Source: Siphonodentalium dalli
Lineage: Eukaryota > Mollusca > Scaphopoda > Gadilida > Siphonodentaliidae
Assembly (NCBI GenBank): GCA_032622095.1
Contig: CP136069.1
Span: 34,756,194-34,820,193, forward strand
Direction: 5' to 3'
DNA: 64,000 nucleotides
Positions 1-64,000 of this stretch are shown here, piece after piece. How positions within the stretch are numbered: position 1 is the stretch's first letter; each line of letters begins with the position of its first letter. The notes below the pieces were generated by a model that worked only from the letters and a program-made list of their open reading frames with translations, ran no database searches and had not been told where the DNA came from. Both the position numbers and the translations under genes were made by a program.

Positions 1-642
1 CGCCCTCTAGGCTGGTCCCTATCTCCCAGGTCGCCCTCTAGGCTGGTCCCTATCTCCCAAGTCGCCCTCTAGGCTGGTCCCTATCTCCCAAGTCGCCCTC
101 TAGGCTGGTCCCTGTCTCTCAGGTCACCCTTTAGGCTGGTCCCTGTCTCCCATGTCGCCCTCTAGGCTGGTCCCTGTCTCTCAGGTCACCCTTTAGGCTG
201 GTCCCTATCTCCCAGGTCGTCCTCTAGGCTGGTCCCTGTCTCCCATGTCGCCCTCTAGGCTGGTCCCTATCTCCCAGGTCGCCCTCTAGGCTGGTCCCTA
301 TCTCCCAAGTCGCCCTCTAGGCTGGTCCCTGTCTCTCAGGTCACCCTTTAGGCTGGTCCCTGTCTCTCAGGTCGCACTCTAGGCTGGTCCCTGTCTCCTA
401 GGTCACCATCTAGGCTGGTCCCTGTCCCCCAAGTCGCCCTCTAGGCTGGTCCCTGTCTCTCAGGTCACCCTTTAGGCTGGTCCCTGTCTCTCAGGTCGCA
501 CTCTAGGCTGGTCCCTGTCTCCTAGGTCACCATCTAGGCTGCTCCCTGTCTCACAGGTCGCCCTATAGGCTGGTCCCTGTTTCTCAGGTCACCCTTTAGG
601 CTGGTCCCTGTCTCTCAGGTCACCCTTTAGACTGGTCCCTGG
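1..642. repeat. 31-bp minisatellite
   Basis: About 20 head-to-tail copies of a 31-bp unit containing taggctggtccct. Two variants (gccctctag and accctttag, with ctcccag/ctctcag) are interspersed, sometimes as pairs, suggesting higher-order spread. The array runs off the left edge. Confidence 0.97.
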
Positions 643-758
643 ATCTTGAATATTATCTATAAATACCCTTGAATGTTCTTGCATTTCATTAGGTGTAACC
701 TGTGGGAACCATGTCTTACATTCCTTTATATATTTTACAATATTCTACTTGCCAATTG

Positions 759-2040
759 CCTGAAATATAATCCTTCTAAAGAAAAATATTCTGACATTTG
801 AATACCACTTTTGTATTTTAAGTCATTAGTTCAAGAACCCCAATGGAATTTCCACATAAGATCTGTTAAATATAAGTTTGAAAGTGAAGTGTCATTATAT
901 TATAGAAGTGGTTTCTCTCAGCTCTCAAGAGACACTTGGAATCTATTGTAAAATGATAAATAAGATCTCCACTTTCAGGATATTAACCCTTTACCCAACA
1001 GAAGGGCTCTGTGCCAATGCATTCTCTTATATATGCGAGTCGACCATAGGTCGCCTCGCATATATAAGAGAATGCATTGGCTTAACACATTAAAAATTAT
1101 AAAATTGTTAAAGAATGTAAGAAAAAATGGTAAAAAAAGATTTTTTTTAGGCCAATGCATTCTCTTATATATGCGAGGCGACCTATGGTCGACTCACATA
1201 TATAATAGAATGCATTGGCACAGGGCATAACTGTAACTATCACAATGTGGTCAAGGAGCCGGTTCCAATGATATCCATATTTGTATGGTTCTATTGAGAC
1301 AGACCGAAGATATTTTAGGCTGTTGAAGCTTTATTTGGCCGGTTTTGGCCGGTTTGTTGGGTAAAGGGTTAAACCACTGGTGCGAAAACGGAATCTTGTC
1401 CGGAGAAATCTAGAATGGTGTTCAAAATTTGCATGCAAATCTATATAACTGACTGATAACTAAACACTCATTGATGAGTAGTTACTTGATTTTCATTGAT
1501 TTTGGGACGTTCAGCTACATAGATATATTAAAAAAACAACCTTTAGCTGATCTGTCTCTCAAACAAATCCTTAATGTTTCTATATATGATTTCATATGCC
1601 TATAGTATATCTGAACATGCCTAGAATTGAAGAGTTAGGGTTTCAGTACATGCTATTAGAATTTTATCGGAGAATCCAAATACTATTAGTAATAAAAGGT
1701 CAATATGCTCGCTTAAATTCTTTCATAGAGATGGTTTTACTTGGGAATGACCTGAAATATAATCCTTCTAAAGTAAAATATTCTCTCATTTGAATACCAC
1801 TTTTGTATTTTGACTCATTAGTTCAAGAGCCCCAATGGAATTCCCACATAAGATCTGTTAAAAATAAGTTTGAAAGTGAAGTGTCATTATATTATAGAAG
1901 TGGTTTCTCTCAGCTCTCAAGAGACACTCGGAATCTATTGTAAAATGATAAATAAGATCTCCTCTTTCAGGATATTAAACCACTGGTGCGAAAACGGAAT
2001 CTTGAAGTAAGAACGCCATCCTGAATTTGCATGCGAAATC
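759..2040 (+). repeat. Local direct duplication (about 250 bp x2), first copy split by a MITE
   Basis: Copy 1 is 759-986 plus 1373 to about 1398; copy 2 is 1751 to about 2004, with weaker similarity for another 40 bp. They match closely (cctgaaatataatccttc ... gcgaaaacggaatcttg). Copy 1 carries MITE A1 at TTAA; copy 2 is the empty site. Confidence 0.9.
987..1368 (+). mobile_element. A-family TTAA MITE (A1)
   Basis: 382 bp between TTAA repeats at 983-986 and 1369-1372. Ends CCCTTTACCCAAC / GTTGGGTAAAGGG. The interior has two copies of the palindromic hairpin cassette in opposite orientation around an AT-rich spacer. piggyBac-like non-autonomous element by TTAA target and CCCTTT end (inference). 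No transposase. Confidence 0.92.
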
Positions 2041-2672
2041 ATTTATCATCCCCGCCATTGAAACCTTTTCAATATCTTGACATCAGGACATTTGTATTCA
2101 TAACTGAACATATGAAAATTGATATTAATACGTAGAGAAAAAAGACATTGGCATGTTTGGAATATTCAATGATGCTATTGTTAGCATACGATCCCAAGTT
2201 AAACGGGAAATATCTTCGTCATTGTCAGCATGATAACGGCTTTGTCCCAGCCAATATAGTTATTTGAATAGGATTTTATCCATAATATTGTCATGTTTTA
2301 AGCCAATATTCTAATCCTTTCGAATGAATTGTGGATCGAAATTTGCCTTTTAGTCTGACGTCTCGTACTGAGTTCAATAATGTAAAAATAATATTATGTC
2401 TAATACCATCTTTGTGGTAAACTTTAATTTTGTGGTCAATAAAATTAGCTTTTCCGTAATTCCAATTGAAATTCCGCAGACTTGTATAATCTTTTCCTGC
2501 GCCCGATGGATTCTCGTGTAGATCTATATTGATTCAGACGGCTTAGTCATGCTTTCTTGACTTTGAGTAGGAATACATCATTGTTAGCGGATTTATGCAG
2601 GTGGTTTAAGGTATATCTCTCAGTGGATTTAACTTTAACCCATTTCATTTCCTGTGCAGCTGGCTACATGTG
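2041..2672. other. Unique upstream sequence
   Basis: AT-rich, no splice-framed coding segment recognised and no clear repeat. If the signal-peptide exon lies close to exon 1 it could be here, but I could not identify one. Confidence 0.4.
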
Positions 2673-3100
2673 CAGGCCTGATTATATAGTGTGCCTGTCA
2701 TTTGCAGAATGAGGTCCCCAGAGGGTGAATTCAGCGTCCTAGCATCACTAAATTCACCCTCTTGGGAACTCATTCTGTTTACGCCTCATCTTTTCTGAAA
2801 GATTCTTTATTATAAAATTTCTATAAAAACTTCTTCACAAAGATTCTATTTCTTTTTTAGTTTAGTTTCTATATATCCCCAAATTGGCAGAAGTCAATTT
2901 GCATAATCAAGTTTCTCAATGGGTGGACATCACAATATTCACCATTTGGGAATTTCAATCTGAGTCTTAATGTCTCCCGTAACAGATGAGGCCATGCAGA
3001 ATGAGGGTCCAAGATGGTGAATTTGGTGATGCCCGCCCGTTATGCGGGATAGCGTCACTAAATTCACCCTATAGGGATCCCATTCTGCAAATTAGGGAGC
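2673..3100 (+). mobile_element. E-family long element (degraded)
   Basis: Inverted arms with gcagaatgaggtcc...gggtgaattt and their complements at 2705-2780 and 2995-3100, plus the long-form middle. Terminal CAAGCCTTG eroded. Confidence 0.7.
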
Positions 3101-3579
3101 CCAGAAAGTTTTATTCAAACTATTGAGTACGAAAGGTTTGATGTGCCTGAATTTTCGGGAGCATTGGGCTGAAGACACAATACCAAGTTCTTAAGTTTCC
3201 CAATTACAGCATAAAGGGGCCAGAGGCCCACCAAAAAAACCCAAAATTACTTTTAAATCAATAATTGACCCCTGAAATAGTCCTCGCCGGTGACGACTGT
3301 CATAAGAAATTCTATATAAAATTTATATTAATTGTTAGAAGTTTTACGGACATGTGTCATCGGTTCATATCTATTATTTGATAACCTGGAATCAATAACA
3401 AACTCACTGGGAAGAGATAGACCATCTTTAATTATCATTTAGAACAAAATCTGAATTATCCTAAACTAAGTTCTATAAAAGGCAAGAGTCTTCAGGGTAT
3501 TTTTATCCCAAGTTATTACTTTATATGACTCATATCTCCAATTGTTGCCTGCGCCTGACATTTCCTATGTATTTTTCAG
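3101..3579. other. Non-coding sequence before exon 1
   Basis: No gene. Contains the polypyrimidine tract and acceptor of exon 1 at its end. An in-frame ATG at 3525 precedes the acceptor, but the upstream part lacks signal-peptide character. Confidence 0.5.
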
Positions 3580-3772
3580 CATTTAAACCGAAGACTTCGT
3601 ATGCCTGCGAGGGAAATCTTGTTGTGATAGAGTGTCCTCAAAATTCCGTAATTCGGATAGTTCGAGCAAATTACGGAAGATTTACGTTAGGTGTGTGTAA
3701 TGAGTGGGCTGTTTCCGAAGGCTGGGATTTACAATGCATGTCTCTCCAGTCTGGGAAGGTCGTCAACGAAAG
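3580..3772 (+). CDS. ADGRL: Exon 1 seen: N-terminal half of SUEL lectin domain
   Basis: Acceptor tttttcag at 3579, donor gtgagc at 3773. The exon enters with two bases completing a codon and leaves with two (AG). It encodes about 64 residues with the rhamnose/galactose-binding lectin start: Tyr-Ala-Cys-Glu-Gly, an Ile-x-Cys-Pro strand, and the hallmark Ala-Asn-Tyr-Gly-Arg. The in-frame ATG at 3525 lies in the intron and is not the start; the true signal-peptide exon must be upstream, probably outside the window. In the family this domain mediates carbohydrate/teneurin contact outside the cell. Confidence 0.93.
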
Positions 3773-3898
3773 GTGAGCCAAACTTTTATGGATGTCCCTA
3801 AGTAAAGTTTGCATTTTTCCATGTTTTTTATGGCTGTGATTGTTTTATATTTTTTCAGCTTTTCAAACAATGTAAAACGTTTTTATTGAAGGTAATAT

Positions 3899-4150
3899 CC
3901 AGGATTCTCCAAAATGTGGTTTAGAGTACCCAAGATATAAAATGTAGTTTAGAGTACCCAAGATATAAAATGTAGTTTATAGTAACCAGGATATCCAAAA
4001 TATAGTTTAGAGTACCCAAGATATAAAATGTAGTTTAGAGTACCCAAGATATAAAATGTAGTTTACAGTAACCAGGATATAAAATGTAGTTTAGAGTAAC
4101 CAGGATATCCAAAATATAGTTTCGAGTACCCAGGATCTTCAGAATGTAGT
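3899..4150 (+). repeat. 28-bp tandem repeat
   Basis: About nine units around atataaaatgtagtttagag followed by tacccaag or taaccagg, in intron 1. Confidence 0.9.
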
Positions 4151-4227
4151 TAGGGCAGCAAAATATCCAAGATGTGTTTTTTTCTTTCCTTGACATTGTT
4201 CTCCAATTGAGGCAAATAAAATATGTA

Positions 4228-4443
4228 CAGTAATGTCCTAAATAATCGACTCCTTAACTACAGCAGAATTATGGGTAATTTTTCAGGATTTAGTCGGAAA
4301 TATGGCTTGTTGCCATTCATCGGAAAGCTCTCAGTGAGACAGAGCTTTCCAATGAATGGCAACAAGTCATATTTCGACTAAATCCTGAAAAATTACCCAT
4401 AATTCTGCTGTAGTTAAGGAGTCAATTATTTAGGGCATTACTG
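4228..4443 (+). mobile_element. D-family palindromic MITE (D1)
   Basis: CAGTAATGTCC...GGGCATTACTG, flanked by TA. Both halves are near-perfect complements across a few-base centre (gaaagctctcagtgagacagagctttcc). The 35 bp before it recurs before D5 at about 14088. Confidence 0.9.
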
Positions 4444-4735
4444 TATATAGCTTGTAAGGTTTAGAGATCCTCAGATGCTCTATAGATCCTGGGCACCCAA
4501 TCTTTGTTTTTCTATCTTGGGGTACCTTAAACAATGGAACCAACTTCACAAATTCAATCATCACAACCTCACCTATACTCAATCCCCTCACCCTCTACCC
4601 AGATATCTAGAATCCAGTAACATATTTTTCTCAAATAAAATTTCCATCTTTGTGAGAGATAGGAAAGAAAATGACAAAAAATGTCATAAAATAAATGTAA
4701 ATTATAGCATTCTATAATATGCCATATAATATTCA

Positions 4736-5178
4736 CAAGCCTCCAAATAGTGTGTCCGTCATTTACAGAATTAGGTTCCAAGAGGGTGAATTTATTGACG
4801 CTATCACGCACAGCAGGCTAACATCACAAAATTTACCTTCTGCATACCTCTTTCTGCTTAGGCCTCAACTACTACTGTTATGGGAGACCTAAGATCAGAT
4901 TGAAGTTTCCCCAGTTTAAGTTGGTGATGTTCACCCATTAGTCATCTCGATTTTGTATTTTATCTCCTGTAAATTAGGGGATATAGAAACATCCCAGAAG
5001 GGAAAAAGTAATTAAAACAATGTTAATTTGAGACAATAGATACTTCCCAGAAGATGATGCCTAAGCAGAATGATGTTCCCAGAAGGTGAATTTGGTGATG
5101 CTAGCCCACTGTAGCATCACTAAATTCACCCTCTGGGGACCTCAATCTGCAAATGTCAGATACATTATATCCAGGCTT
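4736..5178 (+). mobile_element. E-family long element
   Basis: Ends CAAGCCTCCAAATAGTG / ...ATCCAGGCTTG; two hairpin modules of gaatgagg...gggtgaattt type separated by the long middle. Confidence 0.82.
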
Positions 5179-5450
5179 GTGAAAGATAGAAAATAAAATG
5201 AAGAAAAAATGTCAATAAAATAAATGTAAGCTAAAGAATGCTATAATATGCTGTATGATATTCAACATATTTCCTTGATATAGGAAGCATGAACTCCAAT
5301 GTATAATCAACAGGAATGGGAACGATAAGAATTTATTATGCCCTCGGTAATAACAATGGTGTTCCTATGGGGTCTCTTACAACCAGCACAGCATTCATAT
5401 TATCACAATGTTCATATTATCCCCAAGATTTATTGGTCTGTAATATGTGA

Positions 5451-5906
5451 CCCGCCATATCAAATCCAGTCGTAAGTCCGGATTTTTTTACCCTGTGCCA
5501 ATGCATTCTCTTATATATGCGAGTCGACCATAGGTCGCCTCGCATATATAAGAGAATGCATTGGCCTAACAATTTTTACAATTTTAATAATTTTCTTGTA
5601 TTCTTTAACAATTTTATAATTTCACCCATACAGAGCCCCAGACAAACATGAGCAGACGACACTCTTCTATATGCTTCTATATATGTGTGGGGCTCCCTGC
5701 AGGGTAATGGATGTTTTTTATTTTATGTCCTAAAATTTTTAAGAAACATTTATTTTAAAAAAATGATAAAAAATGTTAGGCCAATGCATTCTCTTATATA
5801 TGCGAGGCGACCTATAGTCGACTCGCATATATAAGAGAATGGATTGGCACAGGGTAAAAAAATAAATCCCGACTTACGACTGGATTTGATATGGCGGGTC
5901 ACATAT
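5451..5906 (+). mobile_element. H-family inverted-repeat element (H1)
   Basis: Termini TGTGACCCGCCATATCAAAT and its complement; interior holds two copies of the shared hairpin cassette and a ggggctccctgcagggtaat segment. A second full copy is at 38737-39191. Confidence 0.88.
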
Positions 5907-5930
5907 GTTTGGGGTAAAAAAAACATAAGA

Positions 5931-6125
5931 GAATACATCGGCCTAACAATATTGTGTCTCTTTATTGAGAATTTTGCTTATTACAATGGATTCTCCCATT
6001 CAGTTATAAAAGTATACATTGGAATGGTCTATTATTCATTTGTAGGGGTGTTTAGGATATATTATCAGATAATAGAAAGTGTAGAAGTTCATTGGTGGGA
6101 AATGTTCAGATGATATGTTCAATGA
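5931..6125. mobile_element. G-family fragment
   Basis: Contains cattcagttataaaagtata and gaaatgttcagatgatatg characteristic of G elements; ends missing. Confidence 0.6.
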
Positions 6126-6156
6126 AGTACCTATGGTCAAGGCATTGAAAATATAT

Positions 6157-6265
6157 TCTGAAAATCATGTTCAGACTAAAATATTTTAACCTGCTACACG
6201 ATTAGGAATGTTTGTTTACAAATCACTGTAACAGTTTTGTTTACATAACAATGGTTTCAACATGC
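6157..6265. repeat. Dispersed repeat copy
   Basis: Shares attcagactaaa...gtttacataacaatggttt with 63599-63699, where MITE A10 is inserted at the end of the match. Confidence 0.7.
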
Positions 6266-6403
6266 CAAAGTTCATTATTGGAGTACTACCAGCCCTCATA
6301 ATTGGCTACGGCAATCAGCAATGCTGAAGCAATTTGCTGAAGCAAACTGGTCCATGGCAAAGGGTTGCTATAGCGGATTGCCGAAGCCAAACAATCTGAA
6401 TTA

Positions 6404-6574
6404 CAGTAATGCCCTACATAATCGACTCCTTAACCACAGCAGAATTATGGGTAACTTTTCAGGATTTAGTCGAAAATATGGCTTGTTGCCAACAAGCCAT
6501 ATTTCCGACAAATTCCTGAAAAGTTACCCTTAATTCTGCTGTGGTTAAGACGTTGATTATTTAGGGCATTACTG
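6404..6574 (+). mobile_element. D-family MITE (D2)
   Basis: CAGTAATGCCC...GGGCATTACTG, TA flanks; shortened palindrome lacking the attcatcggaaagc centre. Confidence 0.9.
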
Positions 6575-6869
6575 TAAGAGGGCTGACTATCAATACTGAA
6601 TGTAAGAACAAATTTGATCTAATTCTCCATGTTCTTTTTAGCGGTGATGTTTTTACAGACTTTTACATCTTTTACACATGTAGCCACTGCGTTTGCCTTG
6701 GGTCCCTTGAATAGGATAGATAGATAGACACTTTATTAACAAAATGCCCAATTAACAGAACAACTTACACCCTAAAATACAAAAATTATAAATTGCAATA
6801 CAACCTGAAATAAAAATATAAAACACATACATGACAATAACTGCAGGAACTTTGCCTGGGGCAGACATA

Positions 6870-6998
6870 CAGTAATGCTCTAATTAATCGACCGAGAGCT
6901 TTCAGATGAATGGCAACAAGCCATATTTCCGACTAAATCCTGAAAAGTTACCCATAATTCTGCTGTGATTAAGGGGTCGATTAATTAGAGCATTACTG
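6870..6998 (+). mobile_element. D-family MITE (D3)
   Basis: CAGTAATGCTC...GAGCATTACTG with TA flanks; most of the left arm is deleted. Confidence 0.88.
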
Positions 6999-7236
6999 TA
7001 GCACTATAGCAGTGCTGTCTTCCAGTCTGGTCCAGCAGCATATAACGAAATAATTAAAGTACAATGTTATAGATATATGATTCCCCGAGCCACACCCCAC
7101 CCCAATATGCATGCCGTCACCACAGAGGCCGTTGGCCCATCCCCGGTACTTGAGTCATCTTATCCAAGCGATGAATTGATGAGACCCAGAAGCGGAAGAT
7201 GTTGACCCCCTCCCCCACACATGGATACATAGGAAA

Positions 7237-9372
7237 ACTCATTCAGTAATTAACCTGCTAAAGCATCATCAGGAAGCCATACTTAATTAATGCCATAGAT
7301 AACAAGAGATTACAGCTTGATAGTCATAGACCCTTCTCATTGTGAATTGTTTTAATTTAGTGTGATAACCCTGTGCCAATGCATTCTCTTATATATGCGA
7401 GTCGACCATAGGTCGCCTCACATATATAAGAGAATGCATTGGCCTAACCAATTCTATTTTATTTTTTATAATTGTTAAAAATTGATAAAGAATGTAAGAA
7501 AAAATTATAAAAATGATAAAATTGTTAAAGAATATAAGAAAATATGATAAAAATTGTTATAGAATGTAAGAAAAAAAAGAGAGAAAAAATGACAAAAGTT
7601 GTTAAAGAATGTAAGAAGAATGCCAACGCATTCTCTTATATATGCGAGGCGACCTATGGTAATGCCCTAAATAATCGACTCCTTAACCACGAAGACTCAT
7701 TCAGTAATTAAACTGCTAAACCATCATCATGAAGCCATAGTTAATGCCATAGATAACATGGGATTACAGCTTGATAGTCATAGACCCTTCTCATTGTGAA
7801 TTGTTTTAATTTAGTGCGATAACCCTGTGCCAATGCATTCTCTTATATATGCGAGTCGACCATAGGTCGCCTCACATATATAAGAGAATGCATTGGCCTA
7901 ACCAATTCTATTTTATTTTTTATAATTGTTAAAAATTGATAAAGAATGTAAGAAAAAATTATAAAAATGATAAAATTGTTAAAGAATATAAGAAAATATG
8001 ATAAAAATTGTTATAGAATGTAAGAAAAAAAAGATAAAATATGACAAAATTTGTTAAAGAATATAAGAAGAATGCCAACGCATTCTCTCATATATGCGAG
8101 GCGACCTATGGTAATGCCCTAAATAATCAACTCCTTAACCACGAGAACTCATTCAGTAATTAAACTGCTAAAGCATCATCATGAAGCCATAGTTAATGCC
8201 ATAGATAACATGGGATTACAGCTTGATAGTCATAGACCCTTCTCATTGTGAATTGTTTTAATTTAGTGTGATAACCCTGTGCCAATGCATTCTCTCATAT
8301 ATGCGAGGCGACCTATGGTAATGCCCTAAATAATCAACTCCTTAACCATGAAAACTCATTCAGTAATTAAACTGCTAAAGCATCATCATGAAGCCATAGT
8401 TAATGCCATAGATAACATGGGATTACAGTTTGATTGTCATAGACCCTTCTCATTGTGAATTGTTTTAATTTAGTGCGATAACCCTGTGCCAATGCATTCT
8501 CTTATATATGCGAGTCGACCATAGGTCGCCTCGCATATATAAGAGAATGCATTGGCCTAACCAATTCTATTTTATTTTTTATAATTGTTAAAAATTGATA
8601 AAGAATGTAAGAAAAAATTATAAAAATGATAAAATTGTTAAAGAATATAAGAAAATATGATAAAAATTGTTATAGAATGTAAGAAAAAAAAGATAAAAAA
8701 TGACAAAAAAATGCAAGAAGAATGCCAACGCATTCTCTTATATATGCGAGGCGACCTATGGTAATGCCCTAAATAATCGACTCCTTAACCCTTTACCCAA
8801 CAGAATGGTCCTGTGCCAATGCATTCTCGTATATATGCGAGTCGACCATAGGTCGCCTCGCATATATAAGAGAATGCATTGGCTTAACACATATTAAAAA
8901 AATGATAAAATTGTCAAAGAATGTAGAAAAATATTATAAAAAATGTTAAAAAATGTAATAAAAAATAATAAAATTGTTAAAGAATGTAAGAAAAAATTGT
9001 AAAAATTGTTTAAAAAAGAATTTTTTAGGCCAATGCATTCTCTTATATATGCGAGGCGACCTATGGTCGACTCGCATATATAAGAGAATACATTGGCACA
9101 GGGCATAACTGTAACCATCACAATGTGGTCAATGAACCGGTTCCAATGATATCCATATTTGTATGGTGTTATTGAGACAGACCGAAGATATTTTAGGCTG
9201 TTGAAGCTTTATATGGGTGTTTTTGGCCGGTTTGTTGGGTAAAGGGTTAACCACGAAGACTCATTCAGTAATTAAACTGCTAAAGCATCATCATGAAGCC
9301 ATACTTAATGCCATAGATAACATGGGATTACAGTTTGATTGTCATAGACCCTTCTCATGGAAAATTGTTTTA
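7237..9372 (+). repeat. Tandem array of about 455-bp units carrying hairpin cassettes
   Basis: Unit starts actcattcagtaattaa occur at 7237, 7695, 8147, 8354 and 9259. Each full unit holds a hairpin cassette, an AT-rich gaatgtaagaaaaa spacer, half of a second cassette and a D-like taatgccctaaataatcgac piece. Copy 3 (8147-8353) lacks everything between the two cassettes; copy 4 carries MITE A2. Confidence 0.9.
8789..9246 (+). mobile_element. A-family TTAA MITE (A2)
   Basis: 458 bp, TTAA at 8785-8788 and 9247-9250, inserted in cgactcc|TTAA|ccacgaagac. The unoccupied version of the same site is at 7683-7686. Confidence 0.93.
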
Positions 9373-10010
9373 ATTTAAGAATAAAAGAACATTTGAGGAA
9401 ATTAATTTGTGAGACACGGTTCTCAAGAGAATTTCCATCTTCATTATCTAATTAGAGGAAATGCTCCATGAAAACTCCATTTTCCTCTCCGCGTCATCTT
9501 GTATGTCTCTCTCAATATCGTTAACTGCCTCAGGCAATCCTCGTGACGAGGCCTTCATTAGGTTAGTGATTTTGAATATTTCCGGAAGATGATAATGAAG
9601 TGTCTTCAATAGGACATCTGAGGACACATCGTAAATTTAAACAGACAGATGCGTGTTGTCGGCTTCAATTCTCTCTGGACGTCATCTTTCTGTCACCGTT
9701 TCCTTTTGGAATGTTAATTTTCTTTTAGTATCTGTTACGTGGACTTCTTGCCATGTGTCTGGGTTATTTTTAACTATTGGCTAATGGCTTTCTATTTTAT
9801 AATGATGAAGAAGTTTAGTTCATGAAAATTGAAGTCATGACCTGCTTATTCAAGCTTCAGAGATTTAAATTTGGTTTAAATTAGGAATTTAGATACATGT
9901 AAAAAAAAAATTGGGGTTTTAAGTTGGATTTTCTCAAATCAAATTAAAACTTGAAATATCTTAGAACATCTGGGGGAAAATTCTTGTTACTTCTTAAATA
10001 ATCATCATCT
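9373..10010. other. Intron 1 sequence, nothing recognised
   Basis: No repeat family and no splice-bounded coding segment seen. Confidence 0.5.
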
Positions 10011-10014
10011 TTAA

Positions 10015-10122
10015 CCCTTTCATGCAGTGCCAAGTCCGATTTTTGTATCAACCCATATTTCCTTGATCATTTTTCAAATTTATTGATTATAATAATGTGA
10101 TACATGATGGAAAGAGCTCTTA
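10015..10122 (+). mobile_element. F-family MITE, left half
   Basis: TTAA then CCCTTTCATGCAGTGCCAAG...gatacatgatggaaagagctct; right arm missing. Confidence 0.75.
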
Positions 10123-10227
10123 GAAACTTCCGTGTCTACAGATGGCCTAATATACTCATTCTTCACTTCATTCTAATAATATGTGTAGAATTAGAGTGAT
10201 TCCGCCAACAATTATCCACAATATAAG

Positions 10228-10328
10228 GAAACATCATGAAAATGTCCAGGGATTTCTGTTTTTATTTGGCTAACTCAGGGTATAAATGTCCACGGATTTC
10301 AGTTTGTATTTGGCTAACTCAGGGTATA
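10228..10328 (+). repeat. Two-copy direct repeat (about 45 bp)
   Basis: aatgtccagggatttc...ggctaactcagggtata occurs twice in a row. Confidence 0.85.
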
Positions 10329-10559
10329 TACATATATCTATGATTCACATTTCTGCCAGCTTTGAATAGAAATTTGGCAGTTAAGAGTTTCCGGCTTCTA
10401 AGGCAAGTGAGTGTTTTCGAGATTAACAAACTACTGTATACGCCCATCAGTAATCCCATGGGGGGGGTGTGAATTTTTTGACACAAAAACATGCGACTGA
10501 GCTTACCTTCAAGAACCCCCCACAAGCAAATCTCAGTTTGCATTCATAGTGCAAATTAA

Positions 10560-11610
10560 TCTTGTACGTGTTTTATATGAAAATAATCTGTTTTATGTTT
10601 TATTATGTTACATGTAGTTAAATATTCAAATTTCATATTTGTGAAACACAATTGAGCAGGTAGTATTAATGAGTTTGCAATGGAAATTAACTGGAGTAAT
10701 GTTATTTTTGTGCATGAATTTTTGTCATCTTCATTCAGAGTAAACCTGACATCAATGTATACTTACATTCTAACTTATTAAAATGGGGGTTGGTTTTATA
10801 CAGGGACCACCCCATGATTTTTTTGGGAGCAAAAACATAGACTGATCAGGGCTTACTGATGAGTGTATAGAGTATGCTAAATTGTTCTATTTAAAAAAAA
10901 TTCATTATTGTCTCGCTGGAACCTGGAACACCTCTTTAAAAGTTATTTTTCTTAATGTTCTTGATCGTGATTTTATCGAATGGTTCCAGCCCACAGACAT
11001 ATTCTTCTTACAAACATGTCCCTGCAAACATCCGGTCATTACCCGCTCCCATCCCTACTTCACCAACATAGTAAGATCCATTTGATCTTCGTCCCTTTGT
11101 AAGCAGATTTACGATGGAGTACACTCGAGTAGTGCTCGATAATGGGGGCTCGGCCTCACAAATTGGCCGATCTATGCTACTGAGCATCAAAGTCCACTTT
11201 GATCGATGCTGTACAGGACCCCAGCCGAGAGTGCAAATGCAATTGTCTGTTGTAGGTGGATAATAATTCCGTCTCATCAGTCTTGTATATTGGCGTATCA
11301 GCTAATTTAGGAGAATGTAGTATGTGGAATTATTGTGGTGGCTATAATTTGCTGGAGGGGGGTAATTTGATTTATAAAGAACTCGGGGCTGTGAAGACTT
11401 AATACTAAAAGGTGATAGCCCTTGTTGGAAAAGTCTGTGATGGTTCAAAACCAGTGTTATATATATACATGTACATATATATACATGTACGTATATAAAA
11501 GCATGCATGATGCACATTTTATACACAAAATAAAGATCACAAGCAATCAATTGAAGGCAACGTGTGGTGTTTATAATCACGACCATTTGAGTTATTAAAT
11601 TAGCTACATA
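10560..11610. other. Intron 1 sequence, mostly unrecognised
   Basis: 11000-11280 is less AT-rich than its surroundings and holds an open frame on the minus strand (11008-11277), but no known motif or splice context supports coding. 11457-11500 is a small acatgtatata repeat. Confidence 0.4.
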
Positions 11611-11833
11611 CAGTAATGCCCTAAATAATCGACTCCTTAACCACAGCAGAATTATGGGTAATTTCTCAGGATTTCGTCAGAAATATGGCTTGTTGCCATT
11701 CATCGGAAAGCTCTCATTGAGAGCTTTCCGATGAATGGCAACAAGCCATATTTCCGATTAAATCTGATTAAATCCTGAAAAATTACCCATAACTCTGCTG
11801 TGGTTAAGCAGTTGATTATTTAGGGCATTACTA
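11611..11833 (+). mobile_element. D-family MITE (D4)
   Basis: Long near-perfect palindrome with centre gctctcattgagagc; TA flank on the left, right end decayed (CATTACTATG). Confidence 0.9.
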
Positions 11834-11969
11834 TGGTAGCTATATACAGCAAAATGCATTAAGGCATAGACGCCATTATATAATTTTATGCTATTCTAAA
11901 GCAATAGTATAGAAGAACAAATGCCATTTTCAAGGGATAAATCCAATGGTTTTCAGAAAAAACATGCAA

Positions 11970-12133
11970 GCAGACGACAGATAATACAAGTGCATAAGGA
12001 TTCCTATTCATTGGTGGGAATTAAATGTTCAGATAATAAGTTCAACAAACAGTCATTTGTTGAGCTTATTATCTGAACATCTCCTAATGGATAACAACTC
12101 ACCAATGAGTATTTAGTATAGAAAAGGTTAGGT
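11970..12133 (+). mobile_element. G-family MITE, right part
   Basis: Hairpin atgttcagataataagttca / tgagcttattatctgaacat, then gagtatttagtatagaaaaggtta end. Confidence 0.75.
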
Positions 12134-12147
12134 AAACAGACTGTTAA

Positions 12148-12403
12148 TCCTTTCATGACAGGAGCTGCGCTGGTGCAGCATTAAAGATCATGTGCCAGTA
12201 CATTCTCTTATATATGCAAGTCTCCCATAGGGAGCCTTGCTTATATAAGAGAATGCCTGGCTTACAAGTTCAAGGTAAATATTGTTAGGCCAATGTATTC
12301 TGTTATTTATGCGAGGCTGCCCATGGGGAAACTCGCATATATAAAGAGAATGCATTGTCACAGGTTTATCGCAGAATTTCATGAAGCTCCAGTCATGAAA
12401 TTG
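12148..12403 (-). mobile_element. C-family TTAA MITE (C1, reverse)
   Basis: TTAA-flanked; begins with the gctgcaccagc side and ends gaagctccagtcatgaaa. Two hairpin cassettes with the tctcccatagggag-type centre. Confidence 0.85.
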
Positions 12404-12414
12404 TTAATATTTAA

Positions 12415-12615
12415 CCCTTTCAGTGCCAAGTCCGATTTTTGTATCAACCCATATTTCCTTGATCATTTTATTGATTATAATAATGTGATACATTGATGGA
12501 AAGAGCTCTAAGAGCAGTCCTTCCATCAATGTATCACATTATTATAATCAATAAATTTGAAAAATGATCAAGGAAATATGGGTTGATACAAAAAACGGAC
12601 TTGGCACTGAAAGGG
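12415..12615 (+). mobile_element. F-family TTAA MITE
   Basis: CCCTTTCAGTGCCAAGTCCG...CTTGGCACTGAAAGGG, near-perfect palindrome with agagctct centre; only about 10 bp from C1. Confidence 0.92.
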
Positions 12616-13349
12616 TTAACAGTCACACTGGTCACACAAAGTTTCTAGAGAAGGAATGAATTCAGCATAGACCAGAAGACCAGAACATCGTTTAGCTATG
12701 ATCTTATAGTGCAGGCAAACTTGATTATTTTTATTCGCTTTCTCAATTCATTCTTAAAATTGTTTGCTCATAAAATACAAAAGAAAATGGACACAAGCAT
12801 GCTAAATATTCCCAAAACAGTTCTCTTTGGTAATCTGATACAACTCTATGGATAGTATTAGCCCTCCCACCCACAGATGTTTACATGCATAATAGACAAT
12901 ACAAATACATCTGTCTGAATGTAAATAATGAATTGTTGTATACATATTGTATGCGTGTTATTCCCATATAAACACTGACGACCTTTTGATGGGTGATTGA
13001 CCTTTTACCTTTTCGCCAGGTAAATGTGTTTTGAGGTGAAATTTGATACGTGATTACGAATCCTGGGATGACCATGCTGGACTGTAAATATCATGTTGAG
13101 CTGCCTATTTGACGAGAGACGTCTTTGTTTGTGAAGATATGTGACATGAAATTTGAGCCTTCGGACAATTTATATCTTATTATTGAGATGTTTCTTTAGT
13201 TGTCGTTAATTTTGGAAGAATATATGTTTCACTTCAAAGGGTTTCGAGTCAATGAGGACTAAATTGAAATTGGGTTTATGAATTAAATATAAAGCACATG
13301 ATATGGTTTATGTTCAATTTATTTTCTTGATGGCCTAGTTATTTCCACA
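12616..13349. other. Intron 1 sequence, nothing recognised
   Basis: No repeat or coding segment supported. Confidence 0.45.
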
Positions 13350-13615
13350 CCCTTCCATGGCTGGAGATTCCTGAAATTTTGGTTAAAACCCTGTGCCAAT
13401 GCATTCTCTTATATATCAGAGTCTCCCATATGGAGCCTCCCATATATAAGAGAATACATTGGCATAACAATATTTACCTTGACCTCATAAGCCAGTGCGC
13501 TTCTCTTATATATGTGAGGTTCCCTATGTTAGACTCGCATATACAAGAGAATGCACTGGCAGTCTGGCACATGATCTTTAATGCTGCACCAGGGCAGCTC
13601 CCATCATAAAAATGT
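13350..13615 (+). mobile_element. C-family MITE (C2), eroded
   Basis: ccttccatggctggag start, two cassettes, gctgcaccagggcagctcccatcat end; TTAA only on the right. Confidence 0.82.
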
Positions 13616-13791
13616 TAATAATGAAGCCTTAAAGGGACTCAAATTCTTCAAAATGTAAAAAATCATTACGGGAGCTGCGCAGTATAGATAAAAATTCCCT
13701 ATCAAAGATATGTACATGTAATACCTTTATCAAATATGTATTAAGAAAAAAAACTTGCCTCATGTTTGATTGGTTGAATTGTCATATTCAG

Positions 13792-13898
13792 GTGTGAAAA
13801 TGAGACGCGATGTCAAGTTAACGCATCCGATGACCTTTTTGGTAACCCGTGCGTCGACACCCATAAATACCTAGAAGTGGAGTACTACTGTCAGCCGG
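13792..13898 (+). CDS. ADGRL: Exon 2a: C-terminal half of SUEL domain, version a
   Basis: Acceptor ag at 13790-13791, donor gtaaga at 13899. It joins exon 1 through AG|G to give Arg-Cys and completes the lectin fold: Cys-Glu-Asn-Glu-Thr-Arg-Cys, then Phe-Gly-Asn-Pro-Cys, then Lys-Tyr-Leu-Glu-Val-Glu-Tyr-Tyr-Cys. The length is 107 nt. The exon leaves one base over. A second exon of the same type lies at 16472-16581; only one of the two can be used without a frameshift. Confidence 0.92.
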
Positions 13899-14121
13899 GT
13901 AAGATGCCTGCTCCGGAAACTTGGCATGGCATCTGGTGTGTTCAGCATGGATATTATTTAATCGATTATAAACAAATCTTGCTTGCTCAGATGTGTGTGA
14001 TTGTGTGTCGATCCTATATATATGTATACAGTATACAGTTTTTGGAGGTATAATGAAGCCATGGTACATTATGCCCTAAATAATCAACATTGTTCTCCAC
14101 TTGAGGCAAATAAAATATGTA

Positions 14122-14333
14122 CAGTAATGTCCTAAATAATCGACTCCTTATCCACAGCAGAATTATGGGTAATTTTTCAGGATTTAGTCGGAAATATGGC
14201 TTGTTGCCATTCATCGGAAAGCTCTCACTGAGACCTTTCCGATGAATGGCAACAAGCCATATTTCCTACTAAATACTGAAAAGTTACCCATAATTCTGCA
14301 GTGGTTAGGAGTCGATTATTTAGGGCATTACTA
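14122..14333 (+). mobile_element. D-family MITE (D5)
   Basis: Full palindrome starting CAGTAATGTCC. Lies in intron between exons 2a and 2b, with 35-bp left flank shared with D1. Confidence 0.9.
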
Positions 14334-14577
14334 TATACGTACTATGATAGAGAATTGTCATATTGGTCCCATTCAGTTAACCAACCATCTATATATTATT
14401 GAGTATTTATTATATGGAATATTTAATATTCATTTGAGGTCAATTCAGTCAAATACACCAAACATTTGGATACTAAGAAAGACCTATTATTTAAATGATA
14501 AAGCAATGATTCAAAATTTGGCATTATATACACACTGGACACCCAATATGTCTACAAGCAACTCTGATCATCTCTAC

Positions 14578-14673
14578 AGTAATGCCCAAAGTCTATGACA
14601 ATTTAACCACAGCAGAATTATGGGAACCATAATTCTGCTGTGGTTGAGGAGTCGATTATTTAGGGCATTACTG
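14578..14673 (+). mobile_element. D-family MITE, mini form (D6)
   Basis: Only the outer arms remain: CAGTAATGCC...agcagaattatggg / ccataattctgct...GGCATTACTG. Also between exons 2a and 2b. Confidence 0.88.
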
Positions 14674-14720
14674 TACATAATCTGAAATAAACACTCCTAA
14701 ATTACTCTTTCTTTTGCTTC

Positions 14721-14742
14721 GGGGGGGGGGGGGGGGGGGGGG
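14721..14742 (+). repeat. Poly-G tract (22 G)
   Basis: Uninterrupted run of 22 G in the intron between exons 2a and 2b. Length is prone to assembly error. Confidence 0.95.
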
Positions 14743-14952
14743 TAAATAATATTGGATTTGAGCCGAGGAAACCATTATTCATCAAAGTTCTTGTTGATAT
14801 AATCTGGGTTTATTGGGTGCTGTTCACCCAGTGAATGCATAAAGCTCAGATTTGTATATATGAGGTATCTATTCTATAGTTATACTACCGAGAAAAGATT
14901 TGAACACTGAGCTTCAATACTTAAGTATTTTAGCCTATATGAAGACAGTTAA

Positions 14953-15204
14953 CCCTTTGATGACTGGAGCGTTCTGATTTTTTGCGAAAACTCTGTGCCA
15001 ATGCATTCTCTTATACATGCGAGTCGCCCATAGGGCACCTCACATTATAAGAGAAAGCATTGGCCTAACAAAATTTACCTTGATCTTGTAAGCCAGTGTA
15101 TTCACTTATATATAAGAAGCTCCCTATGGGAGACTCGCATATATAAGAGAATGCACTGCACATGGTCTTAATGCTGCACCAGCGTAGCTCCCATCATCAA
15201 AGTG
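14953..15204 (+). mobile_element. C-family TTAA MITE (C3)
   Basis: CCCTTTGATGACTGGAGC...GCTCCCATCATCAAAGTG, TTAA both sides; between exons 2a and 2b. Confidence 0.88.
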
Positions 15205-15523
15205 TTAATGAAATCCACAAGAATGCTAAGCTTATCACACTGATTCAATTCCTCTTCATTTGCTGAATGATTCTCAAGCATTTTAGTTTTAATTCACAAT
15301 GAGCTGGTAACTCTGACAGTGATCCAAGGGGAAGAACTCTATCTTGCTCTTGATTTAGTTGTCTTGTTTTTAGAGTAGCTTGCAGTGTGATGTAGCGCCA
15401 TCTGTATTTTGTAGGAAATACTAATCTAGTTTACTAATACTAACAATCTTAATTACTTGGCAATAATTATCAGTGGGTAAAATAGATATTCTGCTGAATA
15501 ATAAAGTGGGAATTACAGTTTAA

Positions 15524-15783
15524 CCCTTTCATGACTGCATGTAGCTTCCTGAAATTTTGTGAAAACCCTGTGTCAATGCATTATTTTATATATATGCAAG
15601 TCTTCACTTGGGAGTCTCACATATATAAACAAATTTATTAGCCTAACAATATTTACATTGACCTTGTAAGCCAGTGCATTCTCTTATATATGCGAGGCTC
15701 CCTATGGGAGACTCGCATATATAAGAGAATGCACTGGCACAGGGTGTTTAATGCTGCACAGCGCAGCTCCAATCATGAAAGGG
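15524..15783 (+). mobile_element. C-family TTAA MITE (C4)
   Basis: CCCTTTCATGACTG...GCTCCAATCATGAAAGGG; two cassettes; between exons 2a and 2b. Confidence 0.88.
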
Positions 15784-16469
15784 TTTAATATTGTGTTTCT
15801 CATTGTCTTTTCTGCACCAGTGTTGGTACATGTGTAACTGCATCACTATAAATTTAGTTATATGGATCCAGATCTGAATATAACACCTTGCCCGGTTTTA
15901 GTGATTTTCATTGAAAGTGCGTTTGGAGACAAATAATGTATAACATTTACAAAATGAATAATTGCCTATGAATATTCATCAGTGTCGCATATTAATTTAT
16001 TTGATGGCAATAACCTGGTCCAGGAGAAGAATTAGAACACCACCTGAATCGTCAGTGATTCATTGTGAATCATGAATTGTCGTAGGAATCGTGAGCTATT
16101 TCATAAGAATCAAGTGTAATTTTATGAGACTTGAAAATTGAAATGAAGGCAACTGCGTAAAGCTTTTGTGGTTGATTTCGCCTTGAGAATAACATCAGTC
16201 CTTGAAATTGGTCATGGCAATAAGCTTTGCCGTGGGATATTTTTTCTAATTTTCGAGGGCTGAGTAATATATATATTTCAGATTTCTGATGAAAATTAAG
16301 CTGATTTACCAATTATTATTAACTAACTCAATATCTGCATGATTGCTTGAAAACCCCGCCTCTGTTTTGCTGTTATATACTACATTTAATCCATAGTATA
16401 GTAACCCGCCCGACTCCCCTGGCTTTGATTGAGTTTGCCTATGACTAAATTGCATGTTTGCATTTGTTT
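15784..16469. other. Intron sequence before exon 2b
   Basis: No repeat family recognised. Contains the acceptor region of exon 2b; any splicing control elements for the 2a/2b choice would be expected here and in 13.9-14.1 kb. Confidence 0.4.
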
Positions 16470-16471
16470 AG

Positions 16472-16581
16472 GTGTGATGGCTGGCATACGTGCACCTTGA
16501 AAGCAAACAATGACGAGTTTGGTGGCGATCCATGTCCACTCACGAGCAAATATATCGAAATCCAGTATAACTGTGAACCAG
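16472..16581 (+). CDS. ADGRL: Exon 2b: alternative C-terminal half of SUEL domain
   Basis: Acceptor ag at 16470-16471, donor gtgaga at 16582, 110 nt. It has the same entry and exit phases as exon 2a and the same motif skeleton: Cys-Asp-Gly-Trp-His-Thr-Cys, Phe-Gly-Gly-Asp-Pro-Cys, Lys-Tyr-Ile-Glu-Ile-Gln-Tyr-Asn-Cys. It is clearly a duplicate of 13792-13898 that has diverged in the loops. Splicing both in series gives a stop codon after nine codons of this exon, so this is a mutually exclusive alternative rather than a second domain. No separate N-terminal half was seen between the two. Confidence 0.9.
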
Positions 16582-16772
16582 GTGAGATACGCATTAATGT
16601 TTTATCATGTTTTGAATTATCTCCCTTCATGGTGTTGTCACTATACTCCGGGTAGTTAATTGTTATGAATATAACTGGTGCCGGAACTTTGTAGATGTTT
16701 TCCAGGGTGTTGGCTTTCTATTGGTGCGCATACTGAATAAGAACTATACTATTATTTTGCACTTTTACTTAA

Positions 16773-17003
16773 CACTTTGAGTGCCAGGGGCCGATCTCAT
16801 CGGCCCTGATCCTACAAAATAAGTCTGTTAAAGAATATAAGAATAAATTATTAAAATTGTAAAAAATTGTAAAAAAAAAAATTGTTAGGCCAATGCATTC
16901 TCTTATATATGCGAGGCGACCTATGGTCGACTCGCATATATAAGAGAATGCATTGGCACAGGGTATATGGCTTGATACAAAAATCGACCTGGCACTCAAA
17001 GGG
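16773..17003 (+). mobile_element. B-family TTAA MITE (B1)
   Basis: CACTTTGAGTGCCAGGGGCC...GGCACTCAAAGGG, one hairpin cassette. Represents the intact (unoccupied) B interior. Confidence 0.9.
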
Positions 17004-17044
17004 TTAAATTCACTGTGTCTTGATATCTAGACTAAATAGGGTCT

Positions 17045-17956
17045 GTTTAAATAGTATAAAATACTAAATATGAATCGAACATCTCTGTCAGGAAACGCTT
17101 CTATCAATTAACATTGAGTTTTTTTTAGAATGTTCTGGTATACATATATAAGATTGCCTGAGTGCTTCATCAGGGTTTGATATAAAAATAGTACCGGTAA
17201 AAAAAAAATTGTCTCGATTGGTTATCGCAATATATATAGAGGATATGAAATGAGTGTTTCTCTCATATGATATTTATGAAACGAGTCTAAGAATCTTCAG
17301 TTTTCTCGAGCCTCCGGCGAGAGAAAACTGAAAATTCGTGACGAGTTTCATAAATATCATATGAGAGAAACACGAATTACATATTCTATTTATCATATGA
17401 CACCTATAAATTGATTATGATGTCCAAAACGCACACAAATCACTAAATATCTATATGACATCGGCAGCAAAAGGTTAATGTGACGTCACTTCATTGCACC
17501 GGAAGCCCAATTACACCTGGTGAACTAGCAGAAATAATATGCACGCGAAGATATAGTGCGCTATTCTGTTCTCAGTTTGTGACATTATATCGTATGTTTA
17601 TTAGATAAATATGAATTACATATTCTATTTATTGTATAACAATGTCCAAAACTATATATTTCAAGATTATAATTACGAGAATTTCGGCATCGCGTTGATT
17701 GACGCGCACGAATTTGACCTGCATTTAGTTAGAGATACGGCTCAGCCCCGGCTGCCATTCAGCCAATCAGAACACACTTTTTGTCAACAAACCAATCAAA
17801 TTATCGGAAGGTGATATGAACTAGTAGTTCATTTGAAATTGATTTATGACATACTTTCCACAGTAAATAATGATTGAGTCATATGATATAAGAATAATGT
17901 TAAGTGATAGAAGTGTTTCGGACAGGTGTCTTCGATTCTTATTAATTATTTTGTAC
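17045..17956. mobile_element. I-family long inverted-repeat element (I1)
   Basis: About 60-bp imperfect terminal repeats (tataaaatactaaatatgaatcg.../...cgattcttattaattatttt). Contains an inner palindrome. Related to 31879-32323. Confidence 0.65.
17236..17392. repeat. Internal palindrome (J)
   Basis: Arms tgtttctctcatatgatatt / aatatcatatgagagaaaca around a gcctccggc turn, nested in I1. Confidence 0.85.
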
Positions 17957-17971
17957 CCAAAAACTATTTAA

Positions 17972-18607
17972 CCCTTTGAGTGCCAGGGGCCGATCTCATC
18001 GGCCCTAAACCTACAAAATAAGTCTGTTAACCCTTTACCCAACAAAACGGCCAAAACCGGCCAAATAAAGCTTCAACAGCCTAAAATATCTTCGGTCTGT
18101 CTCAATAGAACCATACAAATATGGATATCATTGGAACCGGCTCCTTGACCACATTGTGATAGTTACAGTTAGCCCTGTGCCAATGCATTCTCTTATATAT
18201 GCGAGTTGACCATAGGTCGCCTCGCATATATAAGAGAATGCATTGGCCTAAAAAAAAACTATTTTTAACACTTTTTACCATTTTTTCTTAAATTCTTTAA
18301 CAATTTTATAATTTTTAATGTGTTAAGCCAATGCATTCTCTTATATATGCGAGGCGACCTATGGTCGACTCGCATATATAAGAGAATGCATTGGCACAGG
18401 GCCCTTCTGTTGGGAAAAGGGTTAAAGAATATAAGAATAAATTATTAAAATTGTAAAAAATTTAAAAAAAAAAAAAAATAATAAAATGTTAGGCCAATGC
18501 ATTCTCTTATATATGTGAGGCGACCTATGGTCGACTCGCATATATAAGAGAATGCATTGGCACAGGGTATATGGGTTGATACAAAAATCGACCTGGCACT
18601 CAAAGGG
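17972..18607 (+). mobile_element. B-family TTAA MITE (B2) interrupted by A3
   Basis: CCCTTTGAGTGCCAGG...GGCACTCAAAGGG, TTAA at both ends, split at aagtctgTTAA by an inverted A element. Confidence 0.92.
18031..18421 (-). mobile_element. A-family TTAA MITE (A3) nested in B2
   Basis: TTAA at 18027-18030 and 18422-18425. The unoccupied junction aagtctgttaaagaatataag is visible in B1 at about 16823. Confidence 0.93.
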
Positions 18608-18611
18608 TTAA

Positions 18612-19037
18612 CTATTCTCTAGTGATTTATTGTGCCATAGATTGTTCTAAATAATTTATTCTACTATCAGTTGCCTATGAAACTACCAAAAGTGCAATAC
18701 TTTGCTAATATATGAGTCTAAACTTGTGAAAGAAAGCTCTCAATCCAGCTAGAAAAAGTAGTTCCCTTTTTCACTCATAATTTCCCATAGAGCATCTGCA
18801 TTCAAATCATGATAAGCTGTTGTGATTGGTGTAGAAAGAGCAGATATTTTGACAATAACCATAATTTGTTTTTTTTATATATTTTTTTTCAATTATAATC
18901 TTAAATATATCTATCCTCTTTTGATTGGTCTATAATTTATGATATAATGTAAATATATGTACAGTAGTAAAAATTGAAACTTTGAATTCTTGAACACTAT
19001 GTGACAATACACCAAATTAAGTATCATGATGATATTT
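18612..19037. other. Intron sequence, nothing recognised
   Basis: AT-rich; no supported feature. Confidence 0.45.
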
Positions 19038-19041
19038 TTAA

Positions 19042-19433
19042 CCCTTTACCCAACAGAAGGGCCCTGTGCCAATGCATTCTCTTATATATGCGAGTCGACC
19101 ATAGGTCGCCTCGCATATATAAGAGAATGCATTGGCTTAACACATTAAAAATTATAAAATTGTTAAAGAATGTAAGAAAAAATGGTAAAAAGTGTTAAAA
19201 AAAGATTTTTTTTAGGCCAATGCATTCTCTTATATATGCGAGGCGACCTATGGTCGACTCGCATATATAAGAGAATGCATTGGCACAGGGCATAACTGTA
19301 ACTATCACAATGTGGTCAAGGAGCCGGTTCCAATGATATCCATATTTGTATGGTTTTATTGAGACAGACCCAAGATAATTTAGGCTGTTGCAGCTTTATT
19401 TGGCCGGTTTTGGCCGGTTTGTTGGGTAAAGGG
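19042..19433 (+). mobile_element. A-family TTAA MITE (A4)
   Basis: CCCTTTACCCAACAGAAGG...GTTGGGTAAAGGG, TTAA both sides. Confidence 0.92.
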
Positions 19434-19510
19434 TTAAGGCACTTTTAAGATTGATTTCGGAACTCATTTGTCATTTGTCCTGTAGCATTCTCAATAGCAA
19501 TTCACAAGTA

Positions 19511-19632
19511 TGGATATAGTGTGTCTGACATTTGCAGAATGAGGCCCCCAGAAGGGGAATTTAGAGATGCTACCCCACACAGTGGGCTGGCATCAACAAA
19601 TTCGCTCTCTGGGAGACCTCATTCTGCTTTAC
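19511..19632 (+). mobile_element. E-family half element
   Basis: tatagtgtgtctgacatttgc then one gaatgaggcccc hairpin; second half absent. Confidence 0.7.
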
Positions 19633-19840
19633 CATAACTTTTTAGCATACCTGTTTTCTTACAGAAAATTCATGGCTCTTCAATTAGGAAAAATAATTAA
19701 TAAAAATCTATTCATATGAACTTGATATCATTATGCACGTAGCATGCATAGCTATCATTATAGTTATCATGTAGAATATTATATATAGTATGATATATAA
19801 TCAGGCTTGCCAATTACTAACAAACCATCATCGTTTTTAG

Positions 19841-19876
19841 GGGAGGATTTATCAAGAAAAATTGCGACTACTCCTG
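19841..19876 (+). CDS. ADGRL: Microexon in linker (36 nt)
   Basis: Acceptor tcgtttttag, donor gtacgt. It adds 12 residues (Gly-Glu-Asp-Leu-Ser-Arg-Lys-Ile-Ala-Thr-Thr-Pro). Entry and exit phases are identical, so it can be kept or skipped without changing frame. Its support is strong splice sites and phase agreement with the exons on both sides; it has no domain signature, so it is less sure than the other exons. Confidence 0.62.
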
Positions 19877-19947
19877 GTACGTAATCGCTGTTCGTGTAGA
19901 TCCTATTAAGTGTTGTTATAACTGTTGATCCTTGACTTTCTTCTTAA

Positions 19948-20179
19948 CCCTTTCAGTGCCAGGTCGATTTTTGTATCAACCAATATATACCCTGTGCCAA
20001 AGCATTCTCTTATATATGCGAGTCGACCATAGGTCGCCTCGCATATATAAGAGAATGCATTGGCCTAACATTTTTTTTTTATAATTTTTTTACAATTTTA
20101 ATAATTTATTCTTATATTCTTTAACAGACTTATTTTGTAGGTTCAGGGCCGATGAGATCGGCCCCTGGCACTCAAAGGG
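19948..20179 (-). mobile_element. B-family TTAA MITE (B3)
   Basis: TTAA-flanked, reverse orientation, one cassette. Lies 70 bp after the microexon. Confidence 0.9.
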
Positions 20180-20246
20180 TTAAATCTATATCAAGTGCCT
20201 TCGATAGTTAAAGGATTCCATGAGCGGGGTTGAATGTTTTATTTAA

Positions 20247-20481
20247 CCCTTTGAGTGCCAGGGGCCAATCACATCGGCCCTAAACCTACAAAATAAGTCT
20301 GTTCATTTAATGAATATAAGAATAAATTATTAAAATTGTAAAAAAAATAAATAAATAATTGTTAGGCCAATGCATTCTCTTATATATGCGAGGCGACCTA
20401 TGGTCGACTCGCATATATAAGAGAATGCATTGGCACAGGGTATATGGGTTGATATAAAAATCGGACCTGGCACTCAAAGGG
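20247..20481 (+). mobile_element. B-family TTAA MITE (B4)
   Basis: TTAA-flanked, opposite orientation to B3 only 67 bp away, so B3/B4 form a larger inverted pair. Confidence 0.9.
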
Positions 20482-20625
20482 TTAAATGACGTACACTTTA
20501 TTTATCAAAAATGTTGAAAAATATGTTTCTAAGAAGCTGTCCCAGCTTAATTTCTGAAATGGTTTAAATTAATTTTATGTATCATTTGGAAGATTATAAA
20601 ATAAAAATTAAATATGACTATTTAA

Positions 20626-20837
20626 CCCATCCATGACTGGAGCTTTTTGAATTTTGCGAAAATCCTGTGCCAATGCATTCTATTATATATGTGATTACAT
20701 TGGCCTAACAATATTAACCTTGATCTTGTCAACCAGTGCATTCTCTTATATATGTGAGGCTCCATATGGGAGACTCGCATATGTAAGAGAATGCACTGGC
20801 ACGGGATCTTATAAGCGCAGCTCTCATCATGAAAGGG
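20626..20837 (+). mobile_element. C-family TTAA MITE (C5)
   Basis: CCCATCCATGACTGGAGC...CTCATCATGAAAGGG; first cassette is shortened. Confidence 0.85.
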
Positions 20838-20839
20838 TT

Positions 20840-21195
20840 AATTTTGAAATGGTTTAAATTATCATTTGGAAGATTATTCAAATTAGATTCAATATTTAAA
20901 GTCTCTCATTTGACATGTAATTAGTAGTATGGAACAATGTTAGCTTTGGTTTATATATTGCAAGGATATATATAATACAACCTTGCCTAAAGTTATTTAC
21001 AAGACTGCGAATTAATGTGGGATAATTCTGATTAATTAACTTTACTTCAAGGAATATCACACATATAGGATTTTTCAGTTTTTCACATGCCTGTGCAGTT
21101 CTGTGTTTATTTCACATCAGCAGTAGATATTTTATAGTATCAATTAGTTGTTTCTGTTTGGTTTCCATGCTAGTTAGTCACCTTTTCAACACCAT
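20840..21195. other. Intron sequence, nothing recognised
   Basis: No supported feature. Confidence 0.4.
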
Positions 21196-21199
21196 ACAG

Positions 21200-21298
21200 T
21201 ATAATGCCCTAAATAATCGACTCCTTAACCAAAGCAGAATTATGTGTAACTAAATCCTGAAAAATTTCCCATAATTCTGCCGTGGTTAAGGGGTCATT
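21200..21298 (+). mobile_element. D-family MITE remnant (D7)
   Basis: taatgccctaaataatcgac ... tctgccgtggttaaggggtcatt; ends eroded. Confidence 0.75.
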
Positions 21299-21359
21299 AT
21301 GGTATGTGCTTGAATTATTGCTGTAGTGCCGGTTGTATTTTTGTGATTGACATCAAGCA

Positions 21360-21470
21360 AGCATTTTGGATCCTGCAAACGAGATTCGTTTTGATGTGAA
21401 ATCGCGCAAAAGGTTCGATTCGGTTCGAAATGATAGCAGAGATTTGATAAATTTTCGAAAATATAAAGAA
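21360..21470. repeat. Dispersed repeat copy
   Basis: Matches 62318-62412 (gatgtgaaatc.cgcaaaaggttcg ... tttgataaattttc). Confidence 0.75.
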
Positions 21471-21589
21471 TTTGGTGAACGTAACAATTTATTCATTTGT
21501 ATCTTTTAGATAGTTTACAGTATTTTATTTTTGCTGTACTTGTTTTGTTTTTGCATGCTAACTTAGCTATAAAGTTATTTTCCTTTCAG

Positions 21590-22042
21590 CATCAACTCTC
21601 GCACCACATTCGACACGCAAAACATCTTCTGTACACAATTCCATATATCCCGAACACGATATTCTCATCAATATTCCAAAAAAATATCACAGCTCAAAAA
21701 AGCCTGCATCAAAAACATCGAAAAACGAGGCTCATAAAAAATTGGTTAATTTGAGTTTTAGTGAGAATATAGACCTGTACAATAGACTATCTGAACAACT
21801 GGTTATCAATGGAAAAACTGATAAATCCTTGTTACACCCGATCAAAATAGAGGATTCTGTGATTCTAAATGAAAATCAGGATTCAACTTTCATCAACAAG
21901 GTGACACTTCCACGAGCCGATGTACTGCCTGACTTGGATAAAATTTCGAAGCAAAGAGCTTCAGTAGAAACATCTGTACATATGTTTGGTAAATCTACTT
22001 ACAAATCACACATGGACCATGCTCAATCTACAAGGCCAGATA
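21590..22042 (+). CDS. ADGRL: Linker exon, Ser/Lys/His-rich
   Basis: Acceptor tcctttcag at 21589, donor gtaagt at 22043, 453 nt, about 151 residues. The sequence is polar, with many Ser, Lys, His and Asn and no cysteine, consistent with an extended O-glycosylated stalk between lectin and HRM domains. The open frame runs past the donor into the intron, but the donor is a perfect consensus and gives the phase needed for the next exon. Its phases are symmetric, so it is skippable in principle. Confidence 0.83.
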
Positions 22043-22488
22043 GTAAGTTGGAGATCTGCTTTCATCTGTTACACATGGCTGTTAGGTCACATGAATTTTA
22101 TTATTTGGTTTACGAACCCCTTCAAAACTTTTTAAGGAAAAATGAAACAGATATTTTTCACGTGTCATTGTTGACATTACAAGTTCTCATCTATGTAATT
22201 TGGTTTTAGACAAGCAGAAATAGAAAAAAATGCTGGTATCTTTAATCAGCTTGAAACATAAAAAATCAAGTTAAATTTTCACTCTGTGCTGTTTTTTATT
22301 GTGTCTATTGGACCCTTCACCAGCTGAAGCTTAGGCCTAAAAACAAAAGGTGATGTTTCAGCTAACATATGGGAATAAAGTAGGTCCTAATGGGCAATCA
22401 AAATTAATTATGTTTTTTTTATAAACATCCATATTAATTTGGATTAAATTTATCCTGAATATATATCCCCGGCAACACAAATGATATA
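22043..22488. other. Intron after linker exon
   Basis: The exon frame stays open to 22209 past the donor, but the protein there becomes hydrophobic and unlike the linker. Nothing else recognised. Confidence 0.45.
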
Positions 22489-22489
22489 C

Positions 22490-22672
22490 ACAAGCCTTGA
22501 AATAGCGTGTCTGTCATTTGCAGAATGAGGTCCCCAGAGGGTGAATTTAGTGATGCTACCCCACATAGCTGGCTAGCATCACCAAATTCACCCTCTGGGG
22601 ACCTCAATCTGCTTACACCTCAGCAGAATGAGGTTCCCAGAGGGTGAATTTGGTGATGCTAGCCCGCTGTGA
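22490..22672 (+). mobile_element. E-family element, truncated
   Basis: CAAGCCTTGAAATAGCGTG, one complete hairpin and half of the second, then breaks off in gctagcccgctgtg. Confidence 0.82.
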
Positions 22673-23210
22673 TAATGGTGCCTTGGTCGTATTTTTAATA
22701 TAAAAATTATTGCGAAATTAACTGCCGGTTGAACCGGCTCATATGCCGCCATCTTAAAACACTCATTTCCAGTGTAAATAATAAATATCACACTTTACAA
22801 TATATATAGCATTTTGTATTGATTTGTATGATAAAGTTGATTAAAATTGATTAAAATTGAAGAAAAATCCTGCCATTGGTTGTAAAATTTGCTATAGAAG
22901 AGTAAGGGAATCGTACTTTGACATATAAACCAGTATTATCCCTTCCGATTTCAATAGCTAGTTTTCATCGAAGAATATTTGGACTATTCGTAAACCAATT
23001 AATAAAATTGCTATGACCTTTAAAATAGCCATGGAACCTATATACACTTATCTATATGCTAACTTCACTTATAAATGCGTGTTTCTTGCCTCACTATCCA
23101 TGAAACTAATTCAGTACACCTAGTTTCCTTTACTTTCAAATGCCTTTCCTTGAACAGAAACCCTTGATTCAATCTGTACCAGCATTTTCTATCTTACTGA
23201 TTTCCACCTA
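22673..23210. other. Intron sequence, nothing recognised
   Basis: No supported feature. Confidence 0.4.
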
Positions 23211-23387
23211 CAGTAATGCCCTAAATAATCGACTCCTTAACCAAAGCAGAATTATGGGTAATTTCTCAGGATTTAGCTCACTGAGAGCTTTCCGATGAAT
23301 GGCAACAAGCCATATTTCCGACTAAATCCTGAAAAATTACCCATAATTCTGCTGTGGTTAAGGAGTTGATTATTTAGGGCATTACGG
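23211..23387 (+). mobile_element. D-family MITE (D8)
   Basis: CAGTAATGCCC...GGGCATTACGG; left arm partly deleted. Confidence 0.9.
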
Positions 23388-23497
23388 TATCTTACAAATA
23401 TCCACCTCTACTCTGTGACCAATCTATACCAGCGTTGTATATCTTACCATTATTTACCTATGTCACATTACCAGTTAAAATGTTGTCTGCTATTAAA

Positions 23498-23815
23498 TTA
23501 AAGTGATGTGAAACACTCCACTGAGGCATTCCTAACAAAATAACAAATTATCATACACGTAATTTTCATAAATTTGATATCCAAATAGTCAGAAAACATC
23601 GTCATTGTTATAAACAAATTACACGCAGTGGTTATTATTGGTGCAATCATTGCCATAATTTTACACCCAATATTTTTTCCCAAATAAAGTAGTAAATATT
23701 TACATTTGTGCATAGTTCAAGGTTGTGTTCTCTGAAATGGTACAGTCGAAGTGGTTGGAATTTGTTGACAATCTTAGTTCATTGCTACATTCTTCCAATG
23801 GTGTTTGGATGTTAA
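23498..23815. repeat. Dispersed repeat, divergent copy
   Basis: aagtgatgtgaaacactcc...; similar order of motifs to 26226-26570 and 28485-28735 (gtagttca, gaaatg/ttcgg, gctacattc). Confidence 0.55.
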
Positions 23816-23861
23816 CTGATTGGTTTTATTTCAATGAAATAAGTCCACAATATGTCTTTAA

Positions 23862-24334
23862 CCCTTTGAGTGCCAGGTCCGATTTTTGTATCAACCCATA
23901 TACCCTGTGCCAATGCATTCTCTTATATATGCGAGTCGACCATAGGTCGCCTCGCATATATAAGAGAATGCATTGGCCTAACAATTTTTCATCATTTGTT
24001 ATTATTTTGTACAATTTTTTACAATTTTAATAATTTTTTCTTATATTCTTTTATTAACTCTTTCAGTGCCTGACTTATTTTGTAGGTTTAGTGCCAGGGA
24101 ATCTTACGTTTTTCATGGGCATCAAAATTATTACTATGAATACTTGGTGATAGTTTTGAGTTATAACATGCCCCTAAGGTGTTATCCAGTTTGTTTTTAA
24201 ATTCGCTATAGCATGCTTAAGCATACCCAAAAACAATTCAACCCAAAAAAAAAAAATGTAAAAAAATTATTTTAGGGCCGATTTTACAGTCCGTAAATTA
24301 GGGCCGATGAGATCGGCCCCTGGCACTGAAAGGG
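23862..24334 (-). mobile_element. B-family TTAA MITE, long form (B5)
   Basis: CCCTTTGAGTGCCAGG...GGCACTGAAAGGG, TTAA both sides; one cassette plus an extra segment with gcatgctatagc/gcatacccaaa. Confidence 0.9.
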
Positions 24335-25015
24335 TTAATTGAATGATAATATAATTTCTCTGAATTGACAAGAATCTTGTAAAAATCGGTGCTGTGACAG
24401 AGGTAAATATCGATAAGATATGTAGAGCTCTGGTAGACCTTACCCTTGACTAAACCATTCATAGCTCACATAAATATAACCAGAACACACCACAAATATA
24501 CAGATATAAACTTCTATTGAATGATTTACCCATAACACATTCAGGAATGATCCTACCCTGTTTGAGAAAGGAACCAATGGGAACAATTAATGCAATTTTA
24601 AAGCAATTGTCCGATGGTTCAACAACTTAAACGATGGATAACTCTAAAATCAAGTGGTAATAATAACCACTTGAATTTAGAGTTGTCCATTTTTATCTGC
24701 AAGACAATCCGTTTGAACACGTGTTTCTGACCCAGAAACAATTGAAATAACAAACTTCAAAAATCGATATCTGATCAATCTGAGCTTTGATGGGTAGGTT
24801 CCTCAACTCGAATCAGATATTTTTTACCCCTGTAGCCTAAGAAATAGTAAGTTAGGAGCATCTGATCGGATTGAGTACCTTTAAACATTTAAATCTATAT
24901 CTATCTCTTATGTGCTACCAGTCCTACCAAATATAGCATCAGTAATGAGTCGCAATTCTATACAAAATTATTAACCGATTGCATTAATTTTGATTTGAGC
25001 CGACCTTTGCAAGGC
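24335..25015. other. Intron sequence with one small hairpin
   Basis: 24637-24700 is a perfect-looking hairpin (ggataactctaaa..agtgg / ccact...tttagagttgtcc). Otherwise nothing recognised. Confidence 0.5.
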
Positions 25016-25432
25016 ACGAATCAAATTTATTGGGATGAGGTTAATAAATATCATATAGGAGTGCGACGAATTTGAGATCAGTTTTATCTCATAATCACAT
25101 TTCATCACATAATCATATTTCATCACATAATCACATTTCATCACATAATCACATTTCATCACATAATCACATTTCATCACATAATCATATTTTCAAGTTA
25201 GCTTTTATAGTGAAGCTCCAATTGAATTTAGTGGGCAAGGCTAATAAATTTTTTATAGAATTGCGAAGAATTTGAGATCAATTTGATCACATAATCACAT
25301 CTTATCACATAATCACATTTAACTTTAGCAAGGCTCAAATCGATTTCAGTGGGCAAAGCTAATAAAATTTGTATAGAATTGCGACAAATTTGCGATCCAT
25401 TTTATCACATAGTCACATTTTAGCCAGTTTTT
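25016..25432 (+). repeat. Nested tandem repeat
   Basis: Three copies of a about 110-bp unit (gggcaaggctaataaa...gaatttgagatca). The first contains six copies of an 18-bp unit tcacataatcacatttca (25086-25190). Confidence 0.88.
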
Positions 25433-25715
25433 AGAAAGGAAAATGATCTTGAAAAGGCTGGGGTTAAACAAAATTAATATTGATTTCATTATCACCACCA
25501 ATTTGAACCAAAGAGGAAGTAAACTGTGACCTTCAAGAAAAAATATAGTTCCATTTTAAATGTGTCTTTTCGTGTTGACAAAATTGTTCAAACCACCCTT
25601 ATCACCCATGTTTATCTCACAGTCAACACTAAATAACCCAACACAAACGTAACACAAATTTAAAATCATAATTATTTTCGTTACATCTCAGCCATGGAAT
25701 ATTATGAGAATTTAA

Positions 25716-26045
25716 CCCTTTACCCAACAAACCGGCCAAAAACGGCCAAATAAAGCTGCAACAGCCTAAATTATCTTGGGTCTGTCTCAATAAAACCATA
25801 CAAATATGGATATCATTGGAACCGGCTCATTGACCACATTGTGATGGTTACAGTTATGCCCTGTGCCAATGCATTCTCTTATATATGCGAGTCGACCATA
25901 GGTTGCCTCGCATATATAAGAGAATGCATTGGCCTAAAAAAATGTGTTAAGCCAATACATTCTCTTATATATGCGAGGCGACCTATGGTCGACTCGCATA
26001 TATAATAGAATACATTGGCACAGGGCCCTTCTGTTGGGTAAAGGG
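25716..26045 (-). mobile_element. A-family TTAA MITE (A5)
   Basis: Reverse orientation, TTAA at 25712-25715 and 26046-26049; spacer between the two cassettes reduced to a few bases. Confidence 0.92.
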
Positions 26046-26225
26046 TTAACCAATCCCCACTGTTCAATTTTCGTGCAGATATGGGCGTTTCTTTCTTGGA
26101 CAATTCTTGTTGTGGCTTGGAAACATACAAACCATCTTTGAAGCTTTTATTTGATGTGATTGCCTTTAAACTAATTACACTATGAAACATTATAAGTCCT
26201 CAAGTAATACTATTCATATTGAACT

Positions 26226-26570
26226 TAAAGTGATGTGAAACACTCCGGCAGGTTGAATAATCTTGCTCAAAGTAGTTATTTTTACGAATATTAATCCAAA
26301 TTGGCAACACGCACCGTCATTCTTAAATATTAATTACATGCAATGACGCTAGATGGCGAACTCGTTTGCATTTGTTTATCGCCGATTGTTGCGTCCCGAA
26401 TTGAGACAATTACAATTGAGCGTAGTTCAGACGATGTTTTCTATGGAGTGGTATGGTCGATTTCTTTGAAATTTTCGGTGATGTTAGTAGAATGCTACAT
26501 TCCCAAGGTTGGCATATAGCCTGAGATAGAACTTATAAGTTTATCACACTCGATCATGTCCATAATATGT
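26226..26570. repeat. Dispersed repeat just before linker exon
   Basis: Shares gcaatgacgctagatggc, caattgagcgtagttc and gatgttttctatggagt with 28493-28735 in the next intron. Confidence 0.8.
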
Positions 26571-26596
26571 CTTTAATTATCTCACTTTATTTGCAG

Positions 26597-27247
26597 AAGA
26601 TCCTCTGCCGGATTTTAATCAGCCTATCACTGTTCCCACTGGTGCTAAAATAACTACAAGACCAAAGATCGAAACAACTGCTGCACCGACCGAGATCTTT
26701 GGCGATGTATTCAATCCAGATAAGCCAAAGCCAGATAAAATACCTCATAAACACAAGACAAAAGAAATTCCACCTCGACTAGACCCGCTACCGAAAACTC
26801 ATTTGGAAAAAGACGATATTTTTCCTGAAAAAAATACATTTAAGGCTGATCAGGAAAATAAAACGCCTCCTCTCGATTGGAACAAACCTCCTCCAACTGA
26901 TTCAGCTGATGGTCAGCATGAAACAGTTTCAAAAGATAAGAAAATTGAGGGTGATTCCTCAACCGATGACTCACAGTATATTGATGATCATTTAGCTGAG
27001 TCTGACAATAAACAGCCACCACGACATAGAGAACATCAATCTTCGTCACACGAGGATGGAAAACAGCCTCCTGTCGATGAACCAAAACATCCACATGATC
27101 GACAACGTCCTCCACATAAAGAGCCACATACGAAACCACATATCGAAGCATATGACGGGGGTTGTGATTCGATAATTTTCAAAGGAGTTGAATGGCCCGT
27201 TACTATGATCGGTGATATCGCCAAGGCTCCATGTCCAACAGGTTATG
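26597..27247 (+). CDS. ADGRL: Long Pro/Lys/His linker exon running into HRM start
   Basis: Acceptor tttgcag at 26596, donor gtacgt at 27248, 651 nt, about 217 residues. Residues 264 to about 450 are rich in Pro, Lys, Asp and His (for example Pro-Pro-His-Lys-Glu-Pro-His), again a stalk. The last 28 residues begin the hormone-receptor motif: Gly-Gly-Cys-Asp, then Glu-Trp-Pro-Val-Thr, then Ala-Pro-Cys-Pro-Thr-Gly-Tyr. A D-family MITE fragment begins only 13 bp past the donor. Confidence 0.93.
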
Positions 27248-27260
27248 GTACGTATATATA

Positions 27261-27334
27261 CAGTAATGCCCTAAATAATCGACTCGAATTTTTCAGGATT
27301 TAGTTGTTGCCATTCATCGGAAAGCTCTCACTGA
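27261..27334 (+). mobile_element. D-family MITE fragment (D9)
   Basis: CAGTAATGCCC...gaaagctctcactgag, left arm only and internally deleted, starting 13 bp past the donor of the HRM-start exon. Confidence 0.85.
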
Positions 27335-27402
27335 GTGTGCTTCCGAGATCCGTATTCTGTCCTTCCACCCTCGCACTCCTGCCATATCAATGAACCCATT
27401 AA

Positions 27403-27557
27403 TACTTTCTTGACTAGAGCTTCCTGAAATTTTGCAAAAACCCTGTGCCAATGCATTCTCTTATATATGTGAGTCTCCCATAGAGGGCGCCTTGCAAATA
27501 TTAGAGAATGATTTGGCCTAACAATATTTACCTTGACCTTGTAAGCCACTGAATTCT

Positions 27558-27591
<34 letters not shown>

Positions 27592-27685
27592 CGGCCCCCT
27601 CTATGGGAGACTCGCTTATATATCAGATAATGCACTGGCACAGGATCTTTAATGCTGCACCAGCGCAGCTCCCATCATCAAAGGG
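27403..27685 (+). mobile_element. C-family MITE (C6)
   Basis: TTAA-flanked; second cassette expanded by an (AT)n run at 27560-27588. Confidence 0.85.
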
Positions 27686-27871
27686 TTAATACACTTGCAT
27701 TGTTATGCATATATGAACATTCACTGTGTAAATTCAATCTGTTCTTCCTCTGCAACCTAAATTCTGATTGGATAAGAGTTAATCGTTTCAGGTTTTTCAT
27801 ACACTAGTTTGTCACTAGATGGAATACCAACGCAAATTGAAAGATTCAACGAATCCCATTGTAAATTGCAT

Positions 27872-27990
27872 GCAAGTCTTGAAATAGCGTGTCTGACATT
27901 TGCAGTCTCCAGAGGGTGAATTTAGTGATGCTACCACGCACAGCGGGCTAGCATCACCAAATTCACCCTCTGGGGATTTCATTCTGATAA
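27872..27990 (+). mobile_element. E-family half element
   Basis: aagtcttgaaatagcgtgtc followed by one hairpin. Confidence 0.72.
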
Positions 27991-28030
27991 GGCCTATGAT
28001 CTTCTAGGAAGTACACACTGCTATTCTTAA

Positions 28031-28477
28031 CCCTTTACCCAACAGAACGGCCCTGTGCCAATGCATTCTCTTATATATGCGAGTCGACCATAGGTCGCCT
28101 CGCATATATAAGAGAATGCATTGGCTTAACACATATTAAAAATTATAAAATTGTCAAAGAATGTAGAAAAATATTGTAAAAAATGTAAGAAAAAATTATA
28201 AAATTGTTAAAGAATGTAAGAAAAAAAGGTAAAAAGTATTAAAAAAATATTTGTTTTAGGCCAATGCATTCTCTTATATATGCGAGGCGACCTATGGTCG
28301 ACTCGCATATATAAGAGAATGCATTGGCACAGGGCATAACTGTAACCATCACAATGTGGTCGATGAACCGGTTCCAATGATATTCATATTTGTATGGTGT
28401 TATTGAGACAGACCGAAGATATTTTAGGCTGTTGAAGTTTTATTTGGGCGTTTTTGGCCTGTTTGTTGGGTAAAGGG
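28031..28477 (+). mobile_element. A-family TTAA MITE (A6)
   Basis: CCCTTTACCCAACAGAACGG...GTTGGGTAAAGGG; TTAA both sides. Confidence 0.92.
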
Positions 28478-28484
28478 TTAATTA

Positions 28485-28735
28485 TTAACTAAATGCAATG
28501 ACACTCGATGGCAACATCATTTATGTTAGTTTATCACCGATAGTTGCCTCCCGAATCGAGATGTAAATATTTACAATTGAGCGTAGTTCAAATGATGTTT
28601 TCTATGGAGTAGTATGGATGATTTCTCTGAAATGTTCGGCATTGTTAGTAGAATAATACATTCACCAGGTTGGCATAGTGCATGCGTACTAACTTATTAG
28701 TTTCACGCACCCGAACAAGTCCTTAATATATCTTT
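28485..28735. repeat. Dispersed repeat, partner of 26226-26570
   Basis: gcaatgacactcgatggc...gagcgtagttcaaatgatgttttctatggag. Confidence 0.8.
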
Positions 28736-28804
28736 AAAGAACACTTCTTGTCATATTTTTATGATATGGTAAAAATAGAGTATACAGGATAATCATATTA
28801 CTAA

Positions 28805-29067
28805 ATATCATTTTCCATGACTCGGGAGCTTCCTGAAATTTTGCGAAAACCCTCTGCCAATGTATTCTCTTATATATGCGAGTCTCCCATAGGAAGCCTC
28901 GTATATATAAGAGAAAACATTGGCCCAACAATATTTACCTTGACTTTGTAAACCAGTGCATTCTCTTATATATGCGAGGCTCCCTATGGGAGACTCGCAT
29001 ATACAAAATAATGCGCTCGCACAGGATCTTTAATGCTGCACCAGCGCAGCCTCCCATCGTCATCGGG
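28805..29067 (+). mobile_element. C-family MITE (C7) abutting HRM exon
   Basis: ccatgactcgggagcttcctg ... gctgcaccagcgcagcctcccatcgtcatcggg TTAA; ends 40 bp before the exon. Confidence 0.85.
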
Positions 29068-29107
29068 TTAAAGCCTCCAATAAAATTGTTTGTCTTCGCT
29101 TTTTTAG

Positions 29108-29205
29108 TGGGAAACTCTTTCTGGCATTGCGGAGGTAAAGGATGGCTCCATGAACCCGACTACAGGGAGTGTGTCTCTGATTGGATTGTCGCCCTTGATG
29201 CCGAG
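29108..29205 (+). CDS. ADGRL: HRM C-terminal half
   Basis: Acceptor cttttttag at 29107, donor gtatgc at 29206, 98 nt. It continues Cys-Pro-Thr-Gly-Tyr|Val with Gly-Asn-Ser-Phe-Trp-His-Cys, Gly-Trp-Leu and Pro-Asp-Tyr-Arg-Glu-Cys-Val-Ser-Asp-Trp, the conserved Cys and Trp positions of the hormone-receptor motif. It ends in phase 0. A C-family MITE ends about 40 bp upstream, so only a short native branch-point/polypyrimidine segment separates it from the exon. Confidence 0.94.
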
Positions 29206-29514
29206 GTATGCTAAAACATCTACATCTAATTTATTCCATTATTCCGTATGGTACGTTTCAAAAATACTATGGCTTCCAATATGTTTTTCAACAAACTGTA
29301 ATGAATGAAGAGTTTTGTAATGAATGAAAATTTATGTCATTAAATAAACGCCATTAAATACGCCAGAGTCATTGTTTATCTGGGACTATTTCTTTTCGTG
29401 GACAAACAACGCATAGTTATGTAAAACGTCATCGCATGAATTATAGAAACCGATTTTAGTTTCTAGTCCCATTTGTTTATTTAAGTATGTTTTGTCGAGG
29501 TTTTGGATCATGTA

Positions 29515-29683
29515 ATAAATAGAATCTACAACTCGTCCCCAGTTTATAGCAGAATTTACAAAACTCGTCCAGTGAATTAGGTCTGAACCTCGCCAAAGGC
29601 TCGGTCCAGACCTAATTTACTGAACTCGTTTTGTAAATTCCGCTATAAATTGGGGACTCATAGATCCTCTATATCTTATTACC
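29515..29683. repeat. Palindrome (O)
   Basis: Arms tagcagaatttacaaaactcgt / gagttttgtaaattccgcta type around gcctcgccaaaggc; outer arms weaker. Confidence 0.8.
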
Positions 29684-29705
29684 AGGTTTCTATTGCACAG
29701 ACATT

Positions 29706-29959
29706 CAAGCCTTGAAATAGTGTGTCTGTCATTTGCAGAATGAGGTCCCCAGAGGGTGAATTTAGTGATGTTACCCCACATAGCGGGCTAGCATCACCAA
29801 ATTCACCCTCTGGGGACCTCATTCTGCTTACACCTCAGCAGAATGAGGTTCCCAGAGGGTGAATTTGGCAATGCCAGCCCGCTATGCGTGGTAGCATCAC
29901 TAAATTCACCCTCTGGGGACCTCATTCTGCAAATGACAGACACGCTATTTCAAGGCTTG
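29706..29959 (+). mobile_element. E-family short element, intact
   Basis: CAAGCCTTGAAATAGTG...CGCTATTTCAAGGCTTG, two hairpin modules. Flanked by tattgcacagacatt / tattgcacagacctt (15 bp, one mismatch). Confidence 0.9.
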
Positions 29960-30041
29960 TATTGCACAGACCTTTTTATATGCCCTTTTGAAAAAAAGGT
30001 CGTATTATGTAATCAGTCTGTCGTGGCATCCCTCCATCTGT

Positions 30042-30500
30042 TAACATTTTTGGTTTCCGATCATTAACTCCAGTTTGGATTATTTGATATCAACCAAAGT
30101 TGGTATGTGTATTTCCAGCTACAAATACAGGCCAAGTTCGAATATGGGTTCCGTCCAATTATTTTTACATGAATTACTGCTTTTTCGACTTAAAATTTTA
30201 CCATCTGTTAACATTTTTGGTTTCTGACCGATAGCTCCAGTTTGGATTATTTGATCTGAACCAAAGTTGGTATGTGTATTTCCCAGCTAAAGATACAGGC
30301 CAAGTTCGAATATGGGTTCCATCCAGTTATTTTTACATGAGTTACGGCCCTTTATCGACTTAGAATTTGACCAATTTCATAACATTTTGGTGTCGACCGA
30401 CAACTGCTGTTTGGATTATTTGAGTTGAACCAAAGCTGGTATGTGTGTTTCCCAGCTAAAACTACAGGCCAAGTTCAAATATGGATTATGTCCCCTTTAC
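30042..30500 (+). repeat. Degenerate tandem repeat (about 150 bp x3)
   Basis: Three copies of ccagtttggattatttga..caaccaaagttggtatgtg..acaggccaagttcgaatatgg..tttttacatga. Confidence 0.88.
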
Positions 30501-30612
30501 ATGCAGAGCATTGCCCTTTGTACATGCATGATGCATGGGACCATATAACACACAAGCTGCGGATTTTAGAATCTGCATGGGTTTTTGAGACTGCAAATTA
30601 TTTTTTTATTCC
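30491..30612 (-). repeat. Dispersed repeat, inverse of 50541-50660
   Basis: Complement of cttgtgtgttatatggtccc and ggacaatgct blocks, followed by gcatgggtttttgagactgc. Confidence 0.75.
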
Positions 30613-30754
30613 ATATGATATTCAGCCTCGTGTAGGGGGCATCATAGGAAATAATGGGCCTTTTTCAGGCCCGATGCCATTTACAAAGTAGTGACTAGTG
30701 ATGTGCGGTTTTGAAATTTTATCACTAATATGAAACCCGATTTTATATCCTCAG

Positions 30755-30943
30755 ATTGAAGAAAAGACAGAGGAAGTTATACAGGAGTTAATCAGGAGTA
30801 CAGATCAGAGCGTGTTGACGCCTGGCGACATCAGGAAAATCAGCGAATCAATGCTCCCCAAACTAATCGATGTATTACCCAAACTCAATGAAGATACGGA
30901 TAGAGACGGACCTCTGGCACAAAGAATCAAAAGCATATCTGAG
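30755..30943 (+). CDS. ADGRL: GAIN subdomain A exon 1
   Basis: Acceptor atatcctcag, donor gtacag at 30944, 189 nt (63 codons, phase 0 at both ends). It encodes acidic amphipathic helices (Ile-Glu-Glu-Lys-Thr-Glu-Glu-Val...), typical of the helical start of GAIN. Three bases into the intron a D-family MITE begins, so bases 4 onward of the donor belong to the transposon. Phase 0/0 means it could be skipped in frame. Confidence 0.88.
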
Positions 30944-30946
30944 GTA

Positions 30947-31125
30947 CAGTAATTCCCTAAATAATTGACTCCTTAACCACAGCAGAATTATAGGTAACTT
31001 TTCAGGATTTAGTCGGAAATGTGGCTCACTGAGAGCTTTCCAATAAATGGCAACAAGCCATATTTCCGACAAAGTCACCCATAATTCTGCTGTGGTTAAG
31101 GAGTCGATTATTTAGGGCCTTACTG
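30947..31125 (+). mobile_element. D-family MITE (D10) overlapping a 5' splice site
   Basis: CAGTAATTCCC...GGGCCTTACTG, TA on both sides. The left TA is bases 2-3 of the intron that starts at 30944, so the MITE supplies positions 4 onward of the donor. Confidence 0.92.
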
Positions 31126-31170
31126 TAATGTCACTGGTCTTTTTAGATTATGTGGAGTCATCAAATACAG

Positions 31171-31296
31171 GCCTCGAAATATGATGCTGGTCATTTACAG
31201 AATGAGGTCCCCAGAGGTTGAATTTAGTGACGCTACCCCACACAGCAGGCTAGCATCACCAAATTCACCTCTGGGAACCTCATTCTGCATGGCCTC
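31171..31296 (+). mobile_element. E-family half element
   Basis: caggcctcgaaatatgatgctggtcattt then one hairpin. Confidence 0.72.
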
Positions 31297-31420
31297 ATCA
31301 AATAGAATTAAGAATAATCTTGCCAAAAAGCATTCAATTTCATAAATTTTATACAAGTTAAATTTTGGAGTTCTGTCACTAATTTTCACAAGTGATTATG
31401 GCTTTTTGTTGAAATTTGGG

Positions 31421-31672
31421 CAAGCCTTGAAATAGTGTGCCTGTCATTGCAGAATGAGGTCACCAGAGGGTGAATTTAGTGATGCTAACCCGCATAGCGG
31501 GCTAGCATCACCAAATTCACCCTATGGGGACCTCATTCTGCTTACACCTCAGCAGAATGAGGTTCCCAGAGGGTGAATTTGGTGATGCTAGCCCACTATG
31601 CGGGGGTAGCATCACTAAATTCACCCTCTGGGGACCTCATTCTGCAAATGACACACACTATTTCAAGGCTTG
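31421..31672 (+). mobile_element. E-family short element, intact
   Basis: CAAGCCTTGAAATAGTG...CACTATTTCAAGGCTTG; no clear target duplication. Confidence 0.9.
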
Positions 31673-31878
31673 GTCCCAGCACTTGTTTTACAGTGAAAAA
31701 CAAGAAATTTTACAGTCAAATTTTCAAGGAAATGTTTTTGTTATACAATTGCCATCTTCAATGTTTTTTCTGCATCTTTAACTTGTGTGGAATTAATTGT
31801 AAATTTTAGATGGACAAAACTTTCGTCCAATTTAAAGATGGATTATCTCTTTAAATAACAAATTTGAAATAGTTGTGT

Positions 31879-32323
31879 GGGTATAAAATAATAAATATGA
31901 ACTGAAGACCCCTGTCCGGAAAGGCTTCTATCAATTAATATTGATTTTATTTCGAATATTTTATTGGGCCCGTTTATTTGGCTATTTTTAGAACAGACCA
32001 TTTGGTTGATACCATATAGCGATATAGAGCATTAGGCCATTCCTATGGCTACTTACCGATCGTCAAATGTCCCAGATTGATTGGTTGTATTGTTTTATTC
32101 CATAGTTATAAGCGACAATGAGTATAATTAACGTTTATTTGTGACAAAATCTGACAAAATTACCCAATAAAATTTCTGGTCTCTGTGAACAGTAACCACT
32201 ATTGTTCGTTAGCTAAACAACCACACCTTTTTGGGCCAGAAAATATTCGAAATAAAATTAATATTAACCGATAGAAGCATTACCGGACAGGAGTCTTCGA
32301 TTCAGATCTAATATTTTATACCC
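31879..32323. mobile_element. I-family inverted-repeat element (I2)
   Basis: GGGTATAAAATA...TATTTTATACCC with long subterminal complementarity (ctgtccggaaaggcttctatc / gatagaagcattaccggacag). Confidence 0.8.
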
Positions 32324-32389
32324 TGGTAACTATATAATACATGTTTACAAAGAGATAATCTACCTTTAAATTTATTATCTTTCATTTAG

Positions 32390-32579
32390 GGAGTTCTAGA
32401 GACAGGTGATAGCCTTCTCTCTCCTTCAAAGAGACTGGTGTGGTCCAAGCTACGAACCAAAGAGAGACATCATGCCGCTTCAGCTATCGCCAACAACATG
32501 GAGACGGCTGGTTACACCATCATATCAACCTTAGACAAACATAAGTCTACCACTGTCGAAATTCTCGGAGAAAACTTGG
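32390..32579 (+). CDS. ADGRL: GAIN subdomain A exon 2
   Basis: Acceptor ttcatttag, donor gtaagt, 190 nt, leaving one base. It encodes helical sequence including Ile-Ala-Asn-Asn-Met-Glu and Val-Glu-Ile-Leu-Gly-Glu-Asn-Leu, in line with the GAIN A-to-B transition (the Asn-rich 'NLE' helix and first strand). Its function is inferred from its position between HRM and GPS. Confidence 0.88.
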
Positions 32580-32637
32580 GTAAGTTTTTTTTTTTCATTT
32601 AGTCTAGTCACCCAATCATTCAACAAAGGAACATATA

Positions 32638-32852
32638 CAGTAATGCCCTAATTAATCGACTCCTTTAACCACAGCAGAATTATGGGTAACTTTTCAGGAT
32701 TTAGTCGGAAATATGGCTTGTTGCCATTCATCGGAAAGCTCTCCCCGAGAGCTTTCCGATGAATGGCAACAAGCCATATTTCCGACAAAATCCTGAAAAG
32801 TTACCCATAATTCTGCTGTGGTTAAAGGAGTCGATTAATTAGGGCATTATTG
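32638..32852 (+). mobile_element. D-family MITE (D11) with 25-bp flanking repeat
   Basis: CAGTAATGCCC...GGGCATTATTG, near-perfect palindrome. The 25 bp at 32613-32637 are repeated at 32853-32877. Confidence 0.92.
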
Positions 32853-32917
32853 CAATCATTCAACAAAGGAACATATAATGTGTGTAATTTCATATATTGA
32901 AGATATGAGTATTATAT

Positions 32918-33296
32918 TGGCACAGCTGGCTAGCATCACCAAATTCACCCTCTGGGTACCTCATTCCGCTTTGGCCTAATCCTCTGGGAAGTATCTATAG
33001 TCTCAAATTAACATTGTATTTAGTTACTTTTTCCCTTCTGGGAAGTTACTATGTCCCCTAATTTGCAGAAGATTAAATGCTTTATCGAGGTGACTAATTG
33101 GTGAACATCACCAACTTCAACTGGGGAACTTCAGTCTGAATCAAATGTCTCCCATAGCAGTTGAGGCTTTAGCAGAATGAGGTTTCCAGAGGGTGAACTT
33201 GGTGACGTTAGGCCACCATGCGGGATAGCATCACTAAATTCACTTTCTGGGGATCTCATTTTGCAAATGACAGACACACTATTTCAAGGCTTGCTC
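32918..33296 (+). mobile_element. E-family long element, left end lost
   Basis: Begins inside the first hairpin; ends cacactatttcaaggcttg. Confidence 0.8.
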
Positions 33297-33499
33297 AGTC
33301 AATACTCTGGCTTGATTTATTTAAGATTACTCTCTTGTTAAAAGAACGCAAAAAGGGCTTTGTTACTTTCATTTGAGAACCAATGTATCATTGAATCAAA
33401 GGCATTTTGCGATCATAATTTAACTTCTTTACAGTTATGGATGTGAATGCATACCATTGAATCAAACATTTTGTGATCATACTTTTAACTGTTTTACAG

Positions 33500-33628
33500 A
33501 GATGGAAGTGAGTTCGTTTAAACTAGGAGACCGAGAGAGAGGGCCGATGAGACTGCCGAGAAAGAAAACCATCATCGATAACATATTTATTATTCCAGAG
33601 AAGAGTTTAGTCGATGCATCTGTTGGAG
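33500..33628 (+). CDS. ADGRL: GAIN subdomain B exon 1
   Basis: Acceptor gttttacag, donor gtaagc, 129 nt with matching phases on both sides. It includes Met-Glu-Val-Ser-Ser-Phe and an Ile-Pro-Glu-Lys-Ser-Leu segment, like the strand-loop 'I.vP...L' of ADGRL GAIN domains. Confidence 0.88.
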
Positions 33629-33867
33629 GTAAGCTTTACCCTTTTACTTCTGAATGGTTAATTCCATTTAGTTATAAATGTGTACACTGGAATGGTTCAT
33701 TCCTAATATAACTGCTGAACAATAAAAACTCCTGCCTATAATTTTTGCCTGGGCGATGATGGGAAGATGGCCATTAGGTCACATCACTGCCCGGATTCTG
33801 TGTGTACACTGTATTTGTATTTATATTGTTGACCATTATGTTCACTGCTATTTTCATGTTTTTTTTA

Positions 33868-34240
33868 CCCTGTGCCAATGCATTCTCTTATATATGCGAG
33901 TCGACCATAGGTCGCCTCGCATATATAAGAGAATGCATTGGCCTAACAATTTTTTATCATTTTTTTAAAATAAATGTTTCTTACAATTTTTAGGACATAA
34001 AATAAAAAAACATCTATTACCCTGCAGGGAGCCCCACACATATATAGAAGCATATAGAAGAGTGTGGTCTACTCATGTTTGTCTGGGGCTCTGTATGGGT
34101 GAAATTATAAAATTGTTAAAGAATACAAGAAAAAATTATTTAAATTGTAAAAAATTGTTAGGCCAATGCATTCTCTTATATATGCGAGGCGACCTATTGT
34201 CGACTCGCATATATAAGAGAATGCATTGGCACAGGGTAAA
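33868..34240 (+). mobile_element. H-family element core
   Basis: ccctgtgcc cassette, gggagccccacacatatata segment, second cassette, gcacagggtaaaaaaaatccc; outer gtgacccgcc ends missing. Confidence 0.8.
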
Positions 34241-34258
34241 AAAAATCCCATATCCCAG

Positions 34259-34304
34259 TTTGTTGGAATTATGTTTAAGGAGTCGATTATTTAGGGCATT
34301 ACTG
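34259..34304 (+). mobile_element. D-family right-end fragment
   Basis: gaattatgtttaaggagtcg...GGGCATTACTG fused to the H core. Confidence 0.8.
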
Positions 34305-34455
34305 TAGGCTGTTGAAATCGAGATCTTTAACCTTTTTAAGTTCTTCATATATCATTGGAGTAATGCTGTCTCCAGTCTGCAGCTCTGGACAGCTTACTAA
34401 GAATTGTGCTCTGACTTCTAATTTGCACTGTTTGCAGTTACCATCAGTTTTATTA

Positions 34456-34668
34456 CAGTAATGCTCTAATTAATCGACTCCTTAACCACAGCAGAATTAT
34501 GGGTAACTTTTCAGGATTTAGTCAGAAATATGGCTTGTTGCCATTCATCGGAGAGCTCTCAGTGAGAGCTTTCTGATGAATGGCAACAAGCCATATTTCC
34601 GACTAAATCCTGAAAAATTACCCATAATTCTGCAATGGTTAAGGAGTCGATTATTTATGGCATTACTG
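34456..34668 (+). mobile_element. D-family MITE (D12)
   Basis: CAGTAATGCTC...GGCATTACTG with TA flanks, full palindrome; ends 49 bp before GAIN B exon 2. Confidence 0.92.
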
Positions 34669-34717
34669 TATCTCTGTCAGTATAGAAAGGGTTAAATGTT
34701 TTCCATTTTCATTTCAG

Positions 34718-34959
34718 GCCATGTGGAGGTTGTATATATACTGTATGCCAGTTTGGGGGAGTTACTGGCGACGCACATTCCAGATCAAGGCATCGACATT
34801 CTGAGTGGAGGTGACTATGGTTACAACACGGGAAGCATCCACACGATGGAGATACAGCACACGAACATCATAAACACAAAGATCGTGTCTGTGTCGATGA
34901 ATCAGCACAAGAATCGTAGACTGCCAGAACCTGTCGAGTTCACACTTAAACACAAAAAT
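34718..34959 (+). CDS. ADGRL: GAIN subdomain B exon 2
   Basis: Acceptor catttcag, donor gtatgt, 242 nt, ending phase 0. It encodes beta-strands: Val-Glu-Val-Val-Tyr-Ile-Leu-Tyr, Leu-Ala-Thr-His, Asn-Thr-Lys-Ile-Val-Ser-Val-Ser and the conserved Glu-Pro-Val-Glu-Phe-Thr-Leu-Lys-His that precedes the GPS in latrophilins. Reading through the donor would add a few codons and then stop, so the splice is required. Confidence 0.92.
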
Positions 34960-35038
34960 GTATGTGTGACGAAATAATATAATCACATGTTGTCAATTCA
35001 TGTAATACTGTAAAACCATTGGTTGTCACTTAATTTAA

Positions 35039-35384
35039 AGGGGTACTGTACACTAAATCTGGCCAGTTATGGGACCACCTCATTTTATACTCAACAGAAT
35101 ATATGCAACAAATGAATGAATTTGAGCCATGGATTAGTGCAAAATACACTCGTGTGCTCTATGAATGAGGCAAACAACATGGTAATTATAATGAAAATGA
35201 TTTTATGACTGGAGTCATAAATTCATTTTCATTATAATTAGCATGTTCTTTGCATCATTGATAGAAAACACGAGTGTATTTTGCACTAATTGATGGCTCA
35301 AATTCATTCATTTGTTGCATATATTCTGTTTAGTATAAAAGAAGATGGTCCCATAACTGGCCAGATTTAGTGTACAGTACCCCT
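35039..35384. mobile_element. K palindromic element with TTAA flanks
   Basis: AGGGGTACTGTACACTAAAT and its complement at the ends, TTAA at 35035-35038 and 35385-35388, nearly the whole 346 bp is one inverted repeat. Single copy here. Confidence 0.88.
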
Positions 35385-35400
35385 TTAAGACATTAACGTT

Positions 35401-35567
35401 ATTTAAAAAATAACTCTAGTTTCGATTAAGGTTATGCAGTTATAACCGAAAAATGTTTGAAGATCAATTCTATAACACGCGTAGTGCAGTTATAGAAATT
35501 TTATCTTCAAATTTTTCGGTTATAACTCATAACCTTAATCGAAACAAGAGTTATTTCTTATAATTTA
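35401..35567. repeat. Palindrome (L)
   Basis: ataactctagtttcgattaagg and its complement; centre ataacacgcgtagtgcagttat. Confidence 0.85.
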
Positions 35568-36053
35568 ATACATCATTCCACAAGAGAACCACCATAAGTA
35601 GAAGATATAAGTATAAAAGGAGCGTAAACCTTTGAGATTATTGCCAACGAAAAAGACGCAGCCAAAGTTGAAATGCTGTCAATCAAACATCCAATTATCG
35701 AGTGATCAAATGTTGTTGTGAATTCGTCGCTTTTGATTGGCTAGTGAACAGCGTACACACAGTGATCAACTGATCACTCCACTGTGACAGCAGGTTTTTC
35801 CGGAAATATTTCACCTATGTACGGTGACACGAGTTTTTAGTTTATGAAACTTCATTTCTATGGAAATGTTAGCTGGATTGCTTGATCGAGTCTTGTTGAT
35901 TTTTCTAGTTACTTACTCACCTGAGTTCTGGTGTGCAATTAGCAGTAAATTTAATGGCAGAGCAGTACTGTCTGAAGGATTTTTGATGGAGCATTGGAAT
36001 GCCTGTTTATATCTCAGAAAGTATCAAATAATAGTTTTCATGTACATTTTAGG

Positions 36054-36307
36054 CAAGCCTTGAAATAGTGAGCCTGTCATTTGCAGAATGAGGTCCCCAG
36101 AGGGTGAATTTAGTGATGCTATCCCGCATAGCGGGCTAGCATCACCAAATTCACCCTCTGGGGACCTCATTCTGCTTACACCTCAGCAGAATGAGGTTCC
36201 CAGAGGGTGAATTTGGTGATGCTAGCCCGCTATGCGGGGTAGCATCACTAAATTTACCCTCTGGGGACCTCATTCTGCAAATGACAGGCTCACTATTTCA
36301 AGGCTTG
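36054..36307 (+). mobile_element. E-family short element with 8-bp target duplication
   Basis: CAAGCCTTGAAATAGTGAGC...GCTCACTATTTCAAGGCTTG; attttagg directly on both sides. Confidence 0.93.
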
Positions 36308-36836
36308 ATTTTAGGCACGCGGTATATAGGCATGTTGCTATGAGTGCTGTCATTTCAATAGCAGAAGTAATCAAGAAAGTTAGGTTATCGGGAAATAACT
36401 TTAATAGCTAAATGTGTGACAACAGTATTACAGTATTATGTGGATTGACAGATTATCATTAAATTATTTCTCAAAAACCTTAATCGGGGTTGGTCACTCT
36501 TCAGGAAAGCCCAGGTGCCCATGGACATCAGTCCAACAAGTGTTTTGCATGGTGCCAGCATTACTGGTTTCATTTGCCTGACCAATCAAAACAATGGAAT
36601 TGAATATGGTATTAAATAAGTTTAAACAATCCAATTTGGAATTGTCTTTATAAGTGCTGTCAAAATTATCGGTCTGCATTTTGTGCGGGTACGCCAATAT
36701 TTTTTGTATGTTTGAACATCAGTTATTGCATGGCCTATTGACGTTTTCAATGTTAGAAAACCATATTGTGAATTTAATTTTTTGACATTCTACCTGGTAA
36801 CATATTGACTTAATATAAATATTTATCTTATTGCAG

Positions 36837-36883
36837 GAATCATTGGGCAATCCAAAATGTGTCTTTTGGGATATGTCAAAATA
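36837..36883 (+). CDS. ADGRL: GPS first half (47-nt exon)
   Basis: Acceptor cttattgcag, donor gtaagt. It encodes Asn-Pro-Lys-Cys-Val-Phe-Trp-Asp-Met-Ser-Lys-Tyr, the first Cys-x-x-Trp of the GPS motif (Cys770, Trp773). The exon is too small for ordinary ORF calling; it was found because the two flanking exons do not match in phase without it. With it, TA|T restores the frame exactly. Confidence 0.93.
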
Positions 36884-37012
36884 GTAAGTGTGAACATATT
36901 CATAATAGGCACTGGTTGAACTTGACCCTGCTTTGTCTTCAGAACTACAGAGTAGCAGGTCTTTGGGAACATAGTTTTCACAAATTTTAGACATGAATTT
37001 TATATATCTAAT

Positions 37013-38048
37013 TAGTGATGTTCCGATAATGAAAAAGCCCATCGGACCGATTTCCGATAACTGGAGGCACAATCGGCCGATTCCGATGTTTATATATTTT
37101 GTGGCTTTGTTCCCATGATGGACCTGTATACACCCATTGCACTCCATATCCCGGTATAGTTTCAAAGCCAAATACATAAAAATATATATATTATAGTATT
37201 TCTGCCAACGTCAGTTGTGCGCTGCCTTTGATGTAGTTGTTTTGACAAAGAGATCAAAGGTGCCGAATCAGAGTAACGTTATCACCGTAAGGGGAACACT
37301 TGCACGTGGTATAAAGGTCTTGATTGAATACTTGTCAGTTGCGACAATGTATGGAATGCGATGATTATTAACTAAATTTAGAATGATGGTTAATAAATTC
37401 CCATTGGTCACACCTTTTGTCTTTTAATAACTGGAAGCTTTTATAGTTCCGCCTACTCAAATTTTGTTTTGCTAGACCGCCTCCGAGTTCAACGTGGAGC
37501 TAAGCATATTTCATAACGTACACCGTAACTTGTAATGAGAGCAACATTATAACAATGGCGACTCGCGGAGCGACAAAAACACGTGCAATTTGAAGACTGT
37601 TCTGATCGCAACTGTACTAATTCATTCAGTGTGTGCTTCAAATTATTGACATAGCATGTGACGTCACAGCATGGCACGTGCTCAACCGGAAACTACATGT
37701 GTATTGTAATGAGGTCAGTTGTTGAATCTATTTCGTATCCACGCGATTGAACCAATAACTTCATATTACACGGGATATATCGGACAGGTGTATTGCCATG
37801 CTTATATATAATCATACCAGACTGTTTGGACGATGCCAATAACTTCATTTTAGGTTGTTACAACTGCGTTTTACATTCAATACTATGGTTGTATTGTGTA
37901 CGTTTTTTAAAGCACGCATATACTAGAATGTTTTTGTTTGTTTTGACAATCGGTAAAAGCCGATATTCAACTGCGAGGTACGATTAATATCCGTTGGGCT
38001 ATTATCGGCTGATGGCCGATTCCGAGTCCGATTATCGGAACATCACTA
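37013..38048. mobile_element. hAT-like non-autonomous element, 1,036 bp
   Basis: Terminal repeats TAGTGATGTTCCGATAA / TTATCGGAACATCACTA and an 8-bp target duplication tatctaat (37005-37012 and 38049-38056). Subterminal tcggccgattccgat motifs. No transposase frame. Inside the intron that splits the GPS. Confidence 0.92.
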
Positions 38049-38117
38049 TATCTAATAAACATCAGCCATAAAATAGACTAAGGTTTCTGTCCGAAGTTCA
38101 AATACCAGCACCACATA

Positions 38118-38327
38118 CAGTAATGCCCTAAATAATCGACTCCTTAACTACAGCAGAATTATGGGTAATTTTTCAGGATTTAGTCGGAAATATGGCTTGT
38201 TGCTTCATCGGAAAGCTCTCACTGAGAGCTTTCCGATGAATGGCAACAAGCCATATTTCCGACTAAATCCTGAAATATTATCCATAATTCTGCTGTGGTT
38301 AAGGAGTTGATTATTTAGGGCATTACT
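38118..38327 (+). mobile_element. D-family MITE (D14)
   Basis: CAGTAATGCCC...GGGCATTACTA; full palindrome. Confidence 0.9.
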
Positions 38328-38736
38328 ATTATGTCAGCTCTTAATTCTGATTAGCCAATCAGCGTCGATAAAGAGTGATGGTGTATGAACCCATATTAGG
38401 TCAGTGACCCCATATGAAATCAATATTAGGTGCTTATCCACCATCTTTTTTTTTCAGTAATAAAAAACTATTGTCGCCACGGGGATATTTTTAGTGTATA
38501 TTAGCACCTAAGAAAATGGATATCTGCTCCCGATCAAACTCAATGTGTTGTACTGCTTCTGGTGATTAGCCATTGACTCAGTGTATTGACGTTCAACGCC
38601 CATGGTGCGTCACTGTGTCGTTACATAAGTTAATGGCCATAGGCGACACATTGAACATACCAAATTAAAATAAATGAGAGCGACGATTAATCTTTGTCTT
38701 TGTTTTCATCATCAAAAGTATGTAGTACCATAAATG
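38328..38736. other. Intron sequence, nothing recognised
   Basis: No supported feature. Confidence 0.4.
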
Positions 38737-39191
38737 TGACCCGCCATATCAAATCCAGTCGGAAGTCGGGATTTTTTTACCCTGTGCCAATGCATTCTCT
38801 TATATATGCGAGTCGACCATAGGTCGCCTCGCATATATAAGAGAATGCATTGGCTTAACAATTTTTTATCATGTTTTTTAAATAAATGTTTCTTACAATT
38901 TTTAGGACATAAAATAAAAAAACATCCATTACCCTGCAGGGAGCCCCACACATATATAGAAGCACATAGAAGAGTGTCGACTGCTCATGTTTGTCTGGGG
39001 CTCTGTATGGGTGAAATTATAAAATTGTTAAAGAATACAAGAACAAATTATTAAAATTGTAAAAAATTGTTAGGCCAATGCATTCTCTTATATATGCGAG
39101 GCGACCTATGGTCAACTCGCATATATAAGAGAATGCATTGGCACAGGGTAAAAAAATCCCGACTTCCGATTGGATTTGATATGGCGGGTCA
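38737..39191 (+). mobile_element. H-family inverted-repeat element (H3)
   Basis: TGTGACCCGCCATATCAAAT...GATTTGATATGGCGGGTC, two cassettes and the gggagccccacacatatata segment. Confidence 0.9.
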
Positions 39192-39445
39192 AAAATGTTT
39201 CAGAGCAAAGACTGCTCTAGATTTTAATCTCTTCGTCTGCATGTGCAATTTTACTCGACCGTTGATTTAACAAAATTTGAACCTGGCACAAACAGAACAA
39301 TCTCAAATTTAGTTAAAATTATAAGAAACAAAAGACATCTTTCAGTGCTTTATCAACAAATTTGTTCTTCCGCGTTTGTATGTTTTGAGATACCTTTACT
39401 AAATTCTGTAAAATGTTGGGGTTCGAATGAGTCATATCCATTTAA

Positions 39446-39650
39446 CCCTTTCAGTTGCCAAGTCCGATATTTGTATCAACCCATATTTCCTTGATCATTT
39501 TTCAAATTTATTGATTATAATAATGTGATACATTGATGGAAAGAGCTCTTTCCATCAATGATGAATGTATCACATTATTATAATCAATAAATTTGAAAAA
39601 AACACAAGGAAAATGGGTTGATACAAAAATCGGACTTGGCACTGAAAGGG
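39446..39650 (+). mobile_element. F-family TTAA MITE
   Basis: CCCTTTCAGTTGCCAAGTCC...GGACTTGGCACTGAAAGGG, TTAA both sides. Confidence 0.92.
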
Positions 39651-39741
39651 TTAATACAGCTAAACAGGAGTGTTGTGCAACTTCTTCTTGTCATTTAGTG
39701 TAAAATACCGAATGATTTGTATCTGTTCATCTCTATTGCAG

Positions 39742-39853
39742 TGATTGGTCAGAAGATGGATGTAAGGTAGTGCGAACCTCAGCCAAAGATACAACCTGTC
39801 AGTGTAACCACCTGACGAACTTCGCAATCCTTATGGACGTCACAGGAACTAAG
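39742..39853 (+). CDS. ADGRL: GPS second half with cleavage site and tethered agonist
   Basis: Acceptor ctattgcag at 39741, donor gtaaat, 112 nt. It encodes Asp-Trp-Ser-Glu-Asp-Gly-Cys, then [13 protein letters not shown]. The four GPS cysteines (770, 785, 797, 799) and the catalytic His-Leu|Thr triad (801-803) are all present, so autoproteolysis between Leu802 and Thr803 is predicted. The new N-terminus Thr-Asn-Phe-Ala-Ile-Leu-Met matches the Stachel tethered agonist of the family. Confidence 0.96.
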
Positions 39854-39987
39854 GTAAATAAGTACACGCATACATGTAATATTATTTTATTGGTCTTTAA
39901 AATTGAAAATCAATTAATAAGTTGTTTCTGGAATTTAACTTGAAATAAATCAATAAGTTGTTTCTGGAATTCAAATATGTCTAATAT

Positions 39988-40084
39988 CCCTTTCTATACT
40001 AAGTACTCATTGATGAGTAGTTCCCTTATTAACCCTTTCTATACTAAGTACTCATTGATGAGTTCCAATTGGAAATGTTCAGGA
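39988..40084 (+). mobile_element. G-family end fragments, tandem
   Basis: ccctttctatactaagtact then cattgatgagt occurs twice (about 39988 and 40031). Confidence 0.7.
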
Positions 40085-40681
40085 GGTCGTTTGTTGTATT
40101 ATATAAAGATTTCCCTCAATAAAAAGGGCTCCTTCTCCATTTTTATTTATCTGTCTTCTGCTTTTATCACCTTAACATCCCTCCAAATCAATAATAGACC
40201 ATTCCGATGTAGACTTTTTAACTGACTGGGAGATTCCATTTAGTATATAAGTTCAAATCTTCAATTCTCCGCAGAAGGATAGACCTCCAACAAATTTAAG
40301 ATTAAAGTTTAGCAAGGGAAGCCTATCTTAGTGTAGCGTATTTCCGTATAAGTTCTCGTAAGTTGGTTGTTAAGTATGATAACGTAGGTAATAAGTATTT
40401 GTTATACTAATACTATGTTTATTATAGTTTGGGTTGACTGATTTCTCTTGGGTAATTGAGCTCTTCATGTGTTTTTCACTCCAACAAATTTAAGTTTTCA
40501 ACATTTGATTGGGTATTTCATTCACGTGAACATGAGGTATAATATTTTAATTGTTGCTCAATCGGTGGCTAGATTTTTTTTCTATTTCAATTTTTTTCTC
40601 TCAAAATTCGAAATTATTTCCAGGTAATTAGTAAATTTTTTGTCAATTCATTCGATATATATCACAGATATTCAATTTGTG
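40085..40681. other. Intron sequence, nothing recognised
   Basis: No supported feature. Confidence 0.4.
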
Positions 40682-40689
40682 CACCTAAA

Positions 40690-40943
40690 CAAGCCTTGAA
40701 ATAGTGAGCCTGTCATTTTCAGAATGAGGTACCCAGAGGGTGAATTTAGTGATGCTATCCGGCACAGTGGGCTAGCATCACCAAATTCACCCTCTGGGGA
40801 CCTCATTCTGCTTAGGCCTTAGCAGAATGAGGTTCCCAGAGGGTGAATTTGGTGATGCTAGCCCACTGTGCGGGATAGCATCACTAAATTCACCCTCTGG
40901 GAACCTCATTCTGCGAATGACAGGCTCACTATTTCAAGGCTTG
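40690..40943 (+). mobile_element. E-family short element with 8-bp target duplication
   Basis: CAAGCCTTGAAATAGTG...CACTATTTCAAGGCTTG; cacctaaa at 40682-40689 and 40944-40951. Confidence 0.94.
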
Positions 40944-40971
40944 CACCTAAATACCAAACTTTAACATTTAA

Positions 40972-41592
40972 CCCTTCCATGACTGGAGCTTCCTGAATTT
41001 TTTCGAAAACCATGTGCCAATGCATTCTCTTATATATATGAGTCTCCCGTAGGGAGCCTCGCATATATAAGAGAATACATTGGCCTAACAATATTATCTT
41101 TGACCTTGTAAGCCAGTGCATTCTCTTATATATGCAAAGCTTCCTGTGGCACAGTTTATTTAACCCTTTACCCAACAAACCGGCCAAAACCGGCCAAATA
41201 AAGCTTCAACAGCCTAAAATATCTTCAGTCTGTCTCAATAGAACCATACGAATATGGATATCATTGGAACCGGCTCCTTGACCACATTGTGATAGTTACA
41301 GTTATGCCCTGTGCCAATGCATTCTCTTATATATGCGAGTCGACCATAGGTCGCCTCGCATATATAAGAGAATGCATTGGCCTAAAAAAAATCTTTTTTT
41401 AACACTTTTTACCATTTTTTCTTACATTCTTTAACAATTTTATAATTTTTAATGTGTTAAGCCAATGCATTCTCTTATATATGCGAGGCGACCTATGGTC
41501 GACTCGCATATATAAGAGAATGCATTGGCACAGGGCCCTTCTGTTGGGTAAAGGGTTAATGCTACACCAGCGAGTCTCCCATCATCAAAGGG
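40972..41592 (+). mobile_element. C-family TTAA MITE (C8) interrupted by A7
   Basis: CCCTTCCATGACTGGAGC...CTCCCATCATCAAAGGG; split in the ttTAATGCTgcaccagc region by an A element. Confidence 0.9.
41164..41555 (-). mobile_element. A-family TTAA MITE (A7) nested in C8
   Basis: TTAA at 41160-41163 and 41556-41559, reverse orientation; empty form of the target seen in other C copies (ctttaatgctgcacc). Confidence 0.92.
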
Positions 41593-41643
41593 TTAAAACT
41601 TATGAAATGTATATTTCATATCACAATACGATTACTTTTTCAG

Positions 41644-41747
41644 CTCTCCTTCGCTCATGAATTATCGTTACGGATCATCACATACACGGGATGTTTAATC
41701 TCTATGGTGTGTCTTCTCATAAGCTGGGTCACATTCATGGCTTTCAA
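41644..41747 (+). CDS. ADGRL: Transmembrane helix 1 exon
   Basis: Acceptor actttttcag, donor gtaagt, 104 nt, leaving two bases. After Glu-Leu-Ser-Leu-Arg comes about 24 hydrophobic residues (Ile-Ile-Thr-Tyr-Thr-Gly-Cys...Thr-Phe-Met-Ala-Phe) forming TM1. The nested C8/A7 MITE pair ends about 50 bp upstream. Confidence 0.94.
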
Positions 41748-41789
41748 GTAAGTAATATACATGTATGTCCATTTAACTCTGACGACCAA

Positions 41790-42222
41790 GCTTGCAAATA
41801 GTGTCATTTGCTGAATGAGGTCTCCAGAGGGTTAATTTAGTGATTCTATCCCACAAGGTGGGCTAGCATCACTTATTCACCCTCATGGGACCTCATTCTG
41901 CCTAGGCCCCATCTTCTAGGAAGTATCTATTTTCTCAAAACAACATTGTTTTTAGTTAATTTTTCCCTACTCAGCTGCCCTACAGGGAAGTTTCTACATC
42001 TCCTAATTTGCAGTAGATAAAATGCATAATCGAGGTTTCTAATGGGTGAACATCACCAACTTCAACTGGGAAACTTCAATCTGATCCTAGGTCTCCAAGA
42101 GTAGTTGAGGCCTAAGCATAATGAGGTTCCCAGAAGGCGAATTTGGTGATGATAGCGTCACGACATTCACCCCCTGGGGACCTCATTCTGCAAAAGACAA
42201 GACACACTATTTGCAGGCTTGA
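41790..42222 (+). mobile_element. E-family long element
   Basis: CAAGCTTGCAAATAGTG...CACTATTTGCAGGCTTG. Confidence 0.85.
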
Positions 42223-42493
42223 TTGCAGATGATGCTAAAGTCATTTTCTGATGAGAAATAGCTGTGTTGATATGTATGAGGTTTGTGTAATGACATGGTG
42301 CATCTCCTTCTACAGTGTGTTAAAGTGCATTGAAACTTTTTAACTTTTACAGATGGATATTAATCCTAGATTTGCATCTTCCAGAGAGATGGCACAAAAT
42401 ATAATTTGGTTAGGTGACATTCTCCATTTCAGCCACCTCGTTAGGAGACATGTGGACAAATGACCTTTTATTTTCTGCTTGTCGTTTTTTTAA

Positions 42494-42730
42494 CCCTTCC
42501 ATGACTGGAGCTTCCTGAAATTTCGCTAACAACATGTGCCAATGCATTATCTTATATATTGAGAGCCTCGCGTATATACAAGAATACATTGGCCAATAAT
42601 ATTAACCTTGACCTTGTAAGCCGGTCCATTCTCTTATATATTTGGGAGACTCGAATGTTTTAGAGAATGCACTGGCACAGGATCTTTAATGATTTTGTTT
42701 TCACCAGAACTGCTCCTGTCATCAAAGTGT
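42494..42730 (+). mobile_element. C-family MITE (C9), eroded
   Basis: CCCTTCCATGACTGGAGC...CTGTCATCAAAGTG; both cassettes lost part of an arm. Confidence 0.8.
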
Positions 42731-43051
42731 TAGAGACGCATGGCAGTTGGCACTCCAAAATACAACTAATTTGCTTTTGAATTTTCCCTGTATCGAAATA
42801 GTTTGATAAATACCTGAACTACCTTTCTGTGAGCATTATATGTATCAGAAAGACGCATTGAAGTGATAAAAAATACAACTTTGAATGCAATGATTTGGGT
42901 CCCAATAAAAAAAAACAGCCATTTGTATTTATCTGAATTCTGTAAACGGAATTCAATAAACAGAATGTCCGGAAAAGGTATATTGATGCGCATTATCTGA
43001 ATAATACTATTTATAAACTTCGTGCACTGCTTTCTCTAGAAGTTGTTTTAA

Positions 43052-43533
43052 CCCTTTCAGTGCCAGGGGCCGATCTGATCGGCCCTAATTTACGGTCTGT
43101 AAAATCGGCCCTAAAAAATAATAATAAAAAAAAAAAAATGTTTTTTTTGTTTTTTTATAGATTTTTGTTTGTTTTTTGGGTTGAATTTTTTTTGGGTATG
43201 CTTAAGCATGCTATAGCTAATTTAAAAACAAACTGGATAAAACCTTAGGGGCATGTTATAACTCAAAACTATCACCAAGTATTCATAGTAATAATTTTGA
43301 TGCCCATGAAAAACGTAAGATTCCCTGGTACTAAACCTACAAAATAAGTCTGTTAAAGAATATAAGAAAAAATTATTAAAATTGTAAAAAATAGTAACAA
43401 TGATGAAAAATTGTTAGGCCAATGCATTCTCTTATATATGCGAGGCGACCTATGGTCGACTCGCATATATAAGAGAATGCATTGGCACAGGGTATATGGA
43501 TTGATACAAAAATCGGACCTGGCACTGAAAGGG
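43052..43533 (+). mobile_element. B-family TTAA MITE, long form (B6)
   Basis: CCCTTTCAGTGCCAGGGGCC...GGCACTGAAAGGG; inverse layout of B5 with the same extra segment. Confidence 0.92.
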
Positions 43534-43761
43534 TTAATCATCCAAATTATGTAGTGCCATAAACGTTTCAGAGCGACGGCAACTCTAGATTTTTTTCTCA
43601 TGGTCTACAGTTGCAATTTTTACTCAACTGCTGACAAAAAATTGAGCCGGCACTTATAAGAAACAAAATACGTAATTTCAGAGCATTATCAACGAATTTG
43701 TTCAGAAATCGTCTGCGTAGTTATTATTTTGAGATACCTCTTACCAAATTATGTATACAAA

Positions 43762-43974
43762 CAGTATGCCATAAATAATTGACTCCTTAACCACAGAATT
43801 ATGGGTAATTTTTCAGGATTTAGTCGGAAATATGGTTTGTTGCCATTCATCGGAAAGCTCTCACTGAGAGCTTTCCGATGAATGGCAACAAGCCATATTT
43901 CCGACTAAATACTGAAAAATTACCCATAATTCTGCTGTGGATAAGGAAGGTGTCGATTATTTAGGCCATTACTG
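43762..43974 (+). mobile_element. D-family MITE (D15)
   Basis: CAGTATGCCAT...GGCCATTACTG, full palindrome. Confidence 0.9.
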
Positions 43975-44097
43975 TATTTGCAGGGATCGAATGAGGCATG
44001 TCTATTTAATACTGACTGTTGAAATAAAGCATTTGTAATTTAGACTTCTGAAATTTTAAGTGGCAAACATAGTAACCAGTGCCCATTTGCATTTCAG

Positions 44098-44354
44098 AAA
44101 TCTTCAATGTGATAGGAATACGATCCATAAAAACCTGGTGATGTGCCTGCTGATAGCAGAGACCGTGTTTCTCTTCGGTATAGACAGTACCTTTAACAAA
44201 CTGCTGTGTTCCATTATCGCGGGTGTGCTACATTTCTTCTTCCTGTCCTCGTTTGCGTGGATGTGTTTGGAAGGCGTCCAGCTATATGTGATGCTAATCG
44301 AGGTGTTCGAAGCAGAACATTCTCGAGTCCTCTGGTACTACCTAGCGGGATATG
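44098..44354 (+). CDS. ADGRL: Transmembrane helices 2-3 exon
   Basis: Acceptor catttcag, donor gtaaga, 257 nt. It encodes intracellular loop 1 (Cys-Asp-Arg-Asn-Thr-Ile-His-Lys-Asn), TM2 (Leu-Val-Met-Cys-Leu-Leu-Ile-Ala-Glu), the TM3 cysteine Cys887 and the family hallmark [12 protein letters not shown] (904-913). This is the strongest class B2 GPCR signature in the window. Confidence 0.97.
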
Positions 44355-44554
44355 GTAAGAATCGTGATAGGTCAATTCTTCATTCCGAGAGTCAATAGGT
44401 TCCATATTCTGAAGATACTTTATTCCGAAAGAAATTAAGCAAATTTCAACCTTGTGAATTTGTTGCAGATATGTGTTCCCATATGTCTAAGGCCTTTAAA
44501 ATAAAATATCTGTGTTCTCAGGCAATTATGAGATGAGGGAGGGAGGTTATTTTT

Positions 44555-44790
44555 GTTTTTCCAGAGCTATGGTCCTTGTCGACTTAGTTTGCCAATTATT
44601 TTGGTTTCTGGATGATAACTTTAGTTTTTGTAATCTGATTGTTTTTAAATTGGGTATGTGGATTAACCACATGAAGGTACAGATCAAATTCAAATTTGGG
44701 TTTGGTCTGCCCATTTTTGCAAGAGTTATGGTTCTTGTCGACATTAAATTTGCTGATTATTTTGGTTTATGGATGATAATTTAACTTTTT
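44555..44790 (+). repeat. Degenerate two-copy tandem repeat
   Basis: tatggtccttgtcgac..ttgc.attattttggttt.tggatgataa occurs twice; same style as 30042-30500. Confidence 0.75.
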
Positions 44791-45119
44791 GACAAAGTTA
44801 AAAAAAAGCTGTCCTTACTAATAGCCAACTTTCGGGCGACACGTGGTCAACGACCTTTTATTATATTTAGACTCTCGAATAAGCTATGTGTTTTATAGTC
44901 TAAATAAAATAGCTGGGAATTCCATTCTGTCCATGAAGTATTACATCAATCACAACATTTAACGAAGAAGCTAATCACGGATTTTTTTTTACCACTTTCA
45001 TTATTTTGTTCTAATTTATTTTTTAAATCGTTGGTCAATTGTTTGATATAGATAAGATATTTGTTGTTTGCTTGCTATATTCTCCGGTTTATTACAGTGT
45101 TTTTTATTTTAATGTTTCC
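44791..45119. other. Intron sequence before TM4 exon
   Basis: No supported feature besides the acceptor. Confidence 0.4.
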
Positions 45120-45121
45120 AG

Positions 45122-45188
45122 GTCTACCTGCCATTGTGGTATCTGTATCTGCTGGGGTTGCTTATGAAGGCTATGGTACAGACAGGCA
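45122..45188 (+). CDS. ADGRL: Transmembrane helix 4 exon
   Basis: Acceptor tgtttccag, donor gtatgt, 67 nt. It encodes Gly-Leu-Pro-Ala-Ile-Val-Val-Ser-Val-Ser-Ala-Gly plus the start of extracellular loop 2 (Gly-Tyr-Gly-Thr-Asp-Arg). Gly-x-Pro at the start of TM4 is conserved in adhesion GPCRs. Confidence 0.94.
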
Positions 45189-45534
45189 GTATGTATTCTA
45201 ACCAATTTCACACATTTGTTTACTCTCACCGACCAAATAATCTCATTAATAAATTAATAATTTTCAGCAAAATTATCAGAAAATCATGATTATTTGGACT
45301 GATCGTGGTTATTCAATATAATGCCGAATACCGATGTTTGCCCATGAGTAGAATAAAAATAAAGATATTGTCATAGATGTTGCGTTTTAGAGAAATTTTT
45401 AATGCAGTGTTAGAATAGTGCTTGGCCTAGTTTATCTGATTGGTGCATTTCTATTTTTTTCCAATATTGTTTTGAGACTGAAACAGTCCAGTTATTTTGA
45501 TATTACACCAATCTCTACATCATTCTGTCTGCTA
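45189..45534. other. Intron sequence, nothing recognised
   Basis: No supported feature. Confidence 0.4.
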
Positions 45535-45535
45535 A

Positions 45536-45783
45536 CCCTTCCATGACTCGAATTTTCTGAAATTTCACAAAAACCCTGTGCCAATGTATACTCTCATATA
45601 TGCAAGCCTCCCATAGGGAGCCTTGCATATATAAGAGAATACATTGGCCTAAAAATATTTGCCTTGATCTTGTAAGCCAGTGCATTCTCTTATATATGTG
45701 AGCTCCATATGGTAGATATATAAGAGAATGCACTGGCACAGGGTCTTTAAAGCTGCACCAGCATAGCTCCCGTCATGAAAGGG
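45536..45783 (+). mobile_element. C-family MITE (C10)
   Basis: CCCTTCCATGACTCGAAT...CTCCCGTCATGAAAGGG; left target reads CTAA. Confidence 0.85.
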
Positions 45784-45896
45784 TTAAAATATATTAATAA
45801 TATGTTTTATTCAAATATTTTCCGAACAGCAGGGAAGGAGATTTTGATCACAATGATTAAGTAATTATTTAACTGTTTTTTTTAATCCCTTTACAG

Positions 45897-45963
45897 TTGC
45901 TGGCTGTCAACAGAGAACTATTTTATTATGAGCTTTATCGGTCCTGTTTGTGGTGTATTGTGT
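45897..45963 (+). CDS. ADGRL: Extracellular loop 2 / transmembrane helix 5 exon, first half
   Basis: Acceptor ctttacag, donor gtaagt, 67 nt. CA|T gives His then Cys-Trp-Leu-Ser, the conserved loop-2 Cys-Trp-Leu whose Cys959 should pair with TM3 Cys887, then Phe-Ile-Met-Ser-Phe-Ile-Gly-Pro-Val entering TM5. Confidence 0.95.
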
Positions 45964-46230
45964 GTAAGTATGAACTCTAATGTTTGCTCTCTTGGGATCC
46001 AAATAAACATACGTGAACGCTAATTAAATTTCAAGTAAAAATCCCCCCCTGTATGCTGCTTATTAGGGTTCCTATAAAAAAAAAATATTTCATTCCAAAT
46101 AACTGCTTTTCATATAAAAACCACTTCAATGTGCTGCAAAATGATTATTAAGAAACATACAAGGGCTGACACAGGGACTCTTGGTTCTGTTAGGGCTAAA
46201 CAAAGAACATTTTGGGAAATTACCCTGTTA

Positions 46231-46429
46231 CAGTAATGCTCTAAATAATCGACTCCTTAACCACAGCAGAATTATGGGTAATTTTTCAGGATTTAGTCGG
46301 AAATATGGTTTGTTGCCATTCATCAGAAAGCTCTCACCGATGAATCGCAACAAGCCATATTTCCGACTAAATCCTGAAAAATTACACATAATTCTGTGGT
46401 TAAGGAGTCGATTGTTTAGGGCATTACTG
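46231..46429 (+). mobile_element. D-family MITE (D16)
   Basis: CAGTAATGCTC...GGGCATTACTG, TA flanks. Confidence 0.9.
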
Positions 46430-46950
46430 TATCAAAGCCAACAGCTGATCACCGACTGTTCATTTCACAATCTGTAAAATAGAGAAATATAGTTCCCGTA
46501 TTCCTTTCCCCCAAAATTGTGTCGAATTTCAACATAAAATGGAATTGTGTTATAACAGTAAAAGATAACTCTACTGACTCTCAAGAATGTCAAAATAAAC
46601 GCAAGTGAATCGGTCGCACACGCAATGTTGTGTGAAAAATAAAACTTCTATATCCCCTTCTGGGGGATATCAAAATTTATTTAACCTCGATTATTTTAAT
46701 AAATCACAGTTTAATCTGGTTTAATGTATAATAAAAGTCAATATAAAGTGATGACCATTTTTGACATAAAACTGAATTATCCAGATGATCAGTACTAATT
46801 TATGTATATGACGGGATATTTTAGTAAATTTGGTATGTAATTGAGTTCAATTTCAATGGCCTTTTTTCTCAATGATAACCACCTAACTTACCAAAAATGT
46901 TGCCTTATAGAAAATATATAGTGTAGAAATTAAATGTATCTTCATTTCTA
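46430..46950. other. Intron sequence, nothing recognised
   Basis: No supported feature. Confidence 0.4.
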
Positions 46951-46956
46951 TTGCAG

Positions 46957-47057
46957 ATAAACCTAGTATTCTTTAGTATTGCTATATATATGATGTGTAA
47001 GCACGCGACAAATGTTGCTGTTCGCAACAAAGAAAAATCAAAACTAGAAAAACTCAG
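46957..47057 (+). CDS. ADGRL: Transmembrane helix 5 end and intracellular loop 3
   Basis: Acceptor ctattgcag, donor gtgagt, 101 nt, leaving AG. It encodes Ile-Asn-Leu-Val-Phe-Phe-Ser-Ile-Ala-Ile-Tyr, then a basic loop (Cys-Lys-His-Ala-Thr...Lys-Ser-Lys-Leu-Glu-Lys-Leu-Arg). Confidence 0.94.
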
Positions 47058-47102
47058 GTGAGTTCCGTATATTAAAATATTGCATTATGAAGTATGTAAA
47101 GG

Positions 47103-47313
47103 GTGTGTGATAAGCAAAACACTCAACACCACGCCGACTCCACTGAACCCACTCTGGATCAGCACGATTCACAGTGATTTTTTTCGCTTTGATCTGCAGT
47201 GAACTTGCTTGGAGCTAATAATCGCCTCTCAAGCTTTTGGTGTTGATTGGGTCAGCATGAATCAATCTCCCCAAAAAATCAACATGGTGTTGAGTGTTTT
47301 GCTTATCGCACTC
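47103..47313. mobile_element. N inverted-repeat element
   Basis: About 28-bp ends gtgtgataagcaaaacactc / gagtgttttgcttatcgcac; single copy in window. Confidence 0.82.
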
Positions 47314-47464
47314 TTTTTACTTAGCGTACATTGTATGAAGGATGTGTGCATATGTTTTGCTTCACTTGAATGATTTCATAGGAAATAAATTTCAAACTAA
47401 CATCACAATTTCACTTAGACTAAGAAATGTTTTCATTTTATATTGCAGCATTTTAGAGTGAAAT

Positions 47465-47620
47465 ATATGTCAATACAATAGATGTCAATACAATAGATGT
47501 CAATACAATAGATGTCAATACAACATATGTCAATACAATAGATGTCAATACAATAGATGTCAATACAATAGATGTCAATACAATAGATGTCAATACAACA
47601 TATGTCAATACAATAGATGC
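47465..47620 (+). repeat. 15-bp minisatellite
   Basis: About ten copies of tgtcaatacaataga; copies four and nine carry the variant acatatg, suggesting a 75-bp higher-order unit. Confidence 0.95.
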
Positions 47621-47935
47621 AAATTGCTTTTATTTTGATTGTTTGACACTTTGAAGATTCTAAATGAACAAACTTTTCAAGTAATTTAGTTGTCAGTATA
47701 TTGCTGTGCAATTTTTCGCTTATATTATAATAAAGATATGGCCACTCTTCCGGGCCACTATTACAATAACATAATTTTTATAAAATATTGTATATATTAA
47801 TTGTCTATAAACCGAGCATAATTTGCGGTGAAATCTGTTAGTTGAAATGAATTTGCCTTTATTGATGGTGCTAACAAGATAGAGTTCTCCCACATTGTAT
47901 GCTCCAGATATGTGCGACTATTCTCAGTATAATTA
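47621..47935. other. Intron sequence, nothing recognised
   Basis: No supported feature. Confidence 0.4.
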
Positions 47936-47939
47936 TTAA

Positions 47940-48208
47940 CCCTTTCTTTACTAAATGAATTCTCCCACCAAGTTATAATTGTATTAATTGAATATATTAG
48001 AATGATCTATTATTCATATCAAGGGGTGTTCATGAAAAATGAGCAGACTGGCGAAAAGATAATAGAAGTTCAGAAGAATTCTTATTCATTGAAGGGAAAT
48101 GTTCAGATAATAAGTTCAACAAACGACCTATGGTCGTTTGTTGAACTTATTATCTGAACATTTCCTAAGGGATAACTATTCATCAATGAGTATTTAGTAT
48201 AGACAGGG
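47940..48208 (+). mobile_element. G-family MITE
   Basis: TTAA, CCCTTTCTTTACTAAATG...gagtatttagtatagacaggg; centre hairpin aacaaacgacctatggtcgt. Confidence 0.85.
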
Positions 48209-48520
48209 TCAAGACACTAAACACAACATTCTACGCAATGACTTTATCACTGGAGCATGCAACACACCACTAATTTGATGTATTAAATCGTAGAATGATA
48301 AAACTCTGTATTATGTCCAATGTATTTAGAATTTGATGACTCATACTGTGAATAGTTTATGAATCTTCAGAATTTAATCCTCTTAAAAATCTGCCATGAA
48401 ACAGACTTGTAAGCATAAATTTTGATTGAGAAGGATTTTTACCAAATAAATGTTTTGGTTTCTGAGTTCAGTGAGTTGATTGATATGTACACACACTTTT
48501 TAATAGATGTTCACATGGAA
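48209..48520. other. Intron sequence, nothing recognised
   Basis: No supported feature. Confidence 0.4.
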
Positions 48521-48526
48521 TTTTAA

Positions 48527-48938
48527 CCCTTTCTTCACTAAGTGGAAATCTCTCATCAGTTATAAATTATACATTGGAATGCTGTATTATTTATTTGGAG
48601 GTTTGAAGGCCAATGCATTCTCTTATTTATGCGAGGCGACCTATGGTCGACTCGCATATATAAGAGAATGCATTGGCACAGGGCATAACTGTAACCATTA
48701 CAATGTGGTCAATGAGCTGGTTCCAATGATATCCATATTTGTATGGTTTTATTGAGACAGACCCAAGATAATTTAGGCTGTTGCAGCTTTATTTGGCCGT
48801 TTTTGGCCGGTTTGTTGGGTAAAGGGTTAACTGGTGCGAAGTGTTCAGATAATAAGTTCAACAAACATATGAACTTATTATCTGAACATTTCCTAAGTGA
48901 ACTATTCATCGATGAGTATTTAGTAAAGAAAGTTTTAA
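48527..48938 (+). mobile_element. G-family element containing an A-family right half
   Basis: CCCTTTCTTCACTAAGTG start, A right half at 48609-48826 ending gggtaaaggg TTAA, then G hairpin and gagtatttagtaaagaaag end. The A left half is missing, so this is a recombined composite. Confidence 0.8.
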
Positions 48939-49066
48939 CGTAATATTAGTTTTCCTCCAATAAAAATTTCACTCACAGTAAATGAATGAACACTAATACA
49001 TAGATAGAACGGCACTAGTGTGTGAACTAGCTGGTTAATGTAAACCCGTTCACACCAGGAATCAAT

Positions 49067-49341
49067 ATATGGTGCTGGTCATTTGCAGATGAGGTTCCCA
49101 GAGGGTAAATATAGTGATGCTCACCGCACAACAGGCTAAAGCATCAACAAATTCATCCTATGGGGACCTCATTCTGCTTTGGCCTCATCTTCTCTGAAAA
49201 GAATTAGCAGATGAGGCCTAAGCAGAATGAGGTCCCCAGAGGGTGAATTTAGTGAGGCTACTCCACACAGTGGGCTAGCATCACCAAATTCATCCTCATT
49301 CTGCAAATGTCCGGAACCATATCTTCAGTCCTTGTTCACAT
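49067..49341 (+). mobile_element. E-family element, diverged
   Basis: tatatggtgctggtcatttgc...ctcattctgcaaatgtccgg; two hairpin modules. Confidence 0.72.
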
Positions 49342-49489
49342 GATTGTATATTTTATATTTATTGCACACCTGAGGATTAGTTAGTAGTACTAGTATACTG
49401 AAATTTAGGTTGATATTACTAATGATTTAGGTAGATTATTCCTCATAATATAGAAGGCATTTTCCATCTGAGTTGACATCATCATTATC

Positions 49490-49936
49490 AAGGCTGCAAA
49501 TAGTGTGTCTGTCATTTGCAGAATGAGGTCCCCAGAGGATGATTTTAGTGATGCTATATATCCTGCACGGCAGGCTAGCATCACCAAATTCACCCTCTGG
49601 GAACCTCATTCTGCTTAGGCCTCAACTGCGATGTGAGACATAGGATCAAATTGAATTCCCTAGTCGAAGTTTGTGATGTTCACCCTTAGTCACCTCGATT
49701 ATTCATCGTATCATCTGGAAATGAGAGGATAAAGAAACTTCCCAGAAGGGAACAAGTAACTAAAAACAATGTTAATTTGAGACTATAGACACTTCCCAGA
49801 AGATGAGACCTAAGCAGATTGAGGTACCCAGAGGGTGAATTTGGTGATGCTAGCCAGCTGTGTTGGGATATCATCACTAAATTCACCCTCAGGGAACCTC
49901 ATTCTGCTAATGACAGACACACTATTTGCAGGCTTG
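49490..49936 (+). mobile_element. E-family long element
   Basis: CAAGGCTGCAAATAGTGTG...CACACTATTTGCAGGCTTG. Confidence 0.87.
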
Positions 49937-49983
49937 ATCGTTTAGATTTTTATTGAAGATTTTGAAATCTCCATTTTGCTGTG

Positions 49984-50112
49984 CAGTAATGCCCTAAATA
50001 ATCTCAGTGAGAGCTTTCCGATGAATGGCAACAAGCCATATTTCCGACTAAATCCTGAAAAATTACCATAATTCTGCTGTGGATAAGGAGTCGATTATTT
50101 AGGGCATTGCTG
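49984..50112 (+). mobile_element. D-family MITE, left arm deleted (D17)
   Basis: CAGTAATGCCCTAAATAATC joined straight to ctcagtgagagctttcc and a full right arm. Confidence 0.9.
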
Positions 50113-50269
50113 TATTTTGAAAAAAATAAACCCACGGGTGTGTGATAAATCCACTTTAATTGCCTGATTTTACTGACACAGTTTGTATATTTGATTGTTT
50201 TCACGTTTGATTAGTTATATATTTCTTACTAATTCATTGTTTTTATCTTTTGTGCTTACGTTACTACAG

Positions 50270-50338
50270 TGCTGCAGAGAGTAAAGGCATGCTTACTAAC
50301 GTCCAGACAAAAATAAAATCAATCCCCGAAAACATGCC
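50270..50338 (+). CDS. ADGRL: Intracellular loop 3 exon, likely optional (69 nt)
   Basis: Acceptor ttactacag, donor gtaaga. It encodes 23 residues (Ser-Ala-Ala-Glu-Ser-Lys-Gly-Met-Leu...Glu-Asn-Met-Pro) inside the G-protein-facing loop. Length is divisible by three and phases match on both sides. Skipping joins Leu-Arg directly to Ala-Trp-Leu-Lys, which is closer to the usual ADGRL loop-3 length. It is therefore a good candidate cassette exon, though it could be constitutive in this species. Confidence 0.78.
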
Positions 50339-50408
50339 GTAAGAACCATTTACCGTTGCTTCTGTGTATTGTTCTCTGTATGGTGTCGGTTATGTAACTA
50401 TGTATTTA

Positions 50409-50567
50409 GCTGCGTGGGTTTTTGAGACATTGCAAATGTTGTTTTTTTTTTTTATTGATGTCGGACTTTGAGTTGCAAGGCGCATTTCGCCGTCATGGGC
50501 CGGGGTTCAAATCCCACCTAATCCAAATTAAAAAAAAAAATGCATTGTCTCAAAAACCCATGCAGCT
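50409..50567. mobile_element. Inverted-repeat element with tRNA-like B box
   Basis: 27-bp ends (agctgcgtgggtttttgaga and complement, two mismatches) surround ccggggttcaaatccc, a perfect RNA polymerase III B box (GGTTCAAATCC) in a T-arm-like stem, followed by a short poly-A. Possibly a SINE tail captured in, or evolved into, a foldback unit. Confidence 0.65.
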
Positions 50568-50902
50568 TGTAAAATCGGTGACTTGTGTGTTATATGGTCC
50601 CATGTTGAAAGGACAATGCTCGGCATGTCTCGGAGACAAGTACATATAACATGCAGCTGTGCCAAATATCTACCATAAATGTATCAAGCATTTTGATACT
50701 TGAATCCAGGGATGAAGTGACTGGCTTGTAGATGGGCTGGGTGGGGGTGTCTCAAACTTGCAGTGGTAGAAAAAAATTTCTATCATTAATTTGAATGTGA
50801 AATAATATATCTACAAACAAGCACATTGGATAGTTCCACTTTGGCTGAATTTTAAAGAACATTTTTGAGTCAAAAGAATTTTCTCAATTTAATTTAACAT
50901 AA

Positions 50903-51169
50903 CTCTTTCATGACTGACGCTTCGTGAAATTTTGTGAAAATCCTGTGCTAATGCATTCTCTTATATATGCGAGCCTCGCATTTTTAAGAGAATCCATTGA
51001 CCTACAGGTAACAATATTTACCTTGTCAACCAGTGCATTCTCATATATTTGAGGCTCCCTATGGGAGACTTGCATATATAAGAGAATGCACTTGCACAGG
51101 GTCACTTGCACAGGGTCACTTGCACATGGTCTTTAATGCTGCACCAGCGCAGCTCCTGTCATGAAAGGG
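50903..51169 (+). mobile_element. C-family MITE (C11)
   Basis: ctctttcatgactgacgctt...CTCCTGTCATGAAAGGG TTAA; contains triplicated cttgcacagggtca. Confidence 0.85.
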
Positions 51170-51195
51170 TTAATCACAATTTTGGATACTTCAGA

Positions 51196-51254
51196 CCAGG
51201 AGGGTGGTTTACAGGAGGGTGGTTTACAGGAGGGTGGTTTACAGGAGGGTGGTT
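51196..51254 (+). repeat. 15-bp tandem repeat x4
   Basis: aggagggtggtttac repeated four times. Confidence 0.95.
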
Positions 51255-51390
51255 TGCTTGGATTGTTTTGGAATTACAGTTTGTAAATTCAAGTTAATAT
51301 TTGGACTGGAACTAAGGACAGGCTACCACTAGAATTTCTGAGGTGCACACCTCACTCTCCATGTTATCAAGAACTTACAACTATACCAAA

Positions 51391-51826
51391 CCTGCAAATA
51401 GTGTCTATGTCATTTGTAGAATGATGTCCCAAGAGGATGAATTTAGTGACACTATCCCGCAGGGCAGCTAGCATCACTAAATTCACCTTCTGGGAACCTC
51501 ATTCTGCTTAGGCCTCGACTGCTATGGGAAACCTAGGAACAGATTGAAGTTCCCCAGTTGAAGTTGGTGATGTTCACCCATTAGTCAACTCAATTATGCA
51601 TTTTAGCTTCTGCTAATTAGGGGATATAGAAACAGAACAGAAGGGGAAAAGTACCTTAAAACAATGTTAATTTGAGACTATAGATATCTCCCAGAAGATG
51701 AGGACTAAGCAGAATGCGGCCCCCAGGGTGTGAATTTTGGTGATGCTAGCCCATGCATGATAGCATCACTAACTTCTTCCTCTGGGGACCTCATTATGTA
51801 AATGGCAGACACACTATTTGCAGACT
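51391..51826 (+). mobile_element. E-family long element
   Basis: cctgcaaatagtgtctatgtcattt...cacactatttgcagactt. Confidence 0.83.
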
Positions 51827-52566
51827 TAAGTAAAGCTGACAGTACCATATGGTCACAGCTGCTCAATGAGACAAAAAACCCTAACCTACTAACTCTCACT
51901 CAGAATATATATTTATATTGCTTGTTAATTTAACAGATACTCTACCAGAATGTTCAGAATCAGATGAGTCTATTGCGTTGTATCCATTGTGGCAAATTGT
52001 TTTTGGCTGCAACACTAAGATATATAGATGGCTGCGATGTGTCTGTTTCGTTGAATCCTTTAAAACTCCCACTGGAGAGATTCTATATTCAGTGCAATGC
52101 AAGTCCCAACACACACCTTAAAGCCATACATGCGGGTGCTTCATGTCGAAGTTCTTGTTTTTAATCGATCAAAGATGGCGGTTTAGTCTGCGAAGTGAGG
52201 GAAAGTTGACATGCATTTATGAAAACAAAGATTAGTTATTTGGATTTGACAGGTTTTGCGTTATTGTAGAATTCATTTATAATAGAAAGATTTATTTGTA
52301 ATATTGCATTTATTCCAATATCAAACTTATCAACAACAGTGGTAAGTGCTGCATAATAATCCAACGCAACACAGTCGTCTGAACAGTATTTATTGTAGAG
52401 GTGCTGGGATTTGTACACTGTTGTCAATGATATGACATTTTGCAACTGAGTGCTATATACTAGTCATGAAATGAAAACTTTTGAGTAATTTAGTGATAAT
52501 AATCATTAAATAATGTGGTGTTTGACTCATTAGTTTTCTGCAGCCAGTCTGAGATATTTACAGCAT
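51827..52566. other. Intron sequence, no supported gene
   Basis: 51918-52164 is open in several overlapping frames on both strands but matches nothing I recognise and breaks the receptor frame if spliced in. Confidence 0.4.
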
Positions 52567-52570
52567 TTAA

Positions 52571-52730
52571 CCCTTTCAGTGCCAAGTCCGATTTTTGCAT
52601 CAACCCATATTTCCTTGATCATTTTTCAAATTTATTGATTATAATAATGTGATACATTGATGGAAAGAGCTCTGAAAAATGATCAAGGAAATATGGGTTG
52701 ATACAAAAATCGGACTTGGCACTGAAAGAG
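52571..52730 (+). mobile_element. F-family TTAA MITE, short
   Basis: CCCTTTCAGTGCCAAGTCCG...CTTGGCACTGAAAGAG; right arm partly deleted. Confidence 0.9.
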
Positions 52731-53100
52731 TTAAAGAATGAGAAAAACAGTTATTACCAAAAAACATGACAAAAAAATAGAAAATCATATTTCTTACTTT
52801 TTATTATCAATAATCCCCAAGTGACGAGATTCCTCATGTTGAAATAATTGTTTGTAAACATTTCTATAACAGTGCAGTCAGTGTATGTTTTTTTGCAAAG
52901 AAAGATAACTCTAAATTTCAGATCTATGTTGACTATGATCAGATACAGGGAGCTACACATTTCTTCATTAACTTACATGCAGTAAAGATGACTGAACTCA
53001 AGTCGCTCTACTTACTTTATTGGCATTAAAGACTTATAGAAATTCTTTGCAAAGATTTCCTGGCAAAATTTTTACACCTTGAGAAGCAAATTTGTTTTAA

Positions 53101-53384
53101 CCCTTTGAGTGCCAGGTCTGATTTTTGTATCAACCCATATACCCTGTGCCAATGCATTCTCTTATATATGCGAGTCGACCATAGGTCGCCTCGCATATAT
53201 AAGAGAATGCATTGGCCTAACAATTATTCATCATTTGTTATTATTTTTTACAATTTTTTACAATTTTAATAAAAAAAATTAAATCTAAAAAAAAAATATG
53301 TTTTTTTATTTTTTTATTTTTTTAAGGCCGATTTTACAGACCGTAAATTAGGGCCGATGAGATCGGCCCCTGGCACTGAAAGGG
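53101..53384 (-). mobile_element. B-family TTAA MITE (B7)
   Basis: CCCTTTGAGTGCCAGG...GGCACTGAAAGGG, one cassette; ends about 160 bp before the TM6-7 exon. Confidence 0.9.
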
Positions 53385-53547
53385 TTAATAGTGATATATG
53401 TTTTAAGGTGATTTACTGACGTTTAAATTTGGAAGATAACAACTAACCAAACCTATACATTCAATAAGTCCTTGGATACTGAATAGCTTCAGATTATAAC
53501 TCTGGTACGAAAGCTATTATTAATAACAATATATTCTTAATTTACAG

Positions 53548-53716
53548 AGCATGGCTCAAAGGAGGCGTGGTTTTGGTGGTGCTACTGGGCCTGACATGGG
53601 TCGTTGGGTTTATGTACTTAAATGAGGAGACGCTCTTTATGGCGTATCTATTCACCATACTCAACAGTCTTCAGGGTCTCTTCATATTCATCTTCCACTG
53701 TTTTATGAATGAAAAG
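53548..53716 (+). CDS. ADGRL: Transmembrane helices 6-7 exon
   Basis: Acceptor atttacag, donor gttagt, 169 nt. It encodes Ala-Trp-Leu-Lys, TM6 with the Leu-Gly-Leu-Thr-Trp signature, and TM7 (Ala-Tyr-Leu-Phe-Thr-Ile-Leu-Asn-Ser-Leu-Gln-Gly-Leu-Phe-Ile-Phe-Ile-Phe-His-Cys), nearly identical to vertebrate latrophilins. Phase 0 exit. Confidence 0.97.
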
Positions 53717-54160
53717 GTTAGTATTCCCTATCTTGTCCGCGATTGTGAGGTATGTCGGGTTTATTTCAGCAGAGTTATCGCCCATTTTGACTAAGAATTT
53801 TTATGTCAGACTTTTATTCCATTCGGAATTTGTTTTTATTCCACACCCATGAGGCACATGAATTCAATGAAATTCCAGCCATTGAATACATATTATTGCA
53901 CACAATGGTTTTTTTGTGTCAATTTGTGCTAAATACATCAAAATACAGAAGATTTCAAAATCTTCAATAAACAATTGTGTACTGTTCTTGAACAGTACAA
54001 ACTGATTGGCGACATCAACTGTAACAGACAATTTCTTCACTAAATTATTAGGTATACTCTACACTAAGCAGACGCTTGTTCAACTAAATAAACAATATAG
54101 ACCTAAATTTTAGTATAGTACAAGCTACAATCTTCAGAGTGTGCAATAAACATAGAACAA
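53717..54160. other. Intron sequence, nothing recognised
   Basis: No supported feature. Confidence 0.4.
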
Positions 54161-54164
54161 CACA

Positions 54165-54296
54165 GCTGTGTGAACATGTTAACGTTATTGCACTCATTTG
54201 TCGTGCCGCGAGGTAAAACTTGAACCTCCAGTTCTCATTTTACCATCGCGTCACAACAAACTTGTGCAATAACGTTAACCAATTCACACACTTCTG
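54165..54296. repeat. Palindrome (M)
   Basis: gtgtgaacatgttaacgtta..gcac paired with gtgc.ataacgttaaccaatt..cacac; middle partly complementary; 70 bp before the tail exon. Confidence 0.8.
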
Positions 54297-54364
54297 TCGT
54301 TCTATCTATTTATTGTATTCATTGAGTTTTGTAATAAATGTTCATAATTTAATCACGTTTTCAG

Positions 54365-54484
54365 GTTCGCAAAGAATACAGAAAGTTTGTTCGACGCTCC
54401 AGTTGGCTGCCTGCCTGCATTCGGAGTAAGGTCGGAGGTTACACAGATCAGCGTTTGTCTACAAGTCCATCATCGTCAGGAAAT
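54365..54484 (+). CDS. ADGRL: Cytoplasmic tail, first exon
   Basis: Acceptor gttttcag, donor gtgagt, exactly 40 codons. It starts Val-Arg-Lys-Glu-Tyr-Arg-Lys-Phe-Val-Arg-Arg, the conserved helix-8 region of ADGRL, followed by Ser-Ser-Trp-Leu-Pro and a Ser/Thr-rich stretch. No further tail exon was recognised in the remaining 9.5 kb, so the C-terminus probably lies beyond 64 kb or was missed. Confidence 0.92.
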
Positions 54485-54691
54485 GTGAGTTATAATGGCC
54501 ACGCTAGAATGGTTATTCATTATGATGAACTGTTCCGATCCAAGTACACAATAAATGTGTGACGTGCAGCAAAAACGTCGTCTCCACTGGTGCTATGTGA
54601 TATTTGTTACGTTTACTAATATTCGATATGCTGTTGTAATTAGACAGGAAAGAGTTCAATCATTGTTGCTGTTTTGTCTGAAAGGAAAATA

Positions 54692-54797
54692 CAGTAATGC
54701 TCTAATTAATCGACTCCTTAAACACAGCAGAATTATGGGTAACTTTTCAGGATTTAGTCGGAAATATGGCTTGTTGCCATTCATCGGAAAGCTCTCG
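54692..54797 (+). mobile_element. D-family left half (D18)
   Basis: CAGTAATGCTC...tcggaaagctctc; right arm absent. Confidence 0.88.
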
Positions 54798-55005
54798 GCG
54801 AAGTTCCTGTTGTGGATTGGTTAATTGCAACTAAGAAGGTGTCACTTTGAGGCACATCGCTAGTGGCAGAATAAAAATGAAAGGAGATATCAAAATTACA
54901 TATGGCCTATTGGTCATCTTTCACCAATTGGCTAATAAGAAGTAATATTTTACCAGAAATGTCAACATACACGGTTTGTTGATAATATGTCGATCAGATA
55001 TGTAA

Positions 55006-55255
55006 CCCTTCCATGACTGGAACTTCCTCAAATTTTGCAAAAACCCTGTGCCAATGCATTCTCTCATATATGCAAGTCTCTAATAGGGAATCTCGCATAT
55101 ATAGAATACATTGGCCTGACAATATTTACCTTTACCTTGTAAGCCATTACATTATCTTCTATATGCAAGGCTCCCTACGGGAGACTCACATATAGAGAAT
55201 ACATGGCTTACAGGAACTTTAATGCTGCACCAGCGCAGCTCCCGTCATGAAAAGG
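55006..55255 (+). mobile_element. C-family MITE (C12)
   Basis: CCCTTCCATGACTGGAAC...CTCCCGTCATGAAAAGG TTAA; arms shortened. Confidence 0.85.
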
Positions 55256-55299
55256 TTAATAAACCTCAGTGAGATGCCACCTTTAGTGGGGGATACATA

Positions 55300-55518
55300 C
55301 AGTACTGCTCTAAATAATCGACCCTTTAACCACAGCAGAATTATGGGTAACTTTTCAGGATTTAGTCGGAAATATGGCTTGTTTCCATTCATCGGAAAGC
55401 TCTCCCCGAGAGGGAGAGCTTTCCGATGAATGGAAACAAGCCATATTTCCGACTAAATCCTGAAAAGTTACCCATAATTCTGCTGTGGTTAAGAAGTCGA
55501 TTACCTAGAGCATTACTG
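55300..55518 (+). mobile_element. D-family MITE (D19)
   Basis: CAGTACTGCTC...GAGCATTACTG; near-perfect palindrome, TA flanks. Confidence 0.92.
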
Positions 55519-55837
55519 TAACTTGACTGATAAATTGTTCCAACAATGATTGAACTCTCTCATTAATTTAACAGATCTATTGGTTATGGCATCAAGCCCT
55601 CTGACGCTTGATGATTTCATAAATATACTGAACTTGTGCAAGCAATAAAACCTCATAATGACTGGATTTCTAAACAATGAAGATAAGGCCATTAAAATGA
55701 TTTATCGGTGTTCTTAGGAAATTATATACTAGAACATTTTATGAGAGGTTTTTTAACCCAAAAAAATTCATTCTAGAACATAAGGGGTGCTCAGATGATT
55801 TTATGGAACAAAATCCTACCATTTCCCAAACAATCTA

Positions 55838-56048
55838 CAGTAATGCCCTAAATAATCGACTCCTTAACCACAGGAGAATTATGGGTAATTTTTCAGGATT
55901 TAGGCACAAATATGGCTTGTTGCCATTCATCATAAAGCTCTCACTGAGCTTTCCGATGAATGGCAACAAGCCATATTTCTGTCTAAATCCTGAAAAATTA
56001 CCCATAATTCTCCTGTGGTTAAGGAGTCGATTATTTAGAGCATTACTG
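55838..56048 (+). mobile_element. D-family MITE (D20)
   Basis: CAGTAATGCCC...GAGCATTACTG, TA flanks; shares the variant ggagaattatggg / cccataattctcc on both arms. Confidence 0.92.
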
Positions 56049-56129
56049 TATGGAAATTATAATCCAATGCCTTTTAGCCTTTACATCTTTGATATATATG
56101 GGAGGCCAAATTCACATTTATTAATAATT

Positions 56130-56700
56130 TTGCTTCAGCGCCATTCAATTATGGTTTAGCACAATTCAATTGCCCTTCAGCGCAATTAATTTTCCATATA
56201 TCGCTAAACACCCAGTCAATTGACCCTTTGAGTGCCAGAGGCCGATCTCGTCGGCCCTAAACCTACAAAATAAGTCTGTTAAAGAATATAAGAATAAATT
56301 ATTAAAATTGTAAATTTAAAAAAAAAACAAAAAAAAACATTGTTAGGCCAATAGCATTCTCTTATATATGCGAGGCGACCTATGGTCGACTCGCATATAT
56401 AAGAGAATGCATTGGGACAGGGTATATGGGTTGATACAAAAATCGACCTGGCACTCAAAGGGTTATTGAATAAATGCAATACAAAATTAATTGCTCTTCA
56501 GCGCAATTCAATTGCGCTTCAGCACAATTAATTTTCCATATATGGCTAAACATCCAGTTAATTAATGAATAAATCCAACACAAAATCAATTGCTCTTCAG
56601 CGCAATTCTCAATTTATTTATTTGTTATTTTCCCATATATTATAACCCCAGTTAATTAATTAATCCAATTCAAAATTAATTGCGCTTCAGCAATGAAATA
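56130..56700 (+). repeat. Degenerate tandem repeat split by B8
   Basis: Units of about 115 bp with attgctcttcagcgcaatt and ttttccatatat..ctaaacatccag, interrupted by the B element at 56224-56461. Confidence 0.85.
56224..56461 (+). mobile_element. B-family MITE (B8)
   Basis: CCCTTTGAGTGCCAGAGGCC...GGCACTCAAAGGG; flanking targets decayed to TTGA and TTAT. Confidence 0.88.
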
Positions 56701-56961
56701 GCCTACCTATCTATGGGCTATAAGCTTAACAATAATTGCACTGAAGCGAAATGGAAGATTGAGTTTTGAACTCTTGAAAATTCTTAATAAATTATTCTAT
56801 GAAGTTTTTTTCTAAGTGGTTTTAAATCCATATTTGCACAATTTCTGTATATTTTATAGATATTGCTCATGTACTAATATAATATTGTCTTTGTTACTCT
56901 AACCCATGTTTTGTGTATTGCTGAAACCGTGAACTCACACTCATTCTAATCACTAACACGA

Positions 56962-57600
56962 ACTTAATAGACTGCTATAGATCGAGAACTTATAACTTCT
57001 GGCGTCAGGCATCCGCTGTTAGCTACAGTAATGCCCTAAATAATCGACTCCTTAACCCTTTACCCAACAGAACGGCCCTGTGCCAATGCATTCTCTTATA
57101 TATGCGAGTCGACCATAGGTCGCCTCGCATATATAAGAGAATGCATTGGCTTAACACATATTAAAAATGATAAAATTGTCAAAGAATGTAGAAAAATATT
57201 ATAAAAATTGTTAAAAAATGTAAGAAAAAATTATAAAATTGTTAAAGAATGTAAGAAAAAATGGTAAAAAGTGTTAAAATGTTTTTTTAGGCCAATGCAT
57301 TCTCTTATATATGCGAGCCAACCTATGGTCGACTCGCATATATAAGAGAATGCATTGGCACAGGGCATAACTGTAACCATCACAATGTGGTCAATGAACC
57401 GGTTCCAATGATATCCATATTTGTATGGTGTTATTGAGACAGACCGAAGATATTTTAGGCTGTTGAAGCTTTATATTTGGGCGTTTTTGGCCGGTTTGTT
57501 GGGTAAAGGGTTAATAGACTGGTATAGATCGAGAACTTATAACTTCTGGCATCACGCATCCGCTGTTAGCTACAGTAATGCCCTAAATAATCGACTCCTT
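56962..57600 (+). repeat. 90-bp direct repeat flanking MITE A9
   Basis: TTAATAGACTG.TATAGATCGAG...tagctacagtaatgcccta..cgactccTTAA occurs before (56964-57055) and after (57511-57603) the A element. Confidence 0.9.
57056..57510 (+). mobile_element. A-family TTAA MITE (A9)
   Basis: CCCTTTACCCAACAGAACGG...GTTGGGTAAAGGG, TTAA both sides; sits inside a D-family left arm (57026-57055). Confidence 0.92.
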
Positions 57601-57779
57601 AACCACTGCAGAATTATGGGTAACTTTTCAGGATTTAGTCAGAAATATGGCTTGTTGCTATTTATCGGAAAGCTCTCACATATATTTGAGGCTCCCTATT
57701 GGAGGCTCTCATATATGAGAGAATGCATTGGCACAGAGTTTTCGCAAAATTTCAGGAAGCTCCAGTCATAAAGGTGTTA
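57573..57779 (+). mobile_element. D/C chimera
   Basis: D left half (57573-57676, ending ggaaagctctcac) runs directly into half of a reverse C element (atatatttgaggctccctat...gctccagtcataaaggtg TTAA). Confidence 0.85.
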
Positions 57780-57983
57780 AGCACACAAGTTAACAAGCGA
57801 CTGGCGTCTGTGCCATTAGAAGTTAGAAGTTCTTGATCTGACCTGTCTATTATATCATACCATTCTCATTGAATCAAATCATGGCAAACAGATTCACAAT
57901 ATCTTATCAAATCCTTAAAACATCAAATCCTTTGATTCCAGAATCGATTCTACCTTTTAGTTAGTCTGTTGGGACATTCAATA

Positions 57984-58196
57984 CAATAATGCCCTAATTA
58001 ATCGATTTCTTAACCACAGCAGAATTATGGGTAACTTTTCAGGATTTAGTCGGAAATATGGCTTGTTGCCATTCATCGGAAAGCTCTCGCCGAGAGCTTT
58101 CCGATGAATGGCAACAAGCAATATTTCCGACTAAATCCTGAAAAGTTACCCATAATTCTGCTGTGGTTAAGAAGTCGATTAATTAGGGCATTACTG
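57984..58196 (+). mobile_element. D-family MITE (D23)
   Basis: CAATAATGCCC...GGGCATTACTG; near-perfect palindrome. Confidence 0.92.
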
Positions 58197-58208
58197 TAAC
58201 TTCATTAA

Positions 58209-58805
58209 CCCTTTCTATACTAAATGAATTCTACCATTCAGTTTAAAAGTACCCTGCTGGACAAAACAAGTTTCCACTTAACTGCGGTGCAGTCAGCATT
58301 GCCACCGCAGCCGAAATGCAAATACACCGCGGCTCCACCGGCTAACTACAGTTGGGCCGCAGTGTACTTGCCGTTCGGCCATGGTGTAGTTGCTGCGGTG
58401 TGCGTTCATTAAACTGAAAAAAGACGATACAAACCAGAAATCTGACCACGGTGTACGTGCCGTTCGGCCGGGGGTTAGTTGTCGTTCGGCCGTGGTGTAC
58501 TTGCCATTCGGCCGCAGTGTACTTAGCGTTCGGCCATGGTGTACTTGCCGTTCGGCCGCGGTGCTCAACTGCAGTTACAAACTCTGACACCGCGGCCGAA
58601 CGGCAAATACACCGCGGGTACCAATGGACACTACATTGGATTACTCTATCATTCATTTGAACTTATTTTCTGAACATTTCCTAACGGATAACTACTCGTT
58701 AATGAGTATTTAGTACAGTAAGGGCAGCTGGAAAAGGTTCAACTTATTATCTGAACATTTCCGATGGGATAACTACTCATCAATGAGTATTTAGTATAGC
58801 AAGGG
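58209..58805 (+). mobile_element. G-family TTAA MITE with GC-rich core (G6)
   Basis: CCCTTTCTATACTAAATG...gagtatttagtatagcaaggg with TTAA both sides; G-like arms surround an unrelated GC-rich block. Confidence 0.85.
58280..58622. repeat. GC-rich CGGCCG repeat block
   Basis: About eight copies of gtacttgccgttcggccgyg in both orientations, dense in CpG, unlike anything else in the window. Confidence 0.9.
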
Positions 58806-58928
58806 TTAATATAAACAGATGACTAGCTGAATAAACCCATTAGAGATTCATTTTTCAGGATGTTCAACTGATGTGTTCAACAAACAGCATTAGTCTTTTT
58901 GTTTAGTTTATAAGTTGAACATGCTTCA

Positions 58929-59162
58929 CAAGCCGGCAAATAGTGTGTCTGTTATTTGCATATGAGGCCTCCAGAGGGTGAATTTAGTGATGCTACCCCA
59001 CACGGTGGGCTAGCATCAATAAATTCACCCTCTGGGAACCTCATTTTACTTAAGCCTCAACTGCTATGGGAGACCTAGGATCAGATTGAAGTTTCCCAGT
59101 TGAAGTTGATGATGTTCACACATCAGTCGCCTCGATTATGCATTTTATCTTCTGCAAATGAA
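58929..59162 (+). mobile_element. E-family long element, right part lost
   Basis: CAAGCCGGCAAATAGTGTG, one hairpin and the long middle, then unrelated sequence. Confidence 0.78.
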
Positions 59163-59686
59163 TCAATGGGAATCAAGTAACATCAAAGAATTTGTAATCA
59201 ATGAGATGATGTGACTCAGTCAAGCATTGAAATAGAAATGGTGTGGAATAAATACAGAACATGATTCAATGACGGTTCTTTCAAATATACGGAATGGTTG
59301 TTTATTTAGAAACTAGCACTTTATAAGCATGCTTACCTAACCCATTGTTTCCCTTCCCACTTCTCGCTCTCTCATGGGATACATTCATTTCATCATGCAG
59401 AGAAACGTACTGTGTAATAAATTCAACATTTCAAGTTAACCTGGTTTGGAATATAGCAAATTTTTTAGAAAAAAAAGATGTTTTGATAACAGGTCCAGTT
59501 ACAAACAGCTTTCGAAGACATATTATGTTTTTGGTCTGTCCAACTGTCTGTTTATTTTTTTTATTTCTGGAATAGTTTTAGTTATGCTGACCTGAATAAA
59601 ATGAAATTTGGTGTGTAGGTTCACTAGCACAAAATACAGGTAAATTTATATTTCTGGTTTCCTACGCAAATTTTTATCTGAGTTTA
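59163..59686. other. Downstream sequence, no exon recognised
   Basis: 59345-59575 is open but has no tail-like or other recognisable motif; 59590-59660 has a degenerate repeat piece similar to 60005-60060. Confidence 0.4.
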
Positions 59687-59956
59687 CCCTTCGATGACTG
59701 GAGCTTCCTGAAATTTTGCAAAAACCCTGTGCCAATGCATTCTCCTATATATGCGAGTCTCCAATAGGGAGTCTCGCATATATAAGAGAATGCATTGATC
59801 TAACAATATTTACCTTGACCTTGTAAGCCAGTGCATGCTCTTATATACTCTTTTATATATATGTATGTGAGGCTCCCTATGGGAGACTCGCATATATAAG
59901 AGAATGCACTGGCACAGAATCTTTTCAATGCTGCACCAGCTCTCGTCATGAAAGGG
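59687..59956 (+). mobile_element. C-family MITE (C14)
   Basis: CCCTTCGATGACTGGAGC...CTCGTCATGAAAGGG TTAA; second cassette expanded. Confidence 0.87.
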
Positions 59957-60387
59957 TTAAAAAAACTTCCAAATTGATCTGTCTTGATGACAACCATGTG
60001 GTCTGAATGGAATGAAATTTGGTATGCATGTTTACTATCACAAAACACAGGTCGAGTTTGATTTGGGGTTTTGATTTATACAATTTTTTTTGGACCTTTT
60101 TCAACTTCAAAATTTGAGATTTCATAGCTTTTAGTTTTCTCTTTTTCTATTCTCTGCTGCTGAAATTGCATCAAACATCCATCCTGGGTTACAGAAAACT
60201 AACTTACTTCCAAAGTTCTTGTCTCTCATCCTACATGCAATCCACCAATTTCCTATGTATCCATTATTTTCACTCAATATCTGCTATTAATAATTCTGAC
60301 ATGTCTGTATTTGAGTTCATAGTTGGTACTTTAAACCGTCATTGCAGGCATATTTGCGCATTCAGCTATAATGGTTCATAAGTACAC

Positions 60388-60572
60388 TAATATAATGCCC
60401 TAAATAATCGACTCCTTAACCTTAGTCGGAAATATGGCTTGTTGCCATTCATCGGAAAGCTCTCACTGAGAGCTTTCCGATGAATGGCAACAAGCCATAT
60501 TTCCGACTAAATCCTGAAAAATTACCCATTATTCTGCTGTGGTTAAGGAGTCGATTGTTTAGGGCATTACTG
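60388..60572 (+). mobile_element. D-family MITE (D24)
   Basis: taatataatgccctaaat... GGGCATTACTG; left arm has an internal deletion. Confidence 0.88.
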
Positions 60573-61000
60573 TATGTTAGACTGGAATCCTGGAAAGTTT
60601 CGCTCTCCAGACCTGGAAAAGTTACGAAAAAAAAGTCTCTTTTTTTTTTACCTCATATTCACCCATATCCGCTGCCGGTGTGGAAAAGTGACGGAGTTAC
60701 GAAATAATCATAGAATTTCTCTTGTGTTTAGAACATGTGGTTAAAATGCATATTTTGATGATATCAACTTTTCTTGAGCAATTGATAGGCAAGTCAGAAA
60801 TACGGTAGAGGTACAAATGATTTTTACACCTGTTGCTTCATTGTTGATAATTGTTAGGCCAAAGAATGAATAATACTGTGTTGTTAGGTGCGTCATCTTT
60901 CTCATCGATATCACCAACAGAAGTGATAATTGACCTAATTAATGTATGCGAAAATTAAAAAAAAAATTGTTCAATTTAAAAAAAAAAATATTTTATTGAG
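60573..61000. other. Downstream sequence, nothing recognised
   Basis: No supported feature. Confidence 0.4.
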
Positions 61001-61004
61001 AAAA

Positions 61005-61203
61005 AATGACTGGAGCTTCCTGATATTTTGCGAAAACCCTATGTTAATCCATTCTCTTATGTACTTGAGTCTCCCACAGGGAACCTCGCATATATAAGAG
61101 AATGCATTGGCCTAACATTATTTACCTTGATATTGTAAGCCAGTGCATTCTCTTTTTCATGCATGGCTCCCTATGCATCAACGCAGCTCCCGTCATGAAA
61201 GGG
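61005..61203 (+). mobile_element. C-family MITE (C15), truncated
   Basis: atgactggagcttcctgata...CTCCCGTCATGAAAGGG TTAA; second cassette mostly lost. Confidence 0.82.
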
Positions 61204-61767
61204 TTAACAAATGAGGGGGGAAAAACATGAACACATCCATGCTCACAATTCAGAACATGGACAAATTTTATAATTCTTAAAGATCTTAGTTATCTACATT
61301 TAGAAATTTTGGTTCATTTGTGTTAAAAATTTGCTGAGTAGGTACTACAGGAGAGAATCTGCAGATTTCTTTTAAAACTGTTGACATTTACCATTAAAAT
61401 ATGAGTAAATCCTTCAAATTCTATAATTTTTTTAAAGTAAAAAGCTAAATACATTTTATTAAGTGTGCTTGCTCTGGCTTGCTTCATGCCTCAGAACACA
61501 GGGATTTATTCTTTATGGCCTTGTTTGTGCTTTGTAACATGTTGAACATGTGTGTCCTGCATATCTGTACATGTGTTTTTGTAAACATGTTAACACTAAC
61601 AACCATTCCTGTATATATTAACATTAAAACATATCATTCCTATCTGCTTTCTGCTTGTTACTAACACTTACTAACCTATATCTAATGTTCAATACAGTTT
61701 AGTCCAAGTTTCCTTCCAGCGTGTGATATCGGTTGTTTAGATGCTATTTTACGTCTAAAAGATCCAT
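61204..61767. other. Downstream sequence, nothing recognised
   Basis: No supported feature. Confidence 0.4.
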
Positions 61768-61771
61768 TTAA

Positions 61772-62030
61772 CCCTTTCATGACGGGAGCTGCACTGATGC
61801 AGCATTAAAGATCATGTGCCAGTGCATTCTCTTATACATTCAAGTCTTTCATAAGGAGACTCTTATATATAAGAGATTGCAATGGGTTGCACAGTCAAGG
61901 TAAATATTGTTAGGTTAATGTATTCTCTTATATATGCAATGCTTCCTGTGGGAGACTCGCATCCATATATAAGAGAATGTATTGGCTCTGGGATTTCGCA
62001 AAATTTCAGGAAGCTCCAGTCATGGAAGGG
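61772..62030 (-). mobile_element. C-family TTAA MITE (C16)
   Basis: CCCTTTCATGACGGGAGC...GCTCCAGTCATGGAAGGG, reverse orientation, TTAA both sides. Confidence 0.88.
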
Positions 62031-62088
62031 TTAACGCACAAACTCTTGGGTGGTTTGTTTTTTATATGGAAATATCGGCTTTATCCTA

Positions 62089-62299
62089 CAGTAATGCCCA
62101 AAGTAATTGACTCCTTAACCACAGCAGAATTATGGGTAATTTTTCAGGATTTAGTTGGAAATATGGCTTGTTGCCATTCATCTGAAAGCTCCCACTGAGA
62201 GCTTTCCGATGAATGGCAACAAGCCATATTTCCGACTAAATCCTGAAAAGTTACCCATAATTCTGCTGTGGGTAAGGAGTCGATTACTTAGGGCATCTG
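62089..62299 (+). mobile_element. D-family MITE (D25)
   Basis: CAGTAATGCCC...GGGCATCTG; full palindrome, TA flanks. Confidence 0.9.
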
Positions 62300-62317
62300 T
62301 ATAATATATCAAGTAGG

Positions 62318-62412
62318 CTCCTGCAAACGTTTGAGATTCGATTTGATGTGAAATCACGCAAAAGGTTCGGTTTGATTCTTAATTATCGCAAATATTTGAT
62401 AAATTTTCAAAC
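62318..62412. repeat. Dispersed repeat copy
   Basis: Partner of 21360-21470. Confidence 0.75.
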
Positions 62413-62768
62413 CCTCCCGCACGGAGAGGCTTGTGCAACTTTCTGTAAAATATAAACAAAAAACGACCTTAAAACATTTATCTCATTTAACAGAAGGGAG
62501 ATAACCACATATATATGTAGTAATCATTAGGTTACTAACACCATTCTGGACTCATCGACCCTTGATCTCTCGATAAGGTCATCCAGTGCACTGAGCAATT
62601 TTCCCAAAGTTTGTTTCCCCGATTGTTGTCCACCGCACAAGATAGTCCGTTCAGGAGCTCTGTTATTTTGTAACTTTTTCAACAGAATTAGTTAAAAAGG
62701 TCTGGCCGGCTGTGATTATACATAGCATCCAGGACAAATACTTTGGATGTTAATGATCAACATCTAGC
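62413..62768. other. Downstream sequence, nothing recognised
   Basis: No supported feature. Confidence 0.4.
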
Positions 62769-63209
62769 AAGCCTTGAAATAGTGTGTCTGTCATTTTCAG
62801 AATGAGGTCCAAGAGGGTAAATTTAGTTATGCTACCGCGCAGTGGGCTAGCATACCAAATTCACCATCTGGGGGGACCTCATTCTGCTGAGGCCTCAACT
62901 GCTATGAGAGAGCTAGGATCAGATTGAAGTTACCCATTTGAAGTTGGTGATGTTCACCCATCAGTCACCTCGATTATGCATTTTATCTTCTGCAAATTGG
63001 GGGATTAACTGCACAGAAGAGAAAAAAGTAAAAAAAAAAAATGTTAATTTGAGACCATAGCTACTTCCCAGAAGATGAGGCCTAAGCAGATTGAGGTCCA
63101 CAGAGGGTCAATTTAGTGATGCTAGCCCACTATGCATGGTAGCATCAGTAAATTCACCCTCTGGGGTCCTCATTCTACAAATGTCAGACACACTATTTCA
63201 AGACTTTGA
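62769..63209 (+). mobile_element. E-family long element
   Basis: CAAGCCTTGAAATAGTGTG...CACACTATTTCAAGACTTTG. Confidence 0.88.
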
Positions 63210-63291
63210 CTCAAGGCCTTGGAAGTGGGTTCAGGTGAAATAACATAAAGTTCTGTTTAACAACTATCTTCAACAAGTATATAAAAACATA

Positions 63292-63422
63292 CAGTAATGC
63301 ACTAAATAATCGACTCCTTAACCACAGCAGAATTATGGGTACCTTTTCAGGATTTATTCAGAAATATGGCTTGTTGCCATTCATCGGAAAGCTCTCAGAG
63401 TCGATTATTTAGGGCATTACTG
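63292..63422 (+). mobile_element. D-family MITE, right arm deleted (D26)
   Basis: CAGTAATGCAC..., left arm to gaaagctctcag, then only gagtcgattatttagggcat and TACTG; TA flanks. Confidence 0.9.
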
Positions 63423-63699
63423 TACATTGACTTTGTTCGTATTTTCATTATTACTAAATCTCCATGCAATAACAAAATTTTGCAAGTCAAATCCATTGTT
63501 ATGAAAACATTACTGTTTATGGTGGAATTAATGAAAAAAATCTTATTAGATTAATTAAAATCAACGGTAAACATTGGCAGAGGTCAAATCATTGGAACAT
63601 TATTCTAAAAATCATATTCAGACTAAATTATTTGTACACGATCAGTGATGATTGTTGAGAAATCATTTTAACAATTTTGTTTACATAACAATGGTTTAA

Positions 63700-64000
63700 C
63701 CCTTTACCCAACAGAACGGCCCTGTGCCAATGCATTCTCTAATATATGCGAGTCGACCATAGGTCGCCTCGCATATATAAGAGAATGCATTGGCTTAACA
63801 CATTAAAAATTATAAAATTGTTAAAGAATGTAAGAAAAAATGGTAAAAAGTGTTAAAAAAAGATTTTTTTTAGGCCAATGCATTCTCTTATATATGCGAG
63901 GCGACCTATGGTCGACTCGCATATATAAGAGAATGCATTGGCACAGGGCATAACTATAACCATCACAATGTGGTCAATGAGCCGGTTCCAATGATATCCA
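63700..64000 (+). mobile_element. A-family TTAA MITE (A10), cut by window end
   Basis: TTAA at 63696-63699, CCCTTTACCCAACAGAACGG, both cassettes present; right end beyond the window. Confidence 0.92.

Follow-up and report, generated by a model that had tools for sequence, protein, structure and literature searches.

A putative pair of mutually exclusive exons for the C-terminal half of a latrophilin lectin domain

Receptors that exchange part of a binding domain

In FGFR1-3, the choice between the IIIb and IIIc exons swaps the C-terminal half of a domain, and each of exons 4 and 6 of Dscam encodes half of an Ig domain, in arrays that hold dozens of copies. FGFR1-3 are among the human genes with mutually exclusive exons that carry pathogenic mutations (PMC5740500), and insect Dscam, a neuronal adhesion gene, has mutually exclusive tandem arrays at exons 4, 6, 9 and 17 (PMC1397879). 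Like both, the latrophilin gene described here would exchange part of a binding domain. It differs from Dscam in having two copies rather than large arrays and in that no RNA-pairing system was found near them, and from FGFR1-3 in receptor class and in the domain concerned; moreover, exon use and a difference in ligand are established for FGFR1-3, whereas here they are deduced. The human survey also reports that 377 mutually exclusive clusters (60%) include exons with a length not divisible by three (PMC5740500), so that exclusion enforced by the reading frame is an ordinary device.

The splice variation described for latrophilins is of another kind. In vertebrates, an insert between the lectin and olfactomedin domains alters the affinity for teneurin (PMC13108381). 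The insert is named as KVEQK (PMC7195488) and corresponds in mouse Adgrl1 to exon 7b, an optional exon of 15 nt in phase 1 (PMC13108381); Adgrl2 has a four-residue mini-exon 9 at the same lectin-olfactomedin site (PMC13108381). Drosophila Cirl (PMC13197933) and Caenorhabditis elegans lat-1 (PMC11540312) also have several isoforms; in the available text of these papers, the isoforms described lack the 7TM or the GAIN part and none swaps half of the RBL domain. No report of duplicated exons within a latrophilin lectin was found among the titles and abstracts listed for the open PMC literature or in the accessible portions of PMC13197933, PMC6629964, PMC6422961 and PMC13108381, and latrophilin, Cirl and ADGRL are absent from the main text of a study of duplicated exons in human, fly and worm (PMC9741552). 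Automatic genome annotation may already contain these isoforms. What is known is the device, that is, mutually exclusive duplicated exons; what appears to be new is its apparent occurrence within the lectin of a latrophilin. If both exons are used, latrophilin joins the cell-surface receptors in which a binding domain is switched by the choice of a half-domain exon.

A latrophilin gene with two versions of one lectin exon

The DNA analysed, referred to here as the window, is the 64-kb stretch C9:34,756,194-34,820,193 (+ strand) from an animal genome that totals 2.23 Gb over 9 contigs, and it contains no Ns. Judged by the order of its domains, the gene that it carries is a latrophilin (ADGRL) of invertebrate-type layout: on the + strand, a SUEL/RBL lectin is followed by a stalk, a weak hormone-receptor piece, GAIN pieces, a GPS and 7TM exons. 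The layout described for invertebrate latrophilins is of the same kind, with a hormone-receptor domain that is sometimes degenerate or missing, and the olfactomedin domain is restricted to chordate latrophilins (PMC6422961). The stalk-coding exon starts at an acceptor at 21590 and remains open to 22206, a 3′ limit that is the end of the open frame rather than a mapped donor. The hormone-receptor-like piece at 27067-27243 is weak, with a Pfam HRM match below the cut-off (E 0.026) and a tblastn E of 0.023. Two GAIN-domain pieces, at 32390-32521 and 34723-34953, match mouse Adgrl1 exons 14 and 16 (tblastn E 0.002 and 0.001) and stand in gene order with the GPS motif at 39746-39835 (tblastn E 3.5e-7), giving the GAIN/GPS region of a latrophilin. 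The secretin-type 7TM domain of a latrophilin is likewise present, the strongest region, at 44096-44353, matching 7tm_2 with E 5.7e-28 and mouse Adgrl1 with 60% identity over 86 aa. It is accompanied by a region at 45895-45972 that matches mouse Adgrl1 exon 20 and the start of exon 21 (tblastn E 6e-5), and by the last 7TM region at 53594-53716 (tblastn E 1e-10), within an open frame that matches 7tm_2 with E 2.8e-9. Two weak matches also fall in gene order, one for the first transmembrane helix region (41656-41736, tblastn E 0.11) and one for a 7TM piece at 45124-45186 (tblastn E 0.067). All of these features are on the + strand. At the start of the window, positions 11-627 form a minisatellite-like array in which the unit measures about 31 bases and 30-aa open frames appear every 31 nt (AGPYLPGRPLGWSLSP...).

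The N-terminal half of the lectin is encoded by a constant exon at 3580-3772 (+), which contains cysteines 1-4, the CEG glutamate and the ANYGR motif and ends AG|gtgagc in phase 2. A preliminary description of this locus had treated it as the first exon, but it is preceded by an acceptor, at 3580, and begins in the middle of a codon. Two exons on the same strand, both running from phase 2 to phase 1, encode versions of the C-terminal half: exon A at 13792-13898 (107 nt; RCENETRCQVNASDDLFGNPCVDTHKYLEVEYYCQP) and exon B at 16472-16581 (110 nt; RCDGWHTCTLKANNDEFGGDPCPLTSKYIEIQYNCEP). Each completes the split arginine of the constant exon, goes on to encode cysteines 5-8, and stops one base into a codon, a fit to the exons at 19841 and 21590. 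Exon A carries two N-X-S/T motifs; exon B has none and is one residue longer before DPC. The coordinates, lengths and phases first proposed for the two exons were confirmed. With the constant exon as 1 and the exons at 19841 and 21590 as 3 and 4, splicing in silico gives a frame that stays open along the whole joined stretch for 1-A-3-4, 1-B-3-4, 1-A-4 and 1-B-4, whereas 1-A-B is frameshifted and reaches a stop after nine codons, and skipping of both A and B (1-3 or 1-4) gives a frameshift and a stop. Both failures had been claimed from the outset and both were reproduced, the second with either downstream exon. All splice sites of these exons are GT-AG. Ranked against the GT sites of the window on a generic matrix, the donor of the constant exon lies within the best 0.09%, that of A within the best 0.15%, that of B within the best 0.06% and that of the 36-nt exon at 19841 within the best 0.61%; on a simple pyrimidine score, the five acceptors are among the best 3.3-12.3% of AG sites.

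The 36-nt segment at 19841-19876 (+; GEDLSRKIATTP) is a likely, though not proven, microexon. It runs from phase 1 to phase 1, could be skipped in frame, and shares both place and phase with the vertebrate KVEQK insert, which follows the lectin without replacing any of it and in this differs from A and B. On the window's + strand, no other such segment passes thresholds that were chosen post hoc and set just under the scores of this one. If this microexon is real, alternative splicing of the linker may predate the vertebrates.

A and B are neighbouring homologous exons with the same flanking phases, and their joint use or joint skipping is unproductive by sequence, all of them features of mutually exclusive duplicated exons. 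It is quite probable that the two are spliced in a mutually exclusive manner. In the mechanism that we propose, an ancestral latrophilin exon, the counterpart of mouse Adgrl1 exon 5, would have been duplicated in tandem in this lineage; messages with both copies or neither would lose the frame, meet an early stop and be removed or useless, and messages with exactly one copy would encode a complete eight-cysteine RBL domain in an otherwise identical receptor. We infer that both exons are used, that the choice between them is regulated and that it affects the ligand; a switch of ligand is plausible. Messages with a stop upstream of exon junctions undergo decay, and the stop caused by joint inclusion lies upstream of many such junctions, as it would if one copy were a poison exon that lowers the level of the receptor through decay and yields no second protein. 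Such a role is highly improbable, as both copies look constrained as protein in their codon positions, cysteines and SUEL scores, for which a pure poison exon has no need.

As to how mutually exclusive splicing of A and B might be enforced, the 2,573-nt intron between them and the GT-AG sites throughout argue against devices that depend on a short intron or on a clash between U2 and U12 sites. A search for selector and docking RNA pairing near A and B was swamped by repeats and found no system: the surroundings of the two exons have 31 10-mers in common, 27 of them with a reverse complement in the cluster, and these counts, which have no shuffled control, look derived from dispersed repeats. 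Rfam gave 0 matches. A dispersed repeat with YICEATYGRLAYIRECIG-like frames occurs at many places in the window, for example at 860-1090, 25790-25933 and 63874-63999, and copies lie near the two exons in both orientations, at 13388-13561 and 16877-16964.

Homology, origin and constraint of the two copies

Scored alone against Pfam SUEL_Lectin (cut-off 31.4 bits), exon A reaches 38.7 bits (E 1.3e-9) and exon B 39.5 bits (E 7.3e-10), both over model positions 46-80. The full isoforms match the same model with E 1.9e-19 and 1e-19, and among solved structures they match latrophilin-1 with E 1e-18 (A isoform) and 1.2e-16 (B isoform). With each half passing the cut-off unaided and 15 of 35 residues identical between them (43%), the initial view of A and B as homologous but diverged SUEL C-halves was sound. 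An RBL profile that included the two isoforms of the window was scanned over 2,953 six-frame open segments of at least 15 aa, and it recovered the three lectin exons with E 1.9e-18 (constant exon), 3e-15 and 1.8e-14, with nothing else below E 1.2. When the window sequences were left out of the profile, A scored 45.2 bits and B 40.5 bits.

It is scarcely credible that the two C-halves belong to tandem lectin domains, with a missed N-half between them, although genes with two SUEL domains do exist. The genome-wide Pfam SUEL search gave five matches among the 12 candidates scored, namely A, B, two C-halves and one complete domain on contig C1, and failed to list this gene's own constant exon, so that a search of this type can miss N-halves. 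The more sensitive RBL profile, which does find the constant exon, detected no N-half in 13899-16471, and the preliminary description had itself named a missed N-half exon between A and B as an observation that would count against it. Nor did the same scan find a third copy of the C-half in the 64-kb window. A gene at C1:107903617-107915688, also split by introns, with two SUEL C-halves 12 kb apart and an N-half between them, served as a control. The same scan over 26 kb recovered its C-halves with E 1e-12 and 4.3e-12 and its diverged N-half with E 5.3e-5; the first C-half's own N-half was not found in the 26 kb scanned and may lie outside it or have been missed. This C1 pair was considered as a second pair of exclusive exons and rejected, since the N-half between its C-halves makes it a tandem-domain gene. 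Its layout resembles that of EVA-1, and identity with EVA-1 is a guess; a FAM176 search for EVA-1 gave no match, but the controls of that search likewise matched nowhere. Searches of the genome for mollusc haemocyanin and for arthropod cuticle families had the same outcome, with no match for the families and none for the controls. The complete SUEL domain on C1 (165324033-165324260) is diverged, lies in one open frame and, by its sequence, was not copied from this latrophilin. Among the listed matches, comprising the best candidates scored, there was no joined latrophilin retrocopy that would record past splicing. In viral contigs, 44 stretches fit one pattern and 0 relatives were found.

In the exon table of mouse Adgrl1, exon 4 closes with ...CAGAG, and exon 5, of 110 nt, opens with G TGT and runs from phase 2 to phase 1 (PMC13108381). 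The introns that flank A and B agree in position and phase with those of mouse exons 4, 5 and 7b as given there; the splits fall at the same codon and phase, and A and B are two copies of an exon listed once in mouse, Adgrl1 exon 5. The sequence that their flanks have in common is limited to apparent dispersed repeats, which argues that the duplication is old. Over 33 positions of the half-domain, A has 18 residues in common with mouse LPHN1 and B has 16, and A and B have 14 in common with one another; with LAT-1, A has 13 of 33 and B 15 of 34. The phmmer totals favour LPHN1 for A (70.8 vs 64.0 bits) and LAT-1 for B (63.9 vs 52.9 bits). A vertebrate-like A and a nematode-like B, which would place the duplication before the phyla split, was nevertheless rejected as a reading, the identity counts over the half-domain differing little.

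Base identity between A and B at codon positions 1, 2 and 3 is 17/35, 25/35 and 13/35, with position 2 exceeding position 3 (Fisher p 0.008) and positions 1 and 2 together exceeding position 3 (p 0.038). NG86 gave a dN of 0.52 and no dS, which we read as silent saturation, and YN00 and LWL85 returned no estimate; the codon-position counts and a simulation of decay stand in for dN/dS. The RBL score of B (40.5 bits) was attained by 0 of 3,000 runs of the neutral-decay simulation under every one of its six settings, the maximum being 39.6, at 78% mean identity. The simulation is crude, with uniform replacement and no indels, and it scored only frames that were still open (236 to 791 of 3,000 per setting) against the profile built without the window sequences. 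Both copies keep four cysteines and differ in loop 2, in line with the first account of conserved cysteines and divergent loop residues. Together these data argue that both copies were long retained as protein, which does not imply present-day use.

They bear directly on a further explanation, in which only one exon is regularly used, the other being an old duplicate that has since fallen silent, wholly or almost so. Selection read from divergence is historical and is compatible with a recent loss. Against this, both copies are open, with good splice sites, four cysteines and near-equal SUEL scores despite a silent divergence too great to estimate, and the neutral-decay simulation, crude as it is, does not yield such copies; single-exon use is distinctly unlikely. 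The decay of one copy, which would have told against the original proposal, gains no support from the SUEL scores, the codon-position pattern, the simulation or the retained pocket residues, with dN/dS itself not computable.

What the exchanged half would change

The disulphides of the RBL fold join C1-C3, C2-C8, C4-C7 and C5-C6 (PMC3269628), so that two of the four bonds link the constant and swapped halves. A lone first half, or A and B in series, should not fold. The rhamnose pocket of LPHN1 is described as “primarily formed by loop2”, with Glu42 and Tyr63 contributed by the first half and Gly117 and Lys120 by the second, and binding was lost or strongly weakened by the tested substitutions of Glu42 and Lys120 (PMC2430599). 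In the alignment, loop 2 lies in the swapped exon and reads PDPCPGTYK in mouse, GNPCVDTHK in A and GGDPCPLTSK in B; both isoforms retain counterparts of Glu42, Tyr63 and Lys120. Where LPHN1 has Gly117, A has Asp and B has Leu, so that sugar binding would be no more than a possibility for either isoform. Among sequence motifs, exon A has N-X-T where mouse LPHN1 has N-R-T, together with N-A-S, and exon B has neither.

The teneurin side of the lectin is a different matter. The residues named as contacting teneurin or blocking its binding are S38, R44, D49, D67 and Cys36-Cys66 in LPHN3 (PMC7195488), and L39, P51, D54, D67 and D72 in Lphn1, which abolish teneurin binding when mutated together (PMC6978801). 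All residues named in the available text of these papers precede the exon boundary (LPHN1 R95) and so fall in the constant half. Given the swapped loop 2 and glycosylation motifs, the earlier suggestion of two lectin surfaces is better read, in the first place, as one of two sugar pockets than as one of two teneurin faces. Our best reading is that the swap concerns the sugar-pocket half and that the teneurin-facing half would stay constant. In mechanistic terms, the choice of exon would replace loop 2 of the sugar pocket and its adjoining strands; the pocket's conserved glutamate and tyrosine would come from the constant half, as would the side with the named vertebrate teneurin contacts; and the likely effect would be an exchange of one pocket for another with a different loop shape, charge and N-glycosylation.

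One specific and rather doubtful form of this switch is that B could bind sugar, as it keeps the DPC Asp and an Asn equivalent to the sugar contact of CSL3, and that A is glycan-blind or has another ligand. In isoform A, these two positions are reversed relative to B (Asp, then Asn), and the same half carries the two N-glycosylation motifs. If true, cells would choose between a glycan-reading and a glycan-blind latrophilin with an unchanged teneurin-facing half and signalling part, a choice that possibly spans a whole invertebrate clade.

The five Lphn1 teneurin positions are Y, P, S, T and N in this gene. Four of the five are changed, so that teneurin is no more than a possible ligand of this lectin. 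The ligand of invertebrate latrophilin lectins is itself disputed, and PMC6422961 argues that a conserved partnership with teneurin is not likely. Two receptors that are identical except for the sugar-pocket half would be a natural controlled comparison, in which any ligand that discriminates between them is read by that half. The genome also contains a candidate teneurin, and hence a possible receptor partner, at C5:192226186-192226419, the only genome match listed for Tox-GHH (E 8.6e-26).
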